A program made the translations under genes and the position numbers. Shown in pieces: positions 1 to 64,000 of a stretch of 64,000 bases of DNA. The first letter of the stretch is position 1. Every line of letters begins with the position of its first letter. The stretch is taken from assembly GCF_003063645.1 (NCBI RefSeq), contig NZ_NESJ01000013.1, positions 95,289-159,288 of the forward strand. The letters run 5' to 3'. Below the pieces are notes generated by a model. That model had not been told where the DNA came from and did not search any database. It was given only the letters and a program-made list of their open reading frames with translations. Source of the DNA: Limnohabitans sp. 2KL-51. GTDB lineage: Bacteria; Pseudomonadota; Gammaproteobacteria; Burkholderiales; Burkholderiaceae_C.

Positions 1-168
1 CGCTTTGATGCCGGCCAGCACGTTCAGCCGGGCGTCCAACTCGACCCTGTGGCGCTGACCATAGTCGAACGCCAAGGTTTCGATGCGCTCGTAACGTGAC
101 AAGGCATGGGCCAGGCAGGTGGTGGAGTCTTGGCCACCGGAAAACAGGACGAGGGCGGAGGTGTGCAT
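1..168 (-). CDS. queC: 7-cyano-7-deazaguanine synthase QueC (N-terminal part, runs off window)
   Basis: Reverse complement of 1-168 reads [66 protein letters not shown]-loop and FDYGQRH typical of QueC. Absent from the ORF track because it is truncated by the window edge. Confidence 0.87.
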
Positions 169-218
169 GGGCTGGGATGGTAACGCTGTCCATGCAGGGG
201 AATCGTTTGGGGTGCGCA

Positions 219-294
219 TTTGGAATGGGGCGGCGGCGGGCTCCTCATACTGCGGGTACACAGAAATCGTCGCCCGCCGCCGCCCCATTCCAAA
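219..294. repeat. Long hairpin element, copy 1 (23-bp perfect arms, 30-nt loop)
   Basis: TTTGGAATGGGGCGGCGGCGGGC (219-241) is perfectly complementary to 272-294; loop TCCTCATACTGCGGGTACACAGAAATCGTC. Confidence 0.9.
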
Positions 295-426
295 CGCTGG
301 TGGTGGTCGTCAGTTTTGCTGGTGTTGAACGCATTCCTTGCTGACAGTGACAACTGTCCTTGTTGGCAATAAACGTTGGCCGTATGGGCGTTAGGCCTCG
401 CAGCCCATGGTCTTGTGTGTGAGGGG

Positions 427-494
427 GGAGGGCGGGCCCAGGGTGACGATTTGGGCGTACCCCCGCCGTATGAGGAACCTTGGGCCCGCCCTCC
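427..494. repeat. Long hairpin element, copy 2 (inverted orientation, different stem, conserved loop)
   Basis: GGAGGGCGGGCCCAGGGT (427-444) pairs with ACCTTGGGCCCGCCCTCC (477-494), 17/18; reverse complement of loop TCCTCATACGGCGGGGGTACGCCCAAATCGTC closely matches the copy 1 loop. Confidence 0.88.
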
Positions 495-605
495 TCCACC
501 CACACCACACCCGCCAAACTCAGACGACACAAACTCACGCAACAACCGCAAAACCCACCCCATCAATAGCGGACAATCAAGCCTTCAAAAAGCCACCAAA
601 CCCCA

Positions 606-2489
606 GTGTCCCCCCACCTCCCCATCCTGCGCGAAGTTTTTGGCTACGACGCCTTTCGCGGCCCACAACAAGCCATCATCGACCACGTGGCCGCTGGGGG
701 CGATGCACTGGTACTCATGCCCACAGGTGGTGGCAAATCACTGTGCTACCAAATCCCGGCCATTGCGCGTCAGCGTGCAGGCCAAGGTATCACGGTGGTG
801 GTCTCGCCGCTGATCGCGCTGATGCACGACCAAGTGGGCGCGCTGCACGAAGCGGGTGTGAGCGCTGCGTTTCTCAACTCGACCCTGACCAGCGAAGAAT
901 CCAGCGACATCGAGCGCCGCCTGTTGCGCGGTGAGATCACGCTGCTGTATGCCGCACCCGAACGCGTGACCACCTCGCGTTTTCTGGCGCAAATGGACTC
1001 GCTGCAAGAGCGCGGGCTGCTCAGCCTGTTTGCCATCGACGAAGCGCATTGCGTGAGCCAGTGGGGCCACGACTTCCGGCCCGAGTACCGGGGCCTGTCG
1101 GTGCTGCACGAGCGCTACCCCAGCGTGCCGCGTGTGGCGCTCACGGCAACGGCCGATGCGCTCACGCGTGCCGACATCGTCGAACGGCTGCAGCTGGAAA
1201 GCGCCGAGCTGTTCATCAGCAGCTTTGACCGGCCCAACATCCGCTACACCATCGTCGAGAAGAAAGAAGCCAGCACCCAGCTGCTGCGCTTCATCGAGCG
1301 CGAGCACCCCGAAGAAGCGGGCGTGGTCTATTGCCAGTCGCGCAAGCGGGTCGAAGAAATCGCGGTCATGCTGTGCGAGTCGGGCATCCATGCGCTGCCT
1401 TACCACGCGGGCCTGGACGCCGCGGTGCGTCAGCGCCACCAAAACGAATTTTTGCGCGAAGACGGCGTGGTGATGGTCGCCACGGTGGCTTTTGGCATGG
1501 GCATCGACAAGCCGGATGTGCGCTTTGTGGCCCACCTGGACATGCCCAAGAACATCGAAGGCTATTACCAGGAAACTGGCCGCGCCGGGCGCGATGGCCT
1601 GGCTTCTGACGCGTGGATGGCCTATGGCCTGCAAGACGTGGTGAACCAGCGCCGCATGATCGACGAGAGCCCTGCAGGGGAAGAGTTCAAGCAGGTCATG
1701 CGCGGCAAGCTCGACGCCCTGCTGGGCCTAGCCGAGGCGACCGACTGCCGCCGTGTGCGCTTGTTGGGTTACTTCGGCGAGAGCTATGCCAGCCAAAAGG
1801 ACAGTGCGCAGGGCGTTTACATGCCGTTTTGCGGCAACTGCGACAACTGCCTACACCCGCCAGAGGTGTGGGACGGCACCGACGCGGCGCGCAAGCTGCT
1901 GTCCACCGTGTACCGAACCCACCAAAGCAGTGGCCACCACTTTGGCGCGGCCCACACCATGGACATCGTGCGGGGCAAGAAAACCGAGAAGGTGGTTCAG
2001 CGCGGCCACGAGAGCATCAGCACCTTTGGCCTGGGGGCCGACTACAGCGAGCAGCAACTGCGCGCCGTGATGCGCCAGCTGATCGCCATTGGCGCTTTGC
2101 ATGTGCACACCGAAGACGGCTTCAGCACCCTGCACCTGACCGAGCCGTCACGCGCCGTGCTCAAAGGCGACGTGCCCGTGCAATTGCGTGAGAGCACCAG
2201 CCAACGCAGCGACAAAAAAAGCCGCACCCGCAGCGGCCCAGCGCCTGCAGCGGCCAACCTGGGGCAAGACGCGATGGTGCGTTACATCAACCTCAAGGCC
2301 TGGCGCGCCGAAGTGGCCAAAGAACACAATCTGCCCGCGTATGTGATTTTTCATGACGCGACGCTGGCGGCCATTGCCGAGAGCGCCCCGCAAAGTTTGG
2401 GCGACCTGCAAGGCATTAGTGGGCTGGGTGTGAAGAAGCTCGAGGCCTATGGCGCGCAGGTGCTGCAGGTTTGCAATGGGGCGGTTTGA
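606..2489 (+). CDS. recQ: ATP-dependent DNA helicase RecQ (GTG start)
   Basis: Motifs [38 protein letters not shown], zinc-binding CGNCDNC, HRDC-like C-terminus. Confidence 0.95.
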
Positions 2490-2689
2490 GGGACTTTGCG
2501 GTTGGGGCGGGGCCACTGAAGACCCTGAGCGCTGCGTTTTTATAAAGGCCGACACCCTGAGCCCATTGGCGAGCATTGAGAAAACGTCGGCACATCGGCC
2601 TCTTTCATTTGACACTGGTACAACACACGCCGAACTGAGTTCCGCTAAATTCGTTTTAAGCCAGCTTCCAGCGCAGAACTGAGTTTTGC

Positions 2690-2862
2690 AGTTGAGTACG
2701 GCCAAAGATTTGCCCAATTTCTCAAGCAAGCTCGCCAAACCGCTTGCCAGCAACAGACACAACAAAAGGCCTCGTCTTTTCTTGACGATCATCCGCAGCA
2801 GCCAGCGGATGTAGTTGCCGGCTGCTCACAGCACCGCGTGCAGCGCATCCCCTTCATACCAT
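2690..2862 (-). pseudogene. Degenerate transposase C-terminal remnant (IS5-like)
   Basis: Minus-strand reading ..YEGDALHAVL*AAGNYIRWLLRMIVKKRRGLLLCLLLASGL.. resembles the conserved C-terminus of IS5-type transposases, with an in-frame stop. Confidence 0.5.
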
Positions 2863-2912
2863 CGTCATCGCTTAGCTCGAACGTTAGACGTCATGAAATA
2901 TACTTGTCCTTG

Positions 2913-2930
2913 GTTAGCAACTTTGCTAAC
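2913..2930. promoter_or_regulatory. Perfect palindrome GTTAGCAACTTTGCTAAC upstream of the TA operon, candidate autoregulatory operator
   Basis: 8-bp arms with 2-nt centre, lying between TTGTCC (2904-2909) and TAACAT (2927-2932), just 5' of ATG 2938. Confidence 0.6.
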
Positions 2931-2937
2931 ATAAAGT

Positions 2938-3264
2938 ATGGCGTTTGAGATTCACTACTTCCATGAGCGCGTTTACGCAGAGGTGCATTCATGGCCAGTT
3001 GACGTTCTGGCCGACTATGCGCGGTTGGTTGAACTTCTCGCGGAGCATGGGCCGAGTCTTCGCTTGCCACATTCACGCGCTTTTGGTGATGGGTTGTTCG
3101 AGTTACGTCCGCGTGGGCGATCGGGCATTGGTCGGGCGTTTTATTGTTTTTTGATGGGGAAGAGAATCGTCGTTCTGCATGCGTTTATCAAGAAGTCGCA
3201 GCAGACCCCTGACAACGAATTGAAGATGGCACGAAAGCGCCTGAAGGAGGTGATGCATGGCTGA
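2938..3264 (+). CDS. Type II toxin, RelE/HigB (phage Gp49-like) family
   Basis: FELRPRGRSGIGRAFYCFLMGKRIVVLHAFIKKSQQTPDNELKMARKRLKE pattern typical of Gp49/HigB toxins; overlaps the downstream XRE gene. Confidence 0.82.
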   Translation: MAFEIHYFHERVYAEVHSWPVDVLADYARLVELLAEHGPSLRLPHSRAFGDGLFELRPRGRSGIGRAFYCFLMGKRIVVLHAFIKKSQQTPDNELKMARKRLKEVMHG

Positions 3265-3574
3265 CTTGAAGTACAAACCGGTTCCTCATAATCACGCTGA
3301 ATTTTTGGCGGCTGCAAGGCAACGCCCGGGATTTAATGAGGCCTACGACAGCCTTGAACTCGAATACACCGTTGCAAGCCAGATGCTTAAAGCGCGAGCC
3401 AAAGCTGGCTTGACGCAAGACGCAGTCGCAGAGCGCATGGGCACCACGAAGAGTGCAATTTCGCGCTTGGAGGGTGCCGGCCGTCACGCTCCATCGTTGG
3501 CTACTTTGAAAAAATACGCCGCCGCGGTTGGCTGTGATTTACAAGTAAAGTTTGTGCCGCAAAAAGTAGCGTGA
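3257..3574 (+). CDS. Antitoxin, XRE-family HTH (HigA-like)
   Basis: HTH LKARAKAGLTQDAVAERMGTTKSAISRLEGAGRHAPSLATLKKYAAAVG; overlaps toxin stop. Confidence 0.85.
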   Translation: MADLKYKPVPHNHAEFLAAARQRPGFNEAYDSLELEYTVASQMLKARAKAGLTQDAVAERMGTTKSAISRLEGAGRHAPSLATLKKYAAAVGCDLQVKFVPQKVA

Positions 3575-3594
3575 CGACGAACTGGTCATTCGTC

Positions 3595-3651
3595 AAAAAG
3601 CTCGAAGCCTAAGGCCCCCAAGTGCCACGGGTGTGCAATAGGTCGGCTTGA
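3595..3651 (+). pseudogene. Degenerate duplicate of the recQ 3' end (57 bp)
   Basis: 44/57 gapless identity with 2433-2489; same-frame translation KKLEA*GPQVPRVCNRSA* versus Rec[19 protein letters not shown]. Confidence 0.85.
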
Positions 3652-4509
3652 TCACTTGCGCACGGCCGGCACCTCGATGGGCAAGCCCTCACCGCGCCAC
3701 ATCAGGTACAGCGCCAGTTGCCGCATCTCCAAGGCACCCCAAGGCGGGGTTTCGGCGCGAATACCGGCATAACAACTGCGCAAGCGCCGCTCCAGCGATC
3801 CCGGTTTTTGCCATTCCAGACGGTACACCGGGTAGCCATTGGGCTGCCCTTGACTGAGCGCGTCGGTGTACAGGCGTTGCCCAAAATTTTGGTCATGGCA
3901 TTGGGCGCACGACAAATTCATTTGGCCTTGGCGTTGTGAAAACAGAGCCGCTCCTGCTTGCCAGTGACTGCGGGCAGCACCGCCAATGTCTACCCGCAAG
4001 GGCATGCCTTTGGAGGCCTGCGTCACCAGCAGGCTCAAGCCAAGCAAGGCATCAGAATCGTACATGTGTGGCGCTGCTTGCTGATGGCGCGTGGTGCATT
4101 GGTTGATGCGGTCTTCGAGGTTGAACAGTCGCCCGCTGGCAGCGTCGATGGCGGGGTAACGCGTGGCGACGCCTTTCATGCTGCTAGCGACTGCACCATG
4201 GCAACTGGCGCAGGATTTGCCGTTGGCGGCACTGGGTTGGCCCCAAGCTTGCGCTCCTTGGCTCAGCCAGAGTTGGGCGGGGTTGGCAAATTCGTCCGCT
4301 TGTAAGGCTTGCACATCCTTGCCCGAGTAATGCAAGCCCGATTTGAGCTGCGACAAAGGCAAACTACGTGCGGGTGGCTCTGGCGTCTGCGCAACGGCGT
4401 ACCCACTGCCCCCCCACAACGCGAGGAACATAAAGACCAACAAGCACACCTTGATCAAGGTGCGCTCACACCCTGCTGCGGACATCGACGCGAACGCTCG
4501 GATGCCCAT
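3652..4509 (-). CDS. soxA: Sulfur oxidation c-type cytochrome SoxA (dihaem)
   Basis: Two haem motifs CASCH and CAQCH, C-terminal LRSCYAGIRAE cysteine; follows soxZ by a few bp. Start taken at internal Met (MGIRAF). Confidence 0.9.
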   Translation of the reverse strand: MGIRAFASMSAAGCERTLIKVCLLVFMFLALWGGSGYAVAQTPEPPARSLPLSQLKSGLHYSGKDVQALQADEFANPAQLWLSQGAQAWGQPSAANGKSCASCHGAVASSMKGVATRYPAIDAASGRLFNLEDRINQCTTRHQQAAPHMYDSDALLGLSLLVTQASKGMPLRVDIGGAARSHWQAGAALFSQRQGQMNLSCAQCHDQNFGQRLYTDALSQGQPNGYPVYRLEWQKPGSLERRLRSCYAGIRAETPPWGALEMRQLALYLMWRGEGLPIEVPAVRK

Positions 4510-4513
4510 GCGC

Positions 4514-4849
4514 TCAGGGACTGCTTTTGGGCAAGACCGGCAATGTTTGCCGCAAGCTGCCTTTGACGCCCCGGTCATCGGTCCACGCCACATGCATTTC
4601 GGCCGTTTGGTCCGCTCGCACAAAAAATTCAAACAAAGGATTGGCCGAGATCCCCGAAGAAGGCTCCACACGGAACACCTCTTGCTGGCCCCAAGTGCAA
4701 GTCAGTGACTGGATCACGTTGCGCGGCACCAACTTGCCCAACAGGTCTTGCAGATAACCCGTGTCCATGGGGTGCTGCACCAGCAGACGGACTTTGACCA
4801 CGTCGCCCGCAAGAACGCGTTCAGGCCATTGGATGCGTGCAAATGCCAT
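4514..4849 (-). CDS. soxZ: Thiosulfate oxidation carrier complex protein SoxZ
   Basis: 111 aa; VLAGDVVKVRLLVQHPMDTGY..LFEFFVRADQTAEMHVAWTDDRGVKG pattern. Confidence 0.9.
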   Translation of the reverse strand: MAFARIQWPERVLAGDVVKVRLLVQHPMDTGYLQDLLGKLVPRNVIQSLTCTWGQQEVFRVEPSSGISANPLFEFFVRADQTAEMHVAWTDDRGVKGSLRQTLPVLPKSSP

Positions 4850-4851
4850 GG

Positions 4852-5337
4852 TCAGGAAGCGTCGACGCAAGCCGACTCGGTGACGATGATTTCCATCTGG
4901 CCATAACGAAACTCGCCATTGGACAGGCGTGCCAAAGCGACCACTTGCTGGGTGCCCGCCAAGCGCAGGCGCGTGCTGACTTCGGCACGTCCGTTCCACG
5001 GCCCCAAATGGAAAACCGCCATGCGGGTCACCGGATTGCGCTGAGACAACAGGTAAACATGCGTCACATGGTCTTGGGGCGTCATGGGGCTTTGCACTTG
5101 AACCGTGACGGGCACCAAAGTGCCGTTGTCGGCCAACACGGGGGCCACCCATTTCACGTCTTGCTCTAACACACGAGCGCCTTGGGTCAGGGGCTCGATC
5201 ATTTTCGCCACGCTCAACAACTGGCCCGATGCCATGTCTTGGGCTTGGCTGGGCCACAGCTGAACAGCAGCCCCATAAAGTCCGGCCCGCAGCACTTGCC
5301 GCAAGCCTTCACGACGGGTCAATGTGGGCCACTTCAT
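4852..5337 (-). CDS. soxY: SoxY-like carrier protein with atypical C-terminus
   Basis: Position between soxX and soxZ, SoxY-like Ig fold sequence; ends EIIVTESACVDAS rather than a GGCGG-type tail. Confidence 0.78.
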   Translation of the reverse strand: MKWPTLTRREGLRQVLRAGLYGAAVQLWPSQAQDMASGQLLSVAKMIEPLTQGARVLEQDVKWVAPVLADNGTLVPVTVQVQSPMTPQDHVTHVYLLSQRNPVTRMAVFHLGPWNGRAEVSTRLRLAGTQQVVALARLSNGEFRYGQMEIIVTESACVDAS

Positions 5338-5750
5338 GGCGTGGCCTTGCTGGGCAAAAACAGGTAACTCAAGATGTCTTCAAGCCCCTGCGCCGTCAAA
5401 ATAGTTTGCCCCTTGTAGGGGTTCGCCACCTTGTTCAAACCCTCGGTACTGAAATAGGCGGGCATGATGGTTTGCGGGTTAAAGCGCCGGGCATCGGCGA
5501 TGCGCTCGCGGGCTTGAGCCTTCGTGCTGCGCTCGGCCAAACCGACCAAAGACGGACCAAGTGCACCACCCGCAGGCAAACCCGGCACTTGGTGGCACAG
5601 CGCACAGCCGCTGTCTTGTCTTTGCAAAAGCAAGGCTTTGCCCCGATCCGGCGAGCCAGATTGAAGGGCATCAGGCGTTTGCGCAGCAGCCCAGCCCCAG
5701 CCAGCGCTGCACACCAAGGCCCCCACCCGCGCCAAGCCCAGCACCGTCAT
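5334..5750 (-). CDS. soxX: Sulfur oxidation c-type cytochrome SoxX (monohaem)
   Basis: Signal peptide, CALCH haem motif, GPSLVGLAER..IMPAYFSTEGLN; start overlaps upstream stop (ATGA). Confidence 0.86.
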   Translation of the reverse strand: MTVLGLARVGALVCSAGWGWAAAQTPDALQSGSPDRGKALLLQRQDSGCALCHQVPGLPAGGALGPSLVGLAERSTKAQARERIADARRFNPQTIMPAYFSTEGLNKVANPYKGQTILTAQGLEDILSYLFLPSKATP

Positions 5751-7915
5751 GCGCGAGCCAAAGTCAAACCATGGTTTTTCAGAGGCAAGCTGCGGATGCG
5801 TTTGCCCAAAGCGGCCGAAATGGCATTGGCCACCGCCGGAGCCAAAGGCGCCTGGGCGGGCTCGCCCACCCCGCCCCAGAAGCCGCCTGTGGGGGCAATC
5901 ACCACGTCCACCTTGGGCATTTCGTTCAAACGCATCATGCGGTAATCGTGGAAGTTGGATTGCTCCACTCGCCCATCCTTGATGGTGTTTTCGCCCCAGA
6001 AGATGGCGGTCAAACCGTGTACCACGCTGCCCTGGAACTGGGCCACGATGTTGTCGGGGTTGACGGCGTAACCAGGGTCAATGCCGATCACGATGCGGTG
6101 GATCTTGACCTCGTTTTTGGCGTTGATCGAGACATCACACACGCAAGCCGTCCAGCTGCCATAACCGTCAGTAGCGGCCACGCCCCGGAACACACCCGGT
6201 GCCGGTTTTTTGTCCCAACCGGCTGCCTTGGTCACGGCCAACAAGATGGCCCGGTCGCGGTTGGCCTTTTCGTTGTTGGGCAGCATGGCCAAGCGGTACG
6301 CCACCGGGTCTTGCGCTGCAGCCTGGGCCATCTCGTCAATGAAACACTCACGCCCAAACGGGTTTTGTGAATGCCCCACGGTGCGCCAAAAACCCACGGG
6401 CACATTGGTGTTGCGCTGGGCATAGTCCACCAAGGTGTTCGGGATGTCGTAGGGGTGGTCGTTGAAACAAGCCACCGCCTGACCGTCCACCCCTTTGGGC
6501 AAGGGCAGCTTCAGCAAGGTGGCCAAGATGGATGGGGCACTGACGCGGATGTGCAGTGCCTCGGCTTTGCCCGTGGCGCTCAAGCCCGCCTTGAAACGCA
6601 TCAGACTGGCCGGACGGTACAAGCCATGCTGGATTTCCTCTTCACGAGACCACAGCATTTTGATGGGCTTGCCGGGCATGGCCTTGGCGATCGTGACGGC
6701 TTGGCGCGTGAAGTCTTGCGGGCTTTTGCGCCCAAGACCCCCACCCAATTGCATGGGGTGCACTTTCACATTGGCCTGGGGCACGCCTGCTGTCGCAGCC
6801 GCCACTGCCAAGGTGGATTCCGGGTTTTGCGTTGAGCACCACACATCGAGTTGGTCGCCCTGCAGCCAAGCGGTACACACCATGGGCTCCATGGTGGCGT
6901 GCGCCAAATAGGGCGTGAAGTACTCGGCCTCGATGACCTTTGCAGCCTTGCTCAGCGCATCAGCCGTGTTGCCGTCGTTGCGGGCCACCGCCAGTTCTGG
7001 TTGCTCCATACCGGCTTTGAAGTGGGCCATGATGGCGGCGCTGCTCAAGGTGCCGTGCTCGCCCACATCCCAGTCCACCGCCACATCGCGAAGCGCTTCT
7101 TTGGCACGCCACCAGTTGTCGGCTACCACGGCCACAAAGGTGCCCAAATTCAACACCTTGACGATGCCCCTGCGGTTTTCCACCTTGGAGGCGTCCATGC
7201 TTTTGACGGTGCCGTTGAACACGGGTGAAGCCGCAATGGCCGCGTGCAGCATGCCAGGCACTTGGGCGTCGATGCCGTACTTGACACGGCCGGTCACGAT
7301 GTCGGGAATATCCACACGGGGAATGGACTTGCCGATCAATGTCCAGTCTTTGGGGTCTTTGAGTTTGACGTCTTTGGGGGCTTCCAGCTTGGCGGCCGCT
7401 GCGGCCAATTTGCCGTAGCTGAGCGTGCGCTTGCTGGGCAGGTGGGTGACTTTGCTCAGCGCTGCTTTGCACTCGCTGGCTGGCACGCCCCATTGCTGGG
7501 CAGCCGCGGCGATCAGCATCTCGCGCCCGGTGGCACCCGCTTTGCGCAGGTATTCCTGCGAATTGCGGATGGTGCGACTGCCCACCGAAGCCATGTCGCC
7601 ATAGGCGCGTTTGGTGCGCAGGTTTTCATGCGCTGTGGCGTACTCGACGCGCACTTTCTTCCAATCGGCCTCCAACTCCTCGGCAATCATCATGGGCGCA
7701 GAAGTCATGCTGCCTTGGCCCATTTCAGCGCGGGCGTAGCGGATGACAATCGTGTCGTTGGGCTCGATTTCGAGCCACACATTCAGCTGGGGCGTTGCGG
7801 CCGCTTGGGCGCTTTGTGGAACGAAAAATCCCATCGACAAGCCCGCCGTAGCGGTGCTGGAGATCTTTAAGAAATGGCGGCGGTCCATGCCGGAGGTCAG
7901 TTCTGGGGTGCTCAT
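5747..7915 (-). CDS. Molybdopterin-binding hydroxylase large subunit, isoquinoline 1-oxidoreductase beta (IorB)/xanthine dehydrogenase family
   Basis: Twin-arginine signal [84 protein letters not shown]. Confidence 0.87.
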
Positions 7916-8370
7916 GCGCGGGTCCCTTTCTTGGCAGCGGCGTGGATGGCGGTGCGCATGCGGGCGTAGGTGCCACAACGGCAAATGTTGGTCATCGCGG
8001 CATCGATGTCTTCATCGGTGGGTTTGGGCTTTTTCTTGAGCAGGGCTACTGCAGCGAGCATCTGGCCGCCCTGGCAGTAACCGCACTGAGGCACTTGGTG
8101 GTCGATCCAGGCTTGTTGCACGGCGTGCAAGCGGCCCTTGTCGGCCAAGCCTTCGATGGTGATGACCTTTTGCCCCGCAGCACCCGAGACCGGGTAAGTA
8201 CAAGAGCGCACCGGCTCACCATTGAGCAAGACGGTGCAAGAGCCACATTGGGCCACGCCACAGCCGAATTTGGGGCCTTTGATGTCGAGTTCATCGCGCA
8301 ATGCCCACAACAAGGGCATTTCGGGTTCGACATCCAGCGTGTGGGATTTGCCGTTGACGCTTAATTTCAT
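7912..8370 (-). CDS. (2Fe-2S)-binding small subunit of molybdenum hydroxylase (IorA-like)
   Basis: [23 protein letters not shown] and [20 protein letters not shown] motifs; overlaps large subunit start. Confidence 0.92.
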
Positions 8371-8600
8371 GGGGACAGTCTCCGTGGTGAAAGCTTTGCA
8401 TTCCACTATGTCGTGATCTCTGGGTTAAAGCAACCTGACTAAAACCTAGAAGGTCCTTGCGCGCATGCCGTTTTGTCACCCATGCGACGCGTTTGGGTTG
8501 CCGTTGCGCTTTTCAGGTGTGGCCCAAGACATGGGCTTGGGTTCACAATCCTCCCTTTACCCCGCATCGGCATTTCAACGGAGTCACTTGTCTTGTGAGC

Positions 8601-9374
8601 ATGGAATACGCACCCCTTGGCTTGATCGGACTGCTGACGCCGCAGGCCAATACCACCGTTGAACCTGAAGCCTGGGCCTTGTTGCCCACAGGCTATTCGC
8701 TCATCAATGGTCGCCTCGTCAGCCAGGCACCCAGTCTGGATCAGCGATTGCTGGATTACTTTGACCAGCTTGAATCCAGCATGCTTCAATTTGGCAATGC
8801 CCCGCTGTCGGTTCTGGCACTGGCCTGCACCGGCTCATCCTATTTGATGGGCCGCGAAAAAGAGGCGCAATGGGTGCACGCTTGGCAAGCGCGCCTGAAC
8901 ATCCCCGTCGTCACCGCCGGTATGGCCGTGGCAGCAGCCTTAAAGACATTGGGCGCTCGTCGGTTGGATTTGCTCTCGCCTTACCCCGCTGACCTCACTC
9001 AAGCCAGCATCGCCTATTGGAAGTCGCATGGTTTTGACATTGGCACAGTTCAGGCTGTGAACTCATCAGATCCTGGTTTTCATGCCATTTACACCACCTC
9101 CAGCGAATCGGCCAACAGCGCAGCCCAAGCTTTAAGCGCATCAAGCGCTGACGCTGTCTTGATGCTGGGCACGGGCATGCCTAGTCTGAAAACGCTGTTG
9201 ACTCAACGCGCTCGCCCCGGCCCGCCGTGGTTGTCGAGCATGCTGGCGTTGATGTGGCAATCGGTCGCAGCCATTCCCAGTACCCCCCCAAGGCCATCTG
9301 ACCTTCAAACCTGGCTGGATGCCGGGCACTGGGCTGACAGAGCTCAGGCCATGGGCTTCGCTCGCAAGGCATGA
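8601..9374 (+). CDS. Maleate cis-trans isomerase / arylmalonate decarboxylase-like (Asp/Glu racemase superfamily)
   Basis: GLIGLLTPQANTTVEPE, LALACTGSSYLMG, ADAVLMLGTGMPSL pattern. Confidence 0.68.
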   Translation: MEYAPLGLIGLLTPQANTTVEPEAWALLPTGYSLINGRLVSQAPSLDQRLLDYFDQLESSMLQFGNAPLSVLALACTGSSYLMGREKEAQWVHAWQARLNIPVVTAGMAVAAALKTLGARRLDLLSPYPADLTQASIAYWKSHGFDIGTVQAVNSSDPGFHAIYTTSSESANSAAQALSASSADAVLMLGTGMPSLKTLLTQRARPGPPWLSSMLALMWQSVAAIPSTPPRPSDLQTWLDAGHWADRAQAMGFARKA

Positions 9375-10573
9375 ACATCCAACCCGTCGTCATTTCTGGT
9401 GCGGGCCCCGTCGGCTTGGTGTTGGCCATGCGGCTGGGTCACATGGGCATCGCTTGCACGGTGCTCGAATCAGCGCCCGAGTTGGCGCGCGGTTTGCGCG
9501 CCTCCACGTTTCATCCCCCCACGCTGGACATGCTGCAAGCGCATGGCATCACGGCCGGATTGATCGCAGCGGGATTGATCGCCCCCACCTGGCAAGTGCG
9601 CATGCACTCAACGGGCCAGTACGCCGAATTTGACCTGTCTGTCTTGAAAGACGACACCGCGCACCCCTATCGCTTGCAATGTGAGCAATGGCGCTTGTCT
9701 GAACTGTTGTTGGCACACATCCAGACCCATTTGCCCCATGTGCAGGTGCATTGGGGCAGTCCGCTGATCGGTTTTTCGCAAACTGACCACTCAGTCAAGG
9801 TGCAATACCAGTCGCCAGACGGCCATCTGCATCAGCTGGAGGCCTCCTTTTTAGTGGGCGCTGATGGCGGCCACAGCACGGTGCGAAAACAATTGAATTT
9901 GGAATTCGATGGCTTGACTTTCCCGGAGACCACCATCCTGGCCACCACCCGGTTTGCGTTCCATGAACACTTGCCAAGTCTTTCCTACATCAATTACTGC
10001 TGGAGCGAACGTGGCACTTTCAGTTTGCTGCGGCTGCGTGATTTATGGCGCGTGAGTTTGTATCCGGATGAGGGGGAAAGCATCGAAGAGGCCACTTCAG
10101 ACACCGCAGTCCAAGAAAAGATGCAGCGCATCTGGCTACGCCACGAAGCCTACGATGTCCTGGAAATCCGACCCTACCGGATTCACCAGCGGGTGGTGAA
10201 ACAGTACGTCAACGGTCGTGTGGTTTTGGTCGGCGATGCCGCCCATCTCAACAGCCCCAGTGGCGGCATGGGCATGAACGGCGGCATCCACGATGCGTTC
10301 AACCTGAGCGAAAAACTGGGTGCCATATTGGATGGGAAATGCGGCCTTGAAGCTTTGGCTTTGTATGAGCGTCAACGCCGCCCGATCGCCATCTCGCATG
10401 TGCTGGAGCAATCGGGCCGCAACCGTGCGCGCATGCAGGAGCGGGACATGTCCAAACGCCAGGCCGCCATGGCGGAATTGCAGCGCAAGGCCAGCGACCC
10501 TGTCCTGCACAAAGCCCATTTGCTCAACACCTCGATGATCACCGGCTTGCGGGAGTCTGCCGCCTTGACGTGA
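9371..10573 (+). CDS. FAD-dependent monooxygenase (aromatic hydroxylase type)
   Basis: GAGPVGLVLAMRLGHMGI Rossmann motif, GADGGHSTVRKQL, GDAAHLNSPSGGMGMNGGIHDAFNL. Confidence 0.88.
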   Translation: MNIQPVVISGAGPVGLVLAMRLGHMGIACTVLESAPELARGLRASTFHPPTLDMLQAHGITAGLIAAGLIAPTWQVRMHSTGQYAEFDLSVLKDDTAHPYRLQCEQWRLSELLLAHIQTHLPHVQVHWGSPLIGFSQTDHSVKVQYQSPDGHLHQLEASFLVGADGGHSTVRKQLNLEFDGLTFPETTILATTRFAFHEHLPSLSYINYCWSERGTFSLLRLRDLWRVSLYPDEGESIEEATSDTAVQEKMQRIWLRHEAYDVLEIRPYRIHQRVVKQYVNGRVVLVGDAAHLNSPSGGMGMNGGIHDAFNLSEKLGAILDGKCGLEALALYERQRRPIAISHVLEQSGRNRARMQERDMSKRQAAMAELQRKASDPVLHKAHLLNTSMITGLRESAALT

Positions 10574-10595
10574 TCTTCCAGGGCTAATGCCTGCA

Positions 10596-11570
10596 TCACT
10601 GCGCCTTGAGCTGGCCGGCCGTGATCACCGGCCCCCATTTCTTGATTTCTTGCTCCAGAAAAGTCTGAAATTCGGGTTTGTCCAGCCCCAAAGGCTGCAT
10701 GCCCAATTCGGCCAATTTGGTGCGCATTTCCGGTTGCGCCAGTATGCGCGCCATGTCCGCACGCAAACGCTCTTGCACCTGCAGGGGCGTTTTTGCGGGC
10801 ACCGACAAGCCGAACCAGGCGTCGCCTACGGCACCGGGCACCGTTTCAGACAATGTGGGCACTTGGGTGAATTCATTGTCACGATGATGCCCTGTCACCG
10901 CCAATGCACGCACTCGCCCGCCCTTGATGTGGGGTGCTGATGCAATCAGTGCATTGAACATGAAGTCAATCTGCCCGCCCATCAAATCATTGAACGCCGG
11001 CCCCGACCCCTTGTAGGGAATATGAACCATCTGAACCTTTGCCAATTGCTTGAGCAATTCGCCTGTCAGATTGCCCGCAGACCCCACACCCGCAGAGCCA
11101 TAGTTGATCTTGCCCGGCTGCAGCCGAATCATGTTCAGTAAATCCTGAACATTTTTAGCCGGATGGTCAGCCCGAACGATCAAGGCATTGGTGAACGTGC
11201 CGAACAAGTTGAGATGGACAAAGTCACTCAATGGCTTGTAATTTGTGATCTGGCCCATGAGCGGGCCCGTGGTCATGGCGGCACCGTTGCTGAGCAAAAC
11301 CGTATAGCCATCGGGTGCGGCCTTGGCAGCGAAGTCTGTGCCCAAGACCGACCCATTGCCGCCCCGGTTGTCCACGATCACCGATTGCCCCAAAGCCAAT
11401 CCAAGCCGCTCCGACAGCAAACGGGCCACCGTGTCGGCAGACCCCCCCGCCGCAAAAGGCACGATGAATTTGATGGGCTTTTGCGGGTACGCCGTTTGAG
11501 CAGCCAAGCTGCCGCCCCACCCACCAGCAAGCAACAAGGTGCTTTGCAACAAGCTGCGACGCGAGGCCAT
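10596..11570 (-). CDS. Tripartite tricarboxylate transporter (Bug family) substrate-binding protein
   Basis: YPQKPIKFIVPFAAGGSADTVARLLSERL, AAKAAPDGYTVLLSN, MVHIPYKGSGPAFNDLMGGQIDFMF. Confidence 0.9.
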   Translation of the reverse strand: MASRRSLLQSTLLLAGGWGGSLAAQTAYPQKPIKFIVPFAAGGSADTVARLLSERLGLALGQSVIVDNRGGNGSVLGTDFAAKAAPDGYTVLLSNGAAMTTGPLMGQITNYKPLSDFVHLNLFGTFTNALIVRADHPAKNVQDLLNMIRLQPGKINYGSAGVGSAGNLTGELLKQLAKVQMVHIPYKGSGPAFNDLMGGQIDFMFNALIASAPHIKGGRVRALAVTGHHRDNEFTQVPTLSETVPGAVGDAWFGLSVPAKTPLQVQERLRADMARILAQPEMRTKLAELGMQPLGLDKPEFQTFLEQEIKKWGPVITAGQLKAQ

Positions 11571-11678
11571 GACCCCTCCAGAAATTTCAGAGCGCGCTTG
11601 TTCGGGTTGACTCTTCATGGCGTGCAGGCTGGTTTGAAAGCTCAGATTCAAGCACATTGGCAGATGTGATGTCTACTT

Positions 11679-12761
11679 TCAGGCGACATCCGAGGTGAGC
11701 ACTCCGCGCCGAATCTGATCCCGCTCTAGGCTTTCAAACAGTGCTTTGAAGTTGCCTTCGCCAAAGCCTTCGTCGGCTTTGCGCTGGATGAATTCAAAGA
11801 AGACCGGGCCCAGCAGGGTTTGGCTGAAGATTTGCAGCAGCAAACGCTTTTCGCCATTGGCGGTTGATCCGTCCATCAAGATGCCGCGTGCCTGCAGCTC
11901 GGCCACGGGTTCGCCATGGCCCGGCAGGCGCTCTTCGAGCATCTCGTAATAGATGTCGTTGGGCGCGGTCATGAGCGGGATGCCCGCCATCTGCAGCGCG
12001 TCCACGCTTTTCAAAATGTCATCGGTCAACAGCGCAATGTGCTGGATGCCTTCGCCGTTGAATTGCATCAAAAACTCTTCGATCTGGCCGCCAGTCTTGC
12101 CCGACTCTTCATTCAGCGGGATGCGGATCATGCCGTCCGGCGCCATCATGGCTTGGCTGGTCAGGCCCGTGTATTCGCCCTTGATGTCAAAGTAACGAAT
12201 CTCTTGAAAGTTGAACAGCTTTTCGTAAAAGCCACTCCAGTACGCCATGCGCCCTTTGTAGACGTTGTGCGTCATGTGGTCGATGAGCTTGAGACCGTGG
12301 CCCGGCGGGTGGCGGTCCACGCCGTCGATGAATTCAAAGTCGATGTCGTAGATGCTTTTGCCATCTTCATAACGGTCGATCAAATACAAGGGCGCGCCGC
12401 CAATGCCTTTGATGGCGGGCAAGCGCAACTCCATCGGGCCCGTGGGCACATCCACCGGTTGTGCGCCCAACTCGAGGGCTCGCGCATACGCTAGGTGCGA
12501 GTCTTTGACACGAAACGCCAACGCACAGGCGCAAGGCCCGTGCTCGGCAGCAAAGTAACCAGCCAAGCTTTTGGGTTCGCGGTTGACGATGAAGTTGATG
12601 TCGCCCTGGCGGTACAGCACCACGTCTTTGGATCGGTGCTTGGCCACCAGCGAGAAGCCCATCTGCTCGAACAGCGGCTCCAGGGTGTTGGGGGTGGGGG
12701 ATGCGAACTCTACAAACTCGAAGCCGCACAGGCCCATGGGGTTGTCAAACAAATCGGTCAT
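11679..12761 (-). CDS. hppD: 4-hydroxyphenylpyruvate dioxygenase
   Basis: Start [73 protein letters not shown]. Confidence 0.93.
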
Positions 12762-12843
12762 GAAAATCTCCAGCAGTGAACGGGGCCACGCTGCAAGGTG
12801 AGCGCGGTCCGAATTGATATCGGTCAAACGAAACGGGGGGTGT

Positions 12844-12918
12844 TGTAGGTCGGTGGCTTTAGCCCCGACATGTCGGTGGTGGACCAAAAACACGTCGGAC
12901 CTGAAGGCCCAACCTATA
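12844..12918. repeat. REP-like inverted pair, GTAGGTCGG...CCGAC family
   Basis: TGTAGGTCGGTGGCTTTAGCCCCGACATG and inverted TATAGGTTGGGCCTTCAGGTCCGACGTG; related to 25244-25278. Confidence 0.75.
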
Positions 12919-13061
12919 AGAAAAGCTTCAAGCCTGCGGCGGCGCGCAGGGCTTGCCCCGCGTGCTGCGGGCGAGGTGGATGCCGAAAATCAATACCTGG
13001 ATGGCCATGGGCTGATGGTCGTCGCCCGAGCATCAAATGTCAAGCGACGAACCCGTTGGCC

Positions 13062-14042
13062 TTATTGCGGCTCGATGCCCACTTTCTTGACCAGCGCGGC
13101 AAAGCGCTCCATTTCACTTCGGAAGATGCGCTGAGCGTGCTCGGGCGTGCTGATGGCGATCGTGTTGCCTTGCTTGGCCATGGTTTCCTTGACGGCCGGC
13201 TCGTTGAAGGCCTGCACCAGGGCATCGTTGACCTTTTTTACCGCGGCAGGGCTCATGCCTTTGGGGCCGAGCACACCAAACCAGGCATCGATCACGTAAG
13301 TGGGCAAGCCCTGCTCCGCAAAAGTAGGAATGTCTGGCGCAGCGGCACTGCGCTTGTCACCGCACATGCCCACCGCCTTGAGCGCGCCACTCTTGATGTG
13401 CTGTTGCACACTGGGCAAGGCCAACACTGCAAAGTCAATTTGACCTCCCAACAAGTCGGTGACCATCGGGCCTACGCCTTTGTAAGGGATATGGCGTGCC
13501 TTGACACGGGCTTCGTCCACGAACATCTCGGCGGCCAAGTGCAAAATCGTCCCCGTACCGCCAGAGCCGAAGTTGTAACCATCCGGCTTGGCACGCAGGG
13601 CGGCAATGAATTCACGGCTGCTGCTGGTGGGCATTTTTTGTGGGTTCGCCACCAACACCAGGGGCGTTGCTCCCAGCACCGCAATCGGTGTGAAATCGCC
13701 GGGCATTTCAAAAGGCAGGTTTTTGATGACGCTGGGGAAGATCACCACGTTGTTGGACACCACCGACAAGGTCAAGCCATCGGGCGGGTTCTTGGCCATA
13801 GCCTGCAAACCGATGACGCCACTGGCACCGGATTGGTTTTCCACCACCACATTGGCACCCAAAGCCTTGCCAATAGCAGGTGCTGCTGCGCGCGTGATGG
13901 CGTCTACGCCCGAGCCTGTGGCGTTGGGCAAGATGAATTTGACGGGGCGATCGGCTTGCGCCAACGACAGGCCCGGAAATGCCATCGCGGCGGCCGATGA
14001 CAAAGCGGCCAATGCAGTGCGGCGTGTAATGTTTTGTTTCAT
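13062..14042 (-). CDS. Bug family tripartite tricarboxylate transporter substrate-binding protein
   Basis: Signal peptide; DRPVKFILPNATGSGVDAITRAAAPAIG; RHIPYKGVGPMVTDLLGGQIDFAVLALP. Confidence 0.87.
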   Translation of the reverse strand: MKQNITRRTALAALSSAAAMAFPGLSLAQADRPVKFILPNATGSGVDAITRAAAPAIGKALGANVVVENQSGASGVIGLQAMAKNPPDGLTLSVVSNNVVIFPSVIKNLPFEMPGDFTPIAVLGATPLVLVANPQKMPTSSSREFIAALRAKPDGYNFGSGGTGTILHLAAEMFVDEARVKARHIPYKGVGPMVTDLLGGQIDFAVLALPSVQQHIKSGALKAVGMCGDKRSAAAPDIPTFAEQGLPTYVIDAWFGVLGPKGMSPAAVKKVNDALVQAFNEPAVKETMAKQGNTIAISTPEHAQRIFRSEMERFAALVKKVGIEPQ

Positions 14043-14103
14043 GGAATGTCTCTTTCTTTGTTAGGGGGAGGTGAGGTAATTTACAACATGCGGCTGCGCT
14101 GAC

Positions 14104-15303
14104 TCAGGCCACGGCTTTGAGCGAACGCAAACGCTTGATCTCTGCATCACTCAGGCCCAAGCCTTGCAACAACTCATCGGTATTTTCACCTTGCTTGGGC
14201 GGCTGGTGGCGCACACCTAGGCGTTGCCCGTCCATGGTGAAGGGAAAGAGCGCCGCTCGGGCGGTCTGACCCGCTTTGGGGCCATCGGTCAAGCGCACAT
14301 CGGCAAGGCCACCGGTAGCCTGAAGGTGCGGGTCGTCAAACAACTCTTCGGGTTTGACGATAGGCGCAAAGGGCAGGCCGGCTTTTTCGAAAATCACGGT
14401 CAATTCGGCAGAGGTGAAGGCTTCCAGGCGGCGGCGCAGATCGGGCAACAACTCGGCACGCAGCGACACTCGGGCGTTGTTGTCAAAGTAGCGCGCATCG
14501 GCTTTCAGTTCGACGAAACCCAGCACATCGCAGAAGGTGGACCACTGGGCGTCACTCACTGCCGCCAAAAAGATCTGCTCGCCGTTCTTGACGGTGAACA
14601 CGTCGTACACCGCCCAGGCCGAGATGCGGTTGGGCATGGGCTCGGCCGCCTTGCCAGTGATGGCGTACTGTAGCATGTGCTGGCCCACCAAAAAGACGTT
14701 GTTTTCAAACAGCGCCGACTGGATCTCTTGCCCGCGTCCGGTGATGCCGCGCTGGATCAGCGCACCCAGCACACCGATGGCGCCAAACATGCCGCCCATG
14801 ATGTCGTTCACGCTGGTGCCTGCGCGCAGCGGGTCGCCTGGGCGGCCCGTCATGTAGGCCAGACCCCCCATCATCTGCACCACCTCGTCAAGCGCGGTGC
14901 GGTGGTCGTAGGGGCCGGGCAAAAAGCCCTTCAGGCTGGCGTAAATGATCTTGGGGTTGTGGGCCGACAGGCTGGCGTAGTCCAGCCCGTATTTGGCCAT
15001 GGAGCCGGGCTTGAAATTTTCGGCCACCACGTCAGCCGTGGCGCAGAGTTTGCGGGCCATTTCGGCCCCTTCGGGGCTTTGCAGGTTGATCTTGATGCTC
15101 TTCTTGTTGCGGTTGAACATCGGGAAAAAGCCCGCGCCCGAACCCAACAAATGCCGTGTGCGGTCGCCCTCGATCGGCTCGACCTTGATGACCTCGGCCC
15201 CCATGTCGGCCAACACCATGCCGCAAGTCGGGCCCATGACCATGTGGGTGAACTCGACGACGCGCAGGCCTTCGAGCGGAAGTTTCTTGTCGGAAGTGTT
15301 CAT
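14104..15303 (-). CDS. CaiB/BaiF family (class III) CoA-transferase
   Basis: LEGLRVVEFTHMVMGPTCGMVLADMGAEVIKVEPIEGDRTRHL; VVAENFKPGSMAKYGLDY. Confidence 0.93.
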   Translation of the reverse strand: MNTSDKKLPLEGLRVVEFTHMVMGPTCGMVLADMGAEVIKVEPIEGDRTRHLLGSGAGFFPMFNRNKKSIKINLQSPEGAEMARKLCATADVVAENFKPGSMAKYGLDYASLSAHNPKIIYASLKGFLPGPYDHRTALDEVVQMMGGLAYMTGRPGDPLRAGTSVNDIMGGMFGAIGVLGALIQRGITGRGQEIQSALFENNVFLVGQHMLQYAITGKAAEPMPNRISAWAVYDVFTVKNGEQIFLAAVSDAQWSTFCDVLGFVELKADARYFDNNARVSLRAELLPDLRRRLEAFTSAELTVIFEKAGLPFAPIVKPEELFDDPHLQATGGLADVRLTDGPKAGQTARAALFPFTMDGQRLGVRHQPPKQGENTDELLQGLGLSDAEIKRLRSLKAVA

Positions 15304-16250
15304 GCCGTCACTTCAGTTGCGCGCAAGGTCTTGGGCAAACCCGCCTGCGCGATCGAACCGTGCAGGCTCTCGCCCGCAAGCCACTGCGCCACCTGGGCGC
15401 GCAAAGCGATGAGCTGACCGAAATCAATGCCGGTGTCGATGCCCATGCTGGCCATCAAATACGCCAAATCTTCGGTCGCCACATTGCCGCTGGCCCCGGG
15501 CGCATGCGGGCAGCCGCCGATGCCGGCCAGACACGCGTCAAACCGGGTCTCACCCGCTTGCAGCGCGGCCATCACGTTGGCCAGCCCCAAGCCCCGCGTG
15601 TCATGAAAATGCCCGCAGCCCAGCTTGTCGCCCGCCACCTCGCGGGCTTTGGCAAACAGCTCGCCCACCTGGCGCGGATCGGCATAGCCCACGGTGTCAG
15701 CCAAGCCGACGCGGTCCACGCCCAAAGCGACGACCGCCTGGAGCAATCGCAGCACTTCGTCGACGGCCACCTGCCCCTGAAGCGTGCAACCGAACGCGGT
15801 GCTCATGCCCACTTCGATGCGGATGGCGGAACCCCGTGCCCGGCGTGCCTCCACCATGGCCCCGATCTCGGCCACCACGTCATCCGGCGCTTTGCGCAAG
15901 TTGGCCAGACTGTGCGCGTGGCTGGCCGACAGGGGCAGCAGCATCCAGTCGGCACCGCTGTCCATGGCACGCTCGGCCCCCTTCAGGTTGGGCACCAGCA
16001 CCGACACGACCAGGCCCGGCAGGGTTTTGGCAAAGGCCACCAGTTCGGCGGTGTCGGCCAGTTGGGGCAGCAGTTTGGGCGGCACAAAAGAGCCGACTTC
16101 GATCTCGCGGATGCCAGCGTCGTAAGCGCCTTGAATCCACTGCAGTTTTTGTGCAGTGGGCAGGGTGCGGGCAATGCTTTGCAAGCCGTCGCGCAGGCCC
16201 ACTTCGCGGACCGTCACGCGTTCGGGCCAATGAAATACCGTCATGTCCAA
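15300..16250 (-). CDS. Hydroxymethylglutaryl-CoA lyase-like protein (HMGL/pyruvate carboxyltransferase family)
   Basis: VREVGLRDGLQS; IREIEVGSFVPPKLLPQ; GCGHFHDTRGLGLANVMAAL; GIGGCPHAPGASGNVATEDL. Confidence 0.9.
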   Translation of the reverse strand: MDMTVFHWPERVTVREVGLRDGLQSIARTLPTAQKLQWIQGAYDAGIREIEVGSFVPPKLLPQLADTAELVAFAKTLPGLVVSVLVPNLKGAERAMDSGADWMLLPLSASHAHSLANLRKAPDDVVAEIGAMVEARRARGSAIRIEVGMSTAFGCTLQGQVAVDEVLRLLQAVVALGVDRVGLADTVGYADPRQVGELFAKAREVAGDKLGCGHFHDTRGLGLANVMAALQAGETRFDACLAGIGGCPHAPGASGNVATEDLAYLMASMGIDTGIDFGQLIALRAQVAQWLAGESLHGSIAQAGLPKTLRATEVTA

Positions 16251-16333
16251 TGTCCTTTAAGGGGGGGTAAGAAGAGTTTAATGGCTCGGATCGCTCATAG
16301 AATTCAAATTGCCCTTTGACTCCTTGGTAAAGC

Positions 16334-18355
16334 ATGCCTCACGACCACCCTCCCATGAACACCTTCCACGGGAAGATTCTTTACCTCAGCCAAGACCCTG
16401 CCCTGATTCGCCGCCAACTGGCGGGCGAGACCCTGACACGGGATCAGGCCGAGCCGCTGCGCGACGATGTCTCGACCGACGAGATCACGCCCGTGCACAT
16501 CATGAGCCATTACGACGACAGCTTGGGCGACTTTGCCCACACCGGGCTGCGCTGCGGTCAAGACAACCCCATCGAACGCCGCGCGCTCAGGCAAGCGGGC
16601 TTTGCGGTGCTGGTGGGCGGAAGGCGTTACGGCAAGGGCTCGTCGCGCGAGCACAGTCCCACCGCCGAGAAGCTGGCAGGTGTGCAGCTGGTGATTGCCG
16701 AGAGTTTTGAGCACATCTACCGCCAGAACGCCGACAACATTGGCCTGTTCACTTCGACCGATTTCGGTCTGCTGGCGCGCATTGAGCGGGGTGAGCACAT
16801 CACGCTGGCCGATCTGGTTCAAGGGCGCGAGGCCTTGGCGGCGTCGGTTCTGGAAGCGGGTGGTTTGCTGCGCTGGGGGCAACGGTTTTTATTGGGCGCA
16901 CATTCGCCCACGGGGGTGGGATCCTACGAGGAAGACCATACGCGATCGGTTGCCATCAAAGCAAACGGCCCTCAAACGCTGTTTGAAAAAATCCTGATGC
17001 GCCACCACCTGACAGCGCCCCACACACCCGAGCAGCCCCAGCCCGGCGACGGCTTGTTCGTGCAGGCGGACTGGCGCTTCATCCACGAGTACTACACCGG
17101 CATGGCCGACACCTTGATGAAAAACGCACTGGGCAAGGATTTCACCCTGCAGCGACCCGAACAGATCGTGGTGTTCGAAGACCACACCTCTTATGTCGAT
17201 GAAAGCCCGGCCCATGTGCGTGGTGGCCTGATCGTCAACATGCACGCCATGCGCCAGGCGCAGCGCAACTTTGCCGCGCGCCACGGCCTGCGCATGCACC
17301 GCACCCTGACCGAAGCCGAAGTGCTGTTGGACGACGGCCGCAACGTGGCCGGCATCTCGCACGCCATGGTGGCCGAGCACTACGCCCTGCCCGGCCAGGT
17401 GGTGGTGGGCACCGATTCGCACACACCGCACAGCGGCGCCTTGGGTTGTGTGGCCTTTGGTGTGGGCACCACCGACATGGCCAATGCCTTTGTGACCGGC
17501 GCGGTGCGCGTGACCCTGCCCGAGTGTGTGCGCGTTGAACTGCAAGGCCAGCTGCCAGCGGGCGTGACCGCCAAAGACCTCATGCTGCACCTGCTGGCCA
17601 CGCCCTACATCCGCAGCGGCAGCGGGGTGGGCAAGGTGTTCGAGTTTGCGGGCGAGGGCATTGCCCACTTGAGCACCGACGAACGCGCCACCCTCACCAA
17701 CATGTGCGCCGAATTGGGCGGGCTGACCGGCATCGTGGCGCCCGATGTCGAAACTCTGCGCTTTCTGCGCGAACGGCGCGGTGTGGACGCGGTGATCGAG
17801 GACTGGATGCACAGCGACGATGGCGCGCAATACACCCACCACATGGCGGTGAACCTGTCCACTCTTAGCCCTATGGTGGCGCGGCCCGGTGACCCCGGTC
17901 AGGGCTTAGCGCTGGTGGACTTGCCCGAGCGCGTGCACATCGACATCGCCTATGGCGGCTCGTGCACAGCGGGCAAACGCGAAGACTTTGACCACTACCA
18001 CAGGGTACTTTCTTGGGGTCTGAAAAACGGTCTGAAGGTGCCAGAAGGCGTGCAAGTGTTTTTGCAGTACGGCACCACCGCCGTGCGTGATTACTGCTTG
18101 GCCCAAGGCTATGACAAGACTTTCGCCGCTTTGGGCGTGCGGATTTTGCAGCCCTCTTGCGGGGCCTGCGCGAACTGCGGGCCGGGTTCATCGACCGATG
18201 CGGCGCAAGTCACCGTGAGCGCCATCAACCGCAATTTTCCGGGTCGCTCAGGCCCGGGACAAGTCTGGCTGGCCAGCCCGCCCACGGTGATGGCGAGCGC
18301 TTTGGCGGGGGAATTAATCTCGTTTGAAGCGTTGCAGCGGCGTACCCCGCCGTGA
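16334..18355 (+). CDS. Fused aconitase/isopropylmalate-dehydratase-type protein, swivel (small-subunit) domain N-terminal and catalytic large-subunit domain C-terminal
   Basis: N-terminal YGKGSSREHSPTAEKLAG (LeuD-like), C-terminal GTDSHTPHSGALG, YGGSCTAGKREDF, PSCGACANCGPGSS (LeuC-like Fe-S ligands). Confidence 0.88.
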   Translation: MPHDHPPMNTFHGKILYLSQDPALIRRQLAGETLTRDQAEPLRDDVSTDEITPVHIMSHYDDSLGDFAHTGLRCGQDNPIERRALRQAGFAVLVGGRRYGKGSSREHSPTAEKLAGVQLVIAESFEHIYRQNADNIGLFTSTDFGLLARIERGEHITLADLVQGREALAASVLEAGGLLRWGQRFLLGAHSPTGVGSYEEDHTRSVAIKANGPQTLFEKILMRHHLTAPHTPEQPQPGDGLFVQADWRFIHEYYTGMADTLMKNALGKDFTLQRPEQIVVFEDHTSYVDESPAHVRGGLIVNMHAMRQAQRNFAARHGLRMHRTLTEAEVLLDDGRNVAGISHAMVAEHYALPGQVVVGTDSHTPHSGALGCVAFGVGTTDMANAFVTGAVRVTLPECVRVELQGQLPAGVTAKDLMLHLLATPYIRSGSGVGKVFEFAGEGIAHLSTDERATLTNMCAELGGLTGIVAPDVETLRFLRERRGVDAVIEDWMHSDDGAQYTHHMAVNLSTLSPMVARPGDPGQGLALVDLPERVHIDIAYGGSCTAGKREDFDHYHRVLSWGLKNGLKVPEGVQVFLQYGTTAVRDYCLAQGYDKTFAALGVRILQPSCGACANCGPGSSTDAAQVTVSAINRNFPGRSGPGQVWLASPPTVMASALAGELISFEALQRRTPP

Positions 18356-18370
18356 ACGCTGCCACAAGAC

Positions 18371-18631
18371 TCAGCGGTAAAACGCTTCGACCGTGCCTTT
18401 GATTTTGATCAGCAAGGGCTGGCCTTTGCGGTCCAGCGCCTTGCCGGCGGGCACACGCACCCAGCCTTCGCTGATGCAGTATTCCTCGACATCGTTGCGG
18501 TCTTTGCCATTGAAGCGGATGCCGATGTCGTGCTCGAACACGGCGCGCACATGGTGCGGGCTGCGGGCGTCGATGGACAAACGGTCAGGCAATTCGGGAC
18601 GGGGTTCTGCGGCAGGGGTGGTATCGGTCAT
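18371..18631 (-). CDS. DUF3297 family protein
   Basis: LPDRLSIDARSPHH..GIRFNGKDRNDVEEYCISEGWVRVPAGKALDRKGQPLLIKIKGTVE. Confidence 0.8.
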   Translation of the reverse strand: MTDTTPAAEPRPELPDRLSIDARSPHHVRAVFEHDIGIRFNGKDRNDVEEYCISEGWVRVPAGKALDRKGQPLLIKIKGTVEAFYR

Positions 18632-18721
18632 GGGCTTAAACTTTTTTAACCTACCGAATCTATACCAAAACAGGCCCACATGACGTGTTTTGTCGATCTA
18701 ACCGACAGGCATGGGTGGCCC

Positions 18722-19465
18722 TCAATGCACAAAATGGATGCGCACGCAAAGCTGGTAACCCACACCCCAAACCGATTTGATGGCCGGCTCGTCGCCTTCG
18801 GCCTGGACGCTTTTGAATTTTTTGCGCAACCTGGCAATCATTTCTTCGAGGGCGTGCTTGCTCATCAAGCTGTCGTCATCCTCGTCAGCGAACAAATCGC
18901 ACAAAGTGCCCGACTGCATGGTGTTGTCTTTGGCCTGCACCAGCGCCAGCAAAATGGTTTTCTCCTTGCTGGTCAAACGCAACTTTTGAGTCAGGTCTGG
19001 CCCCTGCAAAGTGCGGTCACGCAAACTGAGCGACCACGCTTTGGTCGTCTGCGCCTGTTTCAAGCGGCGTCCCAGATTGAGCAACACCAACACCAGTTCG
19101 TCCGGCGACACGGGTTTGGTCAGGTAAAAATCGGCCCCGCCTTGTTTGTAACCCGCGATCCGATCGTTCAACGCGACCCGGGCGGTCATGATCACGATGC
19201 CGGCATCCGGTCGCGATGCCCGCACCCGGCGACAAAGGCTCAAGCCATTTTCTCCAGGCAGGTTCAGGTCAATCAGGTAAAGGTCAAATGCAACGCGGGC
19301 AGTCAGATCATCCAAGCCCATCGCGCTGTTGGCGGCATGCACCTGAAAACCGTGCGCCGTCAAGTGCACTTCAATCTCCTCGCGCAACAAGCGGTCATCC
19401 TCCACCAGGGCCACCACCAGGGGCGAGTTCGAATCTGCAGACTCTAACGAAATAGGGGAATTCAA
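18722..19465 (-). CDS. Response regulator, OmpR-like winged-helix output
   Basis: Receiver EDDRLLREEI, DLYLIDLNLPGENGL, YLTKP; C-terminal winged-helix IKSVWGVGYQL. Confidence 0.88.
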   Translation of the reverse strand: MNSPISLESADSNSPLVVALVEDDRLLREEIEVHLTAHGFQVHAANSAMGLDDLTARVAFDLYLIDLNLPGENGLSLCRRVRASRPDAGIVIMTARVALNDRIAGYKQGGADFYLTKPVSPDELVLVLLNLGRRLKQAQTTKAWSLSLRDRTLQGPDLTQKLRLTSKEKTILLALVQAKDNTMQSGTLCDLFADEDDDSLMSKHALEEMIARLRKKFKSVQAEGDEPAIKSVWGVGYQLCVRIHFVH

Positions 19466-21345
19466 TGCGGGATCCTGACTTCAAAAACCACTTCCTGGTC
19501 TGTATGCAGATAGCTGACGGTGGCACCCATCTTTTCAGCCGCCGAATGCACCAGACTCAAGCCAATGCCCATGCCAGGGTGGTTCTGAAAATTGGGGTGA
19601 CGGTAGTAACGCTCAAACAACCGGTTTTCGTCAGGCAGGCTCTCCTTGGCCACACGGTTGCTGATGCTGAAGCAGGTCATAGCGGGTGTTTCATGGCCAA
19701 TGGTGATTTTGATTTTTCCATCGGTTGAATATTTGACAGCATTGCTGACCAGGTTTTCCACAATGAGGGCCAAAAAATGCGGGTCGGCACGAAAAAACGC
19801 GCCCTCTTGAATGCGCAATTCAAACCGGTCTGCATCTTGATACTCCTGCATGACCACGTTCATCAATTCCTGCGCCGAAATCTTTTCCGCAGAATCGCGC
19901 ACATCATGGCGCTCGATTTTGTTAGACAATGCCACGTGCTCGATCATCGCATTCATTCGGTTCACAGAAGCATCGATGCGCTGGATACGCTCAATCGAAT
20001 CTCCTTGTCCTTTGGCGGCCATCTTCAGCGAGGCCAAGGCAAATTTGATGGTGCTCAACGGCGTCTTCAACTCATGGGTCAGCATGTCAATCAGCTCTCT
20101 GCGTTCCTTGAGTTTTTCTTGGTTGGCTTTGGACTGAGCCGCCTCCATCTGAAAGCCCTGCAACTCTTTCAATTTCTCGATTTTGCGGTTGGATTTTTCA
20201 GTCGCCACAACCCAAAAAACGGCCATGCCGATGGGCACTCCATTGAGCCGCCAGTCTCCAGTGGATTGAAAAACAGTGATTTGCTCTAGAACGTCCGAAA
20301 ATCCGTAAGTGGCCAAGACCCCCAGGGTGGTGAGAACCAAAAACAGAGACCAGCCTGTCAACAAAATCGTTCGCAATTTGGGTGGGAAGTTTTGCGATGA
20401 AAACACGCCCCACAACTGCACCATTGAATTGATCCACATCACCACAAAATTGATCTTCAATGCCGAATCGGCATGTCCTGTCACCAACCACAAAAGGTTC
20501 ATGCCACAGACCATCAACAGGGCCACGACCGCTTTGGGATAGAAGGGCGCAGGACTGCATGCTCGCAGGGCCGCCCAGCCCAGCAGGATGACAAAAGGCA
20601 CGCGGATGACTTGCCCCAAGTTGCTCATGTGATTGACGGTTTCGGCCGCCAGCATCGGCAACCACTGGGCCAACAGACCGCTGTTGGCGGCGATCATGAA
20701 CACCGCCGACGCCTGAAGCCAGCAAAACACATGCAGCAAGACCGAGCGTTCCAGAAGCAGGAAGACGAGCGACAGCACCAGCACGGTGACCCCCAAGGTC
20801 AAAGACGCCGTCATCTGCTGGATGCGGCCTATGGCATTGGGCATCACCTCGTCAGATGAAACAAGGGCGGTATTGACCACCCTGACCGTGTCGGTCTGTA
20901 TTTTTAAATACGCGGTGACCGGGCTGCCTTTTGGCGCTTCGAACGAAAAACAGTACAGGTCATCTGGGCAGTTCTTCCATGACTTGACAAAACGGTCTCC
21001 GCCTTGCTGTGCCACCCATTGCCCATTTTCCTCAACATAAAACGTCAGCTGATCCAGGGAATAGGGCCCCACCCTGAGGACCAAACGCTCCCCGGGAGTG
21101 GTCTGTGCCGCATCGACCGTCGATACATTCGCTTGTATTTGCAGTCGGATCCAGGTTTCGCCCTTCACAAAACCCAGTCGAAGCTCACCTTGATAAGGTT
21201 TGAAGCTCAGCAACTGCGCCGCTTCCAGGGTTCGCGATGGCCCTTCTTCATGGTGGAACGCAGTGTCGAGCCGAAAGCGTGCATCTGCCGCATGCACAGT
21301 CACTTGGCAAAACAACAAAAACAAGAGTGAGAACAGGAACTTCAT
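19462..21345 (-). CDS. 7TMR-DISM-type membrane sensor histidine kinase
   Basis: Extracytoplasmic 7TMR-DISMED2-like N-terminus, multiple TM segments, MLTHELKTPLSTIKFALASLK H-box, VENLVSNAVKYSTDGKI, GMGIGLSLV. Confidence 0.85.
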   Translation of the reverse strand: MKFLFSLLFLLFCQVTVHAADARFRLDTAFHHEEGPSRTLEAAQLLSFKPYQGELRLGFVKGETWIRLQIQANVSTVDAAQTTPGERLVLRVGPYSLDQLTFYVEENGQWVAQQGGDRFVKSWKNCPDDLYCFSFEAPKGSPVTAYLKIQTDTVRVVNTALVSSDEVMPNAIGRIQQMTASLTLGVTVLVLSLVFLLLERSVLLHVFCWLQASAVFMIAANSGLLAQWLPMLAAETVNHMSNLGQVIRVPFVILLGWAALRACSPAPFYPKAVVALLMVCGMNLLWLVTGHADSALKINFVVMWINSMVQLWGVFSSQNFPPKLRTILLTGWSLFLVLTTLGVLATYGFSDVLEQITVFQSTGDWRLNGVPIGMAVFWVVATEKSNRKIEKLKELQGFQMEAAQSKANQEKLKERRELIDMLTHELKTPLSTIKFALASLKMAAKGQGDSIERIQRIDASVNRMNAMIEHVALSNKIERHDVRDSAEKISAQELMNVVMQEYQDADRFELRIQEGAFFRADPHFLALIVENLVSNAVKYSTDGKIKITIGHETPAMTCFSISNRVAKESLPDENRLFERYYRHPNFQNHPGMGIGLSLVHSAAEKMGATVSYLHTDQEVVFEVRIPH

Positions 21346-21576
21346 GGGCTGGCCAAATCATAGGAGCTTGGGCTTGATAAAACCGCAACCCAATGAAAAG
21401 GCAGTGGATTTGACGCCTGAAGTGAGAGCAATTGTGAGCTTTCACGGCGTCGATACAACAACAGGCCGGACCTTTGTGAGGATCTGTGCGCTTCTATGAA
21501 TTTTGGTGTGAAAACCCACAGGGCAAAGGGTTAGATTCCAGTCCACCTTGTGCTTATTTTTTTCAGGACTGACACC

Positions 21577-21858
21577 ATGGCTACTTTTCAACAATTGCAA
21601 CAACAAAAAGCCGAACTGGATTTGAAAATTGCCCAGTCAATGGACGCGGCCAGAAGAATGGCCGCCGAGTTGGAGCAAGCCCAAATACGCCACGAAGAAA
21701 TTGAAGCAGGCACGGCACAAATCATGTCGCTCATGGAGAAGTACAACCTGAGCAAGGAAGATCTTTTCCCGGGTTCGTCTCCCTCCAAGGTGACGAACTT
21801 GCCACTGAAAGAAGCCAAAACCTTGGCTGAAATGCGCCAGTATTTCAACCGCCGCTGA
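21577..21858 (+). CDS. Small H-NS-oligomerisation-domain-like protein lacking the usual DNA-binding tail
   Basis: Coiled-coil N-terminus followed by IMSLMEKYNLSKEDLF (H-NS/BpH3-like linker); no TWTGRGRPP-like C-terminal motif. Confidence 0.5.
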   Translation: MATFQQLQQQKAELDLKIAQSMDAARRMAAELEQAQIRHEEIEAGTAQIMSLMEKYNLSKEDLFPGSSPSKVTNLPLKEAKTLAEMRQYFNRR

Positions 21859-21911
21859 TCAAACCATGGACATCGTTCAGCATTTCGCCCATGTCCACAG
21901 CCTGGCAGCCT

Positions 21912-23723
21912 TCAGAATCGGGCACCCGCGACCAGACTCACATGGTCGCGGTCGATCCGCAGGTTGTATCGGCCACCGCTGAAGCGGTGGTACTGAAGAT
22001 CGCCAAAATAACGCCGCCCAAACTCCGCGCGCAAGGCAGGGCGCAGCAGGGTTCGACCTTCTGAGTAAAGACCGTCGTAAGAGTAGCCTCTGACATCCCG
22101 GGCCCACAACAAAGAAGGCGTCCAGGTGATGCCCGAACCGGCCGGGGCATATCGGGCCGAAGCCAGCATCCTCAGACCCCAAGCGCTCGATGAAATGTAG
22201 CCATCACTGGTGCAGGTCTTGCCGGGCACGGTGTCCACACAGGCGGGGCCCCCGGTGTAGGCTGCCCCGTTGTAGCCCACGGGTCGGCCGTAACGCAACA
22301 CCGCGGAATCTGGCAGACCTCGCACCTGGCTGACGCCGACTTCGGCCAGCAAGCTGATGCGCTCTGCGCCCAGGGTTTTTGGAAACACCGTGTTCACGCC
22401 CAAGCTGCCCGTGGTCACGGCAAAGCGGTCATACGCGTCAAAGCTGGCGCCCACAGGCAAAGAGTTGATGCCTTTGTTCAGCGCCAGCACCGAGGCTGGG
22501 CTGCGGGAGGCAAAGCTGGACAGCACGTCAAAAGCGTTCAAGGTGATGGGTTGATGCGGCCGGTAAGCCACTTCGCCCAACAGGCGCGTGGTCGGCGTCA
22601 GCTTTTTGATGAAACTCAAGCCCATCAAAGACACATCTTCAGGATAGACCATGGCGTAGCTGACCGAGCGCACACCCGGTGTGAGGGCGTTGATGGTCAA
22701 GCGCAAGCTGGGGTTGGCGCTGTGCGTGTTCATGGCAAAGAATTTGACATCGGCATCCCAGGGCTCGGCCTTGTAGCCCACCAAAATGCCATAAGCGCCT
22801 GTACTTGCTGCCTTCACATCGGCATTGCGGTTCAAATAGGCGCCACTGGCCAGCAGGCTTTGCTCGGACGCGCCGGCCAAGGCCGCGAATTCGCAGCCCT
22901 GTGGCGCAAACGACTGCACGTCGAAAAAGGTGCCGCAACCGGGCAAGACCGCGCTGCGCGACTCGTAGGCCGCAAAGCCCTCCAGACGCCACAGGCTGCT
23001 CGGCGCCCATTGGGCGCTCACCATGCCCACGGGCAAGCGACTCTCCGAAGGCAAAGCCCCTGGCCGCAGCATGGAGGCCACATCGGCGGGGTTGATGGCC
23101 GCATTCACGCCGCCCATGCCCAACAGTGGCCCACCCCACGCAAGCACTTGGCGGCCCAGACGCAGTTTGAGTGGTGTGTCAGCGCCTGCATCGACCTGCC
23201 CGTACACGAAGACTTCATGTAAATCAAGGTTGCCGAACCGGGCGCTGGGCGCAAACCCCTTGTCACTCAACGGCTGGTTGGGCTGAAAGCCGTTGGGATA
23301 ATTGCCATAGGCCGCATTTTTCTCGCCCAAAGCAAAATCGTGCCAAGCTCTGCCACGCACAAAGAGGCCCATGTTGTCTTTTTTCAAGTCCAGGTCCCAC
23401 ACGAGCTTGAGCACGTTGGAAATGGGCTGGCCTTTGGCAAAGTTCAAATTCGACCCGCCGGTCTGGCCCTGCAAGTGGCCCTTGGGCGTGCCGGGCACAA
23501 CCCTGGAGGGCCAATCGGCATAAGCGTCCGGACTGGGCGATTCGGTGCGGATTTGCGTGCCCCAAGTGACCGCGCCATGGAACTTGGCCTCAACACCCTC
23601 ACCCAACTGGATGTCGATGGCAGCAGCCTGAAAACAAGCCGCAGCCATGGCCGAGAAACCCAGCGCGCTTCTTGTTGTATTCACTTGGATATTCCTTGCT
23701 GTCAATCGGGTGGGCCCTGTCAC
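21912..23723 (-). CDS. DUF1302 family outer-membrane protein
   Basis: IDIQLGEGVEAKFHGAVTWGTQIRTESPSP; NLNFAKGQPISNVLKLVWDLDLKKDNMGLFVRGRAWHDF; LRLGRQVLAWGGPLLG. Exact start uncertain. Confidence 0.82.
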   Translation of the reverse strand: MTGPTRLTARNIQVNTTRSALGFSAMAAACFQAAAIDIQLGEGVEAKFHGAVTWGTQIRTESPSPDAYADWPSRVVPGTPKGHLQGQTGGSNLNFAKGQPISNVLKLVWDLDLKKDNMGLFVRGRAWHDFALGEKNAAYGNYPNGFQPNQPLSDKGFAPSARFGNLDLHEVFVYGQVDAGADTPLKLRLGRQVLAWGGPLLGMGGVNAAINPADVASMLRPGALPSESRLPVGMVSAQWAPSSLWRLEGFAAYESRSAVLPGCGTFFDVQSFAPQGCEFAALAGASEQSLLASGAYLNRNADVKAASTGAYGILVGYKAEPWDADVKFFAMNTHSANPSLRLTINALTPGVRSVSYAMVYPEDVSLMGLSFIKKLTPTTRLLGEVAYRPHQPITLNAFDVLSSFASRSPASVLALNKGINSLPVGASFDAYDRFAVTTGSLGVNTVFPKTLGAERISLLAEVGVSQVRGLPDSAVLRYGRPVGYNGAAYTGGPACVDTVPGKTCTSDGYISSSAWGLRMLASARYAPAGSGITWTPSLLWARDVRGYSYDGLYSEGRTLLRPALRAEFGRRYFGDLQYHRFSGGRYNLRIDRDHVSLVAGARF

Positions 23724-23970
23724 TGAGCCCCATTATTGGCCGCAACGTTGTTTGGTACTACGTCTACCCGATCACGGGACTGGTATTTTTGACATTTTTA
23801 ATGATTATTGACCCTTCTTCAGTGCGGTGGCGCATGCGCACGCTTTCATCTCTGCGATTGAAGGGACATTCACGCACTTGGTGGCAAAATGCCCGGTCCA
23901 TAAAACATGCCGACTCAAGGCATGCGTCCCACGCCCGGGCTTCAGCCCTTCTGATTGACAGCCCCCATTC

Positions 23971-25224
23971 ATGATGTCCTCCCCCGTCGGCACACTCGGC
24001 ATCGATTTCGGCACCTCAAACTCGGCCATGGCCTGGCTCGACCCCGAGGGCAACGCCCGCCTGATCCCGCTGGAAAGTGAGGCCATGGCCATGCCCACGG
24101 CCGTGTTCTACAACGCCGAAGACAGCAGCACCCACTTTGGGCGGGATGCTCTCAAACACTATCTGGAAGGCACCGAGGGGCGTTTGATGCGTTCGCTGAA
24201 AAGCCTGCTGGGCAGCCCTTTGCTGCTGGAGACCACACAAATCGGGCATCAGCAGATCAGTTTTCAGGACATCATCGGCACCTTTTTGGCCACTTTGCGC
24301 GAACGCGCTGCGCTGCACTTGGGCAGCGCACCGCGCCGCGTGGTCATGGGCAGGCCCGTGCACTTTGTGGACGATGACCCTGAGCGCGATGCGCAGGCCG
24401 AAGCCTCGCTGCGCCAAGCCGTGGAGTCGGTGGGTTTTGACGAGGTGTCATTTCAGCTGGAGCCGATTGCGGCCGCGTTGGACTACGAACAACGCCTGAC
24501 AAAAGAAAGCACTGTACTGGTGGTGGACTTGGGCGGTGGTACGTCGGACTTTACGGTGGTGCGCCTGGGGCCAGATCGAAGGCAACAAGCCGATCGCAGT
24601 GCGGACATTTTGGCCACCTCGGGTGTGCACATTGGTGGCACTGATTACGACCGGCAACTGAACCTGGCGCAGGTCATGCCGCTGCTGGGCTACAGGCACT
24701 TGGGGCCCGAGCAGCGCGAGGTGCCTAGCCGCGTGTTTTTTGATCTGGCCACATGGCACCTGATTCACTGGCAATACCAACCCAGAGCCATCGCCCACGC
24801 CAAAACCCTGCTCAGCAATTACAGCAACCCGCGCCTGCACGAGCGCCTGATGCAGGTCCTGAGCGAGCGCCACGGTCACCTGATGGCGCACGAAGTGGAG
24901 CAGGCCAAGATCCGCTGCTCCGTGCAGTTGACGGACACATCGATGAACTTGGCCGTGATCGAAAAAAACCTGCAAGTGGGTTTGGGCCTGGAAGACATGC
25001 AGCTGCACTTGCGCGAGCTGCTAACGCGCACCGTGGCCTGTGCGCGTGAATGCGTGCGGCGGGCGGGCCTGACCGATGCGTCTTTGGATGCCATCTACCT
25101 CACGGGCGGCTCGTCGGCCTTGCGCACCTTACAACACGCCTTGCAAGCCGAGTTTGTCGGCGTGCCCTTGGTCGAGGGCGACTTGTTTGGGGGCGTCGCA
25201 CTGGGTCTGGCCTACCACCGCTGA
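23971..25224 (+). CDS. Hsp70-family chaperone-like protein (YegD-like)
   Basis: GIDFGTSNSAMAWLDP; VVDLGGGTSDFTVVRL; YLTGGSSALRTLQ. Confidence 0.9.
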   Translation: MMSSPVGTLGIDFGTSNSAMAWLDPEGNARLIPLESEAMAMPTAVFYNAEDSSTHFGRDALKHYLEGTEGRLMRSLKSLLGSPLLLETTQIGHQQISFQDIIGTFLATLRERAALHLGSAPRRVVMGRPVHFVDDDPERDAQAEASLRQAVESVGFDEVSFQLEPIAAALDYEQRLTKESTVLVVDLGGGTSDFTVVRLGPDRRQQADRSADILATSGVHIGGTDYDRQLNLAQVMPLLGYRHLGPEQREVPSRVFFDLATWHLIHWQYQPRAIAHAKTLLSNYSNPRLHERLMQVLSERHGHLMAHEVEQAKIRCSVQLTDTSMNLAVIEKNLQVGLGLEDMQLHLRELLTRTVACARECVRRAGLTDASLDAIYLTGGSSALRTLQHALQAEFVGVPLVEGDLFGGVALGLAYHR

Positions 25225-25243
25225 GCAGCCCAAACCTCCCCTC

Positions 25244-25278
25244 GTAGGTCGGGCCTTTATGGTCCGACAGCCACCTAC
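25244..25278. repeat. REP-like unit GTAGGTCGGGCCTTTATGGTCCGACAGCCACCTAC
   Basis: Imperfect hairpin, same family as 12844-12918. Confidence 0.7.
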
Positions 25279-25396
25279 AAAACCCCCTTAGCCTTCCTTG
25301 CCATTCATGGGCGGTCCCCTCTTGGGTAGCAGATGGTCCGGTGCGGGACCTTATGGGTTCAAGCCTGAGACACTCGTACTATGGGCGCCTGCCCGA

Positions 25397-26596
25397 TCAC
25401 GTCTTTTGCAGATAAACATAGGCGCCCATGAGTGGGTTGGCCTGGTCCAGCCGCAAAGGTGCGCGGTACAAGCGGGCCCATTGCCAGCCGTGCTGAGCAG
25501 CCAGCCCTTGCAGATAAGTCAGGTCGTGCGCATAACGCAGCGTGCTGTGCAACTGCACGGCCAGGCCAGGATCTGCCTCTTCCACGGTGAAAGCCAACCA
25601 GCCACCCGGCCGCATTCGGGGGCCCAGGGCCTCAAAAACCGCCTCCAGATGCCCCACGTAGATGAACACATCGGCCGCCAGCACCAGGTCAACCCGCTCG
25701 GTGCCTTGCTTCAAAAAATCGACCAACTCCTGGGCGTGCAGGCTGTCGTAAACCCCCAGCGCACGGGCTTTGTCCAGCATGGCCGAAGACAGGTCCACCC
25801 CAATCAAGTGCTCGGCACGCGGACGTACCAAGTGGCCACACAAACCAGTGCCACAACCCAAATCCCAAACCCGTTCAAACCGCGTGTCCGGTGGGATGGG
25901 CAGTTGCTCCAACAACACACGGTGGCCCTGGTAGCCCAGCTGGCCCACCAGGTGTGCCTCAAAGTCGTTGGCGTACTGGTCAAACAGGGTTGCCACATAA
26001 GCCGCAGGCGCATTCACCACGGGCTGCTCCGGGCTCAGGGCAGCCAGGTAATAGCGGTGCAGCTCGGGGTCGGCCCCCAGCTGCATCGCCCGCTGGTAAC
26101 CCGCTTTCGCCTGCACGGTCTGGCCCATGTCACGCTGCACATGGGCCAGCTGGCTCCAGGCTTCGGTCAACTCGGGCTCATGCGCCAAGGCCTGCTCAAA
26201 GACTTGCACGGCTTGCGGCAATCGCCCTTGATGCGCCAAACACTGGCCCCAGCGCAAACAAAATTCAGCTCCGTCGGCGCCCAAGGCATGGGCTTGCTCA
26301 TGGCAATGCAAGGCTTGCGGCCAGTTGCCCAAGGCCATTTGCGTCACGCCCCAGGCCTTCCAGGCATCGGTTTGCGAGCCGTCTGCTTCTATGGCTTGGC
26401 GCAGGCACTCGTCGGCCCGCTCAAAGCGGCCCAGCTGCACGCAGCTGACACCCAGGTTCATGAGCACTGAGGACCTGCCCGGCGCGTGCCGCAAAGCTTG
26501 TTCAAAAAACTCGCAGGCCGCCTCGAAGTCGTGGCGTTCAAACTGTTCGATGCCAGCCACAAAGGCTTGGCGAGCTTGTTCGAGTGAAGGGTCCAT
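25397..26596 (-). CDS. TPR-repeat protein with C-terminal SAM-dependent methyltransferase domain
   Basis: N-terminal TPR-like repeats; FERVWDLGCGTGLCGHLVRPRAEHLIGVDLSSAMLDKARALGVYD. Confidence 0.85.
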   Translation of the reverse strand: MDPSLEQARQAFVAGIEQFERHDFEAACEFFEQALRHAPGRSSVLMNLGVSCVQLGRFERADECLRQAIEADGSQTDAWKAWGVTQMALGNWPQALHCHEQAHALGADGAEFCLRWGQCLAHQGRLPQAVQVFEQALAHEPELTEAWSQLAHVQRDMGQTVQAKAGYQRAMQLGADPELHRYYLAALSPEQPVVNAPAAYVATLFDQYANDFEAHLVGQLGYQGHRVLLEQLPIPPDTRFERVWDLGCGTGLCGHLVRPRAEHLIGVDLSSAMLDKARALGVYDSLHAQELVDFLKQGTERVDLVLAADVFIYVGHLEAVFEALGPRMRPGGWLAFTVEEADPGLAVQLHSTLRYAHDLTYLQGLAAQHGWQWARLYRAPLRLDQANPLMGAYVYLQKT

Positions 26597-26689
26597 GATC
26601 GCCAGTGTGACACAGGCTTTGTGACCCCAAGGGTGCGCCCATCCAGCGCAAGGCACAATGCTTTGCAACATGCGAACACCGGAGACTCC

Positions 26690-27874
26690 ATGAAAGAAAC
26701 CCCTTACGCCTGGGTGGTGGTTTGGGCCACTTTTGTGTGCCTGGCCTTGATCTTTGGGGTGTCGTATTCGTTCGCGGCTTTTTTTGAGTCGTTTGCGATT
26801 GAGTTTTCGGCCCAACGGGCCGATGTATCCTGGATCTTTGGCCTCTCGGGCTTTGTCTACTTTGTGATGGGGGCTGGCGGCGGCATGCTGGCCGACCGCT
26901 TTGGGCCGCGCATCGTGTGCTCGGCGGGCATGGCACTCATTGCGCTGGGCTTGTTGGCCACCAGTTGGGCCACCTCTTTGCTCACGGTATACGTGAGCTA
27001 CGGCTTGTTGGTCGGATTGGGCATTGCGCTGGTCTACACCCCGTCCATTGCCAGCGTGCAGCCTTGGTTCACTACCCGGCGCGGGCTGGCCGGGGGCATT
27101 GCCAGCTCGGGTGTGGGCGCGGGCACCTTGCTGGTGCCGGTGTTGGTGGCCATGGCGATTGGCCCCATGCCCTGGCGAGAGGCGATGCAGGTGCTGGCGC
27201 TGGGTGTGTTGGTGTTGGGTTTGTTGGCGGCTGCTTTGCTGCGGCGCGCACCGGCCGCTCCGTCCAGCGGATCAGGCGGATCTGCCACGGGCCTGACTTT
27301 GCGTGAAACCTTGCGCAGCCCGACCTTTCGCTGGCTGTACCTGGCCACGGTGCTGGCTTCGCCCGTGATGTTCATCCCGTTCGCGCACGTGTCGGCCTCG
27401 GCGCGAGATCTGGGTCTGGGTGAAGCGTTTGCGGTGGGCCTGGTGGGCTTGATTGGCGTGGGCAGTCTGGTCGGGCGCTTTGCCATTGGCCTGCTGGCCG
27501 ACCGTCTGGGCCGGGCTCAAACACTGGTGCTGATGCAGCTGTCCATGGGCGCATCTTATGTGCTGTGGGGTGCGGCAGGCGGGCAGTTTTTGTTGATGAT
27601 TTTTGCGCTGTGGTTTGGCCTGAGTTATGGCAGCATCGTGTCGCTTTTGCCGGCCATTTGCATGGATTACTTTGGCGGCAGATCGGTGGCCAGCGTGGTG
27701 GGCACGCTCTACAGCGGCGCGGCTTTTGGCAACTTGTTGGGCCCGGTGCTGGCCGGCGCGGTGTTTGACCACAGCGGCCACTACCTGGGCGTGATGGCGG
27801 TGTGCGGGGTACTGTCACTGTGCGCCACCTGGGCCTCAAGGCAGATGAAGCGCAGTGGGCAGGTGACGTATTGA
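26690..27874 (+). CDS. MFS transporter (oxalate:formate antiporter/monocarboxylate-like)
   Basis: Twelve-TM-like hydrophobic protein; GGGMLADRFGPR, TRRGLAGGIASSGVGAG. Confidence 0.87.
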   Translation: MKETPYAWVVVWATFVCLALIFGVSYSFAAFFESFAIEFSAQRADVSWIFGLSGFVYFVMGAGGGMLADRFGPRIVCSAGMALIALGLLATSWATSLLTVYVSYGLLVGLGIALVYTPSIASVQPWFTTRRGLAGGIASSGVGAGTLLVPVLVAMAIGPMPWREAMQVLALGVLVLGLLAAALLRRAPAAPSSGSGGSATGLTLRETLRSPTFRWLYLATVLASPVMFIPFAHVSASARDLGLGEAFAVGLVGLIGVGSLVGRFAIGLLADRLGRAQTLVLMQLSMGASYVLWGAAGGQFLLMIFALWFGLSYGSIVSLLPAICMDYFGGRSVASVVGTLYSGAAFGNLLGPVLAGAVFDHSGHYLGVMAVCGVLSLCATWASRQMKRSGQVTY

Positions 27875-27921
27875 ACTTGACCCCTATGAAGATGACAGGT
27901 TCGGTACTTGGCTTGATGGTT

Positions 27922-27996
27922 TTGTGGGAGCCCACCCCTGTGGGCGATGGCTTGTGGGGCGTGTTCCACGCCCATCGCCCACGGGGTGGGCTCCTA
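27922..27996. repeat. REP-like inverted pair, GGAGCCCACCCYGTGGGCGATGG family
   Basis: TGTGGGAGCCCACCCCTGTGGGCGATGGC and its inverted partner GCCCATCGCCCACGGGGTGGGCTCCTAGA. Confidence 0.85.
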
Positions 27997-28063
27997 GAAA
28001 GAACTTGCGCCGCTTAAGCTGAAGACTCCAACAGAACGACGCCGAAGAGACAGAAGGACTTTC

Positions 28064-28531
28064 ATGCACAACGATTTACACGCGCTCAGGCGCATCCTCA
28101 AAACGTGCACCACCATCGCCGTGGTGGGCCTGTCAGCCGAATGGCACCGGCCCAGCTACTTCGCGGCCAAGTACATGCAGTCGCACGGCTTTCGCATCGT
28201 GCCTGTTAACCCGCGCTATGCGGGCACACAGGTGTTGGGCGAGACCTGTTATGCCAGCCTGGGCGATATCCCTTTCAAGATCGACATGGTCGATGTGTTT
28301 CGCCGCGCCGAAGATGTGTTGCCCATTGCCGAGCAGGCGGTGCAGATCGGTGCGCGTTGCCTGTGGCAACAGCTGGGCGTGGCCAGCCCCGAAGCCGATG
28401 CGCTGGCTCGGCAAGCCGGGCTGGATTCTGTGAGCAACCGCTGCGTCAAGATCGAACACGCCCGGCTGTTCGGTGGCCTGAACTGGGTGGGCGTGAACAC
28501 CGGCATCATCTCGGCGCGGCGCTTGGTGTGA
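28064..28531 (+). CDS. CoA-binding domain protein (YccU-like)
   Basis: TIAVVGLSAEWHRPSYFAAKYMQSHGFRIVPVNPRY; VDVFRRAEDVLPIAEQAV; CVKIEHARL. Confidence 0.87.
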   Translation: MHNDLHALRRILKTCTTIAVVGLSAEWHRPSYFAAKYMQSHGFRIVPVNPRYAGTQVLGETCYASLGDIPFKIDMVDVFRRAEDVLPIAEQAVQIGARCLWQQLGVASPEADALARQAGLDSVSNRCVKIEHARLFGGLNWVGVNTGIISARRLV

Positions 28532-28538
28532 GGCCAGT

Positions 28539-28564
28539 GATCGCCCACGGGGTGGGCTCCTACA
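28539..28564. repeat. Single REP-like unit of the GGAGCCCACC family
   Basis: GATCGCCCACGGGGTGGGCTCCTACA immediately 3' of the CoA-binding gene. Confidence 0.8.
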
Positions 28565-28649
28565 AATACAGGCACGCGTCACGTCCCATGGCCGACATGT
28601 TGTCCATGCAATTGCAGTTTTTTGAACCGACTTTTTGATATCCACCACC

Positions 28650-29933
28650 ATGACCGACCGCCAATTCCATCCCGAAACTCTGGCCATCCACGCCGGGCAA
28701 ATTCCCGATGCAGCCACGGGCGCACGCGCCCTGCCGATTTACCAAACCAGCAGCTTCGTGTTTGACAGCGCCGAGCACGCGGCGTCGCTGTTCAACCTGC
28801 AGACCTTTGGCAATGTGTATTCGCGCCTGAGCAACCCCACGGTGGCGGTGCTCGAAGAGCGCGTTGCAGCACTCGAGGGCGGGCGTGCTGCCGTGGCCAG
28901 TGCCTCGGGCATGGCGGCCGAAACCATGGCGCTGATGACCCTCTTGCAATCGGGCGACCATGTGGTGGCGGCCGGGGCTTTGTATGGCGGCTCGGTCACC
29001 ATGCTGGCCGTGAGCCTGGCCAAGTTCGGCATCGAAACCACTTTTGTCGATGCGACAAAGCCCGAAGACTTTGCGGCTGCCATGCGGCCCAACACGCGGG
29101 CAGTGTATGCCGAAAGCCTGGGCAACCCGAGCATGGTGGTGCTGGACATCGCGGCCGTGGCCGAGGTGGCCCACGCGCACGGCGTGCCGCTGATCATCGA
29201 CAACACCGTGCCCAGCCCGCTGCTGTGCAATCCGCTGGCGCTGGGCGCAGACATCGTGGTGCATTCGGCCACCAAATACCTGGCCGGGCACGGCACCACG
29301 CTGGGCGGCGTGGTGGTGGAGGGCGGCAAATTCCCTTGGGACAACGGCAAGTTTCCCGGTATGACCGAGCCGTCCAAGGGCTACCACGGTGTGAAGTTTT
29401 ACGAGACCTTTGGCGACTTTGGCTTTTCCATGCGCTGCCGCATGGAAAGCCTGCGCGTGTTTGGCGCATCGCTCAGCCCCATGAGCGCTTGGCAAATTTT
29501 GCAAGGCGTCGAGACCCTGCCGCTGCGCATGCAAAAGCACTGCGACAACGCGCTGGGCGTGGCGAAGTTTTTGCAGACCGACCCGCGTGTGGCCTGGGTC
29601 AATTACCCGGGCCTGAGCGACCACCCACAACACGCCCTGATGCAGCGCCAGATGCGCGGCGCGTCAGGCTTGCTGTCCTTTGGTGTGAAAGGCGGTTTGG
29701 CGCAGGGCGTGACGTTCATCGAGTCGGCCCAGTTCATGAGCCATCTGGTCAACATCGGCGACACCCGTACCCTGATCAGTCACCCGGCCAGCACCACGCA
29801 CCGCCAGCTTGACGAAGCACAGCAACTGGCTGCGGGCGTGCCGCCCGACATGGTGCGCATCTCGGTCGGCTTGGAAAACCTGGACGACATCCTGTGGGAC
29901 ATCGACCAGGCGCTGGACAAGGCCAGCCGCTGA
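28650..29933 (+). CDS. O-acetylhomoserine aminocarboxypropyltransferase / Cys-Met PLP enzyme
   Basis: NVYSRLSNPTVAVLEERVAALEGG; HSATKYLAGHGTTLGG; TRTLISHPASTTHRQL. Confidence 0.93.
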   Translation: MTDRQFHPETLAIHAGQIPDAATGARALPIYQTSSFVFDSAEHAASLFNLQTFGNVYSRLSNPTVAVLEERVAALEGGRAAVASASGMAAETMALMTLLQSGDHVVAAGALYGGSVTMLAVSLAKFGIETTFVDATKPEDFAAAMRPNTRAVYAESLGNPSMVVLDIAAVAEVAHAHGVPLIIDNTVPSPLLCNPLALGADIVVHSATKYLAGHGTTLGGVVVEGGKFPWDNGKFPGMTEPSKGYHGVKFYETFGDFGFSMRCRMESLRVFGASLSPMSAWQILQGVETLPLRMQKHCDNALGVAKFLQTDPRVAWVNYPGLSDHPQHALMQRQMRGASGLLSFGVKGGLAQGVTFIESAQFMSHLVNIGDTRTLISHPASTTHRQLDEAQQLAAGVPPDMVRISVGLENLDDILWDIDQALDKASR

Positions 29934-29980
29934 GTCGATGCCGTGGCGCATGGGCCAAGACCGTCACGGCGCGTGCCGAG

Positions 29981-30056
29981 CCCTATCGCCCACAGGGTGG
30001 GCTCCTACAAAAAACGGGCACCTCCCTGTAGGCGTCCACCCTGTGGGCGATGGCTT
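29981..30056. repeat. REP-like inverted pair of the GGAGCCCACC family
   Basis: CCCTATCGCCCACAGGGTGGGCTCCTACA and inverted CTGTAGGCGTCCACCCTGTGGGCGATGGCTTG. Confidence 0.83.
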
Positions 30057-30116
30057 GTGCGCCCAGATCGATGCGCACATTGACAACTCAAGCGCACCAC
30101 ACAATTAAGGCGCAGA

Positions 30117-30995
30117 TCAACGCACCAACAAGGCCTGCTTGCGCATGCGCTCAGACTGAAGCAAGCCCAACCCGGCCGCCACCACCAGCGCAATGCCGCC
30201 CCAGGCCAGCGGGTTGGGCACATCGCCCCACATCAAATAGCCCAGCACCAGCGCCACCAACAAGCCGCTGTAGCGAAATGGCCCAATCACGCTCATGTCG
30301 CCCAGACGCATGCTGAGCGTGAGAAGGTGATACCCCGCCGCCAGACACAGCGACGCGCCGAACAGCAGCCACAGATGCTGCGTGGTCATGGGTTTCCAGG
30401 GTTCGAACAAACTCCACACACCCGCCATCAAGGTGACCATGACTGCGGTAGACAAGGTGATCAACAGCGAGGGCACTTGCGCAGGCACTAGGCGCGTGAG
30501 AAAGTCTCGGCCCGCGTGCAGCACCGCCGCAAACAAGCACAGCAAGGCATAGCCATTGAAGTCCCCCATGCGCGGCTGCACCACCAGCAACACGCCCGCA
30601 AAGCCCAGCACGATCAGTGCCCATCGGCCCAGTGTGACCCGCTCATGCAAAAAGAACACCGCCATCAAGGTCAGGAACAGCGGGCCCGCCAAATTGATCG
30701 CCGTGGCGTTGCCCAAAGGGATGTGAAACACCGCTGTGAGGTAGGTGAAGGACGCCAGACTGTCGAGCACAGCACGGGCAGGCACCGAGCGCGTCAGCGT
30801 GGTGCGCCAGAGCTGCAGCTGACCCATCCACCCAGCCAAGGCCAACAGCAGCGCCGTGGTCATCACCCCGCGCACAAAAATCAGTTGCGGGGTTGAAAGG
30901 TCCGCGCTGACCCACTTGACCAGCGCATCGTTGACCACAAAAAATACCATGGCCCCGGTCATGGTGACGATGCCGCGCCGGTTATGCTGGCTCAT
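30117..30995 (-). CDS. EamA/DMT family transporter
   Basis: Ten-TM-like hydrophobic protein; start overlaps upstream stop. Confidence 0.85.
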   Translation of the reverse strand: MSQHNRRGIVTMTGAMVFFVVNDALVKWVSADLSTPQLIFVRGVMTTALLLALAGWMGQLQLWRTTLTRSVPARAVLDSLASFTYLTAVFHIPLGNATAINLAGPLFLTLMAVFFLHERVTLGRWALIVLGFAGVLLVVQPRMGDFNGYALLCLFAAVLHAGRDFLTRLVPAQVPSLLITLSTAVMVTLMAGVWSLFEPWKPMTTQHLWLLFGASLCLAAGYHLLTLSMRLGDMSVIGPFRYSGLLVALVLGYLMWGDVPNPLAWGGIALVVAAGLGLLQSERMRKQALLVR

Positions 30996-31903
30996 GCTGC
31001 CAACCCTTGCAAAAACGGCAAGGCCTTGGCCAGCAAGGCATCCGGCGCTTCTTCGGCAATGTAATGGCCGCAGGGCAAGGCCTCGCCACTGACTTGGGTG
31101 GCAACTTTCTGCCATTCCTTGAGCGGATCAAAACAACGCTGCACCACCCCTTGCGCGCCCCACAGCACCTGCAGCGGGATCTCTAGCCGCCGCCCTTGAG
31201 CGATGTCCTCCCGGTCGTGCACCAGGTCAACCCCCGCTGACGCTCGGTAGTCTTCGCACAGGCCATGCGCGGCTCCCGGCAAGGCCAGGCAGCGCTGGTA
31301 TTCGGCCAGCGCCCGCGCATCAAAAGGGGCCAGCCCGGCACTGCGGTTGCCCATGACATCGGTCGCATAAGCCGCCGGGTTGGCCTGGATCAGTCGTTCG
31401 GGCAGGGGCTGCGGCTGGATCAAAAAGAACCAGTGCCAATAGGCGCGGGCAAAGGCTTCGGTGGTTTGCGCGTACATGGCCAAGGTGGGCGCGATGTCGA
31501 GCAAGGCCATGCGGCTGACCGCTTGCGAATGGTCCATGGCCAGCCGGTGCGCCACCCGGGCACCCCGGTCGTGGGCCAGCACCGCAAAGCGCTCAAAGCC
31601 CATTTGGCGCATCAGGCTCACCTGGTCTTGCGCCATGCTGCGTTTGGCATAAGCGATATGGTCCAACCCGCCTTGGGGCTTGGACGAATCGCCATAGCCT
31701 CGCAAATCAGCCGCCACCACCGTGAAGTGCTGCGCCAGCGTGGGGGCCACTTTGTGCCAAATGGCCAGGGTTTGCGGATGCCCGTGCAGCAAGAGCAAGC
31801 CCGGCCCCTGGCCACCCAACATGGCCGAAATCGTCACGCCGGGGCTGACCTCCAGCAGGTGGTGGGCAAAACCGGGAAACAAAGGCAAGGCAGGGTGGTT
31901 CAT
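30992..31903 (-). CDS. Alpha/beta hydrolase, haloacetate dehalogenase-like
   Basis: LLLHGHPQTLAIWHKVAP; VLAHDRGARVAHRLAMDH (Asp nucleophile elbow); YWHWFFLIQPQPLPE. Confidence 0.8.
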   Translation of the reverse strand: MNHPALPLFPGFAHHLLEVSPGVTISAMLGGQGPGLLLLHGHPQTLAIWHKVAPTLAQHFTVVAADLRGYGDSSKPQGGLDHIAYAKRSMAQDQVSLMRQMGFERFAVLAHDRGARVAHRLAMDHSQAVSRMALLDIAPTLAMYAQTTEAFARAYWHWFFLIQPQPLPERLIQANPAAYATDVMGNRSAGLAPFDARALAEYQRCLALPGAAHGLCEDYRASAGVDLVHDREDIAQGRRLEIPLQVLWGAQGVVQRCFDPLKEWQKVATQVSGEALPCGHYIAEEAPDALLAKALPFLQGLAA

Positions 31904-32041
31904 GGGCAGCGTTGTGTCTGATCGGCCATTATTGACCTGCCAAGCCTGCGCCCCTGTGACCTTTGAGACCCTTGTTGGCCAAGGTGTGCGATGGGCGAGC
32001 GCTTAAACTCTCCGCTTTGATCCTAAGACAAGGAAGACACC

Positions 32042-32755
32042 ATGGGCGCGCAGTGGAAAGCAAAAGGCAAGGCACAAGCAGCTGACGCCCGCGGCAAATT
32101 GTTTGGCCGTCTGGCCAAAGACATCATGATCGCGGCCCGCAACGGCGCTGACCCGTCGGCCAACTCGCGCCTGCGCCTGGTGGTTGAACAAGCCCGCAAA
32201 GTCTCCATGCCCAAGGAAACGCTGGAACGCGCCATCAAGAAAGGCGCCGGCCTGCTGGGCGATGCGGTCAGCTTTGAGCGCGTGATTTACGAAGGCTTTG
32301 CACCGCACCAAGTGCCCGTGATGATCGAGGTGCTGACCGACAACGTGAACCGCAGCGCGTCAGAGATGCGCGTGCTGTTTCGCAAGGGCCAGCAAGGCAC
32401 TTCGGGCTCGGTGTCTTGGGACTTTGACCATGTGGGTTTCATCGAAGCCGAACCCACCCAAGCCGGGGCTGACGCCGAACTGGCCGCCATCGAAGCCGGT
32501 GCGCAAGACTTTGAGCCCGCCGACGAAGACGGCGTGACGGTGTTCATCACCGAAGCCACCGACCTGGACCTGGTCAGCCGCGCACTGCCCGAACACGGCT
32601 TCACCGTGGTGTCGGCCAAGCTGGGCTACAAACCCAAAAACCCGGTCGACCCCGCCAACCTGAGTCCGGAACAACTCGAAGAAGTCGAAGCCTTTTTGGG
32701 CGCGATCGACAACAACGACGACGTGCAGAACGTGTTTGTGGGGCTCGCGGGTTAA
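32042..32755 (+). CDS. YebC/PmpR family DNA-binding regulatory protein
   Basis: [70 protein letters not shown]. Confidence 0.93.
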
Positions 32756-32773
32756 GGGTTTAAAAAGCCAGGC

Positions 32774-32801
32774 TTGATTTTGTACGCAACTTACGTACAA
32801 T
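32774..32801 (+). promoter_or_regulatory. Promoter with embedded inverted repeat TTGTACG-N7-CGTACAA upstream of second TA
   Basis: TTGATT (32774-32779), 16-nt spacer, TACAAT (32796-32801); inverted repeat 32780-32800. Confidence 0.62.
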
Positions 32802-32809
32802 CATGATGC

Positions 32810-33148
32810 ATGAAAGCACTCTTTGTTGAGTTGCCAGCTTTCGAGCGCTACCGACAGGAATACCTGAGCGATGAAGCGTACCGAGGCCTGCAAAATGAAA
32901 TGCTCAAAGCACCCGAGACCGGTGACGTCATCACGGGCACAGGTGGCTTACGCAAAATCAGACACGGAGATACGCAGCGAGGCAAAGGCAAACGTGGTGG
33001 GCTCAGGGTGATCTATTTTTGGTGGGAATCCCAGCGTCAATTTTGGCTTTTTACCCTTTATGACAAAAGCGAAATGGATGACCTCTCACCCAAGGATCGC
33101 GCAGCGCTCAAAGCGATGCTCAAACAAGAACTGGAGTCCCGCAAATGA
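32810..33148 (+). CDS. RelE/HigB-type toxin
   Basis: TGGLRKIRHGDTQRGKGKRGGLRVIYFWWESQRQFWLFTLYDKSEMDDLSPKDRAALKAML. Confidence 0.83.
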   Translation: MKALFVELPAFERYRQEYLSDEAYRGLQNEMLKAPETGDVITGTGGLRKIRHGDTQRGKGKRGGLRVIYFWWESQRQFWLFTLYDKSEMDDLSPKDRAALKAMLKQELESRK

Positions 33149-33456
33149 AACGCAATTTGTTCGCTGAAATTTCCGAAGGCTTTGATGCCTTGGCTAAACA
33201 GCGCGTTGGCAAAACCACGCTTCGCACCGTTGAAATAGAAGCCAAACCTGCCCCTGAAATCAGTGCCATGGAACTCAAGGCTATTCGTGAAAAACTCAAG
33301 CTCTCGCGCCCCGTCTTCGCGCACTACCTGCGCACCAACCCCAGAACACTGGAAAACTGGGAGCAAGGCCGCGCCAAGCCCAACGCCCAGGCCGCCTTGC
33401 TGATTCACTTGGTAGACCGTTACCCCGATACCGTCAAGCGGCTCGCCGCAGTTTGA
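33145..33456 (+). CDS. HTH antitoxin (NadS/HigA-like)
   Basis: IREKLKLSRPVFAHYLRTNPRTLENWEQGRAKPNAQAALLIHLVDRYP; overlaps toxin stop. Confidence 0.85.
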   Translation: MKRNLFAEISEGFDALAKQRVGKTTLRTVEIEAKPAPEISAMELKAIREKLKLSRPVFAHYLRTNPRTLENWEQGRAKPNAQAALLIHLVDRYPDTVKRLAAV

Positions 33457-33592
33457 GCAATCAAGCCGAAGCCTGCATGATCAGCGCCTATCGGGTCTTG
33501 CAGGCGACAGCTGAACGCCCCACTTCAGGGTTTTCAATGTGGGCGCTTCGGGAGCGATTCGATAGCATGGACAGATCCTTCAGGAGTTCAAC

Positions 33593-34591
33593 ATGCCGTT
33601 TTTTGTTTCAGACACCATTGCCTCTGCGTCACGCTCCCGGGGTTTGACCCTCATTGCGGCTTTGCTGGCCGTGTGTGCCAGCAGCAGCGCCCTGGCCCAA
33701 GCCTGGCCGCAGCGCCCCATCAAAGTCGTCATTCCTTTTCCACCCGGCGGGCCCACTGATCTGGTCATGCGCACAGCGACCGAAAAAATCCAGACCATCC
33801 TCAAGCAACCCGTCGTGATCGAGAACCAGCCCGGGGCCGGTGGCAACATCGGTGCGGCCACCGTGGCACGTGCCGCGCCCGATGGCTACACCTTTTTGTT
33901 CGCGACCGACACGCTGCTCACCGTCAACCCGCATGTCTACAAATCCATGCCCTTCAAGCTTGACGACTTGAAGCCCATCAGCGTGCTGTCTTCGTTCAGC
34001 CAAACCCTGGTGTGCAACCCTTCGCTGGGTGTCAAAACAGTGTCCGAGCTGATCGCCAAATCCAAAACCATGCCCTTGAGCTATGCCTCGGGCGGCGCGG
34101 GTGTGCCGGGGCACTTGTCCACCGAATTGCTGCTGAGCATGACCGGCATGCAGATGACGCACATCCCCTACAAAGGCCCGGCCCCCGCGATGCAGGACGT
34201 GCTGGCCAATCAGGTGCCATGCGGTTTGCTGGCCGGGCCCACGGTGCTGCCGCATGTGCGCTCGGGCAAGTTGACAGCGCTGGCGGTGTCGGGCCATGCT
34301 CGCTCGCCCTCTTTGCCCGAAGTGCCCACCATGGACGAAGCCGGGGTGAAAGGCTACGAGGCCGACTTCAGCCTGATTTTGATGGCCCCCAAACAAGTGC
34401 CCGATGACATCGTGGCCAAATTTCGCCAAGCGGTGGTCGACGCACTGCGGGCCCCAGAAGCCACGGAGCGGCTCAAGGCATCCGACCAGATCGTGATCGG
34501 CAGCACGCCGGAGCAGGCGGTCGTCAAAGTGGCCAAGGACTTTGCCAAATGGGGCGCAGTGTCGCGCAAGATCGGTTTGAGTCTGGACTGA
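33593..34591 (+). CDS. Bug family tripartite tricarboxylate transporter substrate-binding protein
   Basis: AWPQRPIKVVIPFPPGGPTDLVMRTATEKI; MTHIPYKGPAPAMQDVLANQV. Confidence 0.9.
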   Translation: MPFFVSDTIASASRSRGLTLIAALLAVCASSSALAQAWPQRPIKVVIPFPPGGPTDLVMRTATEKIQTILKQPVVIENQPGAGGNIGAATVARAAPDGYTFLFATDTLLTVNPHVYKSMPFKLDDLKPISVLSSFSQTLVCNPSLGVKTVSELIAKSKTMPLSYASGGAGVPGHLSTELLLSMTGMQMTHIPYKGPAPAMQDVLANQVPCGLLAGPTVLPHVRSGKLTALAVSGHARSPSLPEVPTMDEAGVKGYEADFSLILMAPKQVPDDIVAKFRQAVVDALRAPEATERLKASDQIVIGSTPEQAVVKVAKDFAKWGAVSRKIGLSLD

Positions 34592-34616
34592 CACCAGCGC
34601 AGCCCCAAAATGACAA

Positions 34617-34640
34617 GCCCGACCGGCGAGCCGGTCGGGC
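34617..34640 (-). terminator. Strong hairpin GCCCGACCGGC-GA-GCCGGTCGGGC, followed on the minus strand by TTGTCATTTT
   Basis: 11-bp perfect stem; T-rich only on the minus-strand 3' side. Confidence 0.5.
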
Positions 34641-34906
34641 CGATGGGTCGTCACGAGAGGATCGTCCCAGGGGTTGCCCAAAAGAAGCTTCATCGTTCTG
34701 GTGGGCGGGGTGCATGAATGCACCCCAGAGGATGCTTCGATCGGTTTCCCGATGTCAGCGATGCCACTTTACGCCCACCGGGCGATGGGGGTCAAGGCAC
34801 TGTTACATCTTTTGCAGGGGCTCCACAGCGACTTCGGCAGACCGGTCCTCCATTGCACTTTTCCCCGTCCCTCCCAGCCCTTTGCCGCACGGTCACAATC
34901 GGTCGC

Positions 34907-35506
34907 ATGAAACGCCTTTACGCCTATTTTTTTCGCGGTCTGATCAGCTTTTTGCCTGTCGGCCTGACGGTTTACGTGCTCTACCTGTTTGTCATCTGGG
35001 TGGAGGGCTCGGCCATGCGCGTGTTGCGCCCATTCACGGGCGAATTTTATCTGCCGGGTCTGGGCATCGTGCTTGGCACGGTATTGATTTTGGTGCTGGG
35101 TTTTCTGGTCTCGCAGCCCTTCATGACCCGCATGCTCAGCTGGGTGGAGCTGCCCTTCACCAACTTGCCGCTGGTCAAAAGCATTTACTCCTCGCTCAAA
35201 AGTTTTGCCGATTACTTTTCACCACACGAGCGCGATGCGCAGCAGGTGGTGCTGTTGAAAAAACCGGACAGCGAGCTGTCCATCATCGGCCTGGTCACGC
35301 GCCAGAACCTGAGCGAGCTGCCGTTGGATGCGCAGACCCGCCAAAACGTGGCGGTCTACCTGCCCATGGGCTACATGATCGGCGGCTACACCGTGTTTGT
35401 GCCACGCGAATGGGTGCAGGTGCTGGACATGTCGGTGGAAGAGGCCATGCGTTCATCGTTGACGGCCTGGATGGGCAGCACAAAAACTCCGTCCGATCCC
35501 GCGTGA
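34907..35506 (+). CDS. DUF502 family membrane protein
   Basis: MKRLYAYFFRGLISFLPVGLTVYVLY; IPGLGI-like LPGLGIVLG; LPLVKSIYSSLKSFADYF. Confidence 0.88.
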   Translation: MKRLYAYFFRGLISFLPVGLTVYVLYLFVIWVEGSAMRVLRPFTGEFYLPGLGIVLGTVLILVLGFLVSQPFMTRMLSWVELPFTNLPLVKSIYSSLKSFADYFSPHERDAQQVVLLKKPDSELSIIGLVTRQNLSELPLDAQTRQNVAVYLPMGYMIGGYTVFVPREWVQVLDMSVEEAMRSSLTAWMGSTKTPSDPA

Positions 35507-35563
35507 CAGCTTGCCAGGCGCTGCGCCTTAAACTGCGCATTCCCCTTGTTTGGAAGATCTGCC

Positions 35564-36031
35564 ATGACCTTGCCCCCACCCGCACTTGAGCATGTTTGCG
35601 ACCTGGCCGTGACCATCGCCCCCCCTGTGGAAGTCGGCCACACACCCGCGGGCCTGCGCCGCATGATCCCGATCACGGGCGGCACCGTGACCGGCTCCCG
35701 CTTGAATGGCAAAGTGATGGCGGGCGGCGCGGACTTTCAGCTGATTTTGGGCGGCGGCACGCAGGCGCACCTGGACGCCCGCTATGTGATCGAACTGGAT
35801 GACGGCTGCCGCGTGTTTGTGCAAAACACCGCGCTGCGTGTGGCCTCGCTGGAGAATTCCCAGCGCATCATGAACGGCCAACCGGTCAACCCCGAAGAAA
35901 TCTATTTCCGCTGCCAGCCCAAGCTGGAAGCGACCGCGTCCCAATGGGCTTGGCTGAGCGAAAGCCAGTTCATCGGCACCGGGCGGCGTACGCCAGACGG
36001 CGTGTATTTGAGTTTTTACCGGGTGCTGTGA
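35564..36031 (+). CDS. DUF3237 family protein
   Basis: VTIAPPVEVGHTPAGLRRMIPITGGTVTGSRLNGKVMAGGADFQLI; FIGTGRRTPDGVYLSFYRVL. Confidence 0.88.
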   Translation: MTLPPPALEHVCDLAVTIAPPVEVGHTPAGLRRMIPITGGTVTGSRLNGKVMAGGADFQLILGGGTQAHLDARYVIELDDGCRVFVQNTALRVASLENSQRIMNGQPVNPEEIYFRCQPKLEATASQWAWLSESQFIGTGRRTPDGVYLSFYRVL

Positions 36032-36487
36032 TCACAGGGGCAAGCCCGTACCCTGCTTGACCTCGCGCAACACGATGCTAGAGCGCACATGCGCCACCGC
36101 AGGCAACTTGAACAAAGTGCGCATCAAAAACTGCTCGTACTGCTCAATGTCGGTGGCCATGATCATCAGCACATAGTCGGACTGGCCGGTGGTGGAGTAG
36201 CAGCGCACAATGTGTGGTGTGGCCTGCACCGCCGCCTCGAATTCGGCCACGGTTTTGTCAGTGTGCTGGGCCAGGTTGATCTCGGCCATCACCATCAAAT
36301 TGAGGCCCACCTTCTTGCGGTCCACCTGCACGGTGTAGCCGGTGATGACCCCTTGTGCTTCCATTTCCTTGATGCGTTTCCAGCAGGGCGTGGTGGACAG
36401 ACCCACCCGCTCGGAGATCTGCTGGACGGTCATGCGCGAGTCTTCTTGCAAGGCTTCGAGGATTTTGAGGCTGTAGGCGTCGTTCAT
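36032..36487 (-). CDS. Lrp/AsnC family transcriptional regulator
   Basis: ILEALQEDSRMTVQQISERVGLSTTPCWKRIKEMEAQGVITGY; RAM domain. Confidence 0.93.
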   Translation of the reverse strand: MNDAYSLKILEALQEDSRMTVQQISERVGLSTTPCWKRIKEMEAQGVITGYTVQVDRKKVGLNLMVMAEINLAQHTDKTVAEFEAAVQATPHIVRCYSTTGQSDYVLMIMATDIEQYEQFLMRTLFKLPAVAHVRSSIVLREVKQGTGLPL

Positions 36488-36605
36488 TCTCCAATTTTAT
36501 TCAAATGAAGAATTTCATTCTTCCAATGCCCGATATAAAGGTCTGAATAAGGTATTTATTCGCTGATGCGAGGTCTATTCTTACTCTCTCACCCAGGAGA
36601 TACAC

Positions 36606-39600
36606 ATGCCCCCCACCAGCCAGACCACCAAGCCAACGCCCGCGCTGCGCGACTACCAACTCCAGGACAACATCTGGGCCACACACGGTGTGGTGTTTCT
36701 GTCGGGCACGCAGGCCCTGGTGCGCCTGATGTGGATGCAGCGCCAGCTCGATGAGCGCCAGCAGTGGAATACCCGGGGCTTCATCAGCGGCTACCGTGGC
36801 TCACCGCTGGGCATGGTGGACCAGGTGATCTGGAAACAGGGCGAGAAATTCAAGAATGCGGGCATCGAGTTCGTGCCCGCGATCAACGAAGAGCTGGGTG
36901 CCACACAGGTGCTGGGCACGCAGCGGGTGGAGTCCGACCCTGAACGCACGGTCGATGGCGTGTTTGGCCTGTGGTACGGCAAGGGCCCGGGCGTGGACCG
37001 CGCAGGCGATGCGCTCAAGCACGGCAACGCCTACGGCTCGTCACCCCATGGCGGTGTGCTGGTGGTGGCGGGCGATGACCACGGCTGCGTGTCGTCCTCC
37101 ATGCCGCACCAAAGTGACCAGGTGTTCCAGTCTTGGCACATGCCAGTGGTCTCGCCCGCCGATGTGTCTGAGCTGGTGAGCTTTGGCCTGTATGGCTTTG
37201 CGCTCTCGCGTTACTCGGGGGCCTGGGTGGGCATGACCGCGCTGTCAGAGGTGGTGGAAAGCAGCGCCACGGTAGATCTGGACGGGATCCATGCACAGAC
37301 CGACACCTGGAAAACCCCGCAGGAGGTGAAGAACCTCACCGAACACCAGCCCCCACCCGATGGCCTGCACTACCGCTGGCCCGACCTGCCCTCCTTGCGC
37401 ATCGAGTCGCGCCTGCAGGACAAACTGGCCGCTGTGGCCGCATTTGCCCAGGTCAACAGCATTGACCGCACCGTGATCGACAGCCCGCAGGCCCAAATTG
37501 GCATCGTCACTGCGGGCAAGGCCCACCATGACCTGATGGAGGTGTTTCGCAGGTTGGGCCTGAGCGCAGCGGCGCTGGCCAACGCCGGTGTTCGGGTGCT
37601 CAAACTGGGCCTGACTTTCCCCGTCGATGCGCCGCGCCTGCAGGGCTTTGCACAAGGCCTGCGCGAGCTGCTGGTGATCGAGGAAAAAGCCCCCATCGTG
37701 GAGCAACAGCTGCGCGACCTTTTCTACAACGCCCCGGTGCGTCCAACCATCGTCGGCAAGCGCAACACCCAAGGTCAGGCCCTGCTGTCGGCAATGGGTG
37801 AGTTGCGCCCTTCGCGCCTGATCGTGCAAGTGGCGCAGTGGCTGCAGCAACACACGGGTGAAGCGCTGAACATTCCGCACCTAAAAGTGCACGATTTCGT
37901 GCCCGCCGAGATGCTGAGCAATGCCAGCGATGCGGTCAAGCGCCTGCCGTATTTTTGCGCGGGCTGCCCACACAACACCTCCACCAAGGTGCCTGAGGGC
38001 TCCACCGCCCGTGCCGGCATCGGCTGCCATTTCATGGCCAACTGGATGGAGCGCGACACCGCCGGCCTGATCCAGATGGGTGGCGAAGGCGTGGACTGGG
38101 TCTCGCACTCGCGCTTCACGCGCACACCCCATGTGTTCCAGAACCTGGGCGACGGCACCTACTACCACTCGGGCTACCTCGCGATCCGGCAGGCCGTGGC
38201 GGCCAAGGCCCGCATCACCTACAAAATTTTGTTCAACGACGCGGTGGCCATGACGGGCGGGCAACCGGTCGATGGCGTGATCAGCGTGGACGCCATCGCT
38301 CGCCAGGTCGAGAGCGAAGGCGTGTTGGCGCTGGCCATCGTGAGCGATGACATCGCCAAATTCAACGCGATCAAAAACCGCTTTCCGGCCATTGCCACCT
38401 TCCACCCCCGCGAAGAGCTGGACACGGTGCAGCGCCGCTTGCGCGAGGTGACGGGCGTGTCGGTGCTGATTTACGAGCAGACCTGCGCCGCCGAAAAACG
38501 CCGCCGCCGCAAGAAGGGCGAGATGGTCGAGCCCGCACGCAGTCTGATGATCCATGAAGGCGTGTGTGAAGGCTGTGGCGATTGCGGTGTGCAAAGCAAC
38601 TGTGTGGCCGTGCTGCCGCAAGAGACGACTTGGGGCCGAAAACGCAAGATCGACCAGACCCAGTGCAACAAGGACTATTCGTGCGCCAACGGCTTTTGTC
38701 CCAGCTTTGTGAGCGTGACCGGCGGACAACTTCTCCGCAAGAGGGGTGCAACGCCGCAAGCGCGCGCGCAGCTCATGGCACAAGCAGCTCGCTTGCCCGA
38801 CACCCACCCGCGCAGCAAAGACAGCCCCTGGGATCTGCTGATCACCGGCGTGGGCGGCACCGGTGTGGTCACGGTGGGCGCGGTGATCGCCATGGCCGCG
38901 CACCTGGAAGGCCAGCAGGCCAGTGTGCTCGACTTCATGGGCTTTGCCCAAAAAGGCGGCTCGGTGCTGAGCTTTGTGCGCATTGCGCCCACGCAGCAGC
39001 TGCTCAACCAGGTGCGCATTGACACCCAACAAGCCGATGCGGTGTTGGCTTGCGACGCGGTGGTGGCCGCTTCGCCCGAGGCCTTGCAAACCATTCGCCA
39101 CGGCCGCACCCGCGTGCTGGTGAACGTGCACAAAACCCCGGTGGCCGACGCGGTACGTGACCCCGATGCGCAGTTGCAAACCGACTTGCTGGTCGAAAAG
39201 ATGCGCTTTTCTGCCGGTGACGCGCAGGTCGAAACCTTTGACGCACAAGCGCTGGCCGAGCAGGTGCTGGGCGACACGCTGGCCTCGAACATCCTGGCCC
39301 TGGGCTATGCCTGGCAGCGCGGCCTGGTGCCGGTGGGTCTGGCGGCGCTGGAGCAGGCGATTCGGTTGAACAATGTGGCAGTCGAGTCGAATCTGCTGGC
39401 GTTCACGGTGGGGCGACTGGTCGCTGGCCAACCCGACGCCCTGAACGTACTAGCCGCGCTCGACGCAGCGCCCTCCCAGTTCGCGCCTTTCATCGCGCAA
39501 GCGGCTGAACAGCTGGCCACTTACCAGAATGCTGCTTGGGCACAGCGTTTTGTTCGCTTGATGAACGAGGTGCAAAGCGCCGCCCAGGCCGCCGCCTGGC

Positions 39601-40193
39601 CCGATGACACCTTGGCACTGACCGTGGCACGCAGCCTGCACAAGCTGATGAGCTACAAGGACGAGTACGAGGTGGCCCGGCTGTTCAGCGATACGGCGTT
39701 TCAAGCCCAACTGGATGCCCAGTTTGAAGGCGACTACCAGCTGGACTTCCACATGTCGCCGCCTGCGCTGTTCAAAGCAGCGCCCGGTCAAACGCCGCGC
39801 AAAGTCAAGCTGAGCGGCCGCTGGATGCGCCCTGCGCTGCAACTGCTGGCCAAGGGCAAGGCCCTGCGCGGCACGGCCCTCGACCTGTTTGGTCGCAGTG
39901 CCGAACGGCGCATGGAGCGCGACTTGATCGAACAGTACGAAAGCCGCGTGCGCGAGCTGTTGGTGAACCTGCTGCCCACGCTGGAGGTCGCACAACGGCC
40001 AGCGCTGCTCGACCTGCTGGCCTTGCCGCTGTCGATGCGCGGTTTTGGCCATGTGAAGCTGCGCAACGTGCAGGCCGCGCAGCAGCGCGAAGCCTGGCTG
40101 CTGCACCGCTTGCTGCCCACTCAATACGCCCGCCCCGAAGACAAGCGCTCAACCGGTCACTGGCGCGGCATCGCGGTGGTCAAGGCGTCGTGA
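36606..40193 (+). CDS. Indolepyruvate ferredoxin oxidoreductase family protein (fused alpha-beta, 1195 aa)
   Basis: FISGYRGSPLGMVDQ; CAGCPHNTSTKVPEGS; IHEGVCEGCGDCGVQSNC; ITGVGGTGVVTVG. Confidence 0.95.
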   Translation: MPPTSQTTKPTPALRDYQLQDNIWATHGVVFLSGTQALVRLMWMQRQLDERQQWNTRGFISGYRGSPLGMVDQVIWKQGEKFKNAGIEFVPAINEELGATQVLGTQRVESDPERTVDGVFGLWYGKGPGVDRAGDALKHGNAYGSSPHGGVLVVAGDDHGCVSSSMPHQSDQVFQSWHMPVVSPADVSELVSFGLYGFALSRYSGAWVGMTALSEVVESSATVDLDGIHAQTDTWKTPQEVKNLTEHQPPPDGLHYRWPDLPSLRIESRLQDKLAAVAAFAQVNSIDRTVIDSPQAQIGIVTAGKAHHDLMEVFRRLGLSAAALANAGVRVLKLGLTFPVDAPRLQGFAQGLRELLVIEEKAPIVEQQLRDLFYNAPVRPTIVGKRNTQGQALLSAMGELRPSRLIVQVAQWLQQHTGEALNIPHLKVHDFVPAEMLSNASDAVKRLPYFCAGCPHNTSTKVPEGSTARAGIGCHFMANWMERDTAGLIQMGGEGVDWVSHSRFTRTPHVFQNLGDGTYYHSGYLAIRQAVAAKARITYKILFNDAVAMTGGQPVDGVISVDAIARQVESEGVLALAIVSDDIAKFNAIKNRFPAIATFHPREELDTVQRRLREVTGVSVLIYEQTCAAEKRRRRKKGEMVEPARSLMIHEGVCEGCGDCGVQSNCVAVLPQETTWGRKRKIDQTQCNKDYSCANGFCPSFVSVTGGQLLRKRGATPQARAQLMAQAARLPDTHPRSKDSPWDLLITGVGGTGVVTVGAVIAMAAHLEGQQASVLDFMGFAQKGGSVLSFVRIAPTQQLLNQVRIDTQQADAVLACDAVVAASPEALQTIRHGRTRVLVNVHKTPVADAVRDPDAQLQTDLLVEKMRFSAGDAQVETFDAQALAEQVLGDTLASNILALGYAWQRGLVPVGLAALEQAIRLNNVAVESNLLAFTVGRLVAGQPDALNVLAALDAAPSQFAPFIAQAAEQLATYQNAAWAQRFVRLMNEVQSAAQAAAWPDDTLALTVARSLHKLMSYKDEYEVARLFSDTAFQAQLDAQFEGDYQLDFHMSPPALFKAAPGQTPRKVKLSGRWMRPALQLLAKGKALRGTALDLFGRSAERRMERDLIEQYESRVRELLVNLLPTLEVAQRPALLDLLALPLSMRGFGHVKLRNVQAAQQREAWLLHRLLPTQYARPEDKRSTGHWRGIAVVKAS

Positions 40194-40289
40194 CACGGCT
40201 CACCTGCAAACCACGTCACGCAGCCTGGTCAACGTCTTGGTACCGGACCAGTTACCGGGTATGACAGCAGGCTTCATGATGGACTGGTC

Positions 40290-41510
40290 TCAGACTGATG
40301 CCGCCACGCTCTGAGCGGCCAGAAAAGCCACCGCCGCCGCGACACCATCGGTGCCAAAAGGAATCTTTTGCACCGTCATGGCCGCTTCAATGCCGGCCAA
40401 CGCCCCCAAGATCATGGGCTCGTTCATGTCGCCCAAGTGGCCAATGCGAAATACCCGCCCAGCCAGTGGCCCCAAGCCTCCGGCCATGGCCACCTGAAAG
40501 CGCTCGCGCGCCACCGTGCGCAAAGCCTCGGGGTCGATGCCCGGGGCCACCTCGATGGCGGTGACCGAGGCCGAACGCGTCTCGGGCTGACGGGCATGAA
40601 AGCGCATGGCCCCCGGCAACGCCCAGCGCTCGACCGCCGCGTGCACCGCACCGGCCAGGCGCTGGTGCCGTGCCCACACATTGGGCAAACCTTCCTCTTC
40701 GAGCAAGGCGATGGCCATCTCCAGCCCAGCGATGTGGGCCAGCGGCGGCGTGCCACAAAACTTGGCCGACTGGTTGTCGCTGTCGCGGCGTTGCCAGTCC
40801 CAGTAAAAACGCGGCTCGGCATGGCGGGCTGACCATTCCATGGCTTTGGCGTTCACGGCCACAAAGCCCAAACCGGGCGGCATCATCAGACCTTTTTGCG
40901 AGCTGCCCAAGGCAACGTCCACGCCCAACGCGTCCATGTCAAACGGGCTGGCGGCCAGCGAGGCCACCACGTCCACCACATACAGCGCCGGGTGCGACGC
41001 CGCATCGATGGCGCGGCGCACCGCCTCCAGGTCGCTGGTCACGCCGCTGGCCGTGTCGGTGTGCACCACCAGCACGGCGCTGATGCGGTGGCTTGTGTCT
41101 TCGCGTAGGGCTTGCTCGATCGCAGCCACATCAAAGGGGTGGCCCTCTTGGTAGGGTGTGCGCTGCAAAGCGATGCCCAGCCCCTCGATCTGGATCGCCC
41201 ATTGGTCCGAAAAATGGCCCGAACCGGCCAGCAGCAAGGTGTGCTGCGGCGACGCCAGGTTGGCCGCTGCCGACTCCCACATGCCGTGGCCGTTGCTGGC
41301 AAACAGGAACACCTCAGAGCGCGGGCTGTGCAAGAGCCTCTTCATGCCGCTTTCACATGCCGCAATCATGGCCGCCACCCGGGGGTCGGACAAATCGGTC
41401 ATGGGCCGCTGCATGGCGTGCATGACCTCGTCGGGCACATGGGTCGGACCCGGCGAATGTACAAACCGGATGCCGGGGATTCGGGGAGTGGACGGTGAAA
41501 AACGGTTCAT
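40290..41510 (-). CDS. Class V aminotransferase (serine/alanine-glyoxylate type)
   Basis: VHSPGPTHVPDEVMHAMQRPMTDLSDPR; SSQKGLMMPPGLGFVAVN; AGGLGPLAGRVFRIGHLGDMNEPMILGAL. Confidence 0.9.
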   Translation of the reverse strand: MNRFSPSTPRIPGIRFVHSPGPTHVPDEVMHAMQRPMTDLSDPRVAAMIAACESGMKRLLHSPRSEVFLFASNGHGMWESAAANLASPQHTLLLAGSGHFSDQWAIQIEGLGIALQRTPYQEGHPFDVAAIEQALREDTSHRISAVLVVHTDTASGVTSDLEAVRRAIDAASHPALYVVDVVASLAASPFDMDALGVDVALGSSQKGLMMPPGLGFVAVNAKAMEWSARHAEPRFYWDWQRRDSDNQSAKFCGTPPLAHIAGLEMAIALLEEEGLPNVWARHQRLAGAVHAAVERWALPGAMRFHARQPETRSASVTAIEVAPGIDPEALRTVARERFQVAMAGGLGPLAGRVFRIGHLGDMNEPMILGALAGIEAAMTVQKIPFGTDGVAAAVAFLAAQSVAASV

Positions 41511-41641
41511 GCCATGCCTGCGGGTCGGTGAAACAAGATTTCAGTTTAAAGCGACGCGTGGCGCACCGCTGTGTCCTGCGCGATAGCACCAGACTTTAGA
41601 CAAAACAGGCGCTTGCCAGCGCCAGTGCCCGCAACGGCATT

Positions 41642-42880
41642 TCAAGCAAACCGCGCCGGTCGATAGGGTGCCGGGTCCAGCAAGGTGTTTTCAGCACTGA
41701 CCATCTCGGCCAGCAGCCGCCCGGCGACTGGCCCCAGCGTGAAGCCCTGGTGCGCGTGGCCAAAGTTGAACCACAGGCCCCGGTGGCGCGGCGCGGGCCC
41801 CATCACGGGCAGCATGTCGGCGGTGCAGGGGCGTGCGCCCAGCCAGGGCGGCTCGGGCAAAGGCTTGCCCAAATCCACCAACTCGCGCGCCAGCGCTTCG
41901 GCCTTGGCCAGTTGCACCGGGGTGGGCGGGGCATCGATGGGCGCAAATTCAGCACCCGTGGTCAAGCGCAGGCCGCGCTGCATGGGGGCCAGCACATAGC
42001 CGCGTTCGACATCGAGCACCGGCTGCCGCAATGGGGCGGGCGAGGTGTAGTGCTGGTGGTAACCACGCTTGATGAACAGCGGAAAGCGGTAACCCAGTGT
42101 GCGGATCAGGCCGTCGGCCCAAGGTCCCAGCGCCAGCACCGCCTGCTGGGCCGCCACACGGCCCTCGGTGGTCTGCACCGACCAGCCCGCGCCTTGCGGC
42201 TGCAAGCTGGCGGCATCGCCCGTCAACAAGCGTCCGCCACGGGCCACAAACAGCTCTGCATAACGCTGCACCAAAGCGCCGGGATCGTTCACCGCCCAGG
42301 AATCCAGCCAATGCAAGGCCCCCGCCAATGGCACGCGCAAGGCGGGCTCGGCCTGCGCCAGCCGGGCCGTGTTTTCGGCCTGCGAGCGCACGCCCAAACG
42401 GGTGCGCAAACGGTCAGCCCGCTGCGCCGCCTTGTCAAAGGCCTCGGCCGTGCGGTACACAAAACGGAAACCTTCACGCGCCACCAGATCCTGCGCACCC
42501 GCAGCGGCGATCAACAGGTCGTGCTCATCGGTGGCGTGGGCGATCAGGCGGCTGTAACCCTCGGCGGCGCGGGCATGGGGCTGGTGGTGCGAGTTTTTGT
42601 AATACGCCCACAGCGATCCGGCCATCTGCCACAGGCCCCGCGCATGCCAGTGCACCTCGGCCCCGCGCCCTAAGGCAGCATTGAGCAAAAAGCCAGCCTC
42701 ACGCGGAAAAGCATAGGGCTCGACCGCCTCGCGCTGGATCAGGCCGGCGTTGCCCAACGAGGTCTCTTGGCCTGGTACGCGCCGGTCTACCAGCACCACA
42801 TCGAAGCCCCGCTGTTGCAAATGCAGGGCGGTACAGGTGCCGACCATGCCAGCGCCGAGAACAAGGATGGAAGAAGCCAT
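41642..42880 (-). CDS. FAD-dependent amino acid oxidoreductase (DadA-like)
   Basis: SILVLGAGMVGTCTALHLQQRGFDVVLVDRR; SLGNAGLIQREAVEPYAFPR; ARPCTADMLPVMGPAP..FNFGHAHQGFTLGP. Confidence 0.87.
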   Translation of the reverse strand: MASSILVLGAGMVGTCTALHLQQRGFDVVLVDRRVPGQETSLGNAGLIQREAVEPYAFPREAGFLLNAALGRGAEVHWHARGLWQMAGSLWAYYKNSHHQPHARAAEGYSRLIAHATDEHDLLIAAAGAQDLVAREGFRFVYRTAEAFDKAAQRADRLRTRLGVRSQAENTARLAQAEPALRVPLAGALHWLDSWAVNDPGALVQRYAELFVARGGRLLTGDAASLQPQGAGWSVQTTEGRVAAQQAVLALGPWADGLIRTLGYRFPLFIKRGYHQHYTSPAPLRQPVLDVERGYVLAPMQRGLRLTTGAEFAPIDAPPTPVQLAKAEALARELVDLGKPLPEPPWLGARPCTADMLPVMGPAPRHRGLWFNFGHAHQGFTLGPVAGRLLAEMVSAENTLLDPAPYRPARFA

Positions 42881-42949
42881 GGTGTTGAGAAAGTGTTCAA
42901 TTGCCCATGAGGCGCTGATGCGCTTGGTGAAGGTCAAATTCAGAATGCT

Positions 42950-43405
42950 CAGTATAGGGGTCAGACCCTTTGAAGTTTGAAGCTAAAGACCTGCAGCACC
43001 GTGCAGCTGTCGAGCTGCTTCATGAAGCCTCTTTCAGGACAAGACGCCCTGGTCACCGCCCGGGTGCTGCGGGCGGGCAAAGCCATGGCCTTTGGCGAAA
43101 TCGACCCGGCCGAGTTGCTCTAGAGGGCGCGGCACTACTCGGAACAGATGGACCACGCCACATGGTGTGTCACGGATGGTGCAGCCGTGGCCACCACATC
43201 TGGAGGGACCGTCGTGCGCATCGACTCCGTTTCTTGCTTGCGGGGCGGAGACTTCAGTTGAAACCTGCGCTCTGACGATGTTCAGACGGAACGCCTGCTG
43301 CGTCATCGCCCAGTACCGTTTTTTTTCCAGGACATGGTTTGGCTGCGGCCATCTGACCTTGCTGCCTTGCTTCCGCCTGGCATCGACCGAACCATGCTGC
43401 GCCAG
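42950..43405. other. Degenerate intergenic stretch with fragments of apparent coding sequence
   Basis: Short readings MKPLSGQDALVTARVLRAGKAMAFGEIDPAELL* and RHRPVPFFFQDMVWLRPSDLAALLPPGIDRTMLRQTF with stops; no complete recognisable gene. Confidence 0.4.
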
Positions 43406-43409
43406 ACGT

Positions 43410-44780
43410 TCAGGACGCCTCGACAGCGCGCGCGGCGCGTGTGGTCTGCACATAGCCACGGCCGCAGAGCAGCATCAATCCAGCGGCCAACAAAAGGGCG
43501 GTGGTGGATGTGGCCGTCATCGCCAACATCAGGCCGTCAGGACGCGGCTTCAGGGCGTCGGAGATGGCACCCACGACGGCCGGGCTGAGCGAACCCAGGA
43601 CCATGTTGAACATGATGATCAGCGAGATAAGGCGCGCACGCAGCGGCGCCGGGGTCATCTCTTGCAGGGCCGTCGGAAACACCATCGTGCCGGCCATCAG
43701 GAAGGTGTGATGCAGGGCCATCAGTGTGAACAGCTCCACCGGCGTTCTCGCCAAGTAAAGCGTTGCGGCAAAAACGCCGCTGGCTGCTGCAGCGAAGGCC
43801 AGAACCCGTACGGGCAACATCGGGCCCAATCGCGGGGCCAGCCACTTCATGCCCACATTGGCAATCAACAGCCCGAGTCCCGCTGACACGAACGTGGCGA
43901 TGCCCATTGCATTGCCCAGTTCCAGCGACGACACGCCCATCTGGCGCATGGCCACCACGGGGATGAAAGCGCCGGTGGCGCCAAAGCCGAACACCAGCAA
44001 ACCCACCGACAACATGAAGGTGGCAAACGAGAAGCGCTGGCTGCGCAAAAACGGCCAGACAGACGGCTGTTTGGCTTGCACAGCTGTCGGGGCGCCCGGC
44101 TGCGGTAGAGCCAGCGCTCGCTTGTTGATGGGCAGCAACAGGATCATCGGCACGAACAGGATGCCCGGAAGCGCCGTGGCAAAGAAGGCCAGCCGCCAGG
44201 TCGGCAAGGCTTGTAGAACGTCGGGCAGCAACGGCCGCCAGAGGTCAATCGCGTGGATCATCCACCCGCACATCGCGATGACGAGGCCAACCACCAAGCG
44301 TCCGGTGACGATGAACAAGGAGTTGGCCAGCTGCCGCTGGCCGCCGCGAAATAGCTCGGGAATCAAGGCATAGGCAATAGGCAGCAAGCCGGCCTCGGCG
44401 GCACCCACTAAGGCGCTGGTGAAAAACAGTTCGTTGAAGTCGCGCGCCAGGCCGCAGGCGCCAACGGCCAGACTCCAGGTGGCGATGCAGCCGGCCAACA
44501 CCGTGCGGCGGTCAAAGCGGTCGGACAACCACGCAATGGGGTAGCCGACCACGGCCGCGAACAAGGCCACGCTGACCCCTTGCAACAGGCCAAACTGCAG
44601 GTCTGTCAGCCCCAGTGCCTTGCGCAAGGGCTCGGCCTGCAATCCGAAGATCTGCCGGTCCATGTAGGTGTACAGACCCAGCGCGATCAGCACCAGCAAG
44701 CTGACCCACGCGCCCGTCGGTGCCCGTTCGGATGCCTTGCTTTCGGGCGGCGTCAAGGCGGCCTCAGTTTGAACGGCCAT
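43410..44780 (-). CDS. MFS transporter
   Basis: VLIALGLYTYMDRQIFGLQAEPLRKALGLTDLQFGLLQG; AWLSDRFDRRTVL. Confidence 0.88.
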   Translation of the reverse strand: MAVQTEAALTPPESKASERAPTGAWVSLLVLIALGLYTYMDRQIFGLQAEPLRKALGLTDLQFGLLQGVSVALFAAVVGYPIAWLSDRFDRRTVLAGCIATWSLAVGACGLARDFNELFFTSALVGAAEAGLLPIAYALIPELFRGGQRQLANSLFIVTGRLVVGLVIAMCGWMIHAIDLWRPLLPDVLQALPTWRLAFFATALPGILFVPMILLLPINKRALALPQPGAPTAVQAKQPSVWPFLRSQRFSFATFMLSVGLLVFGFGATGAFIPVVAMRQMGVSSLELGNAMGIATFVSAGLGLLIANVGMKWLAPRLGPMLPVRVLAFAAAASGVFAATLYLARTPVELFTLMALHHTFLMAGTMVFPTALQEMTPAPLRARLISLIIMFNMVLGSLSPAVVGAISDALKPRPDGLMLAMTATSTTALLLAAGLMLLCGRGYVQTTRAARAVEAS

Positions 44781-46245
44781 GGCGTTGCTCCAGTTGTGTA
44801 CGTAGTGCGTTGTCCGACAGGGGTTCACCGGTGGCGTGCTGCATCATGGCGTCCAGATCGTGGCGTGCACCTTGCTGCCAGATGCGCGGCGCCAGCCAGT
44901 TGCCGAGCGCCCCCTGGGCTTGCAGGTCGGGCACGTCACGGCGCAAGGCAGCGAAGCACTGCGCCGCCACCATGGCGCCCAGAAGATAGGCCGGGAAGTA
45001 GCCGAACATGCCTTGCACCCAGTGCGGGTCTTGCAAGGGGCCCTGGCTGAACGGCGCTGGTGGGTCCACGCCCAGCAGCCGCTGAAGATGCTCGTTCCAC
45101 CATGCAGGCACGTCGTCGACCTCGATTTGGCCTTCGACCAGCGCCTGCTCAATCTGCACACGCATGATGACATGCAGTGGGTAAGTCAACTCGTCGGCCG
45201 CTACGCGGATGGGGCCGGGCCGGATGCGTTTCAGCAGCCGCGCCAGGTTGTCAGGCTCGAACGCGGGTTGCGAACCGAAGGCCTGGCGCAGCAGTGGCGT
45301 CAGCAACTGGCAGAAGGCGGGCTCTGGTGCCAGTTGGCGCTCGAAGATCAAAGCCTGGCCTTCATGCAGTGCGGCCGAGTGGGGCCCTGCCAGCGGCTGG
45401 CCCAGCCAAGCCCGTGGCAGGTTCTGTTGGTAGCGCGAATGTCCCGTTTCGTGGATCGTGCCGATCAGGCCGGGCAGGAAATTGGTCTCGTCGAAACGCG
45501 TGGCCATGCGCACGTCTTCAGGCACGCCACCGGTGAAAGGGTGCTGCGTGGTGTCCAGGCGGCCGGCATCGAAGTCGAAGCCCAGCAAGGCCATCACCTG
45601 TTCGCACAGCCGTTTTTGCGCTGCAGCCGGAAAGGGGCCGACGGGCTCCAACGGCGGCGGCGAATTGGCTTGCGCAACCAAGGCATGTTCCACAAGCGGC
45701 GGCAGCCAGCCCTGAACTTGCCCAAATAAGGCGTTCACCCGGGCCATGCGCAGGCCCGGCTCCCAACGCTCCAGCAAGGCGTCCATGGGCTGCAGACCCA
45801 AGGCATCGCCCAGCCGCGCGGCCGATTCGCGCGTCACGGCCACCACCGGTGCCCAGGCGGCGGCAAAGTTGTCCCAGTTGTCGTCCTGCCGGGCGCGGCC
45901 CCAGGCCTGCATGGCCGCGCCGGTGACGAGTTCACGGCGCTCGGCCAGGGTCGCCGGAATCGCGGCTTCGATGCGGCGCGCCTGGCGCATGCGCGCGAAG
46001 TTCAACGCCGCATCGCCCAGCAAGGGCTCGTGAGCAGCGGCTTCGAACTGCTGGGCGAGGGTGGGATCGGCCTGCAACTGCTTGATCAACACGGTCAAAG
46101 CCGCCTGCGCGGCCGCGCGAGCTGGCCCGCCCGCGGGCGGCATGTGGGTCATGCGGTCCCAGGTGGCGATGGCCTGCAGATGCTCCAGGTCATGCACGCG
46201 TCGGTGGTGTGCCACCAGGGCGTCGTAGGCAGGCGACTTGCTCAT
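44764..46245 (-). CDS. Metallocarboxypeptidase, M32 (Taq) family
   Basis: HETGH (HEXXH) within GLIGTIHETGHSRYQQNLP, HEGQALIFE, DELTYPLHVIMRVQIEQALVEGQIEVDDVPAWWNEHLQRLLG. Confidence 0.88.
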   Translation of the reverse strand: MSKSPAYDALVAHHRRVHDLEHLQAIATWDRMTHMPPAGGPARAAAQAALTVLIKQLQADPTLAQQFEAAAHEPLLGDAALNFARMRQARRIEAAIPATLAERRELVTGAAMQAWGRARQDDNWDNFAAAWAPVVAVTRESAARLGDALGLQPMDALLERWEPGLRMARVNALFGQVQGWLPPLVEHALVAQANSPPPLEPVGPFPAAAQKRLCEQVMALLGFDFDAGRLDTTQHPFTGGVPEDVRMATRFDETNFLPGLIGTIHETGHSRYQQNLPRAWLGQPLAGPHSAALHEGQALIFERQLAPEPAFCQLLTPLLRQAFGSQPAFEPDNLARLLKRIRPGPIRVAADELTYPLHVIMRVQIEQALVEGQIEVDDVPAWWNEHLQRLLGVDPPAPFSQGPLQDPHWVQGMFGYFPAYLLGAMVAAQCFAALRRDVPDLQAQGALGNWLAPRIWQQGARHDLDAMMQHATGEPLSDNALRTQLEQRHGRSN

Positions 46246-46283
46246 TCAGACCTCTCGTCAGTCGGATTGCGGCAGCAGGTCGG

Positions 46284-47177
46284 CTATCGCCGAAAAGCGA
46301 AGCGCACCCCGCGCGCGATGCCTGCGGGCGGCACCATGTTGTGGTCGTCGCCCTCGTGGACCACGGTCTCCACATGCAAGCCGGGCGACGCGAGCGCTGC
46401 GAGCCTGGCCCCGAGTTCGACCGTGTTAGGCACCATGCGGCATTCTTCGTTCATGTCGCGAAAGTCTTGCTCGGTGGCGGGCAGGCCAGGGACAAAGCGA
46501 AACGTGGACTCCAGCGCGCCCACCGTGATCAGCGCACGCGCTTTGACTTGGCCCGACCGGACTCGGTCACTGAAGGCGGTCTCGTGTGCCAACACTGCAC
46601 GGTCGTTGTACCAAATGGATGGGCTGATGGCCACGAACTGCTGGAACATCGCGGTGTGCCGGAATAGCGCATGCAAGGTGGTGAGGCCGCCCAGCGAATG
46701 ACCCATCAGCACCTGGTCCTGCTGGTTGATGGCCACCATGGCCTCGACACGCGGCTTGACCTCTTCCTCGATCACGCGAAAGTAGTTGTCCATGCCGCCC
46801 CAACCTTCGGACGGCCGGGGCATCTTCGCAATGAAACCCTTCTGCAAACGCTCTTCGGAGATCGGCGTCGTCAGGTCGATCATGCGCAGTTCCAGCGCGG
46901 TGCTGACGCTGTCGGTGGGGTAGCCGATGCCAACCACGACAGGGTCGATCACGTCCGGCCAGCAGGCCTGGATACGGGCTGTGTCGACCGCGATGCCGAA
47001 GTGCAGGTTGCCGTCGATCAGGTAAACGACTGCATGGCCTTCCGGCGGCGTCGGCCGCCGCGTGGGGATGGAGACAAAAAGCCGGTAGGCACGGCCGTTG
47101 ACCTTGGATGTGAAGTCGATGACCCGGGCATTGAGGGCCATCTCGGCGCTGGGTGCGGATGTCGCGGTTGTTTCCAT
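46284..47177 (-). CDS. Alpha/beta hydrolase-fold esterase (esterase D/IroE/Fes-like)
   Basis: YRLFVSIPTRRPTPPEGHAVVYLIDGNLHFGIAVDTAR; LMGHSLGGLTTLHALFRHTAMFQQFVAISPSIWYNDR. Confidence 0.85.
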   Translation of the reverse strand: METTATSAPSAEMALNARVIDFTSKVNGRAYRLFVSIPTRRPTPPEGHAVVYLIDGNLHFGIAVDTARIQACWPDVIDPVVVGIGYPTDSVSTALELRMIDLTTPISEERLQKGFIAKMPRPSEGWGGMDNYFRVIEEEVKPRVEAMVAINQQDQVLMGHSLGGLTTLHALFRHTAMFQQFVAISPSIWYNDRAVLAHETAFSDRVRSGQVKARALITVGALESTFRFVPGLPATEQDFRDMNEECRMVPNTVELGARLAALASPGLHVETVVHEGDDHNMVPPAGIARGVRFAFRR

Positions 47178-47229
47178 GATGAGCGTCCAGTTGAGGGTAT
47201 ATATCGAGGAGCGAGCTGGCTCGACCAGG

Positions 47230-48216
47230 TCAGCCCCAAAGGGCCGGCTGAGGTGGCTGCACAACACCTTGGCCGAAGGTCATGGCGTGGGTGCGGTCGC
47301 CCACCTGAAGCAAGGGCCCATCGAGGTCCGCCCAGCGGGCCAGCTGAGCCACCAGGAAGGCCGGCGCCATGCCCAGTGAGGTGCCACACATGTTGCCCAC
47401 CATCAGGTCGAATCCATGCGCACGCGCCTCATTCGCCAAGGCCAGTGCCTCGGTGAAGCCGCCGCACTTGTCGAGCTTGATGTTGATGGCCTGGTAGCGG
47501 TCATGCAGGGCCGGCAGCGAGGAGCGGTCGGTGCAGGACTCATCGGCGCAGATCGGGATCGGTGAGTGCAGGCCAGCCAGCGCATCGTCCGCACCCCGCG
47601 GCAGTGGCTGCTCAATCAGCTCGACACCGGCTGCGATCAAATCGGTCATCAGATCGGCCAGCAAGCCGGCCGTCCAGGCTTGATTGGCATCGATCACGAT
47701 GCGGGCTTCGGGCAGCTCGTCGCGCACGATGTGCAGGAGGTCCAGATGGCGCTGCGCGTCAACCTTCAGCTTGATCAGCGGCAGGCCGCGGGCCGCGCGC
47801 GCCCGGCGCCGCACCTCTTCGTGGCTTCCCAGGCCGAGGGTGAACGCCGTGACCACGGGCCTGGGCTGCGGCAGGCCGGCCAAGGCCCACACGGGCAGAC
47901 CGCGCTGCTTGGCGCGCAGATCCCACAGCGCGCAGTCGACCGCGTTGCGGGCGCCGCCGGCAGGCAACAGGTTCAGCAGGTCTTTGCCGCTCAGGTCGTC
48001 ACGCAAGAGCGTCGCGACCGCATCGATCTGGGCCGCCATCGATGCCGGCGTCTCGCCGTCGTAATCGACACCAGCAGCTTCGGCCCGACCCGTGTGGCCG
48101 CTACCGTCGGTCAGGCTGACCGAGATCAGGGGCAGCTCATGCATCACCTCGCGCGAGATCTCAAAAGGCTCGCGCAGCTGCCAGCGCTCCAGCAGGACCT
48201 CTACGCGCAAAGTCAT
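47230..48216 (-). CDS. Dipeptide epimerase (L-Ala-D/L-Glu epimerase-like, enolase superfamily)
   Basis: LIKLKVD, ARIVIDANQAWT, PICADESC, INIKLDKCGGFTEAL, CGTSLGMAPA. Confidence 0.9.
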   Translation of the reverse strand: MTLRVEVLLERWQLREPFEISREVMHELPLISVSLTDGSGHTGRAEAAGVDYDGETPASMAAQIDAVATLLRDDLSGKDLLNLLPAGGARNAVDCALWDLRAKQRGLPVWALAGLPQPRPVVTAFTLGLGSHEEVRRRARAARGLPLIKLKVDAQRHLDLLHIVRDELPEARIVIDANQAWTAGLLADLMTDLIAAGVELIEQPLPRGADDALAGLHSPIPICADESCTDRSSLPALHDRYQAINIKLDKCGGFTEALALANEARAHGFDLMVGNMCGTSLGMAPAFLVAQLARWADLDGPLLQVGDRTHAMTFGQGVVQPPQPALWG

Positions 48217-49217
48217 GCCAGCAGGGCCCTGGCAATCGCGTCCACACCGCCGCGCATCGGGTCACACACCGGCAGGCCCAGTTCGTCTGCAACCGCATGG
48301 CGATATCGGGCCCAAGCCGTGTCGTCGAGCGAGGAGGAGTTGATGGCAACGCCCACGCAACGTACCGATGGATTCGTCAGCTGCGCGGCCTCGACGTAGC
48401 GGCGGATCGCCTCCTGCAGGCTCGGCAGCGGGATGTGAGGATAGTCCTCGATGGTGGTGCGCGAAGGATCGTGACACAGCACGATCGCGTCGGGCTGCGA
48501 GCCGTGCAACAGGCCCAAGGTCACGCCAGCATAGGCAGGATGGAACAGCGCTCCCTGGCCCTCGATCACGTCCCAATGGTCAGTTGTGTTATCAGGCGAC
48601 AGCAACTCGGCCGCGCCTGAAATGAAGTCGGCCACGACGGCGTCGATGGCAATGCCTTCGCCGGCAATCATGATGCCGGTCTGGCCGCTGGCCCGGAAGC
48701 TGGCCTTAGCACCAAGTGCCTGGAGTGCCCGTGCCAGGGCCAGTGCGGTGTACTTCTTGCCCAGCGCGCAATCGGTGCCTACGGTCAGCACACGCCAGCC
48801 GCTGCGCTTGCGGCCCGTGCCGGTAGGCAAGGGCAGGTCGGAGTGGCGCACATTCACCAACCGCGCACCGCTGCGTGCCGCTGCTGCGGCCAGGGCCGGG
48901 CAACTTTCCAGGCGCGTGTGCATGCCACTGACGATGTCCAGACCCGCGTCCAAGGCCTGCACCAAGGCAGGCACCCAGGCCGGCGGGAGTTGCCCGCCGA
49001 CCGGTGCCACCCCAATCAACATGGAGCCGGCTCCCCGCTCCGCCCCTTCTTCAGGCGTGACCACGGGCAGACCCAGGCTCACAGTAGCTTGCGGCAAGGC
49101 CCACTCGCCGATCACGTCAGCCGGACACCAATCGCGTAATCCGAAGCCGGTCTTGGCGTCTGACTTTAGCGTGACGTCGCCAAGAAAGAGGAGATAAGGT
49201 TTCCGCAGGTTTTGCAT
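48213..49217 (-). CDS. DUF1611 domain-containing protein (P-loop family)
   Basis: RVLTVGTDCALGKKYTALALARALQ; GQTGIMIAGEGIAIDAVVADFISGAAELLSP; EGQGALFHPAYAGVTLGLLHGSQPDAIVLCHDPSR. Confidence 0.9.
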   Translation of the reverse strand: MQNLRKPYLLFLGDVTLKSDAKTGFGLRDWCPADVIGEWALPQATVSLGLPVVTPEEGAERGAGSMLIGVAPVGGQLPPAWVPALVQALDAGLDIVSGMHTRLESCPALAAAAARSGARLVNVRHSDLPLPTGTGRKRSGWRVLTVGTDCALGKKYTALALARALQALGAKASFRASGQTGIMIAGEGIAIDAVVADFISGAAELLSPDNTTDHWDVIEGQGALFHPAYAGVTLGLLHGSQPDAIVLCHDPSRTTIEDYPHIPLPSLQEAIRRYVEAAQLTNPSVRCVGVAINSSSLDDTAWARYRHAVADELGLPVCDPMRGGVDAIARALLA

Positions 49218-49220
49218 GCG

Positions 49221-49240
49221 GTGGATAATATATCATCCAC
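49221..49240 (-). promoter_or_regulatory. 20-bp near-palindrome GTGGATAATATATCATCCAC overlapping a predicted promoter of the DUF1611 operon
   Basis: 9/10 arm match; minus-strand -35 TTTACA (49248-49253), 17-bp spacer, -10 TATTAT (49225-49230). Confidence 0.72.
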
Positions 49241-49293
49241 TGTGTTTTGTAAAGCCGACCTCCGTCGGCTTTGCGCGGCGGCGCCGATGGTGT

Positions 49294-49959
49294 TTACAGG
49301 GGTGGCGTGTTAGCGCTGACCACCACGGCCTCGTCATCGCCGACGTTGCGAAAGCGATGGGGCAGGCGGCTCGAAAACAGGTAGCCGTCACCGGCCCCGA
49401 GCACCTTTGCGACACCGCCGACCGTGACTTCGACCTGCCCCTGGATGACAACGCCACCCTCTTCACCTTCGTGACTGTACGGCTGCGCGGCCGTTTCGGC
49501 GCCTGGTGCATAGCGCTCCAGAAGAATCTGCAGGGGCCGGCCTGTGAGGTTGCGCCCAACTTGCAGCAAGGAGATGCCGCCGGCTCCCACGTCGAGCAGT
49601 TCATCGCGTCGAAAGAAGACCTGCGTCTCGATGTCCGGATCGAGAGAGAAAAACTCGGACAGCATCATCGGCAGACTGTCCAGGATCTTGCGCAACGATC
49701 CCACCGATGGCGAGATCGTTTCTTTCTCGATACAGCCGATGGTGCCGTGATTGAGGCCCGCGCGGCGTGCGAGTTCGCGCTGCGACAGGCCGTGCAGCTC
49801 CCGAACGTAGCGCAGTCGCGCGCCGACTCCGGCCGAAGGCTCACCGTTGGCCTGCGTTGCCCCAAGAACTTCGGGCGCGCTGGATTCGACAGCGGGTGCT
49901 GCCTTGGCGGGCGTCGATTTCTTGCGTGGTTTGGCGCTTGGAGTCGTCTTGGTCTTCAT
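49294..49959 (-). CDS. XRE-family regulator with C-terminal cupin domain
   Basis: HTH LRYVRELHGLSQRELARRAGLNHGTIGCIEKETISPSVGSLRKIL; cupin YSHEGEEGGVVIQGQVEVTVGG..FSSRLPHRFRN. Confidence 0.92.
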   Translation of the reverse strand: MKTKTTPSAKPRKKSTPAKAAPAVESSAPEVLGATQANGEPSAGVGARLRYVRELHGLSQRELARRAGLNHGTIGCIEKETISPSVGSLRKILDSLPMMLSEFFSLDPDIETQVFFRRDELLDVGAGGISLLQVGRNLTGRPLQILLERYAPGAETAAQPYSHEGEEGGVVIQGQVEVTVGGVAKVLGAGDGYLFSSRLPHRFRNVGDDEAVVVSANTPPL

Positions 49960-50067
49960 GGGGAGGTTGCGCTCCAAAGTGGAATTGTTATTTTAACGAC
50001 CAGTCGAGCGTGCTTGTCGCGGCTGCGACCGATGGCTAAAATACTGAACAGATTGTCGAATTACCCT

Positions 50068-51390
50068 ATGTCCGAAATATCACCTCTGCCCGCAGCTCTG
50101 GCCGCAACCCTGACCGAGAGTGCGCGCGAATTCGGGATTCCCGGCCTGGCAGTGTGCCTGCTGGCGCCCGGGCGTCGGAGCGTCTTCACCACCGGCGTCG
50201 AAGTCACAGGTTCCGAACGCCCCGTGACCGGCAGCACCTGGTTTTCGGTCGCGTCCCTGGGAAAGCATGTCACCGCCTGCGCCGTGCTGGATCTGGCGCA
50301 GGCCGGCTCACTGGATCTGGAAGCGCCGATTGGTCGCTACCTTGCCGATGTGCCGGCTGCCTGGGCGCAGCGCCCTGTGCTCTCCCTGTTGCGCCACACC
50401 AGTGGGCTGCCCGAATACCTGGCCTATACCGAGGCCGAGACAGTGCCCGAGCGGCGCGACGAGTTCATGCGCAGCTACGGCGCCATGGCTACAGTCTTTG
50501 AGCACGACGCAGGCTGGATCTACACCAATACCAACTACATTCTGCTCGGCTTCCTGATCGCGCAACTTGCCGGGCGCCCGTACGCCGCGGCGCTGCAGGC
50601 GCTGTTCGACCGGGCCGGCTGTGTAGGCGCCACGGTAGCCAGCCCACAGTGGACCCGGGACGCCAACGCACTGGGCCTTGGCATCGCGGGCCGCGACGCG
50701 GCCAGTGCCCGGCGCGAGGTGATTGGTGACGGCGACATCTCCTTCACCGCGCAAGGCGCGCTGGACTGGATGCAGGCCTTGTTGGGCGGCCGGTTGCTGT
50801 CGGCGGCGAGCATGGCCACAATGTTCTCGCCCGCGTTGCTGCACACCTCGCGGCCATCGCCCTATGGGTGTGGCTGGTTCGTCGACATGCTGCGCGGCTC
50901 CGTCATCGGTCACCATGGGGGCCACTACGATGGCTGGACCGCAATGGCCTGCCTAGCGCCGGCTCAGGGCTGCGGCGTAGTGGTCATGTGCAACCTGGCA
51001 CCTGGCAACACCCGCGCGGTGAGACATCTGGCGCAGCTGGCGCTGGAGGGCTATGTGCCCGGCAGCACGCCCTTGTCGCTGCTGCCCATCCCAGATGACG
51101 CGCCGGCCCTCACCGCCATGGCCAGGGCGCAACTGTTTCGCAACGGTTCCGCGCTGGACCCAGGCTGTTTTGCGGAAGAACTGTTGCATGTGGTGGCCCA
51201 CGGCAGTGCGGTGCGCAACGTCATCAACCTGTGGGCCGGCGTCGAGCCACTGGGCTTCGAACTCGTGGAACAGTTGCAGCAACCGACGCACAGGTTGCGG
51301 CGCTACCGCGTCCGGTACGCCGATCGTGTCGAGCACCTGCTGGTGGGGACCACGCCGGAGAACAGGATCTACTGGGCTTGGCCGCTCTGA
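50068..51390 (+). CDS. Serine hydrolase, beta-lactamase/D-aminopeptidase-like family
   Basis: TWFSVASLGKHVTACAVLDLA (SxxK), YTNTNYILLG (YxN), GHHGGHYDGW. Start MSEISPLP rather than the far longer ORF. Confidence 0.9.
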   Translation: MSEISPLPAALAATLTESAREFGIPGLAVCLLAPGRRSVFTTGVEVTGSERPVTGSTWFSVASLGKHVTACAVLDLAQAGSLDLEAPIGRYLADVPAAWAQRPVLSLLRHTSGLPEYLAYTEAETVPERRDEFMRSYGAMATVFEHDAGWIYTNTNYILLGFLIAQLAGRPYAAALQALFDRAGCVGATVASPQWTRDANALGLGIAGRDAASARREVIGDGDISFTAQGALDWMQALLGGRLLSAASMATMFSPALLHTSRPSPYGCGWFVDMLRGSVIGHHGGHYDGWTAMACLAPAQGCGVVVMCNLAPGNTRAVRHLAQLALEGYVPGSTPLSLLPIPDDAPALTAMARAQLFRNGSALDPGCFAEELLHVVAHGSAVRNVINLWAGVEPLGFELVEQLQQPTHRLRRYRVRYADRVEHLLVGTTPENRIYWAWPL

Positions 51391-52568
51391 TTGGCCAGCG
51401 CACGGCGCACCAACTGCGCCAGGGTGGCCACGCCCTGCGCGATGCGCTCAGCAGGCTCCGTGACGAAGGACAGCCGGAGCGCGTGATGCATGGGGGTGGT
51501 TGCGAAGAACGCGACGCCCGGCACGAAGCTCACCCCTTGCTCAATGGCCAGCGGCAGCAGCCTGGCGGCGTCGATCTGCCGGGGCAACGTCAACCAGAAG
51601 AACATGCCGCCTTGCGGGACCTGCCAGGTGGCGAGATCGCGCATGTGCGTGTGCAATGCCTGTGCCATGGCATCGCGGCCGAGGCGATAGCGCGCGCGCA
51701 CGTCGTCCAGGTGGGTATCGAGCATGCCGGTGTGCAGCAGGTCAACCACCAGGTGCTGCGCAAACATCCCGCTGTGCAGATCAGCCGCCTGCTTGGCCTG
51801 CACGAGTAGGTCGTACACAGGCGCTGGCGCCACTGCATACCCGAGGCGCAAACCCGGCGCCAGAATCTTGGAGAACGAGCCTAGGTAGACCGTGCCCTGC
51901 GGCCAATGTGCAGCCACCGGTGCAGGCGGTGCCCGGTCGAACCACAGATCGCCGTAAGGGTCGTCCTCGATCAGCGGCAGCCCCAGTGCTTGAGCCTGAG
52001 CGGCAATCTGCACGCGCCGCGCCTGCGGAATGCAACGCCCTGTGGGGTTCTGGAAGTTGGGCAACAGGTACAGCGCCCTGGCGTCGGCCACTTCATGCAG
52101 GCGTTCGGGCAGTGGCCCGGCTTCGTCGCAGGCGACCTCCACGGCGTCCGCCTCATACGGTGCAAAGGCCTGCAGCGCACCCAGGTAGGTGGGTGACTCG
52201 ACCGCAACTTGGGTGCCTCCTTCGAGCAACAGCTTGGCAACCAGGTCCAGCCCCTGCTGGGATCCGCTGGTGATCAGCACTTGTGCGGCATGGATGGCCA
52301 GGCCACGCTGGAGCAAGCGCTGCGCTACCCATTCGCGCAGCGCGGGTAACCCTTCCGTGGTGCCGTACTGCAGTGCTTCGCGAGGTGTCTGGGCCAGGAC
52401 GCGCTGCGACGCTTCGCGCAGGGGCTCGGCCGGAAAGCCGTCGGCCGATGGCAAGCCGCCGCCGAGTGACACCAGGCCCGGGCGACCCATGAGCTTCATC
52501 AGCTCGCGAATCATCGAGGGCGTCAATCGACTCGTGCGCTGGGCCAACCTGAAGGCTGTCGGGTTCAT
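51369..52568 (-). CDS. PLP-dependent aminotransferase, class I/II (2-aminoadipate/LysN-like)
   Basis: LVSLGGGLPSADGFPAEPLREA; TSGSQQGLDLVAKLLLEGG; YLGSFSKILAPGLRLGY. Confidence 0.92.
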   Translation of the reverse strand: MNPTAFRLAQRTSRLTPSMIRELMKLMGRPGLVSLGGGLPSADGFPAEPLREASQRVLAQTPREALQYGTTEGLPALREWVAQRLLQRGLAIHAAQVLITSGSQQGLDLVAKLLLEGGTQVAVESPTYLGALQAFAPYEADAVEVACDEAGPLPERLHEVADARALYLLPNFQNPTGRCIPQARRVQIAAQAQALGLPLIEDDPYGDLWFDRAPPAPVAAHWPQGTVYLGSFSKILAPGLRLGYAVAPAPVYDLLVQAKQAADLHSGMFAQHLVVDLLHTGMLDTHLDDVRARYRLGRDAMAQALHTHMRDLATWQVPQGGMFFWLTLPRQIDAARLLPLAIEQGVSFVPGVAFFATTPMHHALRLSFVTEPAERIAQGVATLAQLVRRALANQSGQAQ

Positions 52569-52675
52569 GTCTGAAGCTTCTTGTTGTCTATTAAATACAC
52601 CATCAATGCACCAGAAGAGCGAAGCGACAGCTCTTTTTTCAGAAGGATGACGCAACCAGATCCGTATTTTATCGG

Positions 52676-52704
52676 TTGACGGATATTATATTATCCAATA
52701 GCAT
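52676..52704 (+). promoter_or_regulatory. Predicted promoter of TonB receptor gene with embedded near-palindrome GGATATTATATTATCC (52681-52696)
   Basis: TTGACG (52676-52681), 17-bp spacer, TAGCAT (52699-52704); palindrome sits in the spacer. Confidence 0.68.
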
Positions 52705-52740
52705 GACGCCTATCAACCAACCAACCAAGGACTGGATCAC

Positions 52741-54873
52741 ATGAACACAAGAACGATGAAATACCAGCTGACGCCGATTGCCGCCCTGTTGGCCGCATTG
52801 CCGTTGATGGCGCAACCCACCACCGACGACGCAACGCGATTGCAGACGGTGGAGGTCACTGCGTCCAAACGAAGTCAAATGCTGATAGATGTGCCCTACT
52901 CGATCACCGCCATCGGCGCCAGCGAGATCACCGACCGCGGCGTCACCGATATCCAGCAAATGCAGTCGGTGGTGCCGTCGCTGTTCATCAACCAGAACGC
53001 GCCGGGCGCCAGCCGCATCCAGTTGCGCGGGCTGTCACAAGGCGTGGGCTACGGTGCTGCGCTGGTGGGCACCTACCTCGACGAGATTTCATTGAACATG
53101 CCGGACGCCCAGCGCTCGCTCGATGTGCCCTTGGTGGACATGGCGCGCATCGAGGTGCTGCGTGGCCCGCAGGGCACGCTTTATGGCGATGGCTCGATGG
53201 GCGGCACCATCCGCTTCATCACGCGCTCACCGCGCCTGGACAAGTTCGAGGGAAGCGTCGAAACTGGCTTCAGCCAACTGAGCGGCGGCCAGACCGGTTG
53301 GCGGACCAATGGCGTGTTGAACGTGCCGCTGTCGACGGGTGTCGCCGGCATTCGACTGGTGGCCGGGCATGAGGATCTGCCGGGCTGGGTGGACAACAGC
53401 GTGACTGGTGCCAAGGACATCAACAGCGCCAAGCGCGACTTCCTGCGCGGCAAGCTTCTGCTCAGGCCGGCTTCGAATGTCGACGTGAGCGCGATGTTCT
53501 TCCATACGCAAACCGACACCAAAAACAGTTCAGGCTCGAACGCCGAGCGCACCATCGCTTCGTTCATCCCGTCTCCGACCAAGGACAAGACCGACCTGTT
53601 CAACCTGGTGGTGAACGCCGACCTGGGCAGCGTGCGGCTGGTCAGCTCCACCGGCTACCTGGACCGCAAGATCGACACCACGGCAGAATTTACGGCCGTT
53701 TACGCCGGCGCGCCCTTCAGGGCGCTGGTCATGCCCAAGCCCACCTCCGGGGCTGCCTATCGGCAAGATATGTCGCAAAAAATCACGACACAGGAGCTGC
53801 GCCTGGAGTCGGACGACAAGGGGCCGTTGAGCTGGACCGCCGGTGTCTACTACCGCAAGACCGACACGCACGCCGTCACCTCGGACGTGTGGACTGATTC
53901 CACGTTACGTCTGCAGGGTGGCTTCGATGGCACCGGCCCCACCAACGTCACCCAGACGGCCCTGTTCGGCGAGCTGACCTATGCCTTGTCGCCTCAGTTG
54001 TCACTGACCGGCGGCCTGCGCTCGTTCAAGGAGAAGGCAGAGAACGTCGGCTCCAAGCTGCCGTCTGGCTTTGCGCCCCCAGGCACACCTTCGACACTCT
54101 ACAACGATCAAGCGGAGTTCAGCGCCACGACGCCCCGACTGAACATGCTGTGGCGCTATTCGCCCAAGAACGCGCTCTATGCAACCGCCTCCAAGGGCTT
54201 TCGCAGCGGCGGCTTCAATTCGACGGCAACGCCGCGCAACTACGGCCCCGAGGACATCGTCAACTTCGAGATCGGCAACCGCGGGTCTTTGTTCGGCGAC
54301 ATGCTGCAGTACGAGGTGGCCGCGTATCAGAGCAAGTACAACAACGTGCAGGCACAGGACCTGGCTCCCGGTTGCACGCCCGCAACATGTCGGGCACTCA
54401 CGGTCAACACCGGCAAGGCCTCCGGCCCCGGCCTGGACATCACGCTGTCGGCCGCACTGACCAAGTCCTTGACGCTCGACGTGGCGCTGGGGTACTCGAA
54501 CCTCACCTACGACGTGAAGACCTCTGAACGCAACCAGGGCGATCCGTTGAACTTTGTTCCCGAGAAGACGGCCTCAGTCTCGCTGCACCAGCGCTTCAGC
54601 TGGGCCAAGGGCATGCCCGGCATGTTCCGCCTCGACTACCAGCACTCGGATCCCGTGAAGTTCATCGTTCGCAATCAAGGCGTCAACGTCAGCAGCAACA
54701 GCATCGACACGGTGAACGCACGCATAGGGTTGGAGATGCCCACCTGGCAGGTCTACCTGGAAGGAAAGAACCTCACCGACTCGAACGGCGTGACGTTCCC
54801 GGGCATCTTCGGGCTGCCGGACTCCCGGATCGCACCGCGTTCGATCGGCGTGGTTGCAAAATTGCAGTTCTAA
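52741..54873 (+). CDS. TonB-dependent outer-membrane receptor
   Basis: VEVTASKRSQMLIDVPYSITAIGASEI plug domain; RIEVLRGPQGTLYGDGSMGGTIRFIT; beta-barrel C-terminus ending RSIGVVAKLQF. Confidence 0.95.
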   Translation: MNTRTMKYQLTPIAALLAALPLMAQPTTDDATRLQTVEVTASKRSQMLIDVPYSITAIGASEITDRGVTDIQQMQSVVPSLFINQNAPGASRIQLRGLSQGVGYGAALVGTYLDEISLNMPDAQRSLDVPLVDMARIEVLRGPQGTLYGDGSMGGTIRFITRSPRLDKFEGSVETGFSQLSGGQTGWRTNGVLNVPLSTGVAGIRLVAGHEDLPGWVDNSVTGAKDINSAKRDFLRGKLLLRPASNVDVSAMFFHTQTDTKNSSGSNAERTIASFIPSPTKDKTDLFNLVVNADLGSVRLVSSTGYLDRKIDTTAEFTAVYAGAPFRALVMPKPTSGAAYRQDMSQKITTQELRLESDDKGPLSWTAGVYYRKTDTHAVTSDVWTDSTLRLQGGFDGTGPTNVTQTALFGELTYALSPQLSLTGGLRSFKEKAENVGSKLPSGFAPPGTPSTLYNDQAEFSATTPRLNMLWRYSPKNALYATASKGFRSGGFNSTATPRNYGPEDIVNFEIGNRGSLFGDMLQYEVAAYQSKYNNVQAQDLAPGCTPATCRALTVNTGKASGPGLDITLSAALTKSLTLDVALGYSNLTYDVKTSERNQGDPLNFVPEKTASVSLHQRFSWAKGMPGMFRLDYQHSDPVKFIVRNQGVNVSSNSIDTVNARIGLEMPTWQVYLEGKNLTDSNGVTFPGIFGLPDSRIAPRSIGVVAKLQF

Positions 54874-54890
54874 GACCAAGTGGACACGCA

Positions 54891-55347
54891 ATGGGTCGCG
54901 TCATCACGATTGCGCCCGTGCAACTCGGACCGGTCCGGTTCCGCGCCGCGCGCAGCTCGGCGCGGTGGTCGAACTCATGCTTGCCCCCATGGAGCAGGCG
55001 TCGCGGTTCGGGCGGCCCTGGTCGTGTTTTCGGAATTGGCGTTGACCTCGTTCCTCCCACGCTGGGCCATCGACGACGATGCGCTGCTCGAGGTCTTCTT
55101 CGAGACCTCGATGCCCAGTCAGGAAACCCAGCCACTGTTCGATGTGGCACGTCGGCTTCGGATGGGGTTGTGCCTGGGCTACGGCGAACTCGCCCACGAG
55201 GGCGGCCAACGCCGGCGCTTTAACAGTTCGGCCCTGATCGGACCCGATGGCGGCTCGATCGACGGCTACCGCAAGTTGCAACTGCCAGGCGACCGCGAGC
55301 CCTAGCCGGGCTTCGAGCACCAACACCTCGAGAAGCGCTACCCTTAA
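54891..55347 (+). pseudogene. Truncated, frameshifted N-carbamoyl-D-amino-acid hydrolase (carbon-nitrogen hydrolase family)
   Basis: Fragments in three frames: MGRVITIAPVQLGPV / RRAQLGAVVELMLAPMEQAS / AALVVFSELALTSFLPRWAIDDDALLEVFFETSMP..GYGELAHEGGQRRRFNSSALIGPDGGSIDGYRKLQLPGDREP*PGFEHQHLEKRYP*. Confidence 0.8.
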
Positions 55348-55411
55348 GCGGCAATGGCTAGCGAGCCGCGGTTGCGATGTGCCTGTGGATCGAAGGGCGG
55401 CCCGGGCACGC

Positions 55412-56572
55412 CTAACGCAGTGTCTCCATCAACCGCATCAACAACTGGGTGCGAGGGACGATGCTGCTGATGTAGAGTCGCTCTTCCAGCGTGTGTCCCC
55501 CATCGCCGTCAACGCCCAGGCCATCGAGCGTGGGGGCGATGGCGGCGGTGTAGTTGCCGTCGCTGCCGCCACCGGTCTTCAGGTCGATCAGATCGAATCC
55601 GATCTCGGCCGCCAGCGCCTTGGCGTGTTCGTACAGTGCCGCGATCTCAGGTGTCTTCTCGTAACCGGGCCGGTTGATGCCGCCCTCGATGGTCAGCGTG
55701 ACACCTTGCAAGTGGGGCCTGAGGCCTCGAATGCGACGCACGATTTCCTCCCCGATCTCGGGATTTGGCATGCGTACGTCCACTTCCACCGTTGCCGTGT
55801 CGGGCACCACGTTGGACCGTGTGCCGCCCTTGATCAGACCCACGCTGACAGTGAGTTCACGAGCGTAGTCGGTCATCTTCTCCAAGGCCAGCACCTGATG
55901 GGCAATCTCGTGGATGGCATTGCGACCGAGGTGATGTTCGACGCCGGCGTGCGCTGCCACACCATGGGCCGTTACCGTGAAGCCGGCGATGCCCTTGCGG
56001 GCGGTCACGATCTTGCCGCCCGAGCGCGCTGGCTCGGTGACCAGTACAAACTTCGCGCGCCGCGCTTCGCGCACGATGTGTTCGCGCGAAGTGTCGCTGC
56101 CCATCTCCTCGTCGCTGACCATCAGATGCCGCACCGGCAGGTGCGTCTTCAGGCCTTCGCGCGCAATCTGTCGCAAGGCGGCCAACGCCAGATAGGTGCC
56201 GCCCTTCATGTCCTCGGCGCCCGGCCCGTAGGCGCGGTCGCCCTCGATGCGGAACGGCAAAGGGCCGGCCAAGGTACCGATTGGATGCACGGTATCAATG
56301 TGGCTCAGAATCAGCACCCCTTTGCCCTCGGCGGCCTGCGCAGGGCAGTGGCGGTCATCTATGGCCAGCAGGTGGTCGCCGAACCCGTCGCGACCGGCAA
56401 TGCGCTCCACCCGCACGCCAATGGCTTCGTAGTCGGCCTGCACACGCGCCGCCATGCGGGCCATGCCCGTAGGGTCATCGGTCGGGCTCTCGATTTCGAT
56501 CCAAGCCCGAATTCCGGCCAATATTTCGTCCACATTAAGTTGTTGAGTAGCAGGCATTTGAAGTTTATCCAT
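55412..56572 (-). CDS. M20 family metallopeptidase (glutamate carboxypeptidase/CPG2-like)
   Basis: GVLILSHIDTVHPIGTL, YGPGAEDMKGGTYLAL, VSDEEMGSDTSREHIV, KTGGGSDGNYTAAIAPTLDGLGVDGDGGHTLEE. Confidence 0.92.
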   Translation of the reverse strand: MDKLQMPATQQLNVDEILAGIRAWIEIESPTDDPTGMARMAARVQADYEAIGVRVERIAGRDGFGDHLLAIDDRHCPAQAAEGKGVLILSHIDTVHPIGTLAGPLPFRIEGDRAYGPGAEDMKGGTYLALAALRQIAREGLKTHLPVRHLMVSDEEMGSDTSREHIVREARRAKFVLVTEPARSGGKIVTARKGIAGFTVTAHGVAAHAGVEHHLGRNAIHEIAHQVLALEKMTDYARELTVSVGLIKGGTRSNVVPDTATVEVDVRMPNPEIGEEIVRRIRGLRPHLQGVTLTIEGGINRPGYEKTPEIAALYEHAKALAAEIGFDLIDLKTGGGSDGNYTAAIAPTLDGLGVDGDGGHTLEERLYISSIVPRTQLLMRLMETLR

Positions 56573-56600
56573 TTGTAAAAAAGGTAGGCGATCGCATCAT

Positions 56601-56620
56601 GTGGATAGTATAATAACCAT
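56601..56620. promoter_or_regulatory. Near-palindrome GTGGATAGTATAATAACCAT in the M20/M19 divergent intergenic region
   Basis: Same core as 49221-49240 and 52681-52696; includes TATAAT on the + strand. Confidence 0.62.
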
Positions 56621-56757
56621 ATGTTCAATTTGCTGCCCTCATTCGACCATTGCGGCCCGGGATTCGAGGACGATGGACCCAACCCCACATACGCAACTGA
56701 CCTGCCTGGCGAAGGCAGCTTGCCTGCGGCCGCGTTGCAACCCGTACCCACCATGCC

Positions 56758-57750
56758 ATGAGGTCCGCACGCGAGATTATTGACGGCTGCCTGGTCTGGG
56801 ACAACCACGGGTGCATGCCGCTACGGCCGATTGACACCAGTTTCTTGCCGCAGCTTGCCCGCTACCGTGCAGCAGGGTTTGACCATGTCTCACTGAACAT
56901 CGGCTTCGGCGACGACGGTATCGAACAGCACGTGCGAATGATTGCCAGCTTGCGCGAATGGCTGGCACAGCGTGCTGAGGAGTTCGTTCTGGTGCGAACG
57001 GTGGGTGACATCGAGCTGGCAAGGGCGAGCGGTCGGCTGGCCGTGAGCTTTGACATCGAAGGCGCCAATGCCGTCGCCGATCAGATCAGCCTGGTTCAGC
57101 TCTATTTCGACCTGGGTGTGCGCTGGATGCTGCTGGCCTACAACCGCAACAACGCTGCGGCCGGGGGCTGCCAGGACGACGACTGCGGCCTCACTGACTT
57201 TGGCCGTAGCCTGATCGACGAGATGACGCGCGTGGGCATGGTGGTGTGCTGCAGTCACCTGGGCGAGCGCAGCGCGCGCGAGGTGCTGGCCTATGCGCCC
57301 GGGCCCGTCATCTTCTCGCACTCCAACCCGAGTGCCGTTCGGCCGCATCCGCGCAACATTTCAGACGCCCTGATGCGGACTTGCGCGGCCAAAGGCGGTG
57401 TGGTCGGCATCAATGGCGTGGGGCCATTCCTGGGAGAAAACGACATCCGCAGCGAGACGTTCGTGCGCCACCTTGACCATGCCGTGCAACTGATTGGTCC
57501 CCAGCATGTGGCGCTGGGTCTGGACTATGTGTTCGACCAGGCTGAAGTTGACGCAGGCATGGCCGCCATGAAGGATACGTTCCCCCCCGAACTGGGTTAC
57601 GGCAACGGCATGAGTTTCGTTCGCCCGGAACAGCTGGAGGAGATCGTCACGGGGCTGTTGCACCTAGGTTATGCCGTGGACGATCTGCGCGCCATCCTGG
57701 GTGGCAACCTGATGCGCGTCGCCCAGCAGGTCTGGAAGGTACCCGCATGA
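56758..57750 (+). CDS. Membrane dipeptidase (peptidase M19)
   Basis: IIDGCLVWDNHGCMPL; SFDIEGANAV; VVCCSHLGERSAREV; VIFSHSNPSAVRPHPRNISD; VALGLDYVFD. Confidence 0.9.
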   Translation: MRSAREIIDGCLVWDNHGCMPLRPIDTSFLPQLARYRAAGFDHVSLNIGFGDDGIEQHVRMIASLREWLAQRAEEFVLVRTVGDIELARASGRLAVSFDIEGANAVADQISLVQLYFDLGVRWMLLAYNRNNAAAGGCQDDDCGLTDFGRSLIDEMTRVGMVVCCSHLGERSAREVLAYAPGPVIFSHSNPSAVRPHPRNISDALMRTCAAKGGVVGINGVGPFLGENDIRSETFVRHLDHAVQLIGPQHVALGLDYVFDQAEVDAGMAAMKDTFPPELGYGNGMSFVRPEQLEEIVTGLLHLGYAVDDLRAILGGNLMRVAQQVWKVPA

Positions 57751-57873
57751 CATGCAGCTGGTTCGTCATCGTTTGCCATCCACACCGGCGGTTTGCCGGA
57801 AACTGTGTGCGCAAAGCTATTCGTGCGGCAGGCCTAAGTCCTACCGGGCCCATCGCAATTTGCTCGGCTCACT

Positions 57874-59148
57874 TTGATGTCTGAACAAATACCACAGCGC
57901 AAGCACTACTCTGCCTGGAACCTCTTGGCGGCCGCCAGGCATGGCCATGCCGACTGGGCCCCTGCTTGGCGCGATGCCGAGCCCAAACCGAGCTACGACG
58001 TCATCGTCGTCGGCGGCGGCGGCCACGGCCTGGCCACGGCCTACTACCTAGCGAAGAACCATGGCATCACGAATGTGGCCGTGCTCGAAGCGGGCTGGAT
58101 CGGCGGTGGCAATACCGGGCGCAACACCACCATCGTGCGGTCGAACTACCTCTACCCCGAGAGTGCGCGGCTGTACGACTTCTCGGTGCGGCAGTATGAG
58201 CAGCTGGCGCAGGAGCTTAACTTCAACATCATGTTCAGCCAGCGTGGGGTGCTGACGCTCGCGCATTCGCGCCACGACATGGATTCGCAGGCGCGCTGGG
58301 CCAATGCGATGCTGTGCAATGGCGTGGATGCCGAGTTGCTCGATGCCGCGCAGGTGCGCACGCTCGAGCCCCGCCTGAACTTCGGTTCCGAAGCGCGCTA
58401 TCCCATCCTGGGCGGATTCATACAGCGGCGTGGCGGCGCGGTAAGGCACGACGCGGTGGCCTGGGGTTACGCCCGCGGCGCCTCGGCCCTCGGCGTGGAC
58501 ATCGTGCAGAACTGTGCTGTCACCGGTTTCCTCAAGCAGGGCGACAGCGTGGTCGGAGTGACGACAAACCGTGGCGACATCCGTGCCGAGAAGGTGGCAC
58601 TGGCGGTGGCTGGACACTCATCGGTGCTGGCCGGCATGGCTGGTTTCCAGCTGCCCGTTACCAGCTACGCGCTTCAGGCCATGGTGAGTGAGCCGGTCAA
58701 ACCGGTGCTCAACACCGTCACCATGTCACCGGCGCTGGGTGCCTACTGGAGCCAGAGCGACAAGGGCGAAGTCGTTATCGGCGGAGCGCTCGACCATTTC
58801 CCCTCGTATGCGCAGCGCGGCAGCTTTGCCATCCTGCAGCAGGTGATTGCGGCGACGGTAGAGATGTTCCCCACGCTGGAGCGCCTGCGCCTGTTGCGCC
58901 AATGGGCCGGCATCGTGGACGTGGTGCAGGACAGCAGCCCGATCATCGGCGCCACGCCGGTGTCCGGTCTGTACATCAATTGCGGATGGGGCACCGGCGG
59001 CTTCAAAGCCATCCCGGTGGGCGGCTGGACTCTGGCCCATGTGCTGGCCACCGGGCGCAACCACGAATTGGCCGAACCCTTCCAATTGAACCGTTTTCAC
59101 ACCGGCCGGCTCATAGATGAAGCCGCTGCTTCTGGTATCGCACACTAA
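57874..59148 (+). CDS. soxB: Heterotetrameric sarcosine oxidase, beta subunit family
   Basis: YDVIVVGGGGHGLATAYYLAKNHGITNVAVLEAGWIGGGNTGRNTTIVRSNYL. The symbol refers to sarcosine oxidase, not the sulfur-oxidation SoxB. Confidence 0.93.
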   Translation: MMSEQIPQRKHYSAWNLLAAARHGHADWAPAWRDAEPKPSYDVIVVGGGGHGLATAYYLAKNHGITNVAVLEAGWIGGGNTGRNTTIVRSNYLYPESARLYDFSVRQYEQLAQELNFNIMFSQRGVLTLAHSRHDMDSQARWANAMLCNGVDAELLDAAQVRTLEPRLNFGSEARYPILGGFIQRRGGAVRHDAVAWGYARGASALGVDIVQNCAVTGFLKQGDSVVGVTTNRGDIRAEKVALAVAGHSSVLAGMAGFQLPVTSYALQAMVSEPVKPVLNTVTMSPALGAYWSQSDKGEVVIGGALDHFPSYAQRGSFAILQQVIAATVEMFPTLERLRLLRQWAGIVDVVQDSSPIIGATPVSGLYINCGWGTGGFKAIPVGGWTLAHVLATGRNHELAEPFQLNRFHTGRLIDEAAASGIAH

Positions 59149-59160
59149 GTTGACAAGATC

Positions 59161-59436
59161 ATGATGCAACTGAACTGTCCCTTCTGCGGGCCGCGCCCGG
59201 AGAACGAATTTCACTGTGGTGGCACGACTGGTATCGTGCGGCCCTCGCTGGAGTGTGATGACGAAACTTGGGGTGCCTATTTGTACTTTCGCGCCAACCC
59301 CAAGGGGGCCCACGCAGAGCGCTGGCGCCATACCTACGGCTGCCGCCAATGGTTCAATATTTTGCGAGACACCGTCACCCACGAGATAACGGCTGTTTAC
59401 GGGATCACAGAAGTGTGTCCATCAAGGTCATCATGA
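59161..59436 (+). CDS. soxD: Sarcosine oxidase delta subunit
   Basis: LNCPFCGPRPENEFHCGG; GCRQWFNILRDTVTHEI. Confidence 0.93.
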   Translation: MMQLNCPFCGPRPENEFHCGGTTGIVRPSLECDDETWGAYLYFRANPKGAHAERWRHTYGCRQWFNILRDTVTHEITAVYGITEVCPSRSS

Positions 59437-62291
59437 GCGGCTACCGACTTCCCGCTCCCCATGGCGCCTGGATCGACAGGAACAAACCTCTGCGATTGCA
59501 GTTCAATGGGCGCGATGTGCATGGCTTTGCCGGCGACACCGTGGCTTCCGCAATGCTTGCCCAGGGAATCAAGCAGGTGGGCCGCAGCTTCAAGCTGCAC
59601 CGGCCGCGTGGCATCTTCAGCTGCGGGGTGGAAGAACCCACGGGCCTGCTTGACATCGGCCTGGGCGGCGCACGCACACCCAACACGCGGGCCACCGACA
59701 TTGCTGCAAGCGAAGATCTGCAAACCTTTACAGGCAACGCCTGGCCCAGCTTGGACTTCGATCTGGCGGCGCTCACACAGCGCTTCGCCGCGTTGCTGCC
59801 AGCGGGCTTTTACTACAAGACCTTCATGTGGCCGCACTGGCATTGGTTCGAACCCACCATCCGGCGCATGGCTGGTCTGGGTGTGGCCGCCGACGCCCAC
59901 GACCCCGACCGGTACGACCAGGTCACTCGCCGGATCGAGGTACTCGTTGTCGGAGCAGGCGCTGCCGGGATTCAAGCAGCGCTGTCTGCCGCGCGTAGCG
60001 GCCGGCAGGTGCTGCTGCTAGAAGGTGCGGCCCAACTAGAACCAACGTCGGCCGCCCGATTGCCCGAGCTGCTGCAGGTTGGCGTCGAAGTGCAAACCCA
60101 CTGCACCGTTTTCGGCCTGTACGACCATTTGATGGCAGCGGCGGTGCAGCCTGTCGGTGGCAATGTGCGCGAGCGTCTGTGGAAACTGCGTGCGGATCGC
60201 ATTATCCTGGCCACCGGCGCATTCGAGCGGCCGATGCTGTTTCCCGACAACGACCGCCCTGGCGTTATGCTGGCTGGTGCTGTGGGGCGTTATGCCTCGC
60301 ACTACGGTGTGGCCTGTGGGCGCCGGGTGGTCATCGCGACAGCCTGCGACAGCGGCTACGACACGGCTCGCACGCTGATTGCCAATGGCGTCAACGTCGC
60401 CGCCATCGTGGATCACCGCACTTCTGCTGCTGCCCAAGAGCCTGCCGGTGTACCCGTGTTTCGCGGCAGCGCCATCGTCGCCGTAGAGGGCCAGCGCGCG
60501 GTGCGACGAATTGTTGTGGCAGGCCAGGACGGCGGCGCCGTGCAGCGGCTGGACGCCGACTGCGTCGCCAGTGCCGGCGGTTGGGCGCCCGCCGTCCATC
60601 TCTACTCGATGGCAGGCGGAAAGCTGCGCTGGGTGGACGAGTCGGCAATGTTCGTGCCCGAGCGGGTGTTAGACGGCATTGCTTCGGTGGGCGCTTGCGC
60701 CGGTGTCTTTGATGCAGAGCATGCGCTGGAGCACGCGGATGCGGTGGGCCGAGGTGAGGCATTGACGCCGCAGGTCGGTGGCCTCGGGCGGGTGGCTGAG
60801 AACAACAGCCCTTCCGCTGCAGCCTTGGCAGCCGCGGGGCGCAAGCCTGCAAAGATGTTTGTCGACCTGCAAAATGATGTCACCGCAGCCGATGTGGCCC
60901 TGGCCGCACGCGAGAACTACCGCTCGGTGGAGCACCTCAAGCGCTACACAACGACGGGCATGGCCACCGACCAAGGTAAGACCAGCAATGTCAATGCGCT
61001 GGTGCTGATGGGCGCGATGACCCAGAGAACGCCTGGCCAGGTGGGCACCACCAAATTCCGCCCGCCCTTCAAACCAGTGACACTCGGCACACTGGCCGCC
61101 GGTCGGTCTGGCAGCCGTTATAGGCCACTCAAGCGCATGCCGGGCCACGCGTGGCATGAGGCACACCAACCTCTCTGGGAAGAATTCGGCGGCTGGCAGC
61201 GCCCTGCCGCCTACTTGCAACATGGCGAATCACTCACCGCGGCGGCCGAACGCGAGGCGCTACAAGTGCGCACTCATGTTGGTCTGTTCGAAGCATCACC
61301 GTTGGGCAAGATTGAAATCTATGGGCCAGACGCTGCGAGTTTTCTCGACCTGATGTACGTCGGCACAATGTCCACGCTGGCTATCGGCCAAGCTCGCTAC
61401 GGCCTCCTTTTGCGGGAAGACGGTGTGATTTTTGACGACGGCATCGTCGCGCGCCTCGGTGAACACCACTTCTGGGTCAACACCACTTCGGGAGGCGCTG
61501 AGCGCGTCGCCCTTGCTTTCGAGGAATGGCTGCAGTGTGAATTTGTACACCACCGCGTCATGGTCACGCCTGTCACCTCGAACTGGGGCAATGTCACCGT
61601 AGCCGGACCCCGGTCGTGGGCGCTCCTTCAGGCAGCTGGCTTCGATCACGCGCTGGCACCCGCGGCGATGAAACATATGACCTTGCACGAAGTGCGCTAT
61701 GGCGGCATCTTGATGCGGGTCTTGCGCGCGAGCTATAGCGGCGAGCTCGGCTACGAAATCAACCTCCCGGCGCTGCAAACCCAGTCCTTGCTTGAACGCC
61801 TGTGGCAGGTTGGGCAGGACTTTGGCGTGTTGCCCTATGGTATCGAAGCATTGATGATTCTCCGCACAGAAAAGGGTTATCTGCACTTGGGCGCTGACAC
61901 CGATGGCACAACCTTCCCTGGCGACGTCGGTCTTGACCGCGGCATTGTTAAGAAAACCGCCAACTTCGTCGGCCGGCGCTCGCTGCTGCGGCCGGTCGCA
62001 ACCGACGCAGACCGTATGCAATTGGTCGGCTTGCTGCCTCGGGACCGCCGAACCCACCTGCCCGTTGGCGCCCACGTGACGTCAACTGCTCCACCAGCAC
62101 CAATTGAGGGCTTCGTCACGTCAAGTGTCTTCAGCCCCGTTCTTGGGCATCCCGTCGCTCTGGCCATGCTCAAACGCGGCAGCAAACGCCTTGGCGAGCA
62201 CATCACCCTGTATCACCTTGGCCAGCCGATCGATGCCGAGGTGGTGAAGACGCCCTTCTTCGACGCCGCCGGTGAACGCCAACATGGATGA
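59433..62291 (+). CDS. soxA: Sarcosine oxidase alpha subunit
   Basis: LRLQFNGRDVHGFAGDTVASAMLAQGIKQVGRSFKLHRPRGIFSCGVEEP; NAD-binding GAGAAGIQAALSAARSGRQVLLLEG; GcvT-like C-terminus. ATGA overlap with soxD. The symbol refers to sarcosine oxidase. Confidence 0.93.
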   Translation: MSGYRLPAPHGAWIDRNKPLRLQFNGRDVHGFAGDTVASAMLAQGIKQVGRSFKLHRPRGIFSCGVEEPTGLLDIGLGGARTPNTRATDIAASEDLQTFTGNAWPSLDFDLAALTQRFAALLPAGFYYKTFMWPHWHWFEPTIRRMAGLGVAADAHDPDRYDQVTRRIEVLVVGAGAAGIQAALSAARSGRQVLLLEGAAQLEPTSAARLPELLQVGVEVQTHCTVFGLYDHLMAAAVQPVGGNVRERLWKLRADRIILATGAFERPMLFPDNDRPGVMLAGAVGRYASHYGVACGRRVVIATACDSGYDTARTLIANGVNVAAIVDHRTSAAAQEPAGVPVFRGSAIVAVEGQRAVRRIVVAGQDGGAVQRLDADCVASAGGWAPAVHLYSMAGGKLRWVDESAMFVPERVLDGIASVGACAGVFDAEHALEHADAVGRGEALTPQVGGLGRVAENNSPSAAALAAAGRKPAKMFVDLQNDVTAADVALAARENYRSVEHLKRYTTTGMATDQGKTSNVNALVLMGAMTQRTPGQVGTTKFRPPFKPVTLGTLAAGRSGSRYRPLKRMPGHAWHEAHQPLWEEFGGWQRPAAYLQHGESLTAAAEREALQVRTHVGLFEASPLGKIEIYGPDAASFLDLMYVGTMSTLAIGQARYGLLLREDGVIFDDGIVARLGEHHFWVNTTSGGAERVALAFEEWLQCEFVHHRVMVTPVTSNWGNVTVAGPRSWALLQAAGFDHALAPAAMKHMTLHEVRYGGILMRVLRASYSGELGYEINLPALQTQSLLERLWQVGQDFGVLPYGIEALMILRTEKGYLHLGADTDGTTFPGDVGLDRGIVKKTANFVGRRSLLRPVATDADRMQLVGLLPRDRRTHLPVGAHVTSTAPPAPIEGFVTSSVFSPVLGHPVALAMLKRGSKRLGEHITLYHLGQPIDAEVVKTPFFDAAGERQHG

Positions 62292-62877
62292 ATCACTAAC
62301 AGGGTCGCCCGCGGCCTACCGAGAACTTGATGAGCTGTTGCCTTTGACAGTGGATTCCACGACCCTGCGCGTTGTTGAGGGTTTGCGGGTGATGTGCCTG
62401 CGCTATCTTGAACATGGGGTCCAATCCGTCGAGTCAGCGCTGCTGCATCTGAACCTTAAAGCTTTGCCACAGCCGGACACGTGCGCCGGCCCTGATCCAT
62501 GGCAGGTTTGGATAAACCCGACTGAAAGCTTGGTCCTCACCACGCAAAGTGCAGTCGCCGACAGCCTGCTCAATGCATTGCAGCCAGGCCGCGACATGTT
62601 GGCCTGCGCCTTGGATCAATCTGCAGGCTGCCTTGTGCTTGAGTTGACGGGGCGGCATGTTGATGGTGTTTTGACGCGACTGATGGAGGCCTCTGCGAAT
62701 CCTCAGATTGGCGGACAGTCGACTCGTGTGCGGTTGATGGACATAAGCGCAACCCTCATTCGCATAGATCCGAATCGTGTTTTCCTTGCGGTCGACCGAC
62801 CTCAGGGCCTCTATGCGTTCCAATGGATTGCATACGTTCTGGACACGGTGGCCGAGCCTCGCTTGTCTAAACCATAA
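62284..62877 (+). CDS. soxG: Sarcosine oxidase gamma subunit
   Basis: Position after the alpha subunit; WQVWINPTESLVLTT; VRLMDISATLIRIDPNRVFLAVDRPQGLYAFQWI. Confidence 0.8.
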   Translation: MDESLTGSPAAYRELDELLPLTVDSTTLRVVEGLRVMCLRYLEHGVQSVESALLHLNLKALPQPDTCAGPDPWQVWINPTESLVLTTQSAVADSLLNALQPGRDMLACALDQSAGCLVLELTGRHVDGVLTRLMEASANPQIGGQSTRVRLMDISATLIRIDPNRVFLAVDRPQGLYAFQWIAYVLDTVAEPRLSKP

Positions 62878-63201
62878 AAGTATAAAAATGAGTTTCGCCA
62901 CTTCAGACACTGATGGCTCGATCCGTCATGTAGCAGCCAATAAGTTTGGCCGATCGAGAAAATTGGATGCGACGATGCGCTGCCTACTGAAGACTTCACC
63001 GAAATTTCCCCTAGAGACACGGCCTAATTTCCGAGAGTACCCGCAGGAAAAGATGATCGAACGCGCTCGCTACATCTTTGCTCAACTTTTTAGTCGCCAA
63101 AGAGATTGAATCTGTTTGGATTCACCACAAAAAAGTCGCATCTTGAGCGGCCCATCCGAGTGCAAAAGAAGCTTGAGTTTCATTTAATAAAGGAGATCGT
63201 C

Positions 63202-64000
63202 ATGGAGAAAAAAATTAACGCGTGGATACATACTTGGGCCTTGGCACTCGGATTGGTATTTGCTTCAGTGGCCGGCATTTCAACCAATGCGCTCGCCCAA
63301 TCTACTGCGCCGGGAACAGCGGCGTCACAGACCGCGCAAGTGGCACCACCAAAGGCTGAAGCGCCGCCTGCCGCCGACAACCCCTATGGCATGGCGGCGG
63401 TCTGGAGAGCTTCGGACTCTGTTGCAAAAGGCGTGCTGTTGATCCTGGTCATCATGAGCATGGGCAGTTGGTACATCCTGGCTGTCAAGGTTCTTGAGCA
63501 GCGCAAGGTGGCTCGCTTGGGTCTTGAAGCAGCCGAGAAGTTCTGGAGTGCTGGCACAGTTGCCCAGGGAGCGGCTGCCTTGACCCAGGACAGTCCCTAT
63601 CAGTTCATTGCGGCTTCTGGCGTGGAAGCCACCAAAAAGCACGGTGGACTTGTGAGCCATATTCCCCTGGCGGACTGGATCAGCATGAGCATGCAGCGCG
63701 CCGTTGACCGAGTCAACCGCGAAATGCAAAGCGGCCTGTCCTTTTTGGCCACCGTCGGTTCGGTTTCTCCCTTCGTCGGTCTGTTTGGCACCGTCTGGGG
63801 CATCTACCACGCGCTGTCGGCCATTGGTATTTCCGGCCAGGCCTCCATCGACAAGGTGGCAGGCCCCGTGGGCGAGGCCTTGATCATGACCGCCATCGGC
63901 CTGGCCGTTGCCGTCCCCGCCGTGTTGGGCTACAACTGGCTGGTCAATCGCAACAAAGATGTCATGGATGACGTGCGCAGCTTTGGCCATGATTTGAATG
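63202..64000 (+). CDS. exbB: MotA/TolQ/ExbB proton-channel family protein (3' end beyond window)
   Basis: Translation MEKKINAWIHTWALALGLVFASVAG..VKGVLLILVIMSMGSWYILAVKVLEQRK..LFGTVWGIYHALSAIGISGQASIDKVAGPVGEALIMTAIGLAVAVPAVLGYNWLVNRN. Confidence 0.9.
   Translation, partial: MEKKINAWIHTWALALGLVFASVAGISTNALAQSTAPGTAASQTAQVAPPKAEAPPAADNPYGMAAVWRASDSVAKGVLLILVIMSMGSWYILAVKVLEQRKVARLGLEAAEKFWSAGTVAQGAAALTQDSPYQFIAASGVEATKKHGGLVSHIPLADWISMSMQRAVDRVNREMQSGLSFLATVGSVSPFVGLFGTVWGIYHALSAIGISGQASIDKVAGPVGEALIMTAIGLAVAVPAVLGYNWLVNRNKDVMDDVRSFGHDLN

Follow-up and report, generated by a model that had tools for sequence, protein, structure and literature searches.

The divergent genes queC and recQ of Limnohabitans sp. 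2KL-51 are separated by two hairpins with nearly identical loops and unrelated stems. What kind of element keeps its loop while its stems diverge and yet stay paired? The first-pass annotation had placed the pair at 219–494 of the window (the whole 64,000-nucleotide stretch of DNA that was analysed) and had considered a structured RNA, an ssDNA element or a transposable hairpin.

Both hairpins are present as inverted repeats, in mutually inverted orientation, between the 5′ part of queC (1–168, minus strand; taken from the ORF list and named from the first-pass annotation and a motif) and the recQ helicase gene (606–2489, plus strand; from the ORF list, orthologues being retrieved with the N-terminal part). 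Hairpin A (219–294, GATTT-bearing strand minus) consists of 26-nt arms at 219–244 and 269–294 and a 24-nt loop (245–268, minus strand; GATTT-CTGTG-TACC-CGCAG-TATGA) that comprises an internal loop and a small inner stem. Its arms contain the perfect 23-bp stem reported at first, as 23 consecutive pairs followed by two mismatches and a C-G pair closing the loop. Hairpin B (422–499, GATTT-bearing strand plus) has 26-nt arms at 422–447 and 474–499, with 424–444 and 477–497 being 90% complementary, and a 26-nt loop (448–473, plus strand; GATTT-GGGCG-TACCCC-CGCC-GTATGA). This hairpin had been described at 427–494 with a stem of ~18 bp; the stem is in fact slightly longer, and nearly all copies of the family have one of ~26 bp. 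The two units, of 76–78 nt each, are separated by a 127-nt spacer (295–421). Their loops agree in inverted orientation (245–268 on the plus strand, 448–473 on the minus strand) and fall in the invariant columns of alignments A1 and A2. The loops are thus near-identical as first noted, although what is conserved is really an internal loop together with the small inner stem that it encloses.

The RNA folding z-scores on the better strand were −10.1 for hairpin A and −5.7 for hairpin B, and the DNA folding z-scores were −9.5 and −4.7, respectively, indicating that neither fold arose by chance. The covariance model R1 gave 87.8 bits (E = 1.6e-17) for hairpin A and 71.8 bits (E = 6.8e-14) for hairpin B, values that serve only as a consistency check because both were among the 30 training sequences of the model. 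Apart from these two matches, R1 gave just one in the window, a weak second-strand match to hairpin B.

A dispersed family with covarying stems

Approximately 215 distinct copies in 38 stem groups were gathered, mostly from loci fetched because they carry the motif and in many cases from metagenome assemblies. The near-invariant part of these copies is the internal loop C|GATTT...ATGA|G, which encloses an inner stem of 3–5 bp that is variable yet paired (GGCG/CGCC, TGCG/CGCA, CTGG/CCAG, ACGG/CCGT and others). The unit is 73–80 nt long with an outer stem of ~26 bp, in which pairing is 91–100% at positions 4–25, 87% at position 26 and 0.74 at position 27, reaching background by about position 30; positions 2 and 3, adjoining the loop, are often mismatched. 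The pattern C-GATTT-N6-22-ATGA-G was accompanied by a stem paired at ≥20 of 26 positions in 215 of its 242 occurrences in the fetched DNA, whereas seven control motifs yielded a stem in 0 of 38 candidates; it is this ratio, not the absolute number, that is informative, since most of the DNA was fetched because of the motif.

Covariation was evaluated on the GATTT strand of 30 diverse copies. Paired cells amounted to 94.8%, compared with 57.2% after shuffling and 35–48% when the arms were slid, and changes on both sides were seen at 27 of 29 pairs, with a covariation score of 0.89 vs. 0.18 for shuffled copies. The compensatory divergence suspected from the two window hairpins holds over the ~215 copies, with covariation far above the shuffled and slid controls.

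The family is dispersed in freshwater Comamonadaceae, and a scan of named genomes placed it in Limnohabitans, Rhodoferax, Polaromonas and other members of this family of bacteria. A genome-wide loop search and an Infernal covariance model had been proposed as checks, and both recovered further copies. The exact loop patterns occurred five times in the own genome (reversed control pattern, 0) and were present in 26 of 60 congeneric genomes. The covariance model matched in 58 of the 60 congeners, with 18 matches in the own genome and a maximum of 34 per genome; these counts are upper bounds because a hairpin can match on both strands, as did 15 of the 46 matches in one set, and at least 11 hairpins of the own genome were read directly. 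So many copies at unrelated sites are at odds with loop conservation by a single recent duplication. No earlier description of the family was found in the open-access literature, to which the search was confined.

Pattern matches in Clostridia, Bacillota and Prevotellaceae (e.g., L057, L082, L086, L099 and L118) had no stem and were set aside as chance occurrences. Two public contigs titled Akkermansia muciniphila (CALQKH020000013/4; L095 and L111) carry Limnohabitans-like recQ/queC and uvrA loci, and their title looks wrong.

Doublets, insertion sites and strand asymmetry

Neighbouring hairpins formed 72 distinct pairs, 38–295 nt apart. Of these, 68 were convergent and 4 divergent, and no tandem pair was seen; single hairpins also exist. 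Because the partners of a doublet often differ in loop or stem, we distinguish subfamilies A and B. The sites lie beside unrelated genes and are mostly intergenic. In one genome (G019), four near-identical doublets with sharp ends and different flanks occupy separate intergenic places within 11 kb, and their neighbours, by reading of the translations, are prolyl-oligopeptidase-like, haemolysin-type repeat, FMN-transferase-like and aspartokinase proteins. This recent duplication of whole doublets shows that the hairpins normally move as a pair. The argC/recX site is empty in most relatives, holds one hairpin in some and a doublet in one. Upstream of recQ, L183 is empty and L181 resembles a deletion between the two loops. 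No clear target-site duplication was seen at the G019 doublets or at argC/recX, where a weak 7-nt AAAACCG was the sole candidate, and the uvrA linkers were too divergent for this comparison; nor was any transposase gene found beside the hairpins. Many sites are old and common to several species, so that the evidence for present-day mobility is confined to a single lineage.

Enrichment near DNA-repair and helicase genes was considered and rejected: recQ, uvrA, uvrD and dbpA occur among the neighbours, but most sites do not fit. At L023, L106 and L124, hairpins combine arms from the two doublet partners, which may reflect inversion between the loops or metagenome chimeras. Several single hairpins of G019 (L338:141–213, L338:1335–1407, L354:16518–16590 and L363:341–414) are central in a larger palindrome with GGGGTCAGAGCAACATTAATTT ends.

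Four linker sites in a duplicated uvrA gene also hold hairpins, which keep the reading frame and encode GSSYGGGTPKSSP or DDFGVPPPYEEP. A protein-coding repeat was nevertheless rejected, since the hairpins are mostly intergenic elsewhere. The linker evidently tolerates palindromic inserts, as other species carry different palindromes at the same place (MDPRVKPEDD, SLAGKLLQN). In the own genome, the duplicated UvrA is very long (2162-aa open frame, L035:833–6499) and carries several linker inserts that derive from different palindromic repeats. In other species (L158, L157, L137 and L163), the same linker holds palindromes of the GGCATGGATCCTCGGGTCAAGCCCGAGGATGAC type or of the GCTTGCAGGCAAGCTCCTACAA type, which resembles Pseudomonas REPs.

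Non-Watson-Crick pairs bear on the question of which strand is structured. On the GATTT strand, 120 G.T events were counted vs. 39 A.C events (p about 1e-10). Copies collected by the other strand showed 43 G.T vs. 110 A.C events there, which is the same asymmetry, so this is not a scoring effect; the flank control went in the opposite direction. Moreover, the inner stem is fully paired solely on the GATTT strand. In uvrA copies whose mRNA corresponds to the opposite strand, the asymmetry persisted (25 vs. 10 events). We take this to mean that one DNA strand is under selection or is exposed, rather than that the hairpins function in mRNA, although strand-biased C-to-T change (deamination) may possibly account for part of it.

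These data bear directly on the view that the hairpins act in transcripts, through 3′-end protection, processing or antitermination, and that their covariation reflects selection on RNA. The strong covariation and wobble pairs would suit such a role, as would the tandem G.A pairs possible in the internal loop of the GATTT strand and the convergent doublet, which places a hairpin of good polarity last in a transcript from either side. However, copies lie between divergent, codirectional and convergent genes and in both orientations inside uvrA, the strand that keeps the wobble pairs does not change when the uvrA mRNA is the opposite one, and Rfam 15 gave no match above the gathering score, the sub-threshold matches being nearly all of microRNA type. 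We consider an RNA function unlikely. Because the wobble strand is the same whichever way uvrA is transcribed, an ssDNA or transposable hairpin is favoured over a structured mRNA among the kinds first considered.

Comparison with known palindromic repeats

The closest known kind is the REP/REPIN doublet of the GTAG superfamily (Bertels and Rainey, 2011, PMC3116915; Di Nocera, 2013, PMC3733652), which likewise consists of short palindromes in inverted, non-autonomous doublets, often of two subtypes, mostly intergenic and in some cases within UvrA genes; REP insertions in UvrABCD genes were noted earlier (PMC3733652). The present hairpins work like a REPIN yet fail REP membership. Published REPs have stems of 5–13 bp and a length of 21–65 nt (PMC3733652, PMC6006769), compared with ~26 bp and 73–80 nt here, and the conserved part of the hairpins lies in an apical internal loop instead of in the stem or a GTAG foot. 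When the feet of the 38 stem groups were inspected for GT[AG]G, none had it 5′ on the GATTT strand and 7 had it on the other side, vs. 3 in the control window. The arrangement is that of a REPIN, with two inverted units forming one replicative unit, but the units are not REPs, and no RAYT gene was found adjacent to them. The remark that this is "not an ordinary REP" is thus borne out by the absence of the foot, the short stem and the RAYT association alike.

Could an ordinary REP/REPIN nonetheless be mobilised by a resident REP-associated tyrosine transposase (RAYT)? The hairpins share with REPs their inverted heterodimers, insertion in UvrA linkers and a low-to-moderate copy number (PMC3733652), and a Y1 protein of ~235 aa is encoded in most hairpin-bearing genomes. 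This protein is equally present in congeners lacking exact-loop hairpins, although its presence alone cannot decide the matter because the covariance model finds the family in nearly all these genomes. No hairpin was found at the Y1 loci examined, and most of the RAYT loci inspected are bordered by a different palindrome, TAATTGGGGTCAGAtcCCAATTA. Together with the missing GT[AG]G foot and the stems of 26 bp instead of 5–13 bp, this leaves the resident RAYT unsupported as the mobiliser, and we judge its involvement improbable.

The GGGGTCAG palindromes occur in the same hosts, near a few hairpins and apparently also in uvrA linkers; they differ from the hairpins in sequence and, unlike them, flank the Y1/RAYT-like gene at most of the loci that were read. 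This ~235-aa gene is mostly single-copy and flanked by TAATTGGGGTCAGA..CCAATTA palindromes (L167, L257–L262, L264 and L265), a repeat that seems to encode KLGSDPNF-type inserts in uvrA.

Rickettsia palindromic elements are palindromic inserts that are tolerated in frame in protein genes and undergo sequence drift. The hairpins resemble them in these general features and are set apart by the short near-invariant loop and the inverted doublets. CGTC-tagged palindromes are also predominantly dimers without an associated transposase gene, with intragenic units reported, but they have stems of 8–9 bp, loops of 4–5 nt and a terminal unpaired CGTC (PMC3733652). The hairpins, with their ~26-bp stems, show no enrichment of CGTC at the foot, where one of the 38 stem groups had it on one side and none on the other; it does occur at the loop-stem junction of Limnohabitans copies.

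Stem turnover and a proposed mode of spread

The recQ site records a replacement of the stem. In L195, the stem is built from sequence that is plain upstream flank in L192 and others, where it lies beside a different stem. One of the two arms must have been remade to complement its partner, in one direction or the reverse. Template switching homogenises the arms of inverted repeats (PMC8604942, PMC7202029), and arm-to-arm switching could let stems diverge while staying paired. Such switching also underlies the least probable of the alternatives, in which the hairpins are old dispersed quasi-palindromes whose pairing is a mutational by-product of replication and not a selected structure: the L195/L192 replacement fits it, but it predicts neither the near-invariant internal loop and the sharp ~26-bp stem limit nor the doublet orientation and the recent copying of whole doublets. 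A stem formed by inverted duplication of the target was rejected, since recent copies in one genome have near-identical stems and a positional G-rich bias is common to the stems.

We favour, with a probability of roughly 60%, a non-autonomous, REPIN-like mobile doublet that is copied as a unit of ~200–300 bp and recognised through its loop. The element would comprise two hairpins of ~75 nt, as a rule one from each of subfamilies A and B, in inverted orientation on either side of a short spacer. In each hairpin, the conserved internal loop, with C-GATTT / ATGA-G on one strand, would separate the ~26-bp outer stem from the small inner one. An ssDNA-acting protein would recognise this loop in a single-stranded intermediate, as loop conservation suggests, and would need a stem of fixed length and free sequence. 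The stems would drift, and both selection and arm-to-arm template switching would contribute to restoring their pairing, so that each lineage and site would gain its own stem.

A second, unrelated hairpin family of like architecture, with a conserved loop of the form GCTCCGTGTCCCCC-inner stem-CTCCTCCTTTACCTGC, was found downstream of argC, at argC/recX, in Rhodoferax relatives (L280:1933; L283:1263/1452; L289:1278/1462; L296:651/844). It likewise forms inverted doublets with variable inner stems and unrelated outer stems; if confirmed genome-wide, it would make this a class and not a single family. We tentatively propose, at somewhat less than even odds, a previously undescribed class of Comamonadaceae mobile hairpin doublets with at least two unrelated families, in which the conserved internal loop would be recognised in ssDNA and the stem would be free in sequence as long as ~26 bp stayed paired. 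The defaults of RepRanger (palindromes up to 32 nt and loops up to 11 nt; PMC12306157) would miss such elements, and more may therefore exist.

Bacterial palindromic repeats known so far retain either a short stem or a tetranucleotide at the foot. In this family, almost nothing but the internal loop is kept, and the long stem shows covariation of the kind seen in structured RNAs, though the strand evidence favours DNA. The family thus offers a clean case for studying the shape recognition of ssDNA hairpins, the co-evolution of palindrome arms, and the enzyme responsible for the spread of REP-like elements that have no link to a RAYT.
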